Source: a virus
IMG/VR virus record: IMGVR_UViG_3300018080_000306
Coordinates: 1 to 40,678 of that record
DNA: 40,678 nucleotides
Reading direction: 5' to 3' (one strand)
Positions within the stretch are counted from its first letter, which is position 1. The number at the start of each line of letters is the position of its first letter. A program made the position numbers and the translations under genes. Shown here piece by piece: positions 1 through 40,678 of this stretch. A model generated the notes under the pieces. That model saw nothing but the letters and a program-made list of their open reading frames with translations. It was not told the origin of the DNA and ran no database searches.

Positions 1-781
1 CGTAATCCGTAACGTCATCGTGCGTCTGCTTGTGTGGTAGCCTGACGATCCGGACTGTGGCTGCATAACCGTGCAACCGCTCCGCGAACGCCTCGGCGAA
101 CCGATTACCTGGCTCATCGTTGTCCGGGAAGATTGCAATGTGTTGATTTTTCAAGATCGAGATGTCTTTGACGTTCGGCGCGTTGTCCGCTCCGCCGTTG
201 CTTGTCGTCGCGTGGATGTCCAGCGCCTGGAGTGTGTGGACGTCCTTTTCGCCTTCGCAGATTGCGATTATATCGTTCGGGTCCGGCTCGATGTCCTGCA
301 GCGCCGGGAGGTTATACAGGATTGGCGTTATACCCTGCAGATTCCATATCCATTTTTCAGGATCGTTCTTGTCGCGCCGGCGCTGACTGAACTGTTTGTC
401 CGGGAATCGGATCACCTGGTAATACAGCGTCCCGTCCGGCTTGCAGTAATCGTATTTAGCGACGATATCGTCTTCGCGCCGCTTGTCTTGTTTCTCGGCC
501 GCCTGTTTTATTTTCGCGGCGTCAGGGCGCTTGGACGGGCCTGACCGTTTACCTGGTGGTTGTGGGATGTCGTTGTGAAGATCCTTCGGTCCGATGCCCA
601 GGGCATCCATAATGTCTTGTTTGTCGCAGCCTGCATGGCAGTGAAGAAGGATTTTTCCGGTATCGCCGATTTTGACCGTCAGTGATCCTCTCGGATCGTT
701 ATGCGCCGGGCATTGTGCGCGCCACCATTTTCCTTCTTTCTTCACCTGCTGTAGCATGGCCAGCAAGTCTTGTATGAGCAT
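1..781 (-). CDS. DNA primase, CHC2 zinc finger plus TOPRIM (3' end cut by window edge)
   Basis: The visible 260 residues begin with ATG one base after the TAA of the upstream gene. A zinc-binding motif is seen as C24-x2-H27 and C48-x3-C52, matching the CHC2 finger of DnaG-type and phage/plasmid primases. A TOPRIM domain follows, with EGEKD at 176-180 and DNDEPG at 220-225, the two acidic metal-binding clusters. Such enzymes make RNA primers at the replication fork. The reading frame leaves the window still open after TDY. Joining position 1 to position 40678 continues the frame as GKGELQSLTLGF and a stop, giving about 272 residues, which is short and would lack a fused helicase. Last gene of the replication operon in this direction. 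Family assignment is firm; the C-terminus is inferred. Confidence 0.88.
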   Translation of the reverse strand, partial: MLIQDLLAMLQQVKKEGKWWRAQCPAHNDPRGSLTVKIGDTGKILLHCHAGCDKQDIMDALGIGPKDLHNDIPQPPGKRSGPSKRPDAAKIKQAAEKQDKRREDDIVAKYDYCKPDGTLYYQVIRFPDKQFSQRRRDKNDPEKWIWNLQGITPILYNLPALQDIEPDPNDIIAICEGEKDVHTLQALDIHATTSNGGADNAPNVKDISILKNQHIAIFPDNDEPGNRFAEAFAERLHGYAATVRIVRLPHKQTHDDVTDY

Positions 782-782
782 A

Positions 783-1019
783 TTAGATTAAATCCGGATT
801 GTAATTCCTGTTGATCGTTCCACCTTTGACGATGTCGTCTTCCTGGGGATCGGGGCAATAGGATTTATGCCAGTTGATCCCGTAGCAGACCGGGCAGAAC
901 TTTCCGGCCGCGATCCGTTCGATTGTCCCGCCTGCTGCCGGACTGCCAGGCTTCGGTGTTTTTTTGTCGAGTCGCTTCTTGAGCGTCCGTTTATTATTCC
1001 GCGATTTGTTGTGTTTCAT
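783..1019 (-). CDS. small basic protein with cysteine/histidine knuckle, unknown function
   Basis: This 78-residue protein is not recognised. The N-terminal 24 residues are very rich in lysine and arginine. A compact cluster C42-x2-C45 followed by H51 and C55 could bind one zinc ion. The ATG lies inside the 3' end of the upstream small membrane protein gene (26-base overlap in another frame), and the TAA ends one base before the primase ATG, so it is probably co-translated with primase. The position suggests a nucleic-acid-binding accessory to replication, but this is inference only. Confidence 0.6.
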   Translation of the reverse strand: MKHNKSRNNKRTLKKRLDKKTPKPGSPAAGGTIERIAAGKFCPVCYGINWHKSYCPDPQEDDIVKGGTINRNYNPDLI

Positions 1020-1170
1020 TGTGTTTCTGTATTTCCTTTTCTAATCTGCGGACGCGTGTTTCGAGGTTGTCAATGTCGTGTCCGAACATGCACAGCGTCA
1101 GGGCTGCCATAGTGATGGCGAACACTATCGCTACAGTCTGGATGAGATTGAGGTTTTTGTTGTCGTCCAT
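994..1170 (-). CDS. 58-residue membrane-anchored coiled-coil protein
   Basis: A short ORF with a good ribosome binding site (GGAG, 8 bases before ATG). Residues 10-30 form one hydrophobic segment (LIQTVAIVFAITMAALTLCM), preceded by a short charged N-terminus. Residues 32-50 are a heptad-like charged helix (IDNLETRVRRLEKEIQKH). This topology is seen in small holin or accessory membrane proteins of phages, but it sits in the replication operon, so a lysis role is not supported. Its 3' end overlaps the following zinc-knuckle gene. Function unknown; existence supported by the binding site, the membrane segment and tight spacing. Confidence 0.6.
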   Translation of the reverse strand: MDDNKNLNLIQTVAIVFAITMAALTLCMFGHDIDNLETRVRRLEKEIQKHNETQQIAE

Positions 1171-1172
1171 TG

Positions 1173-1319
1173 TTATTCTCCGTTCTCAAGGATGTCAACG
1201 ATCTGATGATTATCGTAGATCGTTATTTGTCCGTTCATATACTGGATTTTATAACGTCAGCCTATGTATCGATCATTGTCGATCCATTCACTATCGTGTA
1301 TTATTCCGATGTATCGGTT
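1173..1319 (-). pseudogene. coding-like in-frame continuation of the DUF551 gene, broken by TGA
   Basis: After the TGA of the DUF551 gene, the same frame stays protein-like. It reads 20 residues (NRYIGIIHDSEWIDNDRYIG), a second TGA, then 27 more residues ending ...IVDILENGE and TAA, immediately before the GGAG of the next gene. Composition is rich in I, D, Y and W like the upstream gene, and nothing else explains the 147 bases. Options are a gene shortened by two nonsense changes (TGG to TGA), UGA readthrough, or a separate 21-residue ORF starting at the ATG at 1238, which lacks a ribosome binding site. The sequence alone cannot decide. Confidence 0.45.
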
Positions 1320-1856
1320 TCATTCGTCGTCAATAATAACTTTTGTTCCGTTCGGGATCGGTGGAGTTTTGTCTGGTTTCATCAGTCCGACCGCCTGAAG
1401 ATTATCTTCAGTCGGGTTTACTAATGCGACCAGTAGTTTGTTTTCTTCGGTGTCTGGAATTGTAATATATTTTAACTGCCGAAAGTTTTCTGATTTCATG
1501 TTTTGGGGTAATGCCGGTAATTCCTGCCAGTATATCGGCTTTCCGTTGAATGCGTATTCATCGTAATACCATTCATTATTATTGAAAGAACCGATTATTT
1601 CGAAATATCTTGTCTGGTCGTTCTCGTCGATATCCGAGACGACTAATAGATATTCCCCGTTTTCTTGTGGCGATTTAGATACCGGTATCCAGTTATTCAA
1701 TTCGTCTTTGGCTATCTGTTTTATTATTTCCGCGAGATGTAAAATATCAGCGCGCGATCCGATGTAATGCGATTCGCCTCGCGGTATGTTTAATAATATA
1801 TTATCTTTTCCGATATGATACCTGTTCCCTGATTTTGTGGTGTATTTATTTGACAT
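1320..1856 (-). CDS. DUF551 domain protein
   Basis: This 178-residue protein carries the DUF551 signature in its middle: WIPVSKSPQENGEYLLVV near residues 55-73, then a region ending YWQELPALPQ near residues 109-118, matching the family pattern W-x-PVSE-x-LP...VLV...HW-x-PLP. DUF551 proteins are common in phage and prophage genomes; their function is not established. The ATG overlaps the TAA of the upstream gene (TAATG), so translation is probably coupled. The C-terminal part after the DUF551 core ends at a TGA, but the frame beyond looks coding, so the intact protein may originally have been about 227 residues. Confidence 0.7.
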   Translation of the reverse strand: MSNKYTTKSGNRYHIGKDNILLNIPRGESHYIGSRADILHLAEIIKQIAKDELNNWIPVSKSPQENGEYLLVVSDIDENDQTRYFEIIGSFNNNEWYYDEYAFNGKPIYWQELPALPQNMKSENFRQLKYITIPDTEENKLLVALVNPTEDNLQAVGLMKPDKTPPIPNGTKVIIDDE

Positions 1857-2095
1857 TACTTGGTTTCCTTTTTGTTATTTGCTTCAAACGGATATTCTGC
1901 CGACACAAATACCGGCGGTTGTATTGTTCCGTGTATCCACAACCATACACGTTTTGTTCCCATTATTGTCAATAGGTCTTCGTCTGATAATTCCCAACAG
2001 GAGATGATATGTTTTCCGTCCTTGAACGCTGGAAGATCATTGCAGTCCGGTGCAATATATGTGCTATTTGATTCATCGAATTTGACTGGTTTTAT
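1856..2095 (-). CDS. conserved small phage protein with a probable AUA start codon
   Basis: The frame IKPVKFDESNSTYIAPD... to a TAA makes 79 residues. The only upstream codons before a TGA are GGG and ATA, and no in-frame ATG, GTG or TTG occurs until deep inside. A near-perfect Shine-Dalgarno (AAGGAGG) ends 6 bases before ATA, which also overlaps the stop of the preceding gene as ATAA. From memory, phages carry small proteins starting MKPVKF/R with a W-x-L middle, so ATA falls where ATG is expected. The protein holds an aromatic core ISCWELSDED and VWLWIHGTIQPP. Function unknown. ATG changed to ATA by mutation or a consensus error is the alternative to a true AUA start. Confidence 0.65.
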   Translation of the reverse strand: MKPVKFDESNSTYIAPDCNDLPAFKDGKHIISCWELSDEDLLTIMGTKRVWLWIHGTIQPPVFVSAEYPFEANNKKETK

Positions 2096-2346
2096 CCCTC
2101 ACCTCCTTCCGTTGGTTCCTCACCGAGCGCAATAGCGGCCGCCTTTTCAACGCCGTCCAGTTCGCCGGTGAGGATAAATGTCTTGTCTTCTTTCGACCAT
2201 TCGCCGCCCATCGGCGTCAACGTGTCGTCGTAATCGCCGCCCCTGTTCAAAAATTCCGACGCGAGCGCCGGATCCCGACGGCGGTCTTTTCTGTTCTGAA
2301 CTATTCTTTCGGGATAAAAATCCGTGATGTCGTAATAGTCTTCCAT
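2092..2346 (-). CDS. unknown acidic protein
   Basis: Not recognised. I chose the second ATG because it has AAGG at 7 bases; the first ATG at 2382 overlaps the upstream gene and has GGAG only 3 bases away. The result is 84 residues starting MEDYYDITDF. It has a charged middle (RKDRRRDPALASEFLNRGGD) and an acidic, glycine-rich tail (GEEPTEGGEG). The 3' end of the gene doubles as the very strong Shine-Dalgarno of the next gene, which starts with ATA. No motif suggests a function. Confidence 0.55.
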   Translation of the reverse strand: MEDYYDITDFYPERIVQNRKDRRRDPALASEFLNRGGDYDDTLTPMGGEWSKEDKTFILTGELDGVEKAAAIALGEEPTEGGEG

Positions 2347-2362
2347 TTTCAGCCTTTCTTCG

Positions 2363-2827
2363 TCAGTTCCTTGTATTTTCATTCTCCGCGTCCACTGGTC
2401 CAGTCCATTCGTCGCTATGTTTTTTCATCGCGTCTTTAATGTCCGGCGTCAAGTCGTCGAGTTTTTTTTGTTTCAAGGCTTTCCATCTTGATAATGCTTT
2501 TTGTTCTTCGATTTCCCTTAGTCTCTGTTCTTCTATATCTTCTTTTATACAGTTATAAAATTCGGCTGTGTGATGATATTTTATGCCGGCATTTATTTTC
2601 AATGATCCGATGCAAACATATACATGAGTCATGAACTCATGCGGCACTTCAGTCAAATGACCTTTCTTATATAAGTCAGAAAGTGCCAAACCGATAGACG
2701 AATATCTTTGACCGGTGACAAGAAATTTTATTTCCGACATATTGTCAAAAAGGATATTCCTGATCTTGTCAGGGTCTGTTTCCCTCGCGAGTTCGATCAT
2801 GAGTTTATTTTTTGACGATGATTTCAT
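2363..2827 (-). CDS. unknown helical protein
   Basis: This 154-residue protein is not recognised. It begins with a small basic patch (MKSSSKNK), has a middle with hydrophobic and aromatic residues (VPHEFMTHVYVCIGSLKIN), and from about residue 92 becomes a long charged helix with likely coiled coil (IEEQRLREIEEQKALSRWKA). The start has AAGGA 10 bases upstream. It sits among small genes of the replication operon, downstream of the zinc-finger protein. Confidence 0.55.
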   Translation of the reverse strand: MKSSSKNKLMIELARETDPDKIRNILFDNMSEIKFLVTGQRYSSIGLALSDLYKKGHLTEVPHEFMTHVYVCIGSLKINAGIKYHHTAEFYNCIKEDIEEQRLREIEEQKALSRWKALKQKKLDDLTPDIKDAMKKHSDEWTGPVDAENENTRN

Positions 2828-2848
2828 TGCGTTTCGTTCCTTTCGTGG

Positions 2849-3055
2849 TCAGTTATTCGGCGCGTTATGAATATCCTTTGCGCGCTTCTTGATCTCCTTG
2901 AGTATCTGACTGGCTTGTATTTCGCCGGTCCCCTTGCACCTGGGACACGGTCCCTCGATGCCGTCTGCCTTCATTTGTCCCGTACCATTGCACAGTTTAC
3001 AAAATATGCGGATACGAGTCATCTTTGGCTTCTCATACGTTTTCTTTTTTTCCAT
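2849..3055 (-). CDS. DnaJ-type CxxCxGxG zinc-finger small protein
   Basis: Two CxxCxGxG repeats are seen: C19-KL-C22-NGTG and C37-PR-C40-KGTG, the signature of the DnaJ central zinc domain and of many small phage and anti-TRAP-like proteins. Two repeats bind one zinc ion. The chosen ATG has AAGGAC upstream; a longer frame from a TTG would run into the 3' end of the nucleotidase gene and is less likely. The 68-residue protein has lysine-rich ends. The family tells only of zinc binding and protein or nucleic-acid contact; the role here is unknown. Confidence 0.7.
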   Translation of the reverse strand: MEKKKTYEKPKMTRIRIFCKLCNGTGQMKADGIEGPCPRCKGTGEIQASQILKEIKKRAKDIHNAPNN

Positions 3056-3068
3056 CGTTCTGTCCTTG

Positions 3069-3860
3069 CTAGAAATGTTTCTGGTCTTCGAGAATATCTT
3101 TATCAATAGCGGTTATATATGTCTCTACTATTGATAACTGATTATTTATTTCTTTTATCGCGTTGCTTGCGCAGATATTGAGGTTTTCCGTTTCAGTCTG
3201 ATTTACTATCTCATCTATTTCAAGGTTTGGAATAAAATATTCCTGGGTATAATCTGCGCGCTGTTTCGGTTCTATTCTCCAATTTGCCTCGTTCCACGGT
3301 CGCGGGTAAAGTATCGCCGGGCCGCCTGCTTTACGCCATTCATGCACGTTTTCTGTTTTGTCGTCAATTAATATTCGGTTCGGGCGCACGTGTCGTGATT
3401 TATCAATTGTGATTTCAAGATTTGTAATTGACTTATTTCCGAAGTGTCGTCTCAAAAAATTCAGACGGCCTTGATAATATCCATTTACATCCATAGGGCT
3501 GGTAATGAAAATCACTTTATATTTCGACATTATCCGTTTCCAATATTCGATACTGAATTGATATGGTTTAATATCGCATTCCCAAAATTGTTTTCCTGCT
3601 GTATCGATGCGATAAATTATATCGTAGTTTGACAATACTTTATCCGCAAATGCATTAACACGTCCGAGGTTCCATTCGCCGACCGGGCTGTATTCCGAAT
3701 ATGCTCTAATCGGGTCGATATTATAAAGTCTGCATACGGCTCGGAAAAAGTCAGCGATAACTCCATCGATGTCGAGATATATTTCATAGTCCAGTATTGG
3801 AAACATTTTCAATTCAACACCGGCCGGAATGATTGTCAGTTTGTTTCTTTTCATATCCAT
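3069..3860 (-). CDS. HAD-superfamily 5'(3')-deoxyribonucleotidase-like protein
   Basis: HAD motifs are clear. Motif I is YLDIDGVIADF with nucleophile D30 and acid D32; motif II is FITSPMD (T120, S121); motif III/IV is K154 and ILIDDK (D166, D167). This pattern fits the NT5C-type deoxynucleotidases, which remove phosphate from dNMPs and are used by phages to shape nucleotide pools. The catalytic domain covers residues 24-200. About 60 C-terminal residues form an extra helical tail (ETENLNICASNAIKEINNQL) beyond the usual fold. The ATG follows the stop of the ASCH gene by a few bases, and that stop region (AAAGGATAA) supplies its ribosome binding site. Confidence 0.8.
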   Translation of the reverse strand: MDMKRNKLTIIPAGVELKMFPILDYEIYLDIDGVIADFFRAVCRLYNIDPIRAYSEYSPVGEWNLGRVNAFADKVLSNYDIIYRIDTAGKQFWECDIKPYQFSIEYWKRIMSKYKVIFITSPMDVNGYYQGRLNFLRRHFGNKSITNLEITIDKSRHVRPNRILIDDKTENVHEWRKAGGPAILYPRPWNEANWRIEPKQRADYTQEYFIPNLEIDEIVNQTETENLNICASNAIKEINNQLSIVETYITAIDKDILEDQKHF

Positions 3861-3866
3861 TCGATA

Positions 3867-4370
3867 TTATCCTTTCGCTTTTTTCGGTTTCCGGAATTGG
3901 ACGCCATTCGGGATTTTCACTTGGAACAATTTCAGTTTTCCGCGAACCGGAAACGGGTTCCTGATCTCCAGTGTGTTGACGAGTTGGATTGCGTATAACT
4001 TCGGGTTCCATCCGCATAGCGCTTTTTCTTCATCCGCGAATATCATCTTGCGCCAGTTCACTATCTCGGCCGTAGCGACCGCTTTTCCGAGTGTCGCCTT
4101 CATCATTTTTTTGGCTTCAGGCGTGATCTGCTCGTCGAAGAATTCCATCGCTTCGCGGTCCGGGCTTTTCGATGCGCAGATCAGGATAGGTCCGCGATAG
4201 TCCGATGTCCAGATCCGTGTCTCGATTGTCTTTGCTCCCTGTGCGATGAAGAACGCCCAGGGCTGTTTGATACTGATCGCGGTCATCCATTTAATTTTCG
4301 TCGTCTGTGTCGGTCTGACGGCGAGCCTGAGCGGTGAATAGATTTGTCTATCGCGTGTTTTGTTGTCCAT
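3867..4370 (-). CDS. ASCH domain protein
   Basis: Residues 30-69 carry the ASCH core: AISIKQPWAFFIAQGAKTIE followed by TRIWTSDYRGPILICASK. The fold is PUA-like and binds RNA or modified nucleosides; some members are ribonucleases or amidohydrolases. Phages often carry one. The start at MDNK has AGGA 8 bases upstream; an internal ATG at 4286 would keep the whole domain and cannot be excluded. A strong hairpin lies 19 bases upstream of the ATG. The gene lies directly before the deoxynucleotidase, consistent with nucleic-acid metabolism. Confidence 0.8.
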   Translation of the reverse strand: MDNKTRDRQIYSPLRLAVRPTQTTKIKWMTAISIKQPWAFFIAQGAKTIETRIWTSDYRGPILICASKSPDREAMEFFDEQITPEAKKMMKATLGKAVATAEIVNWRKMIFADEEKALCGWNPKLYAIQLVNTLEIRNPFPVRGKLKLFQVKIPNGVQFRKPKKAKG

Positions 4371-4389
4371 TGCTTTATTCCTGTGTAAT

Positions 4390-4430
4390 GGGGGCGCCGC
4401 GTGTTGAAGACAAATTTTTACGGCGCCCCC
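4390..4430 (-). other. GC-rich intercistronic hairpin
   Basis: A perfect 10-base stem (GGGGGCGCCG with CGGCGCCCCC) encloses a 21-base AT-rich loop between two genes. No T-run follows on either strand, so it is not a standard intrinsic terminator. It lies 19 bases before the ASCH gene start. It may protect or process the mRNA, or modulate translation. Confidence 0.65.
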
Positions 4431-4444
4431 TGGGTGGACGGGAA

Positions 4445-4897
4445 CTATTTCCGCGTTTCGATTTGGATCAGTTTCCCGCGTCCCGTGATACTGCGAATAC
4501 TGATGTCGTAAGGAAACTGAGCATACAGCAGTTCATTATTCGCAAGTTCTGTTTTGAAGTTGTTGTATGCGTCCATGAGCGGTTTCATAAGTTTCTCGAT
4601 GAAGTTCTGCTTCTTGTCGAGATCCTTGCAGGCTTTGATGTGTTCCTTTCTTTCGTCGTCCAGATGCGGATCGCGCTGATCGATTATCGACCGAACTTCC
4701 TCGATGTCAGTCTCGAAGTATTTAATAAAGTCCAGCCAGCCAGGCGTTCCTGTCATTTGTTCATACTTCTCCAAAAGCATGAAGTCATTTCGGACCTGGG
4801 GTGCGATGTCTTCGGGGAGCGGTCGGTGTTCCACAATTCCGGAAACTTCCCCTATTATTTCCAGTCTCGTTTTTGGGGCCTTTTTCTTTTTCGCCAT
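4445..4897 (-). CDS. unknown helical protein
   Basis: Not recognised. 150 residues with a lysine-rich start (MAKKKKAPKTR) and AAGGAG upstream of the ATG. The middle is charged and helical (ERKEHIKACKDLDKKQNFIE), the end more beta-like. It lies between the VRR-NUC nuclease and the ASCH gene, with short gaps on both sides, so it belongs to the replication operon. Confidence 0.55.
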   Translation of the reverse strand: MAKKKKAPKTRLEIIGEVSGIVEHRPLPEDIAPQVRNDFMLLEKYEQMTGTPGWLDFIKYFETDIEEVRSIIDQRDPHLDDERKEHIKACKDLDKKQNFIEKLMKPLMDAYNNFKTELANNELLYAQFPYDISIRSITGRGKLIQIETRK

Positions 4898-4946
4898 TGC
4901 TGCAGTCTCCTTCCGTATTGGAAAAAATGATTATGGGAAACAACTA

Positions 4947-5549
4947 TTATTTCCCGGTTAGTACTTCTTGATATACTTTATCTAATACTTTTTTTGTTTT
5001 TTCGATACAGGCTTCAACAAAACCTTTTGGAACTTTTATTCGGAACTTTTCGATCTCTTTTCGCACATCTTCCTTAATATCTTTCATTACTATTCTGTCT
5101 ATATACATTTTATTTTCAGGAGTTCCGGGTGCGCGTTCTAATATCGGGATTAGTACTTTGTCAACATCCGCAACCGACGGCGCCAATATGTATAGCGCGC
5201 CGAGACTCTCGACAACACGCTGGAACGTTTTCTGCTCTTTTCTCTGCCGTCCGCCTTTTTCGCGTTTACATTCTATGTATAGCGCGCGTCCGCCTGGTAA
5301 TATTCCATGCAGGTCCGAGAAACCTTTTACGGCGAATTTTACGAACCTTTTTTTGTTTCTGGATTTATTCTCGACGCGGATGTAAAGTGCGCGTCCGTCC
5401 GGGAGCCTATCATATAGCACATAGATGAATTTATCGTCGTCAGAAAATACGGCTGTTCCAACATTCATGCGCCACAGTTTCATGTCCGGACGCGCGCCAT
5501 ATTTGGTCAGGATCGCGTCCTGGATTTCGTGTTCGAGTTTACCTGCCAT
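4947..5549 (-). CDS. VRR-NUC domain nuclease
   Basis: The restriction-like VRR-NUC core is visible. An N-terminal helix has E8 and IQ; GFSDLHGI puts the catalytic aspartate at D79; YIECK gives E93 and K95; Q106 lies in the helix KEQKTFQ; and the core ends GALYILAPSVADV. VRR-NUC enzymes (including FAN1 and phage stand-alone forms) cut branched or flap DNA structures and often travel with SF2 helicases, as here. Two features are odd: residues 49-57 (LPDGRALYI) repeat residues 84-92 (LPGGRALYI), and there is a helical C-terminal extension of about 70 residues. Start is well placed after GGAG. Confidence 0.82.
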   Translation of the reverse strand: MAGKLEHEIQDAILTKYGARPDMKLWRMNVGTAVFSDDDKFIYVLYDRLPDGRALYIRVENKSRNKKRFVKFAVKGFSDLHGILPGGRALYIECKREKGGRQRKEQKTFQRVVESLGALYILAPSVADVDKVLIPILERAPGTPENKMYIDRIVMKDIKEDVRKEIEKFRIKVPKGFVEACIEKTKKVLDKVYQEVLTGK

Positions 5550-5551
5550 TA

Positions 5552-5740
5552 TTATCTCTCCGGTATGAAATCATAAATTTTATAGCAATTCGGACAATAT
5601 GAAGATATCCCAAGTCCATATCCGCCGGCGAATCCGTAATGCGGTAATACCTCGATATTGCAATCTGGACACTTTCCATCTATTGATGATGGGCATGTCT
5701 CTGGATCATTTATTTCTCCATCGATAAATATGTCTGACAT
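5552..5740 (-). CDS. small zinc-ribbon protein
   Basis: Two CxxC pairs (C24-PD-C27 and C49-PN-C52) spaced 21 residues apart form a zinc ribbon in a 62-residue protein; C16 is extra. The ATG overlaps the TAA of the helicase gene (TAATG) and has AAAGGA before it, so I prefer it over the upstream ATG at 5767, which would start inside the helicase frame. The two are probably made in fixed ratio with the helicase. Function not recognised. Confidence 0.65.
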   Translation of the reverse strand: MSDIFIDGEINDPETCPSSIDGKCPDCNIEVLPHYGFAGGYGLGISSYCPNCYKIYDFIPER

Positions 5741-7239
5741 TAATAAATTCCTTTCTTTTTTTCCCAACTTTTGAAACCGCGCGTCTGCCAGAATGGCTTC
5801 TTTCCGAATATGTTTTTATAGATCGCTTTCGCGCGTTTATGATCGTATCCCTGGCTGATAAGTTGACTGTAATATTTTTTCTTTTCTTTTTTCGATATAT
5901 TTTCAGGATCGATTAGTTCGCCGGCGAGAACCGTCGGGCGCTCTTTGAACCGGCGCTCATAGACGTCGACAGCGTCTTCCTGATTCTTGATCGTATTCCA
6001 GACAGCCTGCTTGTAATCGAATGTATTATCATCAAACTCTATCAAATCGCCTTTTGCTTTTCGCAGATCGTCGCGCCGACTGCTGACGGTCCCTGTCATA
6101 CAGACCGGACAGAACGCCTTACCGGACGGATAGACGGCGAGACAGTTGTCGCAGGTCCGGAACGATTGAGGTTCGGTCGTTATCGCCGTCTTAACCTTCC
6201 CTGTCAGGCTAAATTCCAGGGGCCGCGTGAACGGTCCATGTCTATGATGGTTGCCTGCGTGGTCGTGTATAATCGCGCGTCGCTCGCTCTCGTCCGGACG
6301 TAAAACACGACCGATCATTTGTTGATGCAGACATAGAGATTGCGTCGGGCGCGCAATAATTATCGCGCCGAGTTTCGGAAGATCGTAGCCTTCCGTCAAA
6401 ATTCCGACGTTGCTCACTACCTGGACGGTCCCGTCCGCGAGGTTGCGTAGTATTCGCGTTCTTTCGTCGCTTGGTGTATTTGCATCGAGATGCGCTGCGC
6501 TTATGCCATGCATTATGAAAGCACCTGTAATCGATTCACTGTGCTTTATACTGGACGCGAAGACGAGCGTCTGCCTGGTCAGACATCGTTTCGACCATTC
6601 GCGGATTATATTGCCGACAATCCGTGGCTTATTCATAGCGCGTCCCAGGTCTCCCTGGTGGAAGTCGCCGCTCTGGTTCCGAACCTCAGCCAAGTTCGGC
6701 TGTTCGCATGCGAATACCTGGGACGGCATGAGGTACCCTTCCGCGACTGCTTGCGCCGGCGTGATAGCGTTGACTATTGCGCCGAACATCGCAAGCGGCT
6801 TGCCATCGAGTCTGTATGGCGTCGCGGTCAATCCTATAACGGGCGCGCGCTGGTTGAATATTTTTCGGTAACTGCTTGATGCTGAATGGTGTGCCTCGTC
6901 GACGAATATTACGTCGACGTCTGGAAATTCTCGATTGCGTAAAGTCTGGATCGACGCAACGTGAACTATCGCATTTCGCCGGCGTTCTTCGCTGGCCATT
7001 ATAATATCGATCTCGTTTGATCTATAATGCCGAGCCAAGTGGTCCCTGGCCTGGAATATCAATTCGCGTCGATGCGCGATCCACAGCATACGGCCGCCAA
7101 GAGATCGTGCGATAGCGACTGCCATGTGTGTTTTCCCGGTCCCGGTCGGGCTGACCAGGAGCGGGTTTCTCGGTAGTTTCCGAATCGTTTCGAGTTTCGC
7201 TGATTGCTGATATGGTCTGAGCATGGTTCTGTCGTTCAT
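5740..7239 (-). CDS. superfamily 2 DEAD/DEAH-type helicase
   Basis: 499 residues with the full SF2 motif set: Walker A SPTGTGKT at 30-37, DEAH at 114-117, TATP at 138-141, motif V-like region EGYDLPKLGA at 283-292 and motif VI QMIGRVLRP at 307-315. After the two RecA-like lobes comes a four-cysteine zinc knuckle (C363, C366, C377, C380) and a helical C-terminus rich in K and Y. This resembles phage and plasmid RadD/Ssl2-like helicases acting in replication or repair. The next genes encode a zinc-ribbon protein and a VRR-NUC nuclease, a common helicase-nuclease pairing. A hairpin lies only 5 bases before the ATG, so the ribosome binding site may be partly hidden. Confidence 0.92.
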   Translation of the reverse strand: MNDRTMLRPYQQSAKLETIRKLPRNPLLVSPTGTGKTHMAVAIARSLGGRMLWIAHRRELIFQARDHLARHYRSNEIDIIMASEERRRNAIVHVASIQTLRNREFPDVDVIFVDEAHHSASSSYRKIFNQRAPVIGLTATPYRLDGKPLAMFGAIVNAITPAQAVAEGYLMPSQVFACEQPNLAEVRNQSGDFHQGDLGRAMNKPRIVGNIIREWSKRCLTRQTLVFASSIKHSESITGAFIMHGISAAHLDANTPSDERTRILRNLADGTVQVVSNVGILTEGYDLPKLGAIIIARPTQSLCLHQQMIGRVLRPDESERRAIIHDHAGNHHRHGPFTRPLEFSLTGKVKTAITTEPQSFRTCDNCLAVYPSGKAFCPVCMTGTVSSRRDDLRKAKGDLIEFDDNTFDYKQAVWNTIKNQEDAVDVYERRFKERPTVLAGELIDPENISKKEKKKYYSQLISQGYDHKRAKAIYKNIFGKKPFWQTRGFKSWEKKKGIY

Positions 7240-7244
7240 TGTAT

Positions 7245-7272
7245 GCCCCAGGCGACTGTAGTCGCCCAGGGC
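7245..7272 (-). promoter_or_regulatory. hairpin over the helicase ribosome binding region
   Basis: A two-part stem GCCC-(CA)-GGCGAC-TGTA-GTCGCC-(CA)-GGGC ends 5 bases before the helicase ATG. The only purine-rich stretch available as a Shine-Dalgarno (TGGGGC on the mRNA) lies in the stem. This suggests translation is throttled or depends on unfolding, but that is inference from the sequence alone. Confidence 0.5.
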
Positions 7273-7293
7273 AATGTCGTTTATGCCTAATGG

Positions 7294-8049
7294 CTAAAAC
7301 GCTGCGTCTGCGCCGGATTTTTTGGCGATCTCTGCAAGTTCTGCGACTGCCTGCCAGTCCGATTCCGCGAAGTCGTTCATCTCGACGTTGTTGTCCTCTT
7401 CGTACTGTCCGACATACATATTCCAGACATCGATGGGTGGTTCGCCGGCGAATGTGTCGCACCAGAATTGCCAGCATTCATCGTATGTCGTCGCCGCGAC
7501 TTTCGGTTCGGATTTGGATGTAGGCTTCTTGGGTGCTTCCGGTGGTTTGCGCTTCGGGCCTTTCCTGGGTGTCTTGGACGGCTTCGGGGGCGGTGGCGCT
7601 TTCACCTTCGGCAGGTCTCCTGCTTTTGCCAGGATCGCTGCGATTTGTTCCTCGATGGCCTTCGCTGTCCGCCCGGAGATCTCGTTCCGGCTGCTTGCGA
7701 AATACCAGTTTTCGAAGTCACCATTATGAACACATTCCAATGCGAGACCTTCGTCGTAAAATTTGTCCGAGAATTCGATTCCTTCGCGCGTAACTTTTCC
7801 GTTCCATCCGTAACCTTTCAGGCGCTTGATACTGGATTCGAATTTCTCATTCGACGGGTCAAGGAAGGCGCTGACCTTAATGACGACCGGTTCATCCAGT
7901 TGGATGTAATCGCCGTTCTCGAACCGGTCCGTAACCGTGAATTTGAATTCGAGCCTCGTCCCTTGACTGTCCTTCAATGCGAGAGGTACAATTGCCTCTT
8001 CGTCTTCTGATTTCCTCATCGGGAATCCGTGGTACTTGCCTGGTTTCAT
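7294..8049 (-). CDS. unknown replication-operon protein with basic proline-rich linker
   Basis: 251 residues not recognised as a named family. Residues 1-130 look like a compact alpha/beta or OB-like domain (LEFKFTVTDRFENGDYIQL). Residues 150-185 are a basic proline/lysine linker (PPPPKPSKTPRKGPKRKPPE). The end is an acidic tail with many W, D and E. A folded domain, flexible linker and acidic tip is the general design of single-stranded DNA-binding proteins, and the gene lies directly after a Sak4-type recombinase, where phages often carry an SSB or DUF669 protein. That role is inference. The start has AAAGGA at 8 bases. Confidence 0.6.
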   Translation of the reverse strand: MKPGKYHGFPMRKSEDEEAIVPLALKDSQGTRLEFKFTVTDRFENGDYIQLDEPVVIKVSAFLDPSNEKFESSIKRLKGYGWNGKVTREGIEFSDKFYDEGLALECVHNGDFENWYFASSRNEISGRTAKAIEEQIAAILAKAGDLPKVKAPPPPKPSKTPRKGPKRKPPEAPKKPTSKSEPKVAATTYDECWQFWCDTFAGEPPIDVWNMYVGQYEEDNNVEMNDFAESDWQAVAELAEIAKKSGADAAF

Positions 8050-8091
8050 TTTTTGTTCCTTTCGTTTCGTTCTGTTTGTGGCGCCTGTTAA

Positions 8092-8985
8092 TTATTCAGG
8101 CTGCCGAATGTTCCTGTGAATTTCGCCCCACAGAGTCTCCCAAGACTCCGAAGGATCGTTCGGGATTTCAAAATGCGGGACCATGTTGAATCTGTTCTTT
8201 GCCTGCCAGGCGTCCCGGTACTGGCTATGCAGAATTCTCTTGATCGATGTGTTCATACTCTCCTTTCCGTCTTCGTCGCGCGTCGGATCGTAGTTCCCGA
8301 AGAGGATAATATCCGCATTTCGCTTCGAGAGTTCCCAAAACTTGGACGGGATGGACGAGGTGTATCGCGCCTCTTCTTCGCCCAGGGGATTCTCGAACCG
8401 CTCGATTGCGGTGTGGGCGAGTTGGATCACGATAATACCGAGACGATTGATCTTGCCGAGTTTCTGATCGAATATTTTCCATTCGGCCGGCGCGACTTTC
8501 CCGTCGCCCTTGTTGAACGCGGCGTATCCGGTTTGTGTACCGTGCCCCCAATCCCCCTTGAAATTCTCATTGCAGACATACTCCCTGCACATTTCCGATG
8601 CTCCGGACAGACTGTCGATAACCAGCGTTTGGATATCGTAGTCCGTTTCCGGGTCCGCGATGTCGTCAAGCCAGTTCAAAAGTTCCTTCCAGTCGTCCAC
8701 CTGGTCCGTGTAGCATTTCGGGACACTACCGGCGTTGAGTAGTGTCTGATATCCTGTTTCCCCGCCACACTGCAGAACCAGGGGCGTGGGCGCGTTCGCT
8801 GCCAGGGTTGTCTTTCCCCATCCTTCGACCGCTTGGATGATGATCGACGGAGTGATGAACTCCGGCTCTCCCATTGAGAGCATTTTCTTCGGCCGCTTTT
8901 CTCCCTTCGGTTTTCGCGGCTTCGGCAGATCGGCCGTGACTGGTCTCGATCTGTCGCGCGTGGGTTTTTTCGGCGTTTCGCTCAT
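8092..8985 (-). CDS. Sak4/RecA-like phage ATPase (AAA_24 type)
   Basis: 297 residues. A basic proline-rich leader (1-38) precedes a RecA-fold ATPase with Walker A AVEGWGKTT at 52-60 and Walker B TLVIDS at 120-125; the sensor region IIVIQLAHTAI follows. These features match the AAA_24 nucleotide-binding phage proteins, including the Sak4 single-strand annealing/recombination family. The upstream neighbour is a PD-(D/E)XK nuclease with a likely iron-sulphur cluster, the common partner, so the two probably form a recombination module supporting replication. Good AAGGAAAGGA before the ATG. Confidence 0.82.
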   Translation of the reverse strand: MSETPKKPTRDRSRPVTADLPKPRKPKGEKRPKKMLSMGEPEFITPSIIIQAVEGWGKTTLAANAPTPLVLQCGGETGYQTLLNAGSVPKCYTDQVDDWKELLNWLDDIADPETDYDIQTLVIDSLSGASEMCREYVCNENFKGDWGHGTQTGYAAFNKGDGKVAPAEWKIFDQKLGKINRLGIIVIQLAHTAIERFENPLGEEEARYTSSIPSKFWELSKRNADIILFGNYDPTRDEDGKESMNTSIKRILHSQYRDAWQAKNRFNMVPHFEIPNDPSESWETLWGEIHRNIRQPE

Positions 8986-9024
8986 AGCAATTTCCTTTCC
9001 TTGAAAATGGTTTATATGGATCGC

Positions 9025-10134
9025 CTATTCGGCGAGTTCCGGGTGTACATTCTGGATTCGTTCGAATCCGAAACTTGCGAGTTCCGAGTCGCTCATTTCT
9101 TCGAGTTTCATTCCTGTCGTGCAGGCGTCCCAGTACGGACACGGGCGCGTCTTGTGCCATCGGAAACAGATATTTCCGTTCTTATACCAGGCGCCCTCTT
9201 TCTGTGCTGAACGGATCGCGCGCGCGATCTGCCAGAGTTCCTGCTGATATTCGCGGATATCGAACTCGGTTCGCGCGATCTCTCGGCGCTGAAAGTAATA
9301 TTCCGGCCGCTCATCGATATCGTCGCGCAGTCGCTGTGCAAACTCGACGGCCTTCTCCGGCCTGGTGACGAGTTCTACCTGGTCCGCTTTTCCTCTCGGC
9401 GCGCGCTGTGCCGGGGTTTCACCGTCTTGATTGTAAACGCGATCCTCGGTCCCCTTCCAGACAAGGATTTTCCGTCCTTTGTAATCCAATTCCGGAATAT
9501 CGAGACTGTGAGCCAAGTTGGATTTCGGCTTCATTGTAACATCATAGAGAACTGTATCCAGTCCGAGTTTCTCGATCTCGGCCGAGAGGAAGTAATGTGA
9601 GACCTGACTGTCGATCATCAGACGCTGCCAGTAAGGACTGTCTGGTCCGATCTCGCTCGATGTTGTCTTGTATTCAACCAAGACTTTCAGGTTGCGCCAG
9701 ACGCCGATTGAATCTCGCTTGCCGGCCGCGACGAAGATTCTTGACTTCCGGCCGGTCGTCGGATTGAAGATCGGCACCTCGAATTTTTCCTCGGCATGCA
9801 GGATGCTTATCGGATCGCGGTCTTCCCAATATAGGATATTCGCTGCGAGTAGTTCTGCGAGAATAACGCGCTCATCGTTGAATGCGCGTTTGTCTTCATT
9901 GCTCTGAATCCAGGGCGGATAGAACATATAAGGTTCTATTGCGACTCGGATGGCTTCCTCCAAGTCACGTGTCATATTGTATATGTATTTGCCTTCGTGA
10001 AACTGGCTCCCGAACCGAAGGGGCGCCGTTGTTTTGATTGTACGGATTCCCGCCTCGTAGAGATAGAAATGTTTCCGTGGACATTCCCTGAATGCTGACG
10101 CTCGGCTGTTTGTCAGGAGTTCTTTGTTTGGCAT
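9025..10134 (-). CDS. Cas4/RecB-like PD-(D/E)XK nuclease
   Basis: 369 residues. The N-terminus has SRASAFRECPRKHFYLYE, the opening typical of Cas4/AddB-like nucleases with C18 as first cluster ligand. The active site is seen as GKRDSI followed by VLVEYKTTS (E-x-K). The C-terminus holds C323, C332 and C338 (PCPYWDAC), completing a four-cysteine set that in this family binds a [4Fe-4S] cluster. Phage members act as 5'-3' exonucleases feeding single-strand annealing proteins, here the adjacent Sak4-like ATPase. First gene of the replication operon after the terminator. The start has only a weak GGA before it. Confidence 0.85.
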   Translation of the reverse strand: MPNKELLTNSRASAFRECPRKHFYLYEAGIRTIKTTAPLRFGSQFHEGKYIYNMTRDLEEAIRVAIEPYMFYPPWIQSNEDKRAFNDERVILAELLAANILYWEDRDPISILHAEEKFEVPIFNPTTGRKSRIFVAAGKRDSIGVWRNLKVLVEYKTTSSEIGPDSPYWQRLMIDSQVSHYFLSAEIEKLGLDTVLYDVTMKPKSNLAHSLDIPELDYKGRKILVWKGTEDRVYNQDGETPAQRAPRGKADQVELVTRPEKAVEFAQRLRDDIDERPEYYFQRREIARTEFDIREYQQELWQIARAIRSAQKEGAWYKNGNICFRWHKTRPCPYWDACTTGMKLEEMSDSELASFGFERIQNVHPELAE

Positions 10135-10157
10135 GGTGCGTTTCCGTTCATAAAAAT

Positions 10158-10217
10158 CTCCCGCAGGAATCCGGCTATGGGAATCCGCGTAGGTGGAGAC
10201 AACCGGCTCTGCGGGAG
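10158..10217 (-). other. long-loop inverted repeat in the leader of the replication operon
   Basis: CTCCCGCAG pairs with CTGCGGGAG across a 42-base loop, and the sequence after it on the minus strand is ATTTTTATG. It could be an attenuator-like structure in the 5' leader of the Cas4-like nuclease gene, or a protective leader hairpin. The T-run is short (5), so termination is uncertain. Confidence 0.45.
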
Positions 10218-10263
10218 TAGTCGTTCTAATTGTCTGTGGATCGCGGTTCCCATTGCTATCCGA

Positions 10264-10292
10264 ATATTACTATCCAGGAAAACTTTTATAAA
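10264..10292 (-). promoter_or_regulatory. candidate promoter of the replication operon
   Basis: On the minus strand TTTATA and TAATAT (each 4 of 6 against sigma70 consensus) are spaced by 17 bases in an AT-rich patch just after a strong terminator and before the Cas4-like gene. The whole 10135-10441 interval has no credible gene: it holds this site, the terminator at 10318-10352, and the inverted repeat at 10158-10217. Confidence 0.4.
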
Positions 10293-10317
10293 ATCCAGTG
10301 TATTTTCTGAAATTATC

Positions 10318-10352
10318 AAAAAAAATCTGGCGGAGATCGGTCTCTCCGCCAG
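10318..10352 (-). terminator. strong intrinsic terminator after the regulatory genes
   Basis: On the minus strand a perfect 10-base stem (CTGGCGGAGA with TCTCCGCCAG, 6-base loop) is followed by A and eight T. It closes the small regulatory transcript about 90 bases after the XRE gene and separates it from the replication operon. Confidence 0.85.
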
Positions 10353-10441
10353 ATGGCCAGGCTGATGAGATATGCGGCGGGATGCGCTCGGTAGGTGCGC
10401 GATTGCGCGTGTCGCGGTGCGTTTCGCCCTTTGCGCCTGGT

Positions 10442-10669
10442 TCATTCATCGGTCAGGATTTTCCGTTTCCTTAATGTTTTTCCATTTTTTTGGATAATCA
10501 TAAAACAATCCAAATCGCAGTAGTGCGCGATTTTTCCGATTGTCTCCGCCATAACTGAAACATTGCCGTTAAGAATGTTTGACAAATAATTCGGCGAAAT
10601 TCCGATCTCTTTGGAAGCCTTTAGAAGACTTCCTTTTTCTTTGGTTTTTTTCTTGAGATAGTCAAGCAT
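10442..10669 (-). CDS. XRE-type helix-turn-helix regulator
   Basis: Starting at the ATG with AAAGGA upstream, the protein has 75 residues. Residues 14-35 (SLLKASKEIGISPNYLSNIL) are a classic Cro/C1-type helix-turn-helix: helix 2 LLKASKEIG, turn, recognition helix SPNYLSNIL. The short C-terminal part is basic (KNGKTLRKRK). It is the last gene of a four-gene transcript that begins at two promoters overlapping a repeated near-palindrome, so it is the natural candidate to bind those operators and regulate itself; this link is inferred. A longer frame from 10744 would run back into the preceding gene and a hairpin and is rejected. Confidence 0.82.
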   Translation of the reverse strand: MLDYLKKKTKEKGSLLKASKEIGISPNYLSNILNGNVSVMAETIGKIAHYCDLDCFMIIQKNGKTLRKRKILTDE

Positions 10670-10683
10670 TGTTTTTCCTTTCC

Positions 10684-10715
10684 GCCCCCGACGGGGCCTC
10701 CCGAACACCGGGAGG
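10684..10715 (-). other. two adjacent GC-rich hairpins before the XRE gene
   Basis: On the minus strand CCTCCCG-GTGTT-CGGGAGG is followed directly by GCCCC-GTCG-GGGGC, then the ribosome binding site of the XRE gene 14 bases before its ATG. There is no T-run. The second stem has the same GCCCC/GGGGC arms as the hairpins before the two upstream genes. Confidence 0.6.
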
Positions 10716-10716
10716 A

Positions 10717-10956
10717 TTAGAATTTGAATCCAACAGCGTTGCATGTGATGTCCGCCATGATGTTATAAAGAATCTCCGAGTCTCTGCTTTTCTCATGCTC
10801 CAAATAGTAGAGCATCGTAGCCGCCCGAACATGAAGAGACTCGTCGGTTCCCCAGATATTCTGAAGATCAATTTCATTCATAAAATTACTTGTAATCATT
10901 ACAAGCCGATCTCTTGAAAGTCCAGTTTCTCTTGCCATTTGCGCGTAAATGTCCAT
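10717..10956 (-). CDS. small protein, possible DNA-binding, unknown
   Basis: 79 residues, not recognised. The N-terminus MDIYAQMARETGLSRDRLVM could form a helix-turn-helix-like pair of helices (ARETGLSRDRL), but no family can be named. The remainder is helical with aromatic residues (TMLYYLEHEKSRDSEIL). A strong AAGGAG and a GC-rich leader hairpin precede it, as for its upstream neighbours. Confidence 0.55.
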   Translation of the reverse strand: MDIYAQMARETGLSRDRLVMITSNFMNEIDLQNIWGTDESLHVRAATMLYYLEHEKSRDSEILYNIMADITCNAVGFKF

Positions 10957-10960
10957 GTTG

Positions 10961-10986
10961 CTCTCCTTTTTTGCCCCGTGGGGGGC
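10961..10986 (-). promoter_or_regulatory. repeated leader element: GCCCC hairpin plus A-run and GGAG
   Basis: On the mRNA strand a short GC hairpin ending CGGGGC is followed by AAAAAAGGAGA and the ATG. Nearly the same string lies before the gene starting at 11487 and, in weaker form, before the gene starting at 11715. Confidence 0.55.
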
Positions 10987-11038
10987 GGCTTAATCCTCGA
11001 TCAGATCGCCGTAGGCGTCGAACCAATCGGCGACCTGG

Positions 11039-11068
11039 AAAAACACGCCCGCCTATATCAGGCGGACG
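11039..11068 (-). terminator. terminator-like hairpin overlapping a gene end
   Basis: On the minus strand CGTCCGCCT-GATAT-AGGCGGGCG (one G-T pair) is followed by TGTTTTT. It contains the TAG stop of the LTQH protein gene and precedes the next small gene. It probably gives partial termination, lowering expression of the two distal genes including the XRE regulator. Confidence 0.55.
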
Positions 11069-11487
11069 TGCTGGAAAACCATTTTCTTTACAGTCTTCCC
11101 ATCGACGGTCTGCTCGACGGACCGTCGATCAGATAGTGCCCAGCAGGGCTTGAGCCCATGCTGGCGGAGGGCCGCCAGGAGGTAAGGCTGGAACCAGGGC
11201 GCCCCACCCACCATGGCGCGCTCCGCACCGATCTTGTCGGCAGCGACGCGGGTCTCCCTGGCGACCGTTGCGGCTCTCCGCTCCAGGTGCCCCTCCAGAT
11301 TGCCGTCGCCGGCGAGTTGGTCTATGATGCTGGCATCAAATACCAGCATCTCTTTGATTGCGCTTTGCGGGAGGTGGTCAAGACCACCCTCCGCATCCTC
11401 GACCGGCGTCGGCCAGTCGCGGACACCGTCCGCGCGCTGGACAGATGTCAGACTGTGCTGTGTCAAGTTGATTGTGATTTTCTTCAT
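11053..11487 (-). CDS. conserved phage protein of the 'KITINLTQH' type, unknown function
   Basis: 144 residues. The opening KKITINLTQH and the central GAERAMVGGAPWF, followed by LLAALRQHGLKPCWALSDRR and SVEQ, form a pattern I recall from many unnamed small phage and prophage proteins; no biochemical role is known to me. Arrangement of short strands and helices with a GGAP loop suggests a small alpha/beta nucleotide-binding or Rossmann-like fold, which is a guess. After its TAG the same frame runs on for 20 residues (AGVFFQVADWFDAYGDLIED) to a TAA, overlapping the terminator-like hairpin. Confidence 0.65.
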   Translation of the reverse strand: MKKITINLTQHSLTSVQRADGVRDWPTPVEDAEGGLDHLPQSAIKEMLVFDASIIDQLAGDGNLEGHLERRAATVARETRVAADKIGAERAMVGGAPWFQPYLLAALRQHGLKPCWALSDRRSVEQTVDGKTVKKMVFQHVRLI

Positions 11488-11493
11488 CTTTCT

Positions 11494-11518
11494 TCTCCTT
11501 TTTTCTGCCCCGTGGGGC
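11494..11518 (-). promoter_or_regulatory. repeated leader element, second copy
   Basis: GCCCCACGGGGC, AGAAAAAAGGAGA and then the ATG of the LTQH gene on the mRNA strand. It matches the element at 10961-10986 except for one inserted G before the A-run and an extra GG in that copy's stem. Confidence 0.55.
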
Positions 11519-11523
11519 GGTTG

Positions 11524-11715
11524 TTAGAACTGATCGTCCTCGATCATCCCGCGAACGATATTATATACATCGTCCGCGTCTATCTGATCCGCATGTTCGC
11601 CGTTGTTCCATTCGTCCGCGAACATTTCGCAGTCACTCTGCGTGACATCATCCATAGATGTAACCTCTGATTGGATTCCAAACCAGTTGTAGATTGTTTC
11701 GTTCAGTGCGTTCAT
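11524..11715 (-). CDS. small acidic protein, first gene of the early regulatory transcript
   Basis: 63 residues, strongly acidic (D and E rich: SMDDVTQSDCEMFADEW, IDADDVYNIVRGMIEDDQF). Not recognised. Small acidic early proteins of phages are often DNA mimics or inhibitors of host proteins, but nothing here proves that. It is the first gene after the twin promoters, so it should be made early and strongly. GGGAG precedes the ATG. Confidence 0.6.
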   Translation of the reverse strand: MNALNETIYNWFGIQSEVTSMDDVTQSDCEMFADEWNNGEHADQIDADDVYNIVRGMIEDDQF

Positions 11716-11721
11716 TTTTTT

Positions 11722-11737
11722 CTCCCTTTTTTGCCCC
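11722..11737 (-). promoter_or_regulatory. repeated leader element, third (degenerate) copy
   Basis: On the mRNA strand CCGGGGCAAAAAAGGGAG lies before the acidic gene. The A-run and Shine-Dalgarno match the other two copies, but the 5' arm of the hairpin is poor (CCCAAAACCGGG only). Confidence 0.4.
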
Positions 11738-11782
11738 GGTTTTGGGTTGTTTTATCGCGCCTCTTTCGGCCGATCTATATGT

Positions 11783-11810
11783 AATATACACTATGATTGT
11801 ATAATTGCAA
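11783..11810 (-). promoter_or_regulatory. candidate early promoter P1
   Basis: TTGCAA (4 of 6) and TATATT (5 of 6) on the minus strand with a 16-base spacer. It is the downstream one of two candidates in the AT-rich gap (11716-11932) between late and early genes, and gives a leader of about 60 bases to the acidic gene. Confidence 0.55.
11787..11801. promoter_or_regulatory. candidate operator copy 2
   Basis: TACACTATGATTGTA matches the second site 33 bases away in 12 of 15 positions and overlaps the -10 and spacer of P1. The outer arms TACA and TGTA are symmetric. Confidence 0.5.
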
Positions 11811-11815
11811 GCAGA

Positions 11816-11844
11816 ATACTACAATTTTATTGTATTTTTTTCAA
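11816..11844 (-). promoter_or_regulatory. candidate early promoter P2
   Basis: TTGAAA (5 of 6) and TAGTAT (4 of 6) on the minus strand with exactly 17 bases between. Upstream partner of P1; transcripts from either would cover the acidic, LTQH, small and XRE genes. Confidence 0.5.
11820..11834. promoter_or_regulatory. candidate operator copy 1
   Basis: TACAATTTTATTGTA is a perfect 6-base inverted repeat (TACAAT/ATTGTA, 3-base centre) lying in the spacer and -10 of P2. With copy 2 the centres are 33 bases apart, close to three helical turns, a spacing suited to cooperative repressor binding. The XRE protein at the end of this transcript is the likely binder. Confidence 0.6.
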
Positions 11845-11932
11845 TTTATTTTTTCGCTTGCACAGACCGTCTTCAATCTGCTGAACGGCTGCAAATTTTG
11901 CGACTTTAAAAATTGGTGTAGAAAAACTTTTT

Positions 11933-12622
11933 TTAAAACGTCGGGAATATCGGAAGTGTAATTATTCCGTAATCGTAAATAATCGGCGGTTCGATCCCCT
12001 TTGCTATCGCGTCCGCGACCTGGTTATCGAGATCGGTTGCCTCTGCCTGTGTAATCACGGCGCTCGTGTTCCGTTTGATCAATCGGACCATCTGCGGCGA
12101 TGTCGAATATGGCGACATAATTCCATCAGTCCGGACGCCTGCCCACGGGAAATCCTCATAACTGTCTGCCGTCTGCCCCGAATGGAATGTATGGTCCGAG
12201 ATGATGTACCTGTACGTCCGAGCCAGCGTTATCCCCTCGACGCGTATCCGACCGACGGCGCCTGGCTCGATCCGTTCCTGCGCGATCCCTAACTGGTAGA
12301 AAAACGGTTTCGAGACAACATTCCAAATTGTACTATATACCGGATCGCGACCGATCCGGTATGGTATCCGATCCAGATCGCTGCGGAGATCGATGCTCTC
12401 GCTCTCCAGTTGATCGTATGTCAGGTATATCCATACTGCCTGGAATGGCTTGACAATGAACTCTGGCTCTCCTGTATCGCCCTCGTCGTCGTTCGGGATG
12501 TGTTGGTTATACGCTCTCACGATTCCGTAGGGCGCAGGAAACGGCATTTCTGGCTGTCTGACGGCCGGATGGCGTGTCGCTTCGACCGCTCGGTTCCATA
12601 TTTCGGCGCGAAGATCTGTCAT
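11933..12622 (-). CDS. virion-associated protein, distal tail cluster (member 3 of 3)
   Basis: 229 residues, beta-rich and without a named family. A motif IEPGAVGRIRVEGITLA lies near residues 117-133 and resembles IPAGAAGRVSIYGLFYA in the gene two upstream, so these proteins probably share a small beta domain. Last gene of the late transcript; about 220 AT-rich bases follow before the early promoters. It overlaps the preceding gene by four bases. Probably a minor virion or fibre-accessory protein from its position after the tape measure and beta-helix genes. Confidence 0.6.
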   Translation of the reverse strand: MTDLRAEIWNRAVEATRHPAVRQPEMPFPAPYGIVRAYNQHIPNDDEGDTGEPEFIVKPFQAVWIYLTYDQLESESIDLRSDLDRIPYRIGRDPVYSTIWNVVSKPFFYQLGIAQERIEPGAVGRIRVEGITLARTYRYIISDHTFHSGQTADSYEDFPWAGVRTDGIMSPYSTSPQMVRLIKRNTSAVITQAEATDLDNQVADAIAKGIEPPIIYDYGIITLPIFPTF

Positions 12623-13362
12623 AACAAATAGTTACTCCATTTTTCGTCCCAAAATATCGACGGAACAGTCCCTAGGAACACGACTGCATGCTGCGGTCCC
12701 GCAGGAATATAGTATTCCGGCGTGTCAGCCGGATCGCTCTCGTCATAATCCATAACGGCCGCCCCTGGGTGTAGTAGTCGGATCGCGCCGTAATCATTCA
12801 ACGTCGCGCGATTAACATCTAATTCCAGGGCGAATTCTGTATCGGTATTCAGATATGAATCTTTCGGTACTAATGGAAAATAATCCTTGTCTGGCATCCC
12901 GACATCTATATAGAATTTCGATTTTACATCAACCAGTGCGAGCGTCTGGCCATATATCCGCGCCCAGGCTCCGCCATCAGGTTCCAGATCGGACTGCAGA
13001 ACTCCGATCATCCCGTTATGATGCCAGTATTCCGGCTTGACGGCCCGGAGCCCCTGGACGCTGAATGGTTTATCGTCAAACGCGAATTCGATATGGCTAT
13101 CGTTCGGGCTGCTATCGTATGCCGGCCTATAACCTAATGATCTATATTCAAACGGTATTGTGTCCGCAGTCTCAATTCCGACGATGGAATATTGCTTTAT
13201 AACTCGATCAAATGTACTGCTGGCGAACAACATACTATTCGCATTTATTCGCCGGATCGCCGGCGAGATCCCGTTCCGGTTTGTTATGTCCGCGACGTCG
13301 GTGATCTCGACGACTTCGTTGTCCTGCAGGTTAATTGGATTGCCTTTGATCGCGTGTTTCAT
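12619..13362 (-). CDS. virion-associated protein, distal tail cluster (member 2 of 3)
   Basis: 247 residues, beta-rich. It contains GVLQSDLEPDGGAWARIYGQ, in the same layout as the GA-GR-x-x-x-x-G motif of its two neighbours, and an acidic region near the end (MDYDESDPADTPEYYIPAG). No named family. GAGG precedes the ATG; the stop overlaps the next ATG. Role inferred from position: minor tail or receptor-related protein. Confidence 0.6.
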   Translation of the reverse strand: MKHAIKGNPINLQDNEVVEITDVADITNRNGISPAIRRINANSMLFASSTFDRVIKQYSIVGIETADTIPFEYRSLGYRPAYDSSPNDSHIEFAFDDKPFSVQGLRAVKPEYWHHNGMIGVLQSDLEPDGGAWARIYGQTLALVDVKSKFYIDVGMPDKDYFPLVPKDSYLNTDTEFALELDVNRATLNDYGAIRLLHPGAAVMDYDESDPADTPEYYIPAGPQHAVVFLGTVPSIFWDEKWSNYLL

Positions 13363-13368
13363 TGTGCC

Positions 13369-14259
13369 TCAAATTTCAGATGAGTAGGTTGCTATCCGAT
13401 TCAGTGTCATCTCGCTGTAATCCATTCCTGTGCGCCATCGACCGATTATCAAAACACATCGTTCGCCTTCAATCGTCGTCTCGATGTCAGTATAACTGAC
13501 TATCTCGATAAGCGGCTGTGTCAGGCTATAGTAGTAATAGGTCAATTTATGGTTCGCGTGACCATACGTCGCGTTATACTGATCCTCGATCCACTGCCAC
13601 CATTGTCCAAACTCGACTTTTTGGAGATAGAACTTATTATGGATCGCACCATAGAATCTTGTATATTCTGTTTTCTGCCAGCGCCGGTATCGATGAGTGA
13701 CTCTGCCGGCGCCGGTTATCGTCCATTCCTCGCTATAGGATGTCGGATAATTCTTTCCGTTCTGCACACCGAAGAATTTATCTTTCTGCGCCCATGCATA
13801 AAACAATCCGTAGATTGATACTCTTCCGGCCGCGCCGGCCGGGATCGGATCGACCGTAATTCCGAAGCGGAAGTATCTGTATTTTTTATATGAAAATTCA
13901 GGCTCTTTCGTAATCGTATAATTCGGGTCCGTCCCGGTCTTGCTTGTTTTCATCTGAACGTCATAATCTGTATAGAATTTTTCTCCGGAGAATTGCATAT
14001 TCCGGTTTAGATCGGCTGGATTCATCAACAGACCGGCGTCCGATCTCGGCGCTATAATATCAGTGATCAGAATCGTACTATACGCAGGAATATCACTGTC
14101 ACCGGTGTTTGATACATGGACGACTGTATGATCGCTTGAAATGTCTGGAATATTAAATCCGGATAACTGTCGCCTCTTTATATCGGCAGCCAGGTCTCGG
14201 ACGGCGTTCCATTCGGTGGCTTTGATTTTACTGAGTGAATCACCTGGTTGTACTGGCAT
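13369..14259 (-). CDS. virion-associated protein, distal tail cluster (member 1 of 3)
   Basis: 296 residues. The N-terminus MPVQPGDSLSKIKATEWNAV is typical of helical attachment segments in phage minor structural proteins, followed by HTVVHVSNTGDSDIPAYSTI and, near residues 156-172, IPAGAAGRVSIYGLFYAW. The rest is aromatic and beta-rich (LTYYYYSLTQPLIEIVSYTD). From memory, similar 'N-terminal helix plus beta domain' proteins occur after tail genes in environmental phages. The ATG overlaps the TAA of the beta-helix gene before it (TAATG). Confidence 0.6.
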   Translation of the reverse strand: MPVQPGDSLSKIKATEWNAVRDLAADIKRRQLSGFNIPDISSDHTVVHVSNTGDSDIPAYSTILITDIIAPRSDAGLLMNPADLNRNMQFSGEKFYTDYDVQMKTSKTGTDPNYTITKEPEFSYKKYRYFRFGITVDPIPAGAAGRVSIYGLFYAWAQKDKFFGVQNGKNYPTSYSEEWTITGAGRVTHRYRRWQKTEYTRFYGAIHNKFYLQKVEFGQWWQWIEDQYNATYGHANHKLTYYYYSLTQPLIEIVSYTDIETTIEGERCVLIIGRWRTGMDYSEMTLNRIATYSSEI

Positions 14260-15524
14260 TAATTAAAAACCCATTCGAGCGGTCCTTTGATGTGCGTCGT
14301 CGTCGGATTGAAACATCCGCGATATGGTGTAACAATTGAGTAGTCTTCGGTCGCCGCATAAAAGTACGCATCATCAATGTCGCAGTCGTCAACACGGTGC
14401 GACAGGTCCAGGATACCACCGTGGATCAACAGTCCGCTTATCTCCTGCGTCGGGCTGTCATTGTCAACGTATGCTCTCCCGCCCCACATTATCAGACTGC
14501 TGACCTCTCCTGTGCCGAGGATCGTTAACGTTCCGCCATAATTTACGAAATCATAATTCGTGGCTTCCTCGACCGTCAGTTTACAGCCATAGTTCTCGAC
14601 GTCTCCGGCCGTCAGCGTCGTCCCCGCGTCCAGGTAGATTTCGCCTCGACCGTTCGCTGACGTACAATTAACGTTTGAAAGTGTTCCGTCGATCACGGTG
14701 ATCCCGCCTGGACAATCGGTGACCTGGAGAATTCCGGTCATGGTGTCGATATTGACGGCGCGCCACCGGTCCGACCGGCTCCTGGGTGCGGTCCCATACA
14801 CATAGACGTCGGCGCTGCTCCCCGAACAACGGAGGTTCAGGAGCGGACTCCCGTTGCCGGCTCCCTGACCGATATACCATTCGTCGTCCGTCTTGATCGG
14901 AGGGAGATGCTCCCTGTAATCCGCGATAGATGTATCGCCGGCTGATCCATCGGCCGCCGTCGTGAACCAGTACGGATTGATCCCGAAGTTCCCGGTAAAG
15001 GATTTATAGATGAATATCTCGTCGACGAGCGCGATACTTCCATCCATCCCCCAACAGATGCCTTCGTTCGTATTCCCGATAAATATCTGGTCCCCGGTCG
15101 TCGGCAGGCTGCCTTCCGCCCAATTCAGAGTATTGTCATAAAAATTCGGGCCATCGGCGTCGATAGCCGTCCACCAAACTATCGAGTCCCATGCCAGTGT
15201 CCCGGAGTTGTAATAATAAATATCACAATCGAACGGGACGCCTGATACTTTTCCGGTCGCGATGAATTGGATGTAGTCGGTCCCGCCGCTTGAGTATTCG
15301 TTCGACGACCAGTCTATCGCGGAAAAATACGGATGGATGCTCCCGCCGACGCGCGTGATGAAATTGTTAACGGCATCCTCGAACGTCGTGCCGGCGCCAC
15401 CGTCGATAGTTATCCCACCGATGATCGCTCTGATTTCCGTGTACGTCGTCCCGGTCTTGTCCAGACCTGTCGTCGTGTATTCCTGCGTTATTTTTTCCGC
15501 GATGGGTTTCCAGGTTTTCGACAT
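14259..15524 (-). CDS. beta-helix tail protein, paralogue B
   Basis: 421 residues from the ATG that overlaps the previous TAA (TAATG, with GAAAGG before it); a longer frame from 15566 lies inside the preceding gene. The protein is a likely right-handed beta-helix: many short strands with G, N, D turns (YGCKLTVEEATNYDFVNYGG). It is paralogous to the gene before it: NWAEGSLPTTGDQIFIG, CWGMD, FTGNFGI, SSADVYVYGTAPRS and DCPGGI each have a counterpart in order. Such proteins are tail spikes or fibres that bind or cut surface sugars. No catalytic site can be assigned by eye. Confidence 0.7.
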   Translation of the reverse strand: MSKTWKPIAEKITQEYTTTGLDKTGTTYTEIRAIIGGITIDGGAGTTFEDAVNNFITRVGGSIHPYFSAIDWSSNEYSSGGTDYIQFIATGKVSGVPFDCDIYYYNSGTLAWDSIVWWTAIDADGPNFYDNTLNWAEGSLPTTGDQIFIGNTNEGICWGMDGSIALVDEIFIYKSFTGNFGINPYWFTTAADGSAGDTSIADYREHLPPIKTDDEWYIGQGAGNGSPLLNLRCSGSSADVYVYGTAPRSRSDRWRAVNIDTMTGILQVTDCPGGITVIDGTLSNVNCTSANGRGEIYLDAGTTLTAGDVENYGCKLTVEEATNYDFVNYGGTLTILGTGEVSSLIMWGGRAYVDNDSPTQEISGLLIHGGILDLSHRVDDCDIDDAYFYAATEDYSIVTPYRGCFNPTTTHIKGPLEWVFN

Positions 15525-16849
15525 TATGATGCCTTTCGATTTATCAGACTGATTTTTCCATCCCAATTGATTCCGGTTGTAATCACCAGCATATCGTCCG
15601 GCGCGATAATCTCTCCGCGATTGAGCATATCGCCGACATGAATTTCATCGACCGTCAATGGCTGCGACCGATATGATAAATCTATCCGGCCGCCGTTGAA
15701 GTGCAGGTTATCGACGTCATTGCCCCCGCTGTAATAATTATGGATATATATGTCCCCGCCGTTAGTGTATAAGTCATCGATATCTCCATCGCCTCTGAAT
15801 TCACATATACCACCATCAACGGTCGCCGATGTCATATCGGTCGTCTCTTTGATCAGCGCTCGTCCTTCGCGGTGGACGTATGTCACGATCTTCGTATTTG
15901 ATCCTGTCACGATCCAGGAGTTCCGACCTGTCGGCAGAAATGTCAGTTTCGTAATCGTCCCGCTCTCGTCGGGTACCTCATCGCCAAGACCGACACCACC
16001 AGGGCAGTCCTGGATGAAAATATTGAACGCGTCGGGCATTATACGGACTGCTGGTCGGCCGACGTCGCATGACCTCGCGGCAGTACCGTTGACATAAACT
16101 TCCGGCGACGATCCATTGAAATCGAACATAACGCGCGCACTATCCGCGTTTCCGACTCCCTGCCTGGTACCGATCCGGACGCTTCCATTACATTGACACT
16201 GGAAGTAATTCTGTCGGTATTCGCTCGTATTCGCGTAGACCTGGCGCGCGTCTGGCGTCTTCGCAAAATTCAGATAGTCAAGACCGATCCTTCCCGTGAA
16301 CGTTGCTGATTTTTCAACGCCGGCGAATATCGTCGTTGCAAACTCATCCAGTCCCCAGGCAATATCGACGTCGCTGTCCGCGAAGATGATTGTATCACCC
16401 CCTGTCGGAAGCGTCCCGCCGCTCCAATTCGCCGCGCACCGAACGTCCTGGGGGCTGCTGTTCTCAACGACATCATTGATCGCAAGCGACAACCACGATC
16501 CGGATGATATCTCCGTCTGTCCGGTCGCCTCGAACGGGACGCCGGCGATTCTGGCATGGACCTGGAAAACATCATATAGGTCATCGCCACCGATATCGAC
16601 GCCTGTAATATAAATCGCCTTGAAGTAATCATAGGCCGACTGATTCACGGCGCTTATCAATTCGCGCACCGCTTCGTCGCGCGCGATGGTTGCTGTCGGA
16701 TCACGTCCTTCGACTTCAATGGTGATCCCATTGATCGTCAGCCTGACTGCGCATACCTGGTCCCCGCCGTCAGCATACAGGCTCAGTGCTCCGCTCTGCG
16801 CGTACTGCGCGATGTATGGCGCCTGTCCGGTGTAATATTTGATTGCCAT
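15524..16849 (-). CDS. beta-helix tail protein, paralogue A
   Basis: 441 residues with GGAG before the ATG. The N-terminal 110 residues form a separate beta/alpha region (VRLTINGITIEVEGRDPTAT); from about residue 140 comes NWSGGTLPTGGDTIIFADSD, a common entry motif of beta-helix and autotransporter-like folds, then repeated short strands with glycine-rich turns. It shares at least five ordered motifs with the next gene, so the pair arose by tandem duplication. Likely part of the tail tip or a receptor-binding spike. Confidence 0.7.
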   Translation of the reverse strand: MAIKYYTGQAPYIAQYAQSGALSLYADGGDQVCAVRLTINGITIEVEGRDPTATIARDEAVRELISAVNQSAYDYFKAIYITGVDIGGDDLYDVFQVHARIAGVPFEATGQTEISSGSWLSLAINDVVENSSPQDVRCAANWSGGTLPTGGDTIIFADSDVDIAWGLDEFATTIFAGVEKSATFTGRIGLDYLNFAKTPDARQVYANTSEYRQNYFQCQCNGSVRIGTRQGVGNADSARVMFDFNGSSPEVYVNGTAARSCDVGRPAVRIMPDAFNIFIQDCPGGVGLGDEVPDESGTITKLTFLPTGRNSWIVTGSNTKIVTYVHREGRALIKETTDMTSATVDGGICEFRGDGDIDDLYTNGGDIYIHNYYSGGNDVDNLHFNGGRIDLSYRSQPLTVDEIHVGDMLNRGEIIAPDDMLVITTGINWDGKISLINRKAS

Positions 16850-16864
16850 GTTATTCTCCGAAAA

Positions 16865-17737
16865 TCAATCGCCTGGAAGCCAACTTCCGCCAGGCGTATA
16901 TTGCGAAACTCCGCCGACTTCGAGAATTCCGAAATCGCCGTACTCATAGACGCGTTCAACATAGGCGGCTTTCGGCCGCTTGACAATAAATTCCTTCGCG
17001 TCGTCGATTGCGTCTTCGTACAAAACCCACAGGTAATGCCAACCTTCCTTGTTTGCAACATCGACGTCACCGACCTGGAAATTTGCCTTACTGAAAGACG
17101 CTGCATAATGGAACGTAATATCGTACGCTTCCCCATCGCGGCGCGATCCGCTACAGCCGAGGAATAACACCTCTCCCTTGCTGAACGTCTTGAAGGTTCC
17201 GTTGTTGACGGTCCCGCATATCTGCGCCCATTCTCGAAGCGTTTGCATCGAAACGCTACCGGCAGAGATGATTTTCTGTTCTGAAAATCTAAATGTCGGG
17301 ACGATGATATCAACACCCTGTATGCCGTCCGGCGTAATCCCGATTGCGCCCTTGAAATCAGGCGCATCATTGTCGCCGGCGCCGTATGATCCGACCGTTT
17401 CCAGGCTCTGTGTAATATGTCTGGTCTCGGTCCCGATCTGAAACGCGAACGAATTCGCATCAGAAGACGAAGAACTCAATCCGAGTTCTTTATATTCGAC
17501 TTCGCCGATCCAGCGATAGTTATCAGTCTGACGGATCGACGGTGACTGTTTATAGAGTTGGATATTATTGACGCTGATCTGGCTGGATGTATTGTCTTCA
17601 AGCGCCTGCAGGGCATCCGTTTCGAGATCGGTACCTTCAATAAGATATTCGGTCGTATAAATCGAATCACCACTATCGCTTGCCTGGAATTCGCGCTTCG
17701 AATATTTTTCCGCGACTGTTATAATAATGGTGCTCAT
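16865..17737 (-). CDS. putative distal tail / tail-tip protein
   Basis: 290 residues, directly after the tape measure gene (4-base overlap), where distal tail proteins are encoded. Visible pattern: RHITQSLETV, GITPDGIQGVDIIVPTFRFS, then KGEVLFLGCSGSR, YDITFHYAASFS and GWHYLWVLYED. I recall this order of motifs in unnamed proteins after tape measure genes of environmental siphophages. It probably forms the ring or hub at the tail end to which the beta-helix proteins attach. No enzymatic motif seen. Confidence 0.6.
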   Translation of the reverse strand: MSTIIITVAEKYSKREFQASDSGDSIYTTEYLIEGTDLETDALQALEDNTSSQISVNNIQLYKQSPSIRQTDNYRWIGEVEYKELGLSSSSSDANSFAFQIGTETRHITQSLETVGSYGAGDNDAPDFKGAIGITPDGIQGVDIIVPTFRFSEQKIISAGSVSMQTLREWAQICGTVNNGTFKTFSKGEVLFLGCSGSRRDGEAYDITFHYAASFSKANFQVGDVDVANKEGWHYLWVLYEDAIDDAKEFIVKRPKAAYVERVYEYGDFGILEVGGVSQYTPGGSWLPGD

Positions 17738-20133
17738 GAGAATGTTGCTCCGTTGTTTGTCCTGTTGTTCTTCTTGACCTGCCGGATGATTTCGTTCGTA
17801 TTCTCGGCAGTCTGTTCTGTCGCGACCGCGATACGCTGCTCTGTCGGTCCGCCTGCGAGAGACTGGATCGCTGATATATTGAACGTTCCGAGTGCGGTCA
17901 TTTTCAATTCGTCCGCTTTTATTTTCATTGTCTTCATTATATCATTAAATTTACTGCGGGTTTCCTCTGCGGCCTGCTCGACGGATTTCAGGTCCGGCCG
18001 GTCTGCGCGCTTTTCGTCCGCCTGGCGTTCTTCCTCTCTGCGTCGGTCCGCCTCTGTTCTGGCTTCCTGCGCCTCTTTGATAACGGCCTCCCATCGACGC
18101 TTGGTTTCGATCAGGGCATCTTCTGAATCTTTCTTCTCCTGCTCATAGCGCTTTTTGTTCACGTCGCGTTCCGCCTGGGACGCTGATTTATACGATTCGA
18201 TATCTGTCTGAAGTTCGTTCTCCAGTTGCTTGTTCTTCTGGTCGCGCTGCCGGTCTATAAGGATATTTTCCTGATCGGCCGCTTTGCGGATCGCTTTGTT
18301 TTCTTTTTCGACTCGAGTCTCGATTTGTCGGACGGCCGCGTCGCGCGCTTCCTTATCGGCATCGTTCGCCCACATCAAGATGCGCGTGAAGAGTGATTCC
18401 ACCCAGGCGTTAAGTTTATTCCAGGATTGTCTAAAATCAGCAGTGAACTCATTAAGCGCCATCGCCATACCTGCGATCAACGAATTCCAGGATTGCTGTA
18501 GTTTCGTCCAGACACTTGATCCGATTTTCAAGACGCCATAAATCGCTTTCGTCCAAATGTCGATAAACCATGATTTAAAATCAATCCAATAACCGCGCAG
18601 GAAATTTACGCCACGACTGAATTCCTTTTTCAGCGTCAGCCAGAGTATTCTCGCAGCGAGACCGATGTCTTCGGCAGCCATTGCGTCTTTTATCGCCTGG
18701 AACGCGACGAGTGCGTCTTCCTTCAGTATATCAAATTTCCTGGTAAGCCACCCGATTGCGTCTCCGGCGACTTTCGATATCTGCCCGATAGTCCCGCCCA
18801 TCAGCGTGAACGCTGCTGTCGCGCCCCCTACGGGCAGGATAAGACCGCTCATAAGACCAGCCAGACCGCCGACAAGCGTTCCGACGATCCCTACAATCGA
18901 AGCCAGGCCGCCAAGGGCAACACCAAAAACTCCGATTGAAAATGCGACGCCAACAAGCGCCGATCCAAGCGTCCCAATGACAACGACGCCTTTCGCAATC
19001 TGCTTGATAAGGTCTTTATTTTCCTTCATCCATTTGATCGTTGTCTTGACGATCATTTGGAGACGCTCCGCGTATTGTGAAACGTCAGGAGCCAGTGCTT
19101 CGCCGATAACACGTAATGCCTCAACGCCGGCCTGTTTGATCTTCCCGAACGCAAACGCAATCGTCGCAGCCATTTTGTCGTATGCCTCGCCGGCTTTCCC
19201 GGTCCGCGTCGCTTGATCATTCAGGTCTTTCGTGAAACCTTCCAAATCCCCCAGGGCAGGAAGAACACCTCGCAGCGCTCTTATACTCGGGAACAATTTA
19301 GCGATAGCATCCGGAGGCAGTCCGGCGATATCCTCGAAAACGCCACGTAGTCCGCGCGTCTCAAGCGTGACTGCCGAAAGATTTATACCGAGTTTCGCGG
19401 CTTCTTTTTCTGCTTCTTTCGATGGATTGATGAATGATTTGATTACCGACGCAACAGCAGTCATCGCGTTCTCGGTCTGGACGCCGTTTCGTGTCATAGT
19501 CGAGATAGATGCGCCGAGTTCATCCATCGACAATCCTGCATTCGCCGCGATAGATGAAACCTTGCCGATACTCGGTGCGAGTTCAGCGAACGTCGTCTTT
19601 CCTGCCCTGACTACCTGGAAGAGCCAGTCTGATACGTCTGCGGCGTTCTCGGCATTGATGCCGTATGAATTCAGGATCGTCGTGATCGCGTCAGCAGCGA
19701 CGCCTGTGTCCGTCAGACCGGCTTTCGCGGCGCGTGTCGATACTGCGAGAACGTCCAGTGCCTTCGCCGGCTCTATCGATGCGGACAGAATATCATATAA
19801 TCCTTTTGCCAGCGTTTCAGTTGATTCGCCGAACTCGACAGACATTTGTCGGATTCTGGAATTGAATTCGTCCATATACTTCGATGGCTCATCCAGCATC
19901 GTCGATACCTGCGCCATTTGTTTTTCGAATTCGCTGTATGCCTTGACGCCGGCGATAAACGGGACGCTCATCGCTGCTGATAATTTCAGCATGCTTCGGC
20001 CGATCTGCGAGACGCCGGTAGCAAACCGGCGCATTTGCATAGATGCCTGCTTCAGTCCTGTCGTGAACCGATTCTTCTTGAGAAACAGTTCTATATATGC
20101 TCCGCCTGCTCTGATTGAATTTCCAGCGACCAT
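17734..20133 (-). CDS. tail tape measure protein, TP901 type
   Basis: 799 residues. The N-terminal 330 residues match the TP901-type tape measure core: AYSEFEKQMAQVSTML, SVEFGESTETLAKGLYDILS, AADAITTILNSYGI, a segment with GKTTFAELAPSIGKV and MTRNGVQTENAMTAVASV. Hydrophobic glycine-rich segments lie near residues 385-450 (VVIGTLGSALVGVAFSIGVF), and residues 590-750 are a long charged coiled coil (RRREEERQADEKRADR). At about 0.15 nm per residue the tail would be near 120 nm. The chosen ATG has AAAGGA; gene length and position after the chaperone pair are as expected. Confidence 0.93.
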   Translation of the reverse strand: MVAGNSIRAGGAYIELFLKKNRFTTGLKQASMQMRRFATGVSQIGRSMLKLSAAMSVPFIAGVKAYSEFEKQMAQVSTMLDEPSKYMDEFNSRIRQMSVEFGESTETLAKGLYDILSASIEPAKALDVLAVSTRAAKAGLTDTGVAADAITTILNSYGINAENAADVSDWLFQVVRAGKTTFAELAPSIGKVSSIAANAGLSMDELGASISTMTRNGVQTENAMTAVASVIKSFINPSKEAEKEAAKLGINLSAVTLETRGLRGVFEDIAGLPPDAIAKLFPSIRALRGVLPALGDLEGFTKDLNDQATRTGKAGEAYDKMAATIAFAFGKIKQAGVEALRVIGEALAPDVSQYAERLQMIVKTTIKWMKENKDLIKQIAKGVVVIGTLGSALVGVAFSIGVFGVALGGLASIVGIVGTLVGGLAGLMSGLILPVGGATAAFTLMGGTIGQISKVAGDAIGWLTRKFDILKEDALVAFQAIKDAMAAEDIGLAARILWLTLKKEFSRGVNFLRGYWIDFKSWFIDIWTKAIYGVLKIGSSVWTKLQQSWNSLIAGMAMALNEFTADFRQSWNKLNAWVESLFTRILMWANDADKEARDAAVRQIETRVEKENKAIRKAADQENILIDRQRDQKNKQLENELQTDIESYKSASQAERDVNKKRYEQEKKDSEDALIETKRRWEAVIKEAQEARTEADRRREEERQADEKRADRPDLKSVEQAAEETRSKFNDIMKTMKIKADELKMTALGTFNISAIQSLAGGPTEQRIAVATEQTAENTNEIIRQVKKNNRTNNGATFS

Positions 20134-20145
20134 TCATTTATTCCT

Positions 20146-20829
20146 TTAGATTGATCCGCGAAACATTTTCAACCATTCATTTCGGTTGCGCTTCAGTGCC
20201 GGGTCCAGGAACGGCCGCTTCGGATACGACGCAGTCTTCTTCGTGGACGCTCCTGGTTTCACCTTATATTGACGCGCGATCCGTTTCGCGCGTGAGACCT
20301 GTTTGTCTGTCTTCAGTTTCGTTATCTTCAGGCCACCTGATATGACCTGGACCGGGCCATGTCCGCCAACCTTCAGTTTCCAGTTTGGCTGTCTGACATA
20401 TACTTTTTTCTTTCCGCCTTCTTCGTGTATTCTGGCTGTCTGCGAGTCTCGTCTCAAAAACCCGATAACGACGTTCAGGTCATGTCGGTCAACACCGAAG
20501 AATATACGGTTCCGGATATTGAAACCGCGTGTATGGTAATATGGAGGTGTTCCTTCGGGGGATGCCTTTTCGGATATATTTTCGAGACGACGCTTATAGG
20601 CTTCAGGCTTTATTTTTCCATCGTCCAGTCGTTTCTGCAGTCGGCGTTTCTTGTCTTCCTCGGACGCTGAATATTTCATTGACCGCCGAATATATTGACG
20701 GCCGTGCGATCCGATTTTAGAAAGCACCTTCCGGGCAGCGCTATTCATTCGCGCGATCACCTTCTTGTCATTGAAAAACAAGAAGTCGACTTTCGATCCG
20801 ACCTGGATGCCCTTGATATTAATTGCCAT
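20146..20829 (-). CDS. HK97 gp10-like / minor tail-joining protein
   Basis: 227 residues, strongly basic. An N-terminal helix (KVIARMNSAARKVLSKIGSH) leads to PEGTPPYYHTRG, VVIGFLRRDSQ, ARIHEEGG and a C-terminal YPKRPFLDPALKRNRNEWLK. This order (basic helix, G-x-P-x-Y-x-x-T, HE-x-G, RPF-x-x-PAL) is that of HK97 gp10-like tail completion proteins. These normally lie before the major tail gene; here the gene sits between the chaperone and tape measure, which is unusual. The ATG overlaps the end of the preceding small gene. Confidence 0.65.
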   Translation of the reverse strand: MAINIKGIQVGSKVDFLFFNDKKVIARMNSAARKVLSKIGSHGRQYIRRSMKYSASEEDKKRRLQKRLDDGKIKPEAYKRRLENISEKASPEGTPPYYHTRGFNIRNRIFFGVDRHDLNVVIGFLRRDSQTARIHEEGGKKKVYVRQPNWKLKVGGHGPVQVISGGLKITKLKTDKQVSRAKRIARQYKVKPGASTKKTASYPKRPFLDPALKRNRNEWLKMFRGSI

Positions 20830-21013
20830 CGTACCGTTCCACTTTCGTCTCCTGGCGATCTCGGCTCTCTAAACTCCATTGATATGCAATTGCGGCTGCT
20901 CTGCCTGGGAACAGAAGGGGACGCTGGCTATCGTAAAACAGATTATGCGTCCCCTTCTTAATCCCCGACAACGGTCGACCGGTCTGTCGGTCTTTTATAA
21001 TCCAATATATCAT
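20819..21013 (-). CDS. small protein, unknown
   Basis: 64 residues, basic and aromatic (MIYWIIKDRQTGRPLSGIKK). Its ATG overlaps the TGA of the lipoprotein gene (ATGA) and its end overlaps the next gene, so it is translated by coupling; no separate ribosome binding site is clear. Not recognised. Confidence 0.55.
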   Translation of the reverse strand: MIYWIIKDRQTGRPLSGIKKGTHNLFYDSQRPLLFPGRAAAIAYQWSLESRDRQETKVERYDGN

Positions 21014-21645
21014 GATCTCGTTGCATTCACCAATTGTTTTGCGAAATCCGAAACTCCATGACTCTTGTGTGCATTCTGTAGAAGCAGTTTGAACTTTTCC
21101 TTTTGTTCCGGTGGCAGTTCTTCTCGGAACTGATCGATGGCGCGTATTGTTGCCAGGCTGAAATCATCTTTTTTCCGGACATTCTGCAAAAATCCGCGTA
21201 TGCGATTCCAGATTACTGCTGCTGATCCCAGGCCGCCCAATCCGAGCAGGCTGGTAAGCCATCCATTAACTGTATCTGATTTCTCTGCTTCGATTTTCGT
21301 TTTTTCGAGTTCATCGTTTATCCGTCGTTCGGCTTTGGCGAGTTCATCGATTTTCGATGTGTATCCGTCCGCGACAAGTTGAATTTCGGCCGCTTCTTGA
21401 TCCTTCTTCGCTGCTTCTTCGATTAGTCCTTTATCGGCGAGTTTCTGCGCCTGGTCATTCAGTGCCTTCGCTTTCTGTTCCGCTTCGCGGCGCAGGAGTT
21501 CGAGTTCCCTGCTCATTGATTTAGTGACTTCGAGATTCTTTTCGAGCGTTTCGATCTGTTCTTTTCCAGGTCCGACCAGCCAACATCCTTCGGTAGTGAC
21601 TGCCAGCATTGCGAGCAGCAACCAGTAAAATCGTCTTGACTTCAT
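21010..21645 (-). CDS. lipoprotein-like protein with coiled coil and a second membrane segment
   Basis: 211 residues. The N-terminus KSRR, a hydrophobic run FYWLLLAMLAV and TTEGC21 looks like a lipoprotein signal, although the lipobox is imperfect (T-E-G-C). Residues 30-120 are a charged coiled coil (RELELLRREAEQKAKALNDQ). Residues 127-147 (VNGWLTSLLGLGGLGSAAVIW) are a second membrane segment, followed by about 64 soluble residues. A lipid anchor at one end and a membrane segment at the other is the design of unimolecular spanins, which fuse inner and outer membranes at lysis; the long tail after the second segment does not fit the known ones. Its place inside the tail block is odd. Confidence 0.55.
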   Translation of the reverse strand: MKSRRFYWLLLAMLAVTTEGCWLVGPGKEQIETLEKNLEVTKSMSRELELLRREAEQKAKALNDQAQKLADKGLIEEAAKKDQEAAEIQLVADGYTSKIDELAKAERRINDELEKTKIEAEKSDTVNGWLTSLLGLGGLGSAAVIWNRIRGFLQNVRKKDDFSLATIRAIDQFREELPPEQKEKFKLLLQNAHKSHGVSDFAKQLVNATRS

Positions 21646-21935
21646 TTCCGTAATCCTTTCTCTTGTTCTCTGCGCTTGGCGATTTTTCTTTTCTTGCTCG
21701 CTCGTAGCGCGTTTCCTGGTGCGACGTTTCCGGCGACGAACACGTCTCGGAAAGTTTCTATCGGATAGACTGTCCGTTGTTTCGTCGTTTTACTTGGTTT
21801 GAAATCGTCAGGCGTGAACGGCTTGCTTCGTTTCTTCGTATCGCGATTAATATTTGCCATCAAACACATTATGCTGGATGTCTGCGACCATTCGAATTCG
21901 TTCTTACCGTCCCACATGTATAAAATCTCTCTCAA
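21642..21935 (-). CDS. tail assembly chaperone, downstream (T) frame
   Basis: The listed range is the part from the first possible start (TTG). The same frame is open upstream, and from about 21992 reads YEFCWRLAGIIGIDPRPFTL before the TTG, then REILYMWDG, EWSQTSSIMCLMANINRD and KPFTPDDFKPS. This matches the conserved T portion of tail assembly chaperones (GIDPRPFTLREL...W..TA...A..AN..R). It therefore must be joined to the end of the G frame by a -1 ribosomal shift rather than start alone. The product would be a G-T fusion that helps wrap the tape measure. Confidence 0.75.
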   Translation of the reverse strand: MREILYMWDGKNEFEWSQTSSIMCLMANINRDTKKRSKPFTPDDFKPSKTTKQRTVYPIETFRDVFVAGNVAPGNALRASKKRKIAKRREQEKGLRK

Positions 21936-21961
21936 TGTAAACGGTCTCGGATCAATTCCGA

Positions 21962-22498
21962 TTATGCCTGCGAGTCTCCAACAGAATTCATAGATGCTTC
22001 GACCGCTTCCCTGGCTTCGTCCAGAAATTTCGGATCGATGCTTGTCAGTCGCTCCATCGTTTCCGTCATGAACTGTTCTAGAACCGGATCGGTCATCCGT
22101 TTCACTATAGCCTGCATCGCCTTCTTCTGAACTTTCAGAAGGTTTTTGATTTCTTCCCCGGTCGCTTTCCGCTGATCCGGGGACGGGATAAAATTTATAA
22201 TCTCCTGGATCAGCGCCTGCTGTGCGCTATGCAATGCCTCTCCAAGCATCGCTTCACCGAAATCTTCATCCGTAACCGGTGGACTATGTTTTTCCGCCTG
22301 TGGTTTTATCAACACGAATATGATATCACAAGCGAGTACCGGATCGATAAGCAGATTTGTCAATTGCTTGACGCTGCTGTCGTCAACGCTCATTGTTCCC
22401 AGGAGATCGTAATCCAAAATATCACGGACACGTTTTATCGCCGCGATATTGATTTCGAGTTCCCAATTTCTGCCCTTGTTGTCTATGAACGATTGCAT
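21962..22498 (-). CDS. tail assembly chaperone, G frame
   Basis: 178 residues between the major tail gene and the tape measure gene, the position of G/GT chaperones. The opening FIDNKGRNWELEINIAAIKR and the pattern VRDILDYDLL are shared with many chaperones of this kind. It ends at TAA 21962 while the T frame continues in -1. No canonical X-XXY-YYZ heptamer in the correct phase is evident in the last 100 bases; G-AAA-TTT at about 22037-22043 is the nearest weak candidate. AAGGAG precedes the ATG. Confidence 0.78.
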   Translation of the reverse strand: MQSFIDNKGRNWELEINIAAIKRVRDILDYDLLGTMSVDDSSVKQLTNLLIDPVLACDIIFVLIKPQAEKHSPPVTDEDFGEAMLGEALHSAQQALIQEIINFIPSPDQRKATGEEIKNLLKVQKKAMQAIVKRMTDPVLEQFMTETMERLTSIDPKFLDEAREAVEASMNSVGDSQA

Positions 22499-22526
22499 GG
22501 TGCTTCTCCTTGTTCATGCGTTTCGT

Positions 22527-22558
22527 AAAAAAAGGGGGACGCTTCACGTGCGTCCCCC
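22527..22558 (-). terminator. intrinsic terminator between major tail protein and chaperone genes
   Basis: On the minus strand GGGGGACGC-(7-base loop)-GCGTCCCCC is followed by seven T. Termination after a highly expressed major tail gene lowers output of chaperone and later genes, a common arrangement in siphophages. Confidence 0.88.
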
Positions 22559-22579
22559 TGCGAACGGGTACGTTTCGTT

Positions 22580-22608
22580 GGAACGTCTTATAGCATGGGG
22601 GACGTTCC
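22580..22608 (-). other. second hairpin ahead of the terminator
   Basis: GGAACGTC pairs with GACGTTCC around a 13-base loop, just after the stop of the major tail gene. It has no T-run and may protect the 3' end of the abundant mRNA. Confidence 0.5.
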
Positions 22609-22630
22609 CTACTTAGAAGGGGGTATATTT

Positions 22631-23248
22631 CTATACCTCGTCCGCCGTCGAATCGAAATAAACGAGTGTTCCGCCGAGCGTGTAGTCTTCGACGGTCCGG
22701 CCGATGAATGTATTTCCGCCAGCCGTAAAAGTCGCTTCTTCCGCGACTGCGTCATAATACAAATTTGCCGGCGCTGCCGTTGTCGGCTCTGCGGCGTCGA
22801 TTGCTTCGACTTCATACCAGTACGGCGCAGTATCCGACTGTGTCGGCTTCAGCGTGATATTCGCCGCGATACCCTCTTCCAGGGGTTCGCCACGGGACAG
22901 GTTCGTACAGACGACCGTCGCGCGCAGTCCCTCGCTTCCGGCCTCGTCAATCGGACCATCCATCGCCGCGATTTCGATGCTTTCGTCCTTGAAATAAATG
23001 TTTTTGATCAGCGCAAACGCTGCGTCTTCCGAGATCCACAGGCTCTCGAATTCGACGGTTCCGTCTTTCAGCGTTCCGGCTGTCGCGCGCCAGCCGTTAT
23101 TGTCCCGTGTCGTAACATCCGCTTCGCCCTTCTCCAGGTTGATCGTCAGGTCTTTGACGTTCCCCATCTTTGTCCAGGACGGGGTGCCAGCAGTCCCTTC
23201 ATTGAGGTAGAGACATGCATTCATACCGAGTTTAACTGTGGTTGTCAT
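22631..23248 (-). CDS. major tail (tube) protein
   Basis: 205 residues. The core reads GNVKDLTINLEKGEADVTTR, DNNGWRA, LKDGTVEFESLW, the pattern of TP901-1-like major tail proteins. The central PIDEAGSEGLRATVVCTNLS and EEGIAANITLKPTQSD continue the tube domain. It forms the stacked hexameric rings of the tail. Followed by a strong terminator and preceded by AAAGGA at 8 bases, so high expression is expected. Confidence 0.9.
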   Translation of the reverse strand: MTTTVKLGMNACLYLNEGTAGTPSWTKMGNVKDLTINLEKGEADVTTRDNNGWRATAGTLKDGTVEFESLWISEDAAFALIKNIYFKDESIEIAAMDGPIDEAGSEGLRATVVCTNLSRGEPLEEGIAANITLKPTQSDTAPYWYEVEAIDAAEPTTAAPANLYYDAVAEEATFTAGGNTFIGRTVEDYTLGGTLVYFDSTADEV

Positions 23249-23276
23249 TCTGGTGTCCTTTCGTTATGGAATGATT

Positions 23277-23513
23277 TCAGTTCTTAACTGATTGTAGTAT
23301 GTTGTCCAACTTCGAATCGATGCTGTCGAATTGGTTCTCCAGTCTGTCAACGCGCTGGTTTGTCGCGTTTATTTTTTCCTCATTGACTTCGGTCCGGCTC
23401 TTGACAGCCGCAAATGAAATAACGGCCGCGACGAGTATCCCGCCGATTGTAAGGATGGTTCCTATCGGGACGCGAGTTTTCGCCGTGATTGTATTGCGTA
23501 CTGAATCGGTCAT
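23277..23513 (-). CDS. small membrane protein with coiled coil, holin-like
   Basis: 78 residues: short polar N-terminus, one membrane segment at 16-37 (PIGTILTIGGILVAAVISFA), then a heptad-rich helix (INATNQRVDRLENQFDSIDS). The architecture recalls small holin or XhlA-type membrane proteins, although in XhlA the order is coiled coil first. The ATG directly follows the TAA of the fibre gene. It might belong to lysis, since no other holin candidate lies in the late block; this is not proven. Confidence 0.55.
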   Translation of the reverse strand: MTDSVRNTITAKTRVPIGTILTIGGILVAAVISFAAVKSRTEVNEEKINATNQRVDRLENQFDSIDSKLDNILQSVKN

Positions 23514-26500
23514 TTATGCATCCCGTCTTGTTAAGAATTTGTATCGGAGACAGATAAAATCGACATGCAATTCACCGTCACCAGAGCCACCAGTCGAATT
23601 ATTCCGGATGATATATGCCGGGAATAAATTCGCTGTGAGACTACTTATAGTAATTTTGGCAACCACCAAATCACCGATGATGAATTTCACTGAATTACTC
23701 AACGGATTTATTACAAACTTTGCGAGTATCCATTCATCGTCAGTTACAGGAATTCCGGTATCCACCACGGCTCCCGTCGTCACTCCACCGATTTCGACTA
23801 CCGCGTGCCACGTTGATTCCTGATCGGCGCGAAGATAGATTCCGTTTGCTATGCTGGATGGGTCTGCATCGTCCATAAAACCAAGATAAATTTGACTTCG
23901 CGCAGAATCGAATCCTTTTACCATCACTTCGGTCGCCATTGCGAGTCTGGAATTTCCGAGCGTTATAAAATCATTGAATGCCGTATCGTAATGAGCGTAT
24001 CGGACATATGCGCGACCGGCTGCTTCGTTGTTATCAACGAGAAGTTTCACAATTCCGAAATGTGTGTCGTCCTGTTCGGTATCGTCCGGGTCACATTCGG
24101 AACCGGTTCCAGTGCAATAAAGACGCCATCCATTTTTGGACCATCCGTTTGTTTCAGTTGCATACATTCCGCCGAAGTCTTCCTCCAGGCACCCTTTATA
24201 CGCGATATCTGGATAATGCAATTCGTCAGCGTCATCGAATTCTGCGAGTTGGCGACAAAGCAATGTTTCACCGTCGATTGAAATCATTTCAATCATTGTT
24301 TTAGAATTCGGCTCAAAATTAATCCATCCAAGCGCTCCGCGTTCAAATGTGTACCCTGGACGGATTGCATAAATATCAGAGCCGCCACCTGTCTCATCGT
24401 ATGTCGCATCGGTAACAAGTGGGTGAATAAAATCAATGTAATCACTGCTATCATTGATTGCGGTAATTTCAAGATTTCCGCAATTCCAAATTTCATTTGT
24501 TGCGCCAGCGATTGTTAAGCGGTCTCCGACTGCATAGGCAGACAGGTCCTCGGAACTTGAAAACGTCAGTCTGCTTGTAGTTCCAGATTGCCAGGCGACT
24601 CCAAAGCCACCGAGTGTTCCGTTATAATTACCAAAAGTAATTTCACGACCTCCGGTTGCGTCTTGCTCAAGAATGAGAAGCAGCCGTTTCCCTATCGGAA
24701 TATTCGTTGGTATGTTCAGATAAGTCATTGCAAGGTCAAGTTCGATTGTCATTATCTCACCATCAGCCGCAATGTCCCAGTCGACCGATGAAGACGCTGC
24801 AAGTTCACCGACAGGATTCGGGACCGTCTTCACATAATTATAAAAGTTCGGTGTCTCTGCAAGAGTTGTATCAGATTTCAAGGATACGTTATCCGAGAAA
24901 ATACTAACGTATAATTCGCCGGTATCTGAATAATCACTCCAGCAGTAGAGCGCATTTTCATTCGGCTGAACAACGGAACCCGGATAGCAGGTAACATACG
25001 CGGCATTTGTTCCGTGAGAAACTTTTGCAAGCGTCCCACTGCACCAACCGAAATGATCGAGGAATATTACCGAACCATTCGTTGCCTCGTTCGTTGTAAA
25101 GAATGCGCTATCTCCTGCAACAATGTCAAGGAGCATTGCGCCCTTTTCAACGACGCCATACATTTTTCCGGAACCCTGATGCCGTATAAATTCCCCGCCG
25201 CCGTAATATTTGCAGGCGTAGCAGCCGTCTTCAAAAACAATTTCACAGTCAGCAGTTGAAGTTGTTTTTGTAACGATTCCGTCGTCTGACGTAGTTGAGA
25301 GATATACATATAAGTTCTTGCCGAACCGAAGTTTTCCGCCTTCAAGAGAAATACCGTAGGCCCCTGTTGAATCTGTCAACTGTAATTGACAACCAGGAAC
25401 CTTATCGAAACGTTGATCGTAACTCCCGGCTGGCGTTACCCAATCAGGGTCATCAACACCGCAGAACAAAATTTCTTTTCCGACAAAATCCCAGTATTCA
25501 TCAATGTCGATTGCGGAGCCAGTTCCGGTATCGACGATGACCTTTGCCTTGTTAATGTATGCCGTATCGCGGATCGCTGTAAGTGCGGTTTCCAATTCGG
25601 AATTCGACGTGACTGTAAACACATCATCGAAATCTTCTTCACCGGTATCGTTCGTTCCCAGAGTTCGGAAAACGATTTCCTCTGTTGATCCAGAGAGTAA
25701 GGATTTATTCATTCGGCTATTCCGGTCATACAAGACCGTAAATGATCCACCGGGTCTTACCGGAGTTCCGGGATACGTATCTGAACGCCATATCCCATTC
25801 CCGGCGGTATCTGCGAACGCGGAGTTTATAACCCTGACGAATACCGAAGGATAGTTAGACTGCCGATGGACAAATGGACCATCTACGTCTGAATTGATAA
25901 CCTCAATGTTGATCCCTTGTAATGCCGTATGACCATCGTTACCTCCAGTCAGGGCAAACAACGAATTTGTTACTCCCGAACCATCGTAAGAACTCTGGAT
26001 AAGTTTTACATTCAGAGTTCCGGTGTAACCAAGATAACATAGTGAACGTGTCGAAGAACTTGCTGTGTTCGTAATATCGCAATTCTGAAAAATAATGTTC
26101 AGAACATTTTCTGGTTCGCCGGTGTTTCCACCACGACATTCGAGTACAGGACTTGCTGTTCCGGCGATTGCAAGATCGAGATTAAAGAACTTAAAAGTGT
26201 GCCCATCTTCTTCGGTATAAAGAAGAAATCCGTTTCCGAGTTCTAATTCGTATCTTGAATTTTCAGGACTACGAATTATTAAATCTTTATCAAGTGCGCC
26301 AGATGGATCGTAATCACCATTCGCAGAAATATTAGCCGTGATTGTAATATCGCCACGAAAACCAGACCGAGCCTGTAAATCATCGAGTGCTGCTTTCAAC
26401 TCGTCTTCGTCAGCGACGGAATAATATGCCGTCTGAATCAAATCATTCAAATCGGCTATCGCCGCTGTATTTGTTGCGACGTCCGCGTGGTCGCTACCGT

Positions 26501-27950
26501 CGCCGGTCCTGTGGCTATTATTACTGGCGACGTCTGCGTGGTCGCTACCGTCTCCCGTTGCGTGAGCATAAGCATCATCGAAATTATCGTGATTATACGA
26601 TGACTCGTGAGAACCAACCGCCGCCGATGCTGATCCGGCCGGGTCTGCGCCCGTCTGTGTATAATCAACAGAATGAGGATTGCTTGACGTATCGGCTCGA
26701 TGATTATTATTACTGGCAACGTCCGCGTGGTCGCTACCGTCGCCGGTCCTGTGTGAAGAGTTCGATGCTATGTCTGCGTGAGCATACGCCGACTCGTGTG
26801 TCGTTATCAATCCGTCTGCATAATCTTTTCTGACTGCTGAATCAATTTGTGTCGGAGTTATTACTCCACGAATTTCACCTGTTCCAGAACCGTCTTGATA
26901 ATTTCCACTCGTAGGCGTGAAACCTACAACTGACGGTAAATTATCACAAGTAATAGAATACCCACTATTCTCAGTAACCGATGCACTCGCATAGAAGGTT
27001 CCTGATCCAACATATATTGTTGCAGAGGATAGCAACGTGACATCTGCGGAAAAGAATATCTGCCCGAACCAAGACGCAATTCTTCCAGCAATATCGGTGA
27101 CCGTCGATCCTGAATATGCTACAATAATTGAGTTCGATATACGTGTGTAACTATCCGAATCACCTGACAGCGACAATGTTTTCCCCGATGGAATTTCCCA
27201 TCTTACACCAGTAATCTCCAAATACCCTTGTGGGAGCGTCGGAGTGGTTTGATTATTAATCAGTGAACCTCTTACGATCACCGCATCCGGTCCACCGACC
27301 GCTATATCGTCGGTGACTATATGCAACCCTCGATCATTAGCATCAAGCGTAAAATCCCAATTCCATTTATTATTTATATCCGCCTGTCCCAGATGCATTA
27401 CGAATGACCGACCATTCGCTATGGACGCCGCTTTAATCGCTACCCAAGCGGCAACGGGAGTTGCGAATGGTGTTTGAGGAGAACCCATCGCTCCCGTGAC
27501 ATCGGAACCATTTTTGTCAACCCACACGTGATTAGCAATATTGATCGTATTCGCTAATATCGCCGCAGTATTCGCCGCAACGTCTGCGTGATCCGATCCG
27601 TCTCCGGTTCTGTGTGAAGAGTTCGACGCTATGTCTGCGTGCGCGTATGCTACATCGTGCGCGCTGACGGCTGCCGCTGCTGTCCCTGCCGGGTCTGCGC
27701 CGACGTCGGCCGCTGTATAATCGCCGGCCTGCGGGACGACCGCTCCGGTCCGTGTATTGAAAGAATCGACGCCGGGCTTATGTCCGGAATCTTTCCACGT
27801 TCCCGTGTCGCTGTCCCAAATCCATACACTGTCGGTATCACCGACAATCGCCCAATCTCCGTCGTCCGCTGTCGGATGTGCGGCTGCGAGTGCTGCTCCG
27901 TCAACGTACCAACCGAGTTTATTCGGGTCCGACATCACTGCGTATGGCAT
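23514..27950 (-). CDS. giant tail fibre / receptor-binding protein
   Basis: 1478 residues. Residues 1-60 (DWAIVGDTDSVWIWDSDTGT) form a carbohydrate-binding or attachment-like repeat domain. The next part, SFNTRTGAVVPQAGDYTAAD and VGADPAGTAAAAVSAH, is a classic phage fibre start. Repeats of the type SSHRTGDGSDHADVA occur at about 107-122, 393-415 and 465-490. Two beta-helix regions follow (about 140-370 and 520-1080), and the last 200 residues look like a concanavalin-type lectin domain (WRLYCTGTGSECDPDDTEQD onward). The usual place for such a gene is after the tape measure; here it precedes the major tail gene. GGAG before the ATG. Confidence 0.85.
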   Translation of the reverse strand: MPYAVMSDPNKLGWYVDGAALAAAHPTADDGDWAIVGDTDSVWIWDSDTGTWKDSGHKPGVDSFNTRTGAVVPQAGDYTAADVGADPAGTAAAAVSAHDVAYAHADIASNSSHRTGDGSDHADVAANTAAILANTINIANHVWVDKNGSDVTGAMGSPQTPFATPVAAWVAIKAASIANGRSFVMHLGQADINNKWNWDFTLDANDRGLHIVTDDIAVGGPDAVIVRGSLINNQTTPTLPQGYLEITGVRWEIPSGKTLSLSGDSDSYTRISNSIIVAYSGSTVTDIAGRIASWFGQIFFSADVTLLSSATIYVGSGTFYASASVTENSGYSITCDNLPSVVGFTPTSGNYQDGSGTGEIRGVITPTQIDSAVRKDYADGLITTHESAYAHADIASNSSHRTGDGSDHADVASNNNHRADTSSNPHSVDYTQTGADPAGSASAAVGSHESSYNHDNFDDAYAHATGDGSDHADVASNNSHRTGDGSDHADVATNTAAIADLNDLIQTAYYSVADEDELKAALDDLQARSGFRGDITITANISANGDYDPSGALDKDLIIRSPENSRYELELGNGFLLYTEEDGHTFKFFNLDLAIAGTASPVLECRGGNTGEPENVLNIIFQNCDITNTASSSTRSLCYLGYTGTLNVKLIQSSYDGSGVTNSLFALTGGNDGHTALQGINIEVINSDVDGPFVHRQSNYPSVFVRVINSAFADTAGNGIWRSDTYPGTPVRPGGSFTVLYDRNSRMNKSLLSGSTEEIVFRTLGTNDTGEEDFDDVFTVTSNSELETALTAIRDTAYINKAKVIVDTGTGSAIDIDEYWDFVGKEILFCGVDDPDWVTPAGSYDQRFDKVPGCQLQLTDSTGAYGISLEGGKLRFGKNLYVYLSTTSDDGIVTKTTSTADCEIVFEDGCYACKYYGGGEFIRHQGSGKMYGVVEKGAMLLDIVAGDSAFFTTNEATNGSVIFLDHFGWCSGTLAKVSHGTNAAYVTCYPGSVVQPNENALYCWSDYSDTGELYVSIFSDNVSLKSDTTLAETPNFYNYVKTVPNPVGELAASSSVDWDIAADGEIMTIELDLAMTYLNIPTNIPIGKRLLLILEQDATGGREITFGNYNGTLGGFGVAWQSGTTSRLTFSSSEDLSAYAVGDRLTIAGATNEIWNCGNLEITAINDSSDYIDFIHPLVTDATYDETGGGSDIYAIRPGYTFERGALGWINFEPNSKTMIEMISIDGETLLCRQLAEFDDADELHYPDIAYKGCLEEDFGGMYATETNGWSKNGWRLYCTGTGSECDPDDTEQDDTHFGIVKLLVDNNEAAGRAYVRYAHYDTAFNDFITLGNSRLAMATEVMVKGFDSARSQIYLGFMDDADPSSIANGIYLRADQESTWHAVVEIGGVTTGAVVDTGIPVTDDEWILAKFVINPLSNSVKFIIGDLVVAKITISSLTANLFPAYIIRNNSTGGSGDGELHVDFICLRYKFLTRRDA
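26476..26753 (-). repeat. imperfect DNA repeats encoding HRTGDGSDHADVA fibre units
   Basis: The unit starting GTCCGCGTGGTCGCTACCGT occurs identically over at least 33 bases at 26481-26513 and 26721-26753, with a diverged copy at 26527-26564 and another outside this span at 27575-27616. Such repeats in fibres allow length change by recombination. Confidence 0.8.
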
Positions 27951-27980
27951 AATTATCTCCGATACTTTTTTTTGATTTAA

Positions 27981-28250
27981 TTACTGCTCAAATCCGCCAG
28001 CATAACCGACAATCGTAATCGTATCGCCGACAGTTCCCTTCATTTGAATTTCCGACAAATCGACGTTTTTGAACGTATGCCATTCGCCGGGCTGCCATGG
28101 AACGTCGTTTCCATCGTCGCCCAAAAAATACACGACCGCCGCGTTCGTCGGCGGACAAGAAATATCCACAGTCCCATGAAGCGAATCAGAATTCAGGGCT
28201 GCATAGGCCGCCGCGACGCTGACTTCCCGCATTATCGTGTTATTCGTCAT
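27981..28250 (-). CDS. small beta-rich virion protein
   Basis: 89 residues, beta-sandwich-like (GTVDISCPPTNAAVVYFLGD, WQPGEWHTFKNVDLSEIQMK). No family recognised. Position between the putative tail terminator and the fibre suggests a capsid or tail decoration protein. AAGGA at 8 bases before the ATG. Confidence 0.55.
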   Translation of the reverse strand: MTNNTIMREVSVAAAYAALNSDSLHGTVDISCPPTNAAVVYFLGDDGNDVPWQPGEWHTFKNVDLSEIQMKGTVGDTITIVGYAGGFEQ

Positions 28251-28261
28251 TGGTTGTTTCC

Positions 28262-28702
28262 TTACGTTCTGAAATAGATATATTGAATATCAATAATACT
28301 TTCAAAATGTCCCTGTTTCCGAAATCCATCATGCATATATATCGGGCTGGCCTGAATTGATATCGGTGTCGCCTTCTGGCCATTGATGACAAAAGCGATC
28401 CCGCCGAGATACTCAATTACATCCTCAATGATTTTAATATTATCATCCAGGGCTGCCTTCGTTTTCTCGATCACCTTCCCGAAAAATATTTTGAAATTAT
28501 AAATCTGTTTATGTTTTCCGCGTGATATTCGTTCATTGTTCTCCAGGGCTATCGGAATAATTTTCGCTTGGAGACTTGATCCGATATCGTCTTCGGAAAT
28601 TTCACGTTCGAGAACGACTTCTGACGAAAATTCAGACGAAAACTGTGCAGTAAGCGTCGTCTGCAAATCATCAGCAAGTGTTATCGTAATCGAATCCGCC
28701 AT
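28262..28702 (-). CDS. putative tail terminator / tail completion protein
   Basis: 146 residues: N-terminal helix (TLADDLQTTLTAQFSSEF), then strands with the pattern KIIPIALENNERISRGKHKQ and a C-terminal GHFESIIDIQYIYF. Size, alpha/beta makeup and place directly after the head-tail connector fit tail terminator proteins, which cap the tail tube. The ATG overlaps the previous TGA (TGATG). Assignment by position and general shape, not by a firm motif. Confidence 0.5.
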   Translation of the reverse strand: MADSITITLADDLQTTLTAQFSSEFSSEVVLEREISEDDIGSSLQAKIIPIALENNERISRGKHKQIYNFKIFFGKVIEKTKAALDDNIKIIEDVIEYLGGIAFVINGQKATPISIQASPIYMHDGFRKQGHFESIIDIQYIYFRT

Positions 28703-29076
28703 CAGTCAATCCGTTTCGTATAAACTCGAAGTCGCTTCCCGTACTTATCCGAATAACGAGATGCTTCCTCGTCCATCGGCATTACCTTGTAGTTGATCGG
28801 GTCTCCATTTATGTCTGTATCTTCGATCACATCCCCCGCTGCAGGTTCGACCTGGATTCCGCCGATAATCAGGTCTTCAGTGAGAATAAGATAGTCGCGG
28901 GATTGCCAGATGCGAACGATGCCGTGTTCGTCAATGAATTGGTGTTCGGTCCGGCCTATAGACGCGGCGACATCTACTGTGTCTGATCCGCGCCTATAGG
29001 TGACCATCCTGGATGCCTGTTCTTTTCGGAATTCGGCATGCCAGTTATTTGCCCATTCCATTACGTCAGACGGCAT
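28702..29076 (-). CDS. head-tail connector (stopper-like) protein
   Basis: 124 residues. MVTYRRGSDTVDVAASIGRT followed by SRDYLILTEDL, VEPAAGDVIEDTDINGD and a basic end is the arrangement seen in head-tail adaptor or stopper proteins of the phage connector group (Y-x-R-G, A-x-x-G-x-T, DYLI, P-x-x-GD). It would seal the portal after packaging. Short, located between the capsid genes and tail terminator. Confidence 0.62.
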   Translation of the reverse strand: MPSDVMEWANNWHAEFRKEQASRMVTYRRGSDTVDVAASIGRTEHQFIDEHGIVRIWQSRDYLILTEDLIIGGIQVEPAAGDVIEDTDINGDPINYKVMPMDEEASRYSDKYGKRLRVYTKRID

Positions 29077-29087
29077 TATGCCTCTCC

Positions 29088-29840
29088 CTATGCGGGAACG
29101 GCATATATGGTGCAGCGTCCGCCCATCGTACCACCGACTTTCGTGACGTCGATGTAAAGCGCTCCGCCAGCCGCGACGGACGCGTTCGCGTCGTCGATAT
29201 TTGCCGCTCGGACAATATCGGTGTCGACCTTGCCGTTCAGGGCCAGAGCGTCACTGATCGCTGATGCGCCGGCCGCCGCCGCACACAACTGGACGGTGTT
29301 CGCGTTCGCGCCGTTCGCCGCCTGGTTTTCGCAGATGAAGTCGATGACGCGAAGCGCTCTCGGCGCGCCGCTTGTCCCGAACACACTGACGTCCCCGTCC
29401 GCGTCAGTGAAATCCTGCTGGATGACCAGAAGATTTCCGGCGCCACCAAGAACCGCTTTCGACTGTTCGGCGGGTTTCTCGATTTTGATTTTGACGGTTG
29501 TCGTCGCCGCATCGTCCGCAGCCGCCTCGATGACGCGACCGAGATACGGGAAATGACCGCCGCCGTCATTATCGACCGCTGCGCCTGTCGCCGCTCCGCC
29601 TTCCGGCGTCGCGCTTGTATCGAGCCAGGCGTCCTGACCGACTGTAAACGCGGTGTCCTGCTCACGAGGAAACTCGTAAGCATTCTGGATCGAGAACGCA
29701 CCTTCATCGCCGGATTCGGTATCGCGCAGCAGCAGGCTGATGCCCTTCCCGAACGTCTTAAGGTAGTTCGCTGTCCGATCCGCCGATACCTCACGATCAA
29801 TAGTGCCGGCTTCCTGAACCGTTCCTTCTGCTTGTGTCAT
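29088..29840 (-). CDS. capsid decoration-type protein (DUF2190-like N-terminus)
   Basis: 250 residues. The first 120 include SADRTANYLKTFGKGISLLL, NAYEFPREQDTAFTVGQDAW and DNDGGGHFPYLGRVIEAAAD, in keeping with DUF2190-type small capsid proteins; the second half is a beta-rich alanine-rich domain (GGALYIDVTKVGGTMGGRCT). Directly after the major capsid gene, where decoration proteins lie. AAAGGA upstream. The domain match is by pattern only. Confidence 0.6.
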   Translation of the reverse strand: MTQAEGTVQEAGTIDREVSADRTANYLKTFGKGISLLLRDTESGDEGAFSIQNAYEFPREQDTAFTVGQDAWLDTSATPEGGAATGAAVDNDGGGHFPYLGRVIEAAADDAATTTVKIKIEKPAEQSKAVLGGAGNLLVIQQDFTDADGDVSVFGTSGAPRALRVIDFICENQAANGANANTVQLCAAAAGASAISDALALNGKVDTDIVRAANIDDANASVAAGGALYIDVTKVGGTMGGRCTIYAVPA

Positions 29841-29904
29841 AACTGATTCCTTTCCTGAAATTCAGAAATTCGTATGTGTTTTTTTCGTCTCCGAAAAACC
29901 GGGT

Positions 29905-31998
29905 TTACGCTTCGCCTTTGAACTTGACGCTGCCGTGGTAATCCTGCGCCGCGACGCCGAAGTCGATGTACCCCGCCCAACCGGCGCCGAGAATATTCGC
30001 CGGCGTCTGAACGCGATAAATGGTCGGCGTCTTGACGCCATTGAGATACACCACATCGAAGGCGGAAACCATCTTCGGGTCCGCCCACAGATACCAGGCT
30101 TTCGCCGAATATCCGGTGTAATCCGCGTCGCTGATATGCGGCGGAGAAACGACCGTGAATTTGCCCCTGAACGGGTTCTCGGCGCCAATCGTCGCGTCTT
30201 CGCCGGTGATGAGCATCGCATCGCGTGCGAATTTATTCGCAGAGGTTTCGAGTTCGACCGGGACGACCAGGTACTTCGGCTTGATATTGATCAGCCGTTT
30301 GTCCTTCGCCTTCGTTGTCGGACCGACCTTCATCTTCCGGAAATAGGTCATGATATCCGACAGGCTGCTGAAACCGAAGGCTGTGTCCGCGCCGGCCTTA
30401 TAGTTACCATTGCCGGTGGTGTAATCGGACGAACCGAGAACCGCCTCGAAGAATTTTTCATCGACGAGCGTCGCGGCGCCGAGCCCCATGTCCCTGGGGA
30501 GACTCAGGAAAGCATTCAGATCGTCATTAATGATATCCTTCCGGGTCAAGACGATAATCTGGCCATACATCTCTGCCTGGTTTGTATATTTCTGCTCTCC
30601 GAGTTTCCCGTGTTTCAGTTCGCCGCCATCCGTAACGGGATTCCATGCGCCGGTTCCGAGCAGACGGTGTCTCGTCGCCTGCTTGAAGTCTTTCGTCTGG
30701 CTGGCGCTCCCGAGAATATCGGCGTATTTATCGACACTTCCATACGCCTGCAGCATCGTCTTGTTGATCGCATCCTCGAAGATGCCGGGCAGCGATACGA
30801 CGGTAACGGCCGCCTCGATGAACGCCTTCCCGTTTCCGAACGTCCTCGGCGGACGCTGGCCATCCGCGATCATCGCCTCGGCGATAATTTCGCGGATCGA
30901 GATCCCGCTCATCGTGTACGCGGCTTCAACAGTCTGTTCGCCGTAATCCTTCAGGATCGTCTTTTCCTCGATGCCGGCCGTCATACAGGCTGCGGCTGCG
31001 ATCTGTTTGATCCGGCTTTCGCGATCCGGCGTCTGGTGCGCAATCACGTTGAACGATTCGGGCCGATTTTTCAGTTTCGCCTTGAGAACCAGATTCTCCA
31101 CGACAACGGGTTCGCTCCCGTTCTCAATCGCGTTCGCCGCGATATCAGCGAATTCCGTCCCACAGATTTTGTTGATCTGCTGGATTCGACGCATCTCGCT
31201 GACATGCGCCGCGCGAATATCGCCCAGGTCAACGGACGCGGCTACAAGGGCCGGTTCCGGGGTCTGAGTCGATTCACCATTCGCGCGAACGTCAGGCACC
31301 GGCGTCGGCTCCGGTGTCGCTGTTTCCGACTGCCAGGCCGCTTTGAGCGTTGCGAGTTGTTCGTCGCTCAGGTCTGCCTGCACAAAACCTTTTTCTTTGA
31401 GCCATGCTTCGAATCCCATAATGAATTCCTTTCCCTGGTGTTGATGACTGGCTGCGATTTTTGTCCGTGTATCCTTATCCGCCCCAACGGCGGTTACTGA
31501 TGTTTCTCTCACTAAAAATTCGCGCGCGATATAGGTTCCCTTCGGAACACTGATACCGTTCACGACAGTTTTTCCTTCGTGACCCTCCTCAAGACGAAGG
31601 ATTTTCCCGCCGACAGACGCCTGCCAGGGGAATTGGTTTTTTGACATTCCGACGACGCGGTCCGCGTTCGGCGCATAACCATAACCAGAAAATACACCAT
31701 TCAGAATAATCGAGTTTTTCTGCCGTTCGGCAGTTTCCGCGTGGGCAATCGGGTCATTGATATCGTGTCCGTACAGGATCGCGAACGGCACTTCGGCTTT
31801 GACACCATCCAAATCGATAATGATATCTCCATACCACTGCGAGATAATCCCGCCTGTATAGGCTGTCATTTTGAATGTCGGGAGTTTCGGCTTTTCGCCA
31901 TTCTCTTTTGCCTCGATGATTTCTTCGGCTGTGATATTGTCCGGGTTATTGACATCGATCAACGTCGACAGATTGAATTTAATATATTCTGGTCTCAT
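29905..31998 (-). CDS. fused prohead protease and Mu gpT-like major capsid protein
   Basis: 697 residues. The N-terminal part (1-190) looks like a Mu-type prohead protease: YGHDINDPIAHAE with candidate H78, WQASVGG with candidate S128, and a closing segment RETSVTAVGADKDTR. A linker rich in P, E and T (about 225-245) leads to the capsid part, with PRDMGLGAATLVDEKFFEAV, PKYLVVPVELETSANKF and WYLWADPKMVSAFDVVYLNG typical of Mu gpT-like head subunits. A scaffold-like helical region lies between. In Mu these are separate genes. The ATG overlaps the portal stop (TAATG). Confidence 0.88.
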   Translation of the reverse strand: MRPEYIKFNLSTLIDVNNPDNITAEEIIEAKENGEKPKLPTFKMTAYTGGIISQWYGDIIIDLDGVKAEVPFAILYGHDINDPIAHAETAERQKNSIILNGVFSGYGYAPNADRVVGMSKNQFPWQASVGGKILRLEEGHEGKTVVNGISVPKGTYIAREFLVRETSVTAVGADKDTRTKIAASHQHQGKEFIMGFEAWLKEKGFVQADLSDEQLATLKAAWQSETATPEPTPVPDVRANGESTQTPEPALVAASVDLGDIRAAHVSEMRRIQQINKICGTEFADIAANAIENGSEPVVVENLVLKAKLKNRPESFNVIAHQTPDRESRIKQIAAAACMTAGIEEKTILKDYGEQTVEAAYTMSGISIREIIAEAMIADGQRPPRTFGNGKAFIEAAVTVVSLPGIFEDAINKTMLQAYGSVDKYADILGSASQTKDFKQATRHRLLGTGAWNPVTDGGELKHGKLGEQKYTNQAEMYGQIIVLTRKDIINDDLNAFLSLPRDMGLGAATLVDEKFFEAVLGSSDYTTGNGNYKAGADTAFGFSSLSDIMTYFRKMKVGPTTKAKDKRLINIKPKYLVVPVELETSANKFARDAMLITGEDATIGAENPFRGKFTVVSPPHISDADYTGYSAKAWYLWADPKMVSAFDVVYLNGVKTPTIYRVQTPANILGAGWAGYIDFGVAAQDYHGSVKFKGEA

Positions 31999-33473
31999 TA
32001 TGCTTCCTGCTTTGCGGTTTCGTTTTCTTCTTGTTTCTCTTCGGTTTCTTCCGATTCTTTCTGCTCAGTCGTTTTCGAAGTCTCGTGCGGGAGACCGGCT
32101 TTCGTTTCGAGTTCGTATTTCAGCGCTCGTTCTTTGACGCGCTGCGCGATAACTTCCTGATAGTCTTCGCCGTTCTCGGCGCAGAGTTGTGCCAGTGTCG
32201 TCGTTCCGTTTTCGAGTTTCTCGCTTTCGGCGCGCGCTGACTTGAGCGGATCGATTTCGGCGAAACCATCCCAAAACCATTGATATTCAATGATGCTATC
32301 AAGGTTGTATTGTCTGGCTTCGCGCGCGAGATAAACGTTATACCATTCCGAGAACAACCGGTCCAGGATCAGTTCCTCGTATTCTCTCCGGACGATTTTT
32401 ATCATCGTATGATACGCCTGGAAATCGAGCCGACCGGAAGCGAAATTGTATTCAGAGGAATTACCTGCGGCGACATTGTATGGCAGCAATATCGCGCGCG
32501 CCGCGAGATTGACTATCGTGTTCACGAATTCCGAAAAATTCGCGCTCGGATGCTCCGCGATGAGTTGTTTGAAGTCCCATCCTTCGGGCAGGAACATTAT
32601 CTGATTACGTTCCAGTTCCCATTCGAAGAATTGACTCATCTCGTCATACTCTTCAGGCGTCCCGCTCGTATATGCGACACCGGATAATGCGGCTGCCGTC
32701 TGCGACGCATCTAAAACCGAAAGAATATACAGTCGGAGAATATTGAAAATTTCGAGACTCGGCGTGAGTTCCGATACGCCCCGCTTCTGTCCGCAGGTAT
32801 CCAATCGATACACATGGACCATATCGTTCGCGTTGATATTTTTATAATTCGACGGGCTGATGCCGAGACTGTTTGTCAAGATCGAGTAACTTGTCGGGTT
32901 TCCCCACTCGTCATACTTGATTCCATCGACTGTGTTCAGGTCATTTCCGTCGTATGTAAAATCCGGACTCTGGACCAGCGCAGGATTGATCAATAAAAGA
33001 TCGAGTTGAATTGGAAAGTCGATTTTCGGGTTCTTGCTGATAACTCCGAATGCTTCGCCGTCAACGGTTTCGCCGGCGCGCATTGCTCTGAGTTTCCGAG
33101 CCAATTTCACTTTCTTCGACCAGATGCGCCAGGCTTTTTCGATCCGGGTTGCGCGTGTCTGATCCTCATTTATAATCTGCAATTTCGGACCGGTCCCGAT
33201 GACATCGTTCGCCATCGATAGAACCATTCCTTTCGCATACGGATTATTAGCGGCGACGTATCGCGCGCGATTCATCAGGATTTTCCGCTCGCCATTATCG
33301 TTGTACGGATTTTTAACACCCTGCTGATCAGCCTGTGCCCATCGACGCTGGTTGTTTGCGGATCGTTTCGCCGCGTCGAAAAACGCGCGCACCATTTTAT
33401 TGTGCTTCCGCTTCATCCGCGATGAACCGGTCAGGAGAGAAACGGAATCTGCGATTCGTCCGAGTATGCTCAT
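31998..33473 (-). CDS. portal protein, lambda type
   Basis: 491 residues. Matches the lambda-type portal: RARYVAANNPYAKGMVLSMA, NDVIGTGPKLQI, RAGETVDGEAFGVI, DLLLINPALVQSPD, GVSELTPSLEIFNILRLYIL, and the C-terminal ASGRLDFQAYHTMIKIVRRE. It forms the dodecameric channel through which DNA enters. The C-terminus is a charged acidic tail (KESEETEEKQEENETAKQEA). The ATG overlaps the stop of the small head gene (ATGA). Confidence 0.93.
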   Translation of the reverse strand: MSILGRIADSVSLLTGSSRMKRKHNKMVRAFFDAAKRSANNQRRWAQADQQGVKNPYNDNGERKILMNRARYVAANNPYAKGMVLSMANDVIGTGPKLQIINEDQTRATRIEKAWRIWSKKVKLARKLRAMRAGETVDGEAFGVISKNPKIDFPIQLDLLLINPALVQSPDFTYDGNDLNTVDGIKYDEWGNPTSYSILTNSLGISPSNYKNINANDMVHVYRLDTCGQKRGVSELTPSLEIFNILRLYILSVLDASQTAAALSGVAYTSGTPEEYDEMSQFFEWELERNQIMFLPEGWDFKQLIAEHPSANFSEFVNTIVNLAARAILLPYNVAAGNSSEYNFASGRLDFQAYHTMIKIVRREYEELILDRLFSEWYNVYLAREARQYNLDSIIEYQWFWDGFAEIDPLKSARAESEKLENGTTTLAQLCAENGEDYQEVIAQRVKERALKYELETKAGLPHETSKTTEQKESEETEEKQEENETAKQEA

Positions 33474-33670
33474 ACTGTTCCAGGGGGTGAAATTTTTCTG
33501 AACTTGATGCCGGCGAACCGGCTTGTCTTCACTTCTTCGTCATCGTTCTTGATATGCTTGTCGGCCGCGATCATTTCATTCATTCCGAATTGCTTCATTG
33601 AACCACTATCATCGCTCGCTTCTCTCGGCTGGTTCGCCATCTCTTTGATTCGGTCAGGAATGTCTGTCAT
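33470..33670 (-). CDS. small head protein before the portal
   Basis: 66 residues from the ATG with AAGGAAG upstream; the longer frame from 33736 would translate through a hairpin. The pattern MNEMIAADKHIKNDDEE and a C-terminal GIKFRKISPPGTV is one I recall from small genes found directly before lambda-type portals in environmental phages; lambda has gpW at this place, but no real similarity to gpW is visible. Likely a connector or assembly protein; function unproven. Confidence 0.6.
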   Translation of the reverse strand: MTDIPDRIKEMANQPREASDDSGSMKQFGMNEMIAADKHIKNDDEEVKTSRFAGIKFRKISPPGTV

Positions 33671-33696
33671 CGGGCTTCCTTGTTTTGTCCGTGCGA

Positions 33697-33726
33697 GGGG
33701 CGGGACGCCATGCCATGTCCCGCCCC
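33697..33726 (-). other. GC-rich leader hairpin before the head genes
   Basis: GGGGCGGGAC pairs with GTCCCGCCCC around a 10-base loop, 26 bases before the small head gene ATG. No T-run follows, so it is a leader structure rather than a terminator. Confidence 0.6.
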
Positions 33727-33819
33727 AATGCAACAATGAACGAAACGCATGTATATTATTGATCTATGAAGAATAGTATCACAAGTAGAAATTTAGAAAT
33801 ATCGGCGATTTTTATCTTT

Positions 33820-33839
33820 GTGGTCTATATATGGACCAC
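33820..33839. other. 20-base inverted repeat, possible regulator site
   Basis: GTGGTC pairs with GACCAC around TATATATG. It lies between the terminator at 33.88 kb and the head genes, where a late promoter is expected. I see no convincing -35/-10 pair in 33738-33866, so late transcription may need an activator or come from readthrough. Confidence 0.45.
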
Positions 33840-33866
33840 CTTGACGAAAAAAGTTGAGATTTAAGC

Positions 33867-33899
33867 AAAAAAAACCGTCGCGTATAACGACGGCTTTTC
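33867..33899. terminator. bidirectional intrinsic terminator after packaging genes
   Basis: Stem CCGTCG/CGACGG (7-base loop) with eight A on one side and TTTT on the other. On the minus strand it is followed by eight T and ends the packaging transcript; on the plus strand only four T follow, so it is weaker that way. Confidence 0.85.
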
Positions 33900-33935
33900 G
33901 ATACGGGTACCTTATGAATGTATAATAGCATTTGA

Positions 33936-34112
33936 TTATTCCCTCTTGAAAAAACGCTTCTTCACCGGATGCTCTTTATCTTCGACTGCGATCTCAATAC
34001 TCGTAAAACGCCTTCCACAATACCAACATTCCAGGCGTCGATAAGTCCGCGCTTTATATTTCCGCGTCTTGATGACATGGTATCGTCTGCAACCACAATC
34101 CGGACATTCCAT
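33936..34112 (-). CDS. zinc-ribbon protein, 58 residues
   Basis: A short gene with TAGGAGAT before its ATG, 9 bases after the terminase stop. Two CxxC pairs (C3-PD-C6 and C29-WY-C32) with RTYRRLECWYCGRRFTSIE form a zinc ribbon like that at the N-terminus of NrdR-type regulators or the Ogr/Delta family of late-gene activators. The C-terminus is basic (HPVKKRFFKRE). As the last gene before the terminator and the head operon, an activator of late genes is an attractive but unproven role. Confidence 0.75.
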   Translation of the reverse strand: MECPDCGCRRYHVIKTRKYKARTYRRLECWYCGRRFTSIEIAVEDKEHPVKKRFFKRE

Positions 34113-34121
34113 ATCTATCTC

Positions 34122-36428
34122 CTACAACCATGCGCTTCGCGCGCGTCTTCGTTCTTGTCGTTCACGTCTGCGTTCTTCCAGTCTCTTCTTGCGTTCGTTC
34201 GTCATCCGGCGTTTATATCGGCGGTTCTTTTTATCGTCGTCATATTCCGGAAGAACGATCCCCTGTTCCGACGCGGCAACGGCGTTCCCGACGAGACAGT
34301 CCCACCAATGATTGTCTCGATGCGGAAGTTTTGCCCAGGAATAAACGACGCGTCCATAACCTTCTGTTTTCGTCGCGTACTCACTGACAAGGTGTTCCGC
34401 AAGTAATCTGTGCTGTCGCGGATCGCTTCCGAAAATTGTGACTCCGCCTGGATCGCCGGCCGGCGTCAACAGCCTGGCTTTCGTGAATGATTTCCAGAAA
34501 TTCACATCCGATAATACATGCGGGATTGTCCGCTGCTTCCTGACGGCCGCGATGCGCCAGTTCAGTCCGATCCGATCCCCGCGTTGCTTCCTATATTCCG
34601 ACATCGGCCGCTTCTTCGCGTCTATGCCTGTTCCTATGTACGGCATAACGATTCCTGGTGTATGCGTGCGTCTGCAGAACGTCCTCACTGTCGGGTTCAC
34701 AAGTCCGTCTGCGGCGTCCAGGAACAGTCTGCTAATATCCATCCTCTGTCCGTCTTCGCGTTTCCAATCCTTATAAATCAGATCATGGCAAACCTTTTCA
34801 AGGCCTGCCATCCATTTTGCCTCGTTCGATGTCGCTTTCGTCAGAACCGACATCGTTATATTCGCGGTTCGATTAGAAAAATAACTGACTTTCTGCTTCG
34901 GCGTCGTCCCATAATCGATAATATAGCCAGTGAAATTTTCTTCCCAGGCGACAACCATCCAGTATAAAATCCGGTGTTGAATATCGACGAATGCAGTCAG
35001 TTTCGTCGCGGTCGCTGGTGCGATTCCGCGCTTCAAATTATTATACCGGTTCAGGATCGCTCTGACGGTCAACTGGTCTCCGTCTTCCGACATGTTGATC
35101 GGTTCGTTCTGAAACTCGCTCTGGAATATTTCGATATCCTCGAATTTCACTTCCATCGCTGATTGGATCGCCGAGATTTCGCCGTCGTTCCATCGCTCCT
35201 TCCAGGCTACAACAGCGCCTTCATCCATCGCCGCCATATTCTCTCGATAAAATTCTGTCGCCTCACGAATGTCTCCATAGTTCTCCAGACTCTGGACACG
35301 GACCTTCTCGTATTCATTCCACAAATCGGTATTCGTCGGAAACTCATATAACGTCTTCATCCGTTCGCCTTGCCATTCCGGATACTGTTCCCGGTCGAGC
35401 ATCATCTCCGAGAGATCACCTCGCTCGATCACTGTGCATGGCATATAGGCTGATATTTTAACTCCTGGCGCGCTCATTCCTTTCGTCGCCGCGAGAATTA
35501 TCTTTCGGCGTTTCTCGCACTGCTCCCAGGACCGTGCGCTTTGGTCCGTCTGTGGATCATCAAAGACCAGCAGGTCCGGCCGGCGCCCCTTCCGGCGCGC
35601 GCCGCGCTTGCTTCCGTCCAGGCCGATTACGTCTATCATTCCGCCGCCAGCAAGGCTTCCTGGTATCCTGGCAAACGTAACCTGGTTTGTCGCCCACTCT
35701 AATTTAGTCCGTTCACCGTGATAAAGTTGAGTATGCGCTCGCTGTGTAACTCCGCCAAGTGATCGAACCGGCATACATATCTCCGGGAAGTCTTCAAAGA
35801 GCAATTCATTCGTCTCGATTTCCTCTTTGATCTCGTCCAGGAATTGTTCAGCCATCGGGAGCGTCGATGCGTATGCGATGATATATTTTTTCTTGCCTCG
35901 AAATATCATCCACATAATTATTCGCTGGCATAATGCCGTCTTCCCCGATCCGCGTGGCATTGCGATTGCAAATTGACCGCCTTTCTCCGCGACGCGGATC
36001 ATTTTGTTGATCACGATCTCGTGATCGCTGCTAAACGGCAGATAAAACACGTCCGGGAAGTAAGTCTGGCAGAAATATCTAAAATCGTTCATTGCTGTCT
36101 CTCGACGTTTCGAGTCTTTTATCTCCGGTATTTCCCCGATATTCCGTTGTGATATTGATTCCGCGCGCCGGCGTTCTGCGACCATGTCGCGGTGTTCCAG
36201 ATAATTCCGTCCGCGCTGCTCATGAACTTGTCGATTATGTCTGATAATTTTTAGCCTGGTTGTCAACCAGGCTGCATATTTAATCAAATCGACCTTGTTA
36301 TTTCGCGCGACATGGTATCCGGACGCGTCCAGGTGGTCTCGTAATATTCGGCGTTTCAGAACCGGTCCGCGATCAGTCGAGTTTATAAGTTTCACGACTT
36401 CGGACGCGTTGAATTTCAGACCGACCAT
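34122..36428 (-). CDS. terminase large subunit with N-terminal Nu1-like module
   Basis: 768 residues from the ATG with GGAGAG upstream (a further 19-residue extension lies inside the preceding gene). The ATPase shows Walker A AMPRGSGKT at 156-164 and Walker B LLVFDD at 286-291; the RNase H-like nuclease shows AFVDIQ with D482, LFLDAADG with D571, and a late acidic/aromatic NHWWDCL. The first 60 residues (FNASEVVKLINST...KVDLIKYAAWL) are an added module shared with the three genes before it. The C-terminus is extremely basic. Motor of DNA packaging and cutter of concatemers. Confidence 0.93.
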   Translation of the reverse strand: MVGLKFNASEVVKLINSTDRGPVLKRRILRDHLDASGYHVARNNKVDLIKYAAWLTTRLKIIRHNRQVHEQRGRNYLEHRDMVAERRRAESISQRNIGEIPEIKDSKRRETAMNDFRYFCQTYFPDVFYLPFSSDHEIVINKMIRVAEKGGQFAIAMPRGSGKTALCQRIIMWMIFRGKKKYIIAYASTLPMAEQFLDEIKEEIETNELLFEDFPEICMPVRSLGGVTQRAHTQLYHGERTKLEWATNQVTFARIPGSLAGGGMIDVIGLDGSKRGARRKGRRPDLLVFDDPQTDQSARSWEQCEKRRKIILAATKGMSAPGVKISAYMPCTVIERGDLSEMMLDREQYPEWQGERMKTLYEFPTNTDLWNEYEKVRVQSLENYGDIREATEFYRENMAAMDEGAVVAWKERWNDGEISAIQSAMEVKFEDIEIFQSEFQNEPINMSEDGDQLTVRAILNRYNNLKRGIAPATATKLTAFVDIQHRILYWMVVAWEENFTGYIIDYGTTPKQKVSYFSNRTANITMSVLTKATSNEAKWMAGLEKVCHDLIYKDWKREDGQRMDISRLFLDAADGLVNPTVRTFCRRTHTPGIVMPYIGTGIDAKKRPMSEYRKQRGDRIGLNWRIAAVRKQRTIPHVLSDVNFWKSFTKARLLTPAGDPGGVTIFGSDPRQHRLLAEHLVSEYATKTEGYGRVVYSWAKLPHRDNHWWDCLVGNAVAASEQGIVLPEYDDDKKNRRYKRRMTNERKKRLEERRRERQERRRARSAWL

Positions 36429-36655
36429 TTGATTTTCTCTCCGCGTTCGAGTTTTGTTTTTTCGATCAGCCATGCCAGAAAACATACGAGGTTCACGGTT
36501 CCGTCGTCGCGGATCGGGAAGTCATCCTCGAATATATATCCCTCGAATTCCTCACGAGTGACATCGAGATTCTTGGTATTATTAAGAATCTCGAATAACT
36601 GGTCAGGTTCAAAATTTATATTCGGCTTTTTCTTTACCTTTTTTTTCGGCGCCAC
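36416..36655 (-). CDS. Nu1-like module protein, stand-alone
   Basis: 79 residues with GTG as start (GGAG 6 bases before). A lysine-rich head (APKKKVKKK) is followed by FEPDQLFEILNNT...FPIRDDGTVNLVCFLAWL, the same layout as in the two genes before it and at the N-terminus of the large terminase, whose ATG lies inside the end of this gene. The module resembles the winged-helix DNA-binding domain of lambda Nu1. Probably part of the packaging complex or its regulation. Confidence 0.65.
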   Translation of the reverse strand: MAPKKKVKKKPNINFEPDQLFEILNNTKNLDVTREEFEGYIFEDDFPIRDDGTVNLVCFLAWLIEKTKLERGEKIKWSV

Positions 36656-36667
36656 ACGTATCTCCGT

Positions 36668-37270
36668 TTATGCGAGTAAATCGTTGATATCCAATTCGCC
36701 GTCACCGATCTCCTTCGGAATTAATATTCCGAGTTTCAATGCATAATTATTCATCGCGTCGACGACGCGTAGCGCGCCGGAATAATTTTTATTCTTCATC
36801 ATTTCATTATAGATTTTCCTGTAGACCTCAAAACTCCAACCGGTCAGTGTTTCGCGGTCCGGAATATTTTTATTATTCCTGATACGTTCCCAGGCTTCAC
36901 CGAGAATTTCCGCGTTATCATCGGTTTTCCATTTCTCATTCAACGTCTCGACAATCACCTTCGTCGAACGTCCTTCAAGTATCCAGTCATAACATTTTTC
37001 CAGCGCCTGGTCTCTGCTCTCAATCACCAAGTCCGATTCGGCACCTATCGACGCTTGACCTGCAGCCTTCGCTTTGTTTTCCAATTCTCCTGCCAGCCAT
37101 GCCGAATATGCCCATACATCAATTTTATTTTCGTCTCCGATTCTGAATCCGGCTCGGTCCTGCTGTTCTCGTAACCTGGCGCGCGTCATTGAACTTCCGA
37201 TTTCAGTCGAATTTATCAACCGAATCAGGTAGCCAGGTTTCAGGTATCGTCCTTTTTCTAGCTGTATCAT
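36668..37270 (-). CDS. probable terminase small subunit
   Basis: 200 residues. Residues 8-68 carry the Nu1-like module (LKPGYLIRLINST...DENKIDVWAYSAWL). The rest is helical: a central region QALEKCYDWILEGRSTKVIV and a C-terminal YSGALRVVDAMNNYALKLGI, the pattern of terminase small subunits where the last helices form the ring. Of the three small genes it is the only one with such a body, so it is the best candidate for DNA recognition at packaging start. ATG overlaps the previous TGA (ATGA). Confidence 0.72.
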   Translation of the reverse strand: MIQLEKGRYLKPGYLIRLINSTEIGSSMTRARLREQQDRAGFRIGDENKIDVWAYSAWLAGELENKAKAAGQASIGAESDLVIESRDQALEKCYDWILEGRSTKVIVETLNEKWKTDDNAEILGEAWERIRNNKNIPDRETLTGWSFEVYRKIYNEMMKNKNYSGALRVVDAMNNYALKLGILIPKEIGDGELDINDLLA

Positions 37271-37482
37271 GCATCAAACTCCACGAGTTTCAGATTCAAC
37301 CAGGCCATAAGATTCAGGATATTTATCTTCCCTTCGATGTCGACCGGCAGTCCTTCCTCTATCCATATCCGCACATCGTCCGGGAGAACTTTCGCAACTT
37401 GCGTCGAAGTCAGCAGATCGCTTACCTCTTCAGGGGTCAATTGCGATGGATTAATGGTCTTCTTGCTCACATTATCGCTCAT
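37267..37482 (-). CDS. Nu1-like module protein, stand-alone
   Basis: 71 residues. LTPEEVSDLLTST...VRIWIEEGLPVDIEGKINIL and NLMAWL closely follow the order of the lambda Nu1 winged-helix domain (helix, W-x-x-x-GMPV, wing, IKW). First of four consecutive genes with this module. Its ATG is the last of three tandem copies of a 20-base start-region repeat. Confidence 0.68.
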   Translation of the reverse strand: MSDNVSKKTINPSQLTPEEVSDLLTSTQVAKVLPDDVRIWIEEGLPVDIEGKINILNLMAWLNLKLVEFDA

Positions 37483-37524
37483 TTTTACACATTATTCCTC
37501 ATTTTTACACATTATTCCTCATTT
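37468..37524 (-). repeat. tandem 20-base repeat covering a gene start
   Basis: On the minus strand AATGAGGAATAATGTGTAAA occurs twice in a row and then, with changes, as AATGAGCGATAATGTGAGCA, the true start of the Nu1-like gene. The two upstream copies encode MRNNV and a stop; the upstream methyltransferase ends within this array. Confidence 0.8.
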
Positions 37525-38924
37525 TGGTCCTGGTCCTGGTCCCGCAAAGGCTCGAATTCAGCGACCATTTCGGCAGTTTCGCCGGTGAATTCTTCCCATC
37601 TTTTGATGATTAAGTCGCAATAAGCGGGTTCATATTCGATACAATAACAGCATCTTCCGGTCTGTTCGCATCCAATCAGCGTTGATCCGCTTCCCGCGAA
37701 CGGATCGAAGACTACCCATCCGGGCCGGCTGCTGTATTGGATCGCTCGGACGGCGAGTTCCACAGGCTTTTCGGTAAGATGGATCATCTTCGACTGCGCG
37801 ACTTTTTTGACGATCCAGTAGTCGCTCGGTATTTTGTCCCTGGGGTCGAAATCAAAAACCGCTATATGCTTTTCCGGCCCTAATTCGATGACTTCGACAT
37901 CAGGTTTATCCTCTTCGGCCGTTTCAAAACAGTCGATGATATTAAATGCGCCGAAGAATTTATGGGCTGCGCCTTCCTTCCATCCGTAGAATGCAAACTC
38001 GCAGTCGCTCATAAAATCCCGCCTGGTCAACACAGGGAATAATTTTCTCCATGTGATTATACTCTGAAATCTCAATTTATTTTTTTTGAGATACATCGGA
38101 TAGCGATGCAGGTTCGTGTATCCCCCCCAAATATAGAAGGCTGCTCCGGACCGAAGGATCGATGCGATATTCCTAAACCATACATCAACAATCTCGTCAT
38201 ACGCTTCGCCTTTGATATCGTCGCCGTGCAGCGCCATATCTTTCGCGATCATCTTCGTCCGGTGAACGCCGGCGCCATCAAGCGTTTTTGAATACGAATT
38301 GCCTGATGCTATAGCCAGCGCGCTCCGGCTCTTGACGGCGACTCCATACGGCGGATCGGTGTTCACCATATCCGCATCCGCTCCGTCGAACAAGGCGTAT
38401 ATCTGATCCATGTCGCTGCTATCTCCGCACAACAATCTATGGTTCCCTAATTTAAACAATTGTCCGCGCTTGGTTGTCGGCGGATCAATCGGCTCCGGCT
38501 GGACATCAGGTGGGATTCTCCCGTTCCGAATCTGTTCTTTTCGGCCGCGTTCGAATTCCTCGACTGTGAATCCGGTTATCTCTAAATCGAGTCCTTCATT
38601 CTCAAGAGCATTGATCTCGATTTCGAGTTTCTCGAAATCCCATTCGGCGATTTCGCCGGTCTTATTGTCCGCGATCCGGTAGGCTTTCGCCTTTTCATCA
38701 CTCAAATCGGCGATATGAACCGGAACAGTCTCAAGACCGAGTTCCTTCGCTGCCAGGTATCGAGTATGACCGACGATGATTATTCCGGTTTTATCAACAA
38801 CAATCGGCTGCCTGAATCCGAATTCCTGGATACTTTTCGCAACTTTTTCGACTGCTTTCTGGTTGAACCTGGGGTTATTCTCGTAGGGCGCGATCTCGTC
38901 CAGGCTTTTAGTTTCGATTTTCAA
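37512..38924 (-). CDS. ParB-domain DNA N6-adenine/N4-cytosine methyltransferase
   Basis: 470 residues with TTG start (GGAG before it). Residues 1-120 are a ParB/Srx-like N-terminal domain (PYENNPRFNQKAVEKVAKSI, GIIIVGHTRYLAAKELGL, YRIADNKTGEIAEWDFE). The methyltransferase has DPPY at 190-193 and FDPFAGSGST at 406-415, the order of the beta class. Such fusions are common in phages and usually act as orphan methyltransferases. No cognate restriction enzyme is present. It probably protects or marks phage DNA. Confidence 0.9.
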   Translation of the reverse strand: MKIETKSLDEIAPYENNPRFNQKAVEKVAKSIQEFGFRQPIVVDKTGIIIVGHTRYLAAKELGLETVPVHIADLSDEKAKAYRIADNKTGEIAEWDFEKLEIEINALENEGLDLEITGFTVEEFERGRKEQIRNGRIPPDVQPEPIDPPTTKRGQLFKLGNHRLLCGDSSDMDQIYALFDGADADMVNTDPPYGVAVKSRSALAIASGNSYSKTLDGAGVHRTKMIAKDMALHGDDIKGEAYDEIVDVWFRNIASILRSGAAFYIWGGYTNLHRYPMYLKKNKLRFQSIITWRKLFPVLTRRDFMSDCEFAFYGWKEGAAHKFFGAFNIIDCFETAEEDKPDVEVIELGPEKHIAVFDFDPRDKIPSDYWIVKKVAQSKMIHLTEKPVELAVRAIQYSSRPGWVVFDPFAGSGSTLIGCEQTGRCCYCIEYEPAYCDLIIKRWEEFTGETAEMVAEFEPLRDQDQDQNEE

Positions 38925-38944
38925 TGGTTATTCTCCTGTTTCGT

Positions 38945-39700
38945 TTATTGTTCCGGTGTAGGCCATTCCCGGATTTCCAAATCCAGGGGCGTCGGTTCTC
39001 GGCCGCCCATCTGTTTGAAGAAGAATGGAATCTCGTTATCGCCGCAGTAATCCCGGATGTCTCTCGCCCAGGATGCGTCCATCGGGCGCGCGCCGGGGCC
39101 GGTCTCGCCGCCGACAATGATCCAGTTTATAAATGTCATCCATATAGTGCTATGCCACCTCTTTATGTATGCTTCTATATCACGGAAATATAAAATCGAC
39201 TCCAGTAGTGGTTCAAAACTAATAAACCTAACCGGCGCTTCCTGGACACGCCTCTGGTCATGAAATGCGCCAAGACGATTATGGAATGTCCCTGTATCCT
39301 CTGCCGTAAATCCGAACCAGATATTGTCCGGAGTCGGTATATTCGGGAAAATGTCATCGATGTTATTCGGTCGTTTCGTCAGAAAAATATAGGTATGATC
39401 CCTATAGATTTGAGTCACATCGACAATCTCTTCCATCCATTCCTTGCCGACATTGTAATGGAAGGCGTCCCCCATACTGCATACGAATATCCGCGATGGA
39501 CGTTTGACTTCGCTCGGTTCATCAATTCTCTTTCTGTGAAACGTGACTTCCATCGGGTTATCGGCCGGATATCCGAACCGTCCGCGCATCCGATTTGCCA
39601 GGCGCCTGGCGTAGCAGTTGTCACATCCGCGACTGATCGGCTGACATCCGGTGATCGGGTTCCATGTGTAGTCGCACCATTCGATTCCTGTTTTGTTCAT
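38945..39700 (-). CDS. DUF5131 (phage Gp37/Gp68) family protein
   Basis: 251 residues. The family hallmarks are seen in order: TGIEWCDYTWNPITGC, SRGCDNCYARRLANRM, RIFVCSMGDAFH, YIFLTKRP, IWFGFTAED, VRFISFEPLLE, WIIVGGETGPGARPM and IPFFFKQMGG. The cysteine cluster (C-x6-C-x2-C) suggests a bound metal or iron-sulphur cluster; a radical-type activity has been suggested but not proven to my knowledge. It lies between two DNA methyltransferases, so DNA or tRNA modification is a fair guess. A 30-base copy of its 5' end occurs upstream of the next gene. Confidence 0.88.
   Translation of the reverse strand: MNKTGIEWCDYTWNPITGCQPISRGCDNCYARRLANRMRGRFGYPADNPMEVTFHRKRIDEPSEVKRPSRIFVCSMGDAFHYNVGKEWMEEIVDVTQIYRDHTYIFLTKRPNNIDDIFPNIPTPDNIWFGFTAEDTGTFHNRLGAFHDQRRVQEAPVRFISFEPLLESILYFRDIEAYIKRWHSTIWMTFINWIIVGGETGPGARPMDASWARDIRDYCGDNEIPFFFKQMGGREPTPLDLEIREWPTPEQ
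39671..39700 (-). repeat. 5' end of DUF5131 gene, copy 1 of a 30-base direct repeat
   Basis: These bases are the start of the intact gene. They match the segment at 40497-40526 in 27 of 30 positions, same strand. Confidence 0.8.
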
Positions 39701-40404
39701 GATTTTTCTCCGTTTTCTGATTTATATGTCTTATCCCACTGATCGACTACAGACGCGCACCATTCACCCATCGCACGAGGTACACCGTTTCCGAGCCAAT
39801 GGACACGTAATTGATTTGAATATCGTTCATGAGACCGATAAGTAATTTTAGCGAGTTCAGGAAAACCCTGAAGGTCTGCGGCTTCTTTTGATTTCAAAAT
39901 ATGATCAAATGACCTTTTCGATATTCGATTTCCACTCGATGAAATTACAGAATATTCCGGCTGCCCTGGGCGGTTCGATGGAAGCATTGATTTTGCAAGC
40001 ATCGCCAAACTGAACGGCCAGAACCAGAATAAACGAACACGTTTTGTTTTACCTCCGCAGTCCCAGTCGCGTATTTTTATAGAAATCGCATCAGTAAATT
40101 TAATATCACTTTTCCACGCGGAACGGACATTCTCCATAATCCACCAGCGCGGTTGAGCAGCCTTGACCACTCGGAGAAATTCCGGAATACCGTCCCAGGG
40201 ATTCCCCTGTCCACGTCGAGCAGATGAGTATTTCTGACAAGGCGGACCGCCGATTATTCCGTCGAACCGTCCCGCCGGCGGAGAAGGCCAGCCGACAATA
40301 TCTTGTCCCAGGCATTTTTCCGGACCGCGTACAACGCACCATCCGCGCGCTTCAAATGGACGCCCGAAAAGGTCGATGCCGGGGAAGAGGGATAGAATCA
40401 ACAA
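39697..40404 (-). CDS. C5-cytosine DNA methyltransferase, compact phage type
   Basis: 235 residues with TTG start and GGAG 6 bases before it. Motif I LSLFPGIDL, motif IV GGPPCQ with catalytic C56, motif VI MENV at 90-93, motif VIII-like RVRLFWFW and motif X GNGVP at 205-209 are all present. It is much shorter than typical enzymes (over 320 residues), with a reduced target-recognition region, as in other phage orphan forms. It overlaps both the 42-residue ORF before it and the DUF5131 gene after it. Confidence 0.9.
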   Translation of the reverse strand: MLILSLFPGIDLFGRPFEARGWCVVRGPEKCLGQDIVGWPSPPAGRFDGIIGGPPCQKYSSARRGQGNPWDGIPEFLRVVKAAQPRWWIMENVRSAWKSDIKFTDAISIKIRDWDCGGKTKRVRLFWFWPFSLAMLAKSMLPSNRPGQPEYSVISSSGNRISKRSFDHILKSKEAADLQGFPELAKITYRSHERYSNQLRVHWLGNGVPRAMGEWCASVVDQWDKTYKSENGEKS

Positions 40405-40526
40405 TTGTCACTCCGAGGTAAGTAAACAGAGTGTGAATTCCTTCCCCAATTCGCTGGGGTCCTCTGTCGGGTTTTTCGGCGGAAGAACCTATAAATGTCG
40501 CACCATTCAATTCCGGTCTTGTTCAT
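40398..40526 (-). CDS. 42-residue chimeric ORF beginning as DUF5131
   Basis: A good ribosome binding site (AGGAG) precedes ATG. The first 10 residues, MNKTGIEWCD, are those of the DUF5131 protein, then unrelated sequence (IYRFFRRKTRQRTPANW) runs to a stop that overlaps the methyltransferase start by 7 bases. In the +1 frame after the copied start the sequence looks more natural (GSSAEKPDRGPQRIGEGIHT), suggesting a recombination joint that put two coding fragments out of frame. It may serve only as a leader that couples translation to the methyltransferase. Confidence 0.5.
   Translation of the reverse strand: MNKTGIEWCDIYRFFRRKTRQRTPANWGRNSHSVYLPRSDNC
40497..40526 (-). repeat. 5' end of DUF5131 gene, copy 2 of a 30-base direct repeat
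   Basis: Second copy, upstream of the cytosine methyltransferase; three mismatches to the copy at 39671-39700. Confidence 0.8.
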
Positions 40527-40545
40527 CGTTTCGCTCCTATAAATA

Positions 40546-40574
40546 ATTTAACATATTTCTCTCAAAATTCGCAA
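40546..40574 (-). promoter_or_regulatory. candidate promoter of the modification operon
   Basis: TTGCGA and TTAAAT (4 of 6 each) on the minus strand, 17 bases apart, with a TG just before the -10. The transcript would begin only about 13 bases before the 42-residue ORF. The rest of 40527-40678 has no clear gene apart from what may be the end of primase across the joined ends. Confidence 0.4.
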
Positions 40575-40649
40575 TACTGGCATGGAATTTCTGAAATATG
40601 CTTTTTTTTCCTTATTAATTCTAAACCTTGAAACCACTGGCTAAAATCC

Positions 40650-40664
40650 CAAAGTTAAACTTTG
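40650..40664. other. 15-base palindrome near the window edge
   Basis: CAAAGTT and AACTTTG surround a single A. It differs from the TACAAT-type operators at 11.8 kb. If the primase frame crosses the ends, it lies inside the primase 3' end. Confidence 0.4.
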
Positions 40665-40678
40665 TAACTCGCCTTTAC

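Follow-up and report, generated by a model that had tools for sequence, protein, structure and literature searches.

The stretch analysed here (the window; 40,678 nt, IMG/VR record IMGVR_UViG_3300018080_000306) carries on its minus strand a terminase block in the order g1, g2, g3 and large terminase gene (TerL), followed by portal and capsid/protease genes. An earlier note had read parts of these four genes as copies of one module, and all four stretches were found on this strand at the positions it gave. The first gene, g1 (37267..37482), encodes 71 aa, nearly all taken up by a module of what we call the S type, with Met as the x of an L-x-A-W motif in helix 3. Its stop overlaps the start of g2 by 4 nt (37267..37270). 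The second gene, g2 (36668..37270; 200 aa), has an N-terminal module of a second type, T (37085..37249; approximately residues 8-62), and an orphan, all-helical C-terminal part (36668..37045), with helices predicted at residues 86-98, 103-113, 119-132, 147-159 and 163-179. A further S-type module forms g3 (36416..36655; 79 aa), directly before TerL (34122..36428), which encodes a GpA-like large terminase. The longest TerL ORF (787 aa) begins at 36485, and translation probably starts at an internal ATG at 36428 (residue 20 of that ORF), giving 768 aa. GGAG lies upstream of this ATG, and a start there overlaps the g3 stop by 13 nt (36416..36428); relatives mostly overlap by 8-17 nt at the same place, most commonly by 11 nt. 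The TerL T module (36249..36413) covers residues 25-79 of the 787-aa ORF, or about residues 5-60 of the 768-aa protein.

Three tandem 20-nt repeats (100/90/80%; 37468-37527) run up to the region of the g1 start codon, and an ATG and a GAG-like stretch are present in each copy. Upstream of the terminase block (37512-40404) lie a ParB-N/DNA methylase fusion, a DUF5131 gene and a C5-methylase-like gene. At 29905-31998, a head protease and a major capsid protein are seemingly fused in one 697-aa ORF (phrog_4523, PF25209).

The window TerL contains a GpA nuclease and a P-loop ATPase (PF20454, E 1.9e-23; phrog_38, 1.3e-37). By motor and nuclease it belongs with the GpA-type large terminases (PF20454; phrog_38, phrog_15), from which it differs in its extra N-terminal T module. 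Its Walker P-loop reads P-R-G-S-G-K, and R-G-x-G-K is invariant in alignment A1. At least 565 related stretches are present in IMG/VR. In the best cultured relatives, which include Mu-like phages, D3112 and RcapMu, the similarity is confined to the ATPase part and stays below 30% identity (~29% in the best matches listed), and no cultured-phage record covers more than about half of the window protein. As a separate observation, the TerL ORF of one related locus (L401, 233-3670) is 1146 aa long and seems to carry an intein immediately behind the Walker A motif (GSGK-ALALDTPMATPSGW...).

Two subtypes of one module family

Similarity between the four modules was assessed by Smith-Waterman alignment against 2000 shuffles. 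It was strongest between the g2 N-terminus and TerL (z 18.8) and between g1 and g3 (z 8.2), with lower values for g3-TerL (z 7.1), g2 N-terminus-g3 (z 6.5), g1-TerL (z 5.5) and g1-g2 N-terminus (z 3.7). The copies thus split into S (g1 and g3, whole tiny proteins) and T (the N-termini of g2 and TerL). When the family profiles of the two types were compared, they matched each other with 97.6% probability (E 4.7e-12, 59 columns), and all four window modules therefore belong to one family. Between them, the alignments above shuffled background and the profile match bear out the proposal of one homologous module in four consecutive genes. Neither type reached the cut-off for any Pfam family, and no described PHROG or NCBIfam family was matched through the module by any of the four window proteins. 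The types differ in mean net charge, which is acidic for S (-1.7) but basic for T (+4.7), and T has a basic helix 2 that is conserved.

The suggestion that the copies arose by tandem duplication holds in part. The S-T-S-T order fits a doubling of an S+T unit, but the T modules of g2 and TerL are ~35% identical and do not group together, so that a duplication within the lineage is unproven; trees of the S and T modules are too short for dating it.

Gene layouts in related loci

In 287 of 313 scanned loci, a single S ORF immediately precedes a T-bearing TerL. This corrects the premise that a large terminase normally has no such domain, which is wrong in this group. The S-T-S-T layout was found in the window only. 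T occurred by itself in five loci, all at a contig end, and S by itself in none. Some loci were fetched repeatedly, and the paired S/T set comprises 164 distinct sequence pairs. Both modules were missing from the remaining 20 loci, about 11 of which are cut by the contig end. By our own reading of the sequences, L009 and L010 retain an apparent decayed T and L176 a very diverged T-like start, while L007, L008, L012, L022, L144 and L190 have upstream sequence from which S and T are both absent. In L022, an excisionase/HTH-like gene (7549-7761) stands before TerL (phrog_66, E 1.3e-6; phrog_57 small terminase, E 9e-4).

A later scan brought 73 more loci with S and a T-bearing TerL, part of them on contigs seen before, and three other layouts. 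Two S genes stand ahead of the T-bearing TerL in L379, and in L401 the S position is occupied by a diverged module that scored as T. In L340 and L341, the gene after S joins a T module to a phrog_57 small terminase (E 5e-17), and a GpA TerL (PF05876, E 7e-41) comes next. The L340 GpA TerL ORF gave no T or TerL-family match in the scan.

This last arrangement bears on g2, which likewise joins a T module to ~120 residues of helices (predicted with moderate confidence) and lies upstream of TerL with g3 in between. Because of this place before TerL and the L340 precedent, we infer that g2 is probably a small terminase, so that g1-g2 would be an S gene with a T-bearing small terminase. The C-terminal part of g2 matches neither phrog_57 nor any other family or fold, and searches of phages, viral contigs and 12 planctomycete genomes returned no convincing relatives. 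Two candidates were set aside: L332, listed as matching g2 residues 3-167, is an ordinary T-bearing TerL, and an upstream ORF in L190 that looked small-terminase-like by eye showed no relation to g2 by BLAST.

Viruses with S and a T-bearing TerL form a large, uncultured and poorly characterised group, and many are phages or prophages that belong to planctomycetes. Of 294 genomes of the planctomycete phylum to which a Gemmatales MAG (G001) belongs, 26 contain T modules. Up to nine module matches within single genomes (G225, G001) suggest several prophages or remnants in each. A bacterial-chromosome remnant (L120, 678-5050) keeps an S gene and a T module severed from TerL, with a large serine recombinase on one side and a tyrosine recombinase on the other. 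In one virus contig of 107313 bp (G003, with L049), TerL genes lie at three places (21.5, 36.3 and 96.1 kb), perhaps in adjacent prophages.

The pairing of small and large terminase subunits is known. As in lambda gpNu1/gpA (PF07471; Nu1 wHTH), a small gene here precedes and overlaps that of a GpA-type large terminase, but S is a single domain of ~60 residues that lacks the C-terminal helical bundle of Nu1. The small partner in lambda binds at the N-terminus of TerL (PMC10810279); in the window group, by contrast, the N-terminal domain of TerL is homologous to its own small partner. In P22, TerL residues 1-58 are a minimal TerS-binding domain (PMC9611059), and TerS forms a ring and binds TerL through its C-terminal tail, whereas the partner here is a single domain, paralogous to that of TerL. 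In the open-access literature we found no TerL described as sharing a homologous domain with its small partner; judged against that literature, paralogous partners that co-evolve at the level of residues, and the presence of two such pairs at one locus, appear to be new.

Co-evolution of S and T modules

S and T were paired by locus and the joint alignment was analysed by mean-field DCA, in which the top two couplings were both inter-chain (S53-T55 and S17-T52). In plain DCA, coupling to some TerL motor segments reached similar raw scores, and only a tree-corrected test separated them; given this high background, a tree-based test with controls was used instead, on a TerL motor tree of 142 tips from which the T module was left out. 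Along this tree, size class changed 14 times at S53 and 16 times at T55. The tips comprise 91 with small S53 and large T55, 38 with large S53 and small T55, 13 with both small and none with both large, and T55 is Ala or Gly in all 38 tips where S53 is large. For this pair, the Pagel dependent model was favoured over the independent one with a likelihood ratio (LR) of 52.5 (p ~1e-10). Among the motor columns, 126 have a size trait that can be compared, and LR did not exceed 16.5 in these; in a first set of other TerL traits it stayed at or below 14.5, a second coding of T55 itself excepted; T55 against all other S positions gave at most 21.5 (S42, the next best). Two further pairs stood above background, namely S34-T62 (LR 30.2; Asp-Arg in 99 of 142 tips, hydrophobic or aromatic pairs elsewhere) and S17-T52 (LR 26.3; Val/Ile with Phe, Leu with Leu). 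In a held-out set, large-large combinations occurred in 0 of 58 pairs, against 8.0 expected.

S and T, although encoded by different genes, thus co-evolve like contact partners, as lock and key. S53 and T55 are the equivalent position of the domain (the x of the helix-3 motif Y-x-A-W-L), which is what one would expect of residues close to the axis of a pseudo-two-fold dimer, and their codons lie ~200 nt apart, so that shared DNA cannot explain the coupling. We infer that S and T touch, forming a pseudo-symmetric S·T heterodimer at the N-terminal end of the terminase. The S53/T55 rule is obeyed by the L340 pair (Thr/Ala) and by both window pairs, with Met in g1 and Ser in g2, and Leu in g3 and Ala in TerL. 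At the second coupled pair, the window has Trp/Leu in g1/g2 and Tyr/Leu in g3/TerL. As the key position is large in both window S modules and small in both T modules, the rule is neutral as to which S pairs with which T.

Proposed heterodimer, its role and its fold

Taking the computed homology of the four copies, the S-T gene order, the joint absence and the co-evolution together, we consider, with a probability of roughly 70%, that the four copies make up two cognate pairs within a single domain family, in which an S-T pseudo-two-fold heterodimer gives a terminase subunit a two-chain head. S is the tiny free-standing protein and T the same domain fixed at the N-terminus of the subunit. Each S gene directly precedes its T-bearing gene, usually overlapping the start of the latter, so that both chains would be made together. 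The two would pack via helix 3 into a pseudo-two-fold heterodimer on the T-bearing subunit, which is TerL in most of these viruses; in the window, g3 would form a head with the T module of TerL, and g1 another with that of g2. The suggestion of a hetero-oligomeric packaging complex made in the earlier note gains backing from the S-T co-evolution.

As to what such a head may do, recognition of packaging-site DNA by the basic helix 2 of T, with S as obligate partner, seems the most likely role, though judged from charge and held at slightly under even odds. Subunit docking is our more tentative second choice; TerL N-termini are small-terminase docking sites in P22 and lambda (PMC9611059, PMC10810279). 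Since T is on the small terminase in L340, with a TerL that lacks T, the S-T pair cannot be solely a small-to-large docking device. We give even odds to a broader view of the paralogue heterodimer as a portable head, carried by TerL in hundreds of viruses, by the small terminase in others and by both in the window, where one packaging complex would have two different paralogous heads.

If S and T were instead halves of a dock between small and large terminase, the T heads of the two subunits would be bridged by S and the four window copies would form the TerS-TerL joint. Such a dock would agree with the binding site at the TerL N-terminus in P22 and lambda, with T on both g2 and TerL in the window and with the S-T co-evolution, but we think it unlikely given that the common layout has no separate T-bearing small terminase beside TerL and that L340 has T only on its small terminase.

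Two other alternatives concern the fold. An AlphaFold2 (AF2) model of g3, built with 62 relatives (pLDDT 82), has three helices (residues 17-26, 34-43 and 56-70) and a small bridge between residues 14-15 and 54-55, and the g2 T module shows the same helix order (residues 12-20, 30-44 and 52-78; pLDDT 85-95 for residues 11-60). The first reading of the locus saw four Nu1-like winged-helix domains, each recognising packaging DNA, derived by tandem duplication and fusion. The predicted strand-helix-helix-loop-strand-helix order is compatible with a MerR/excisionase-like domain, two members have weak HTH_17 matches, helix 2 of T is basic, and HTH/MerR names are frequent among non-significant BFVD matches of g3 (E above 2). 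Against this, hhalign comparison with the Nu1 profile gave probabilities of 3.7% (S) and 0.7% (T), no Pfam match rose above cut-off, neither Nu1 nor a wHTH appeared among the Foldseek/PDB matches listed, and S is acidic on average. Nu1 homology is thus not supported, and that version as a whole appears improbable. No Foldseek match at E <= 0.001 was obtained in PDB (for g3 or g2) or in BFVD (for g3), and searching PDB sequences with the profiles of the two types gave nothing significant for fold assignment.

EF-hand loops carry acidic Ca2+ ligands at positions 1, 3, 5 and 12. A calcium-free relative of this fold, serving purely for protein-protein contact, would account for the EF-hand proteins that are the best PDB matches of g3 and recur among the weak matches of g2, and for the S loop N-x-D-G-x-I-N, which is similar to an EF/dockerin loop. 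Yet none of these matches is significant (E 0.11-0.6 for g3, TM ~0.5), and the family consensus P-x-N-x-D-G-x-I-N-L-x-H has no ligands, its residues being non-acidic, at positions 1 and 12, and we judge this reading just as improbable as the Nu1-like one. We disfavour most of all the view that the S-T covariation reflects shared ancestry and linkage without contact: S and T are adjacent and inherited together and the raw DCA background is high, but the tree-corrected signal at one residue pair far exceeds that of the 126 motor columns with the same linkage, the coupled residues occupy equivalent places in the structure and complement each other in size, and the held-out pairs agree.

Little is known about how small and large terminase subunits hold together, since their complexes are mostly transient and the small subunits diverge fast (PMC9611059). 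For the S-T heterodimer, a large family gives a sequence-level prediction of the interface down to residue pairs, testable by simple co-expression, and the four-module locus is a natural test of specific pairing between paralogous heads. The S-T family also accounts for a TerL N-terminal domain undescribed by Pfam and PHROGs, and provides a first name and a lead to function for the tiny genes before TerL in hundreds of unannotated environmental viruses.
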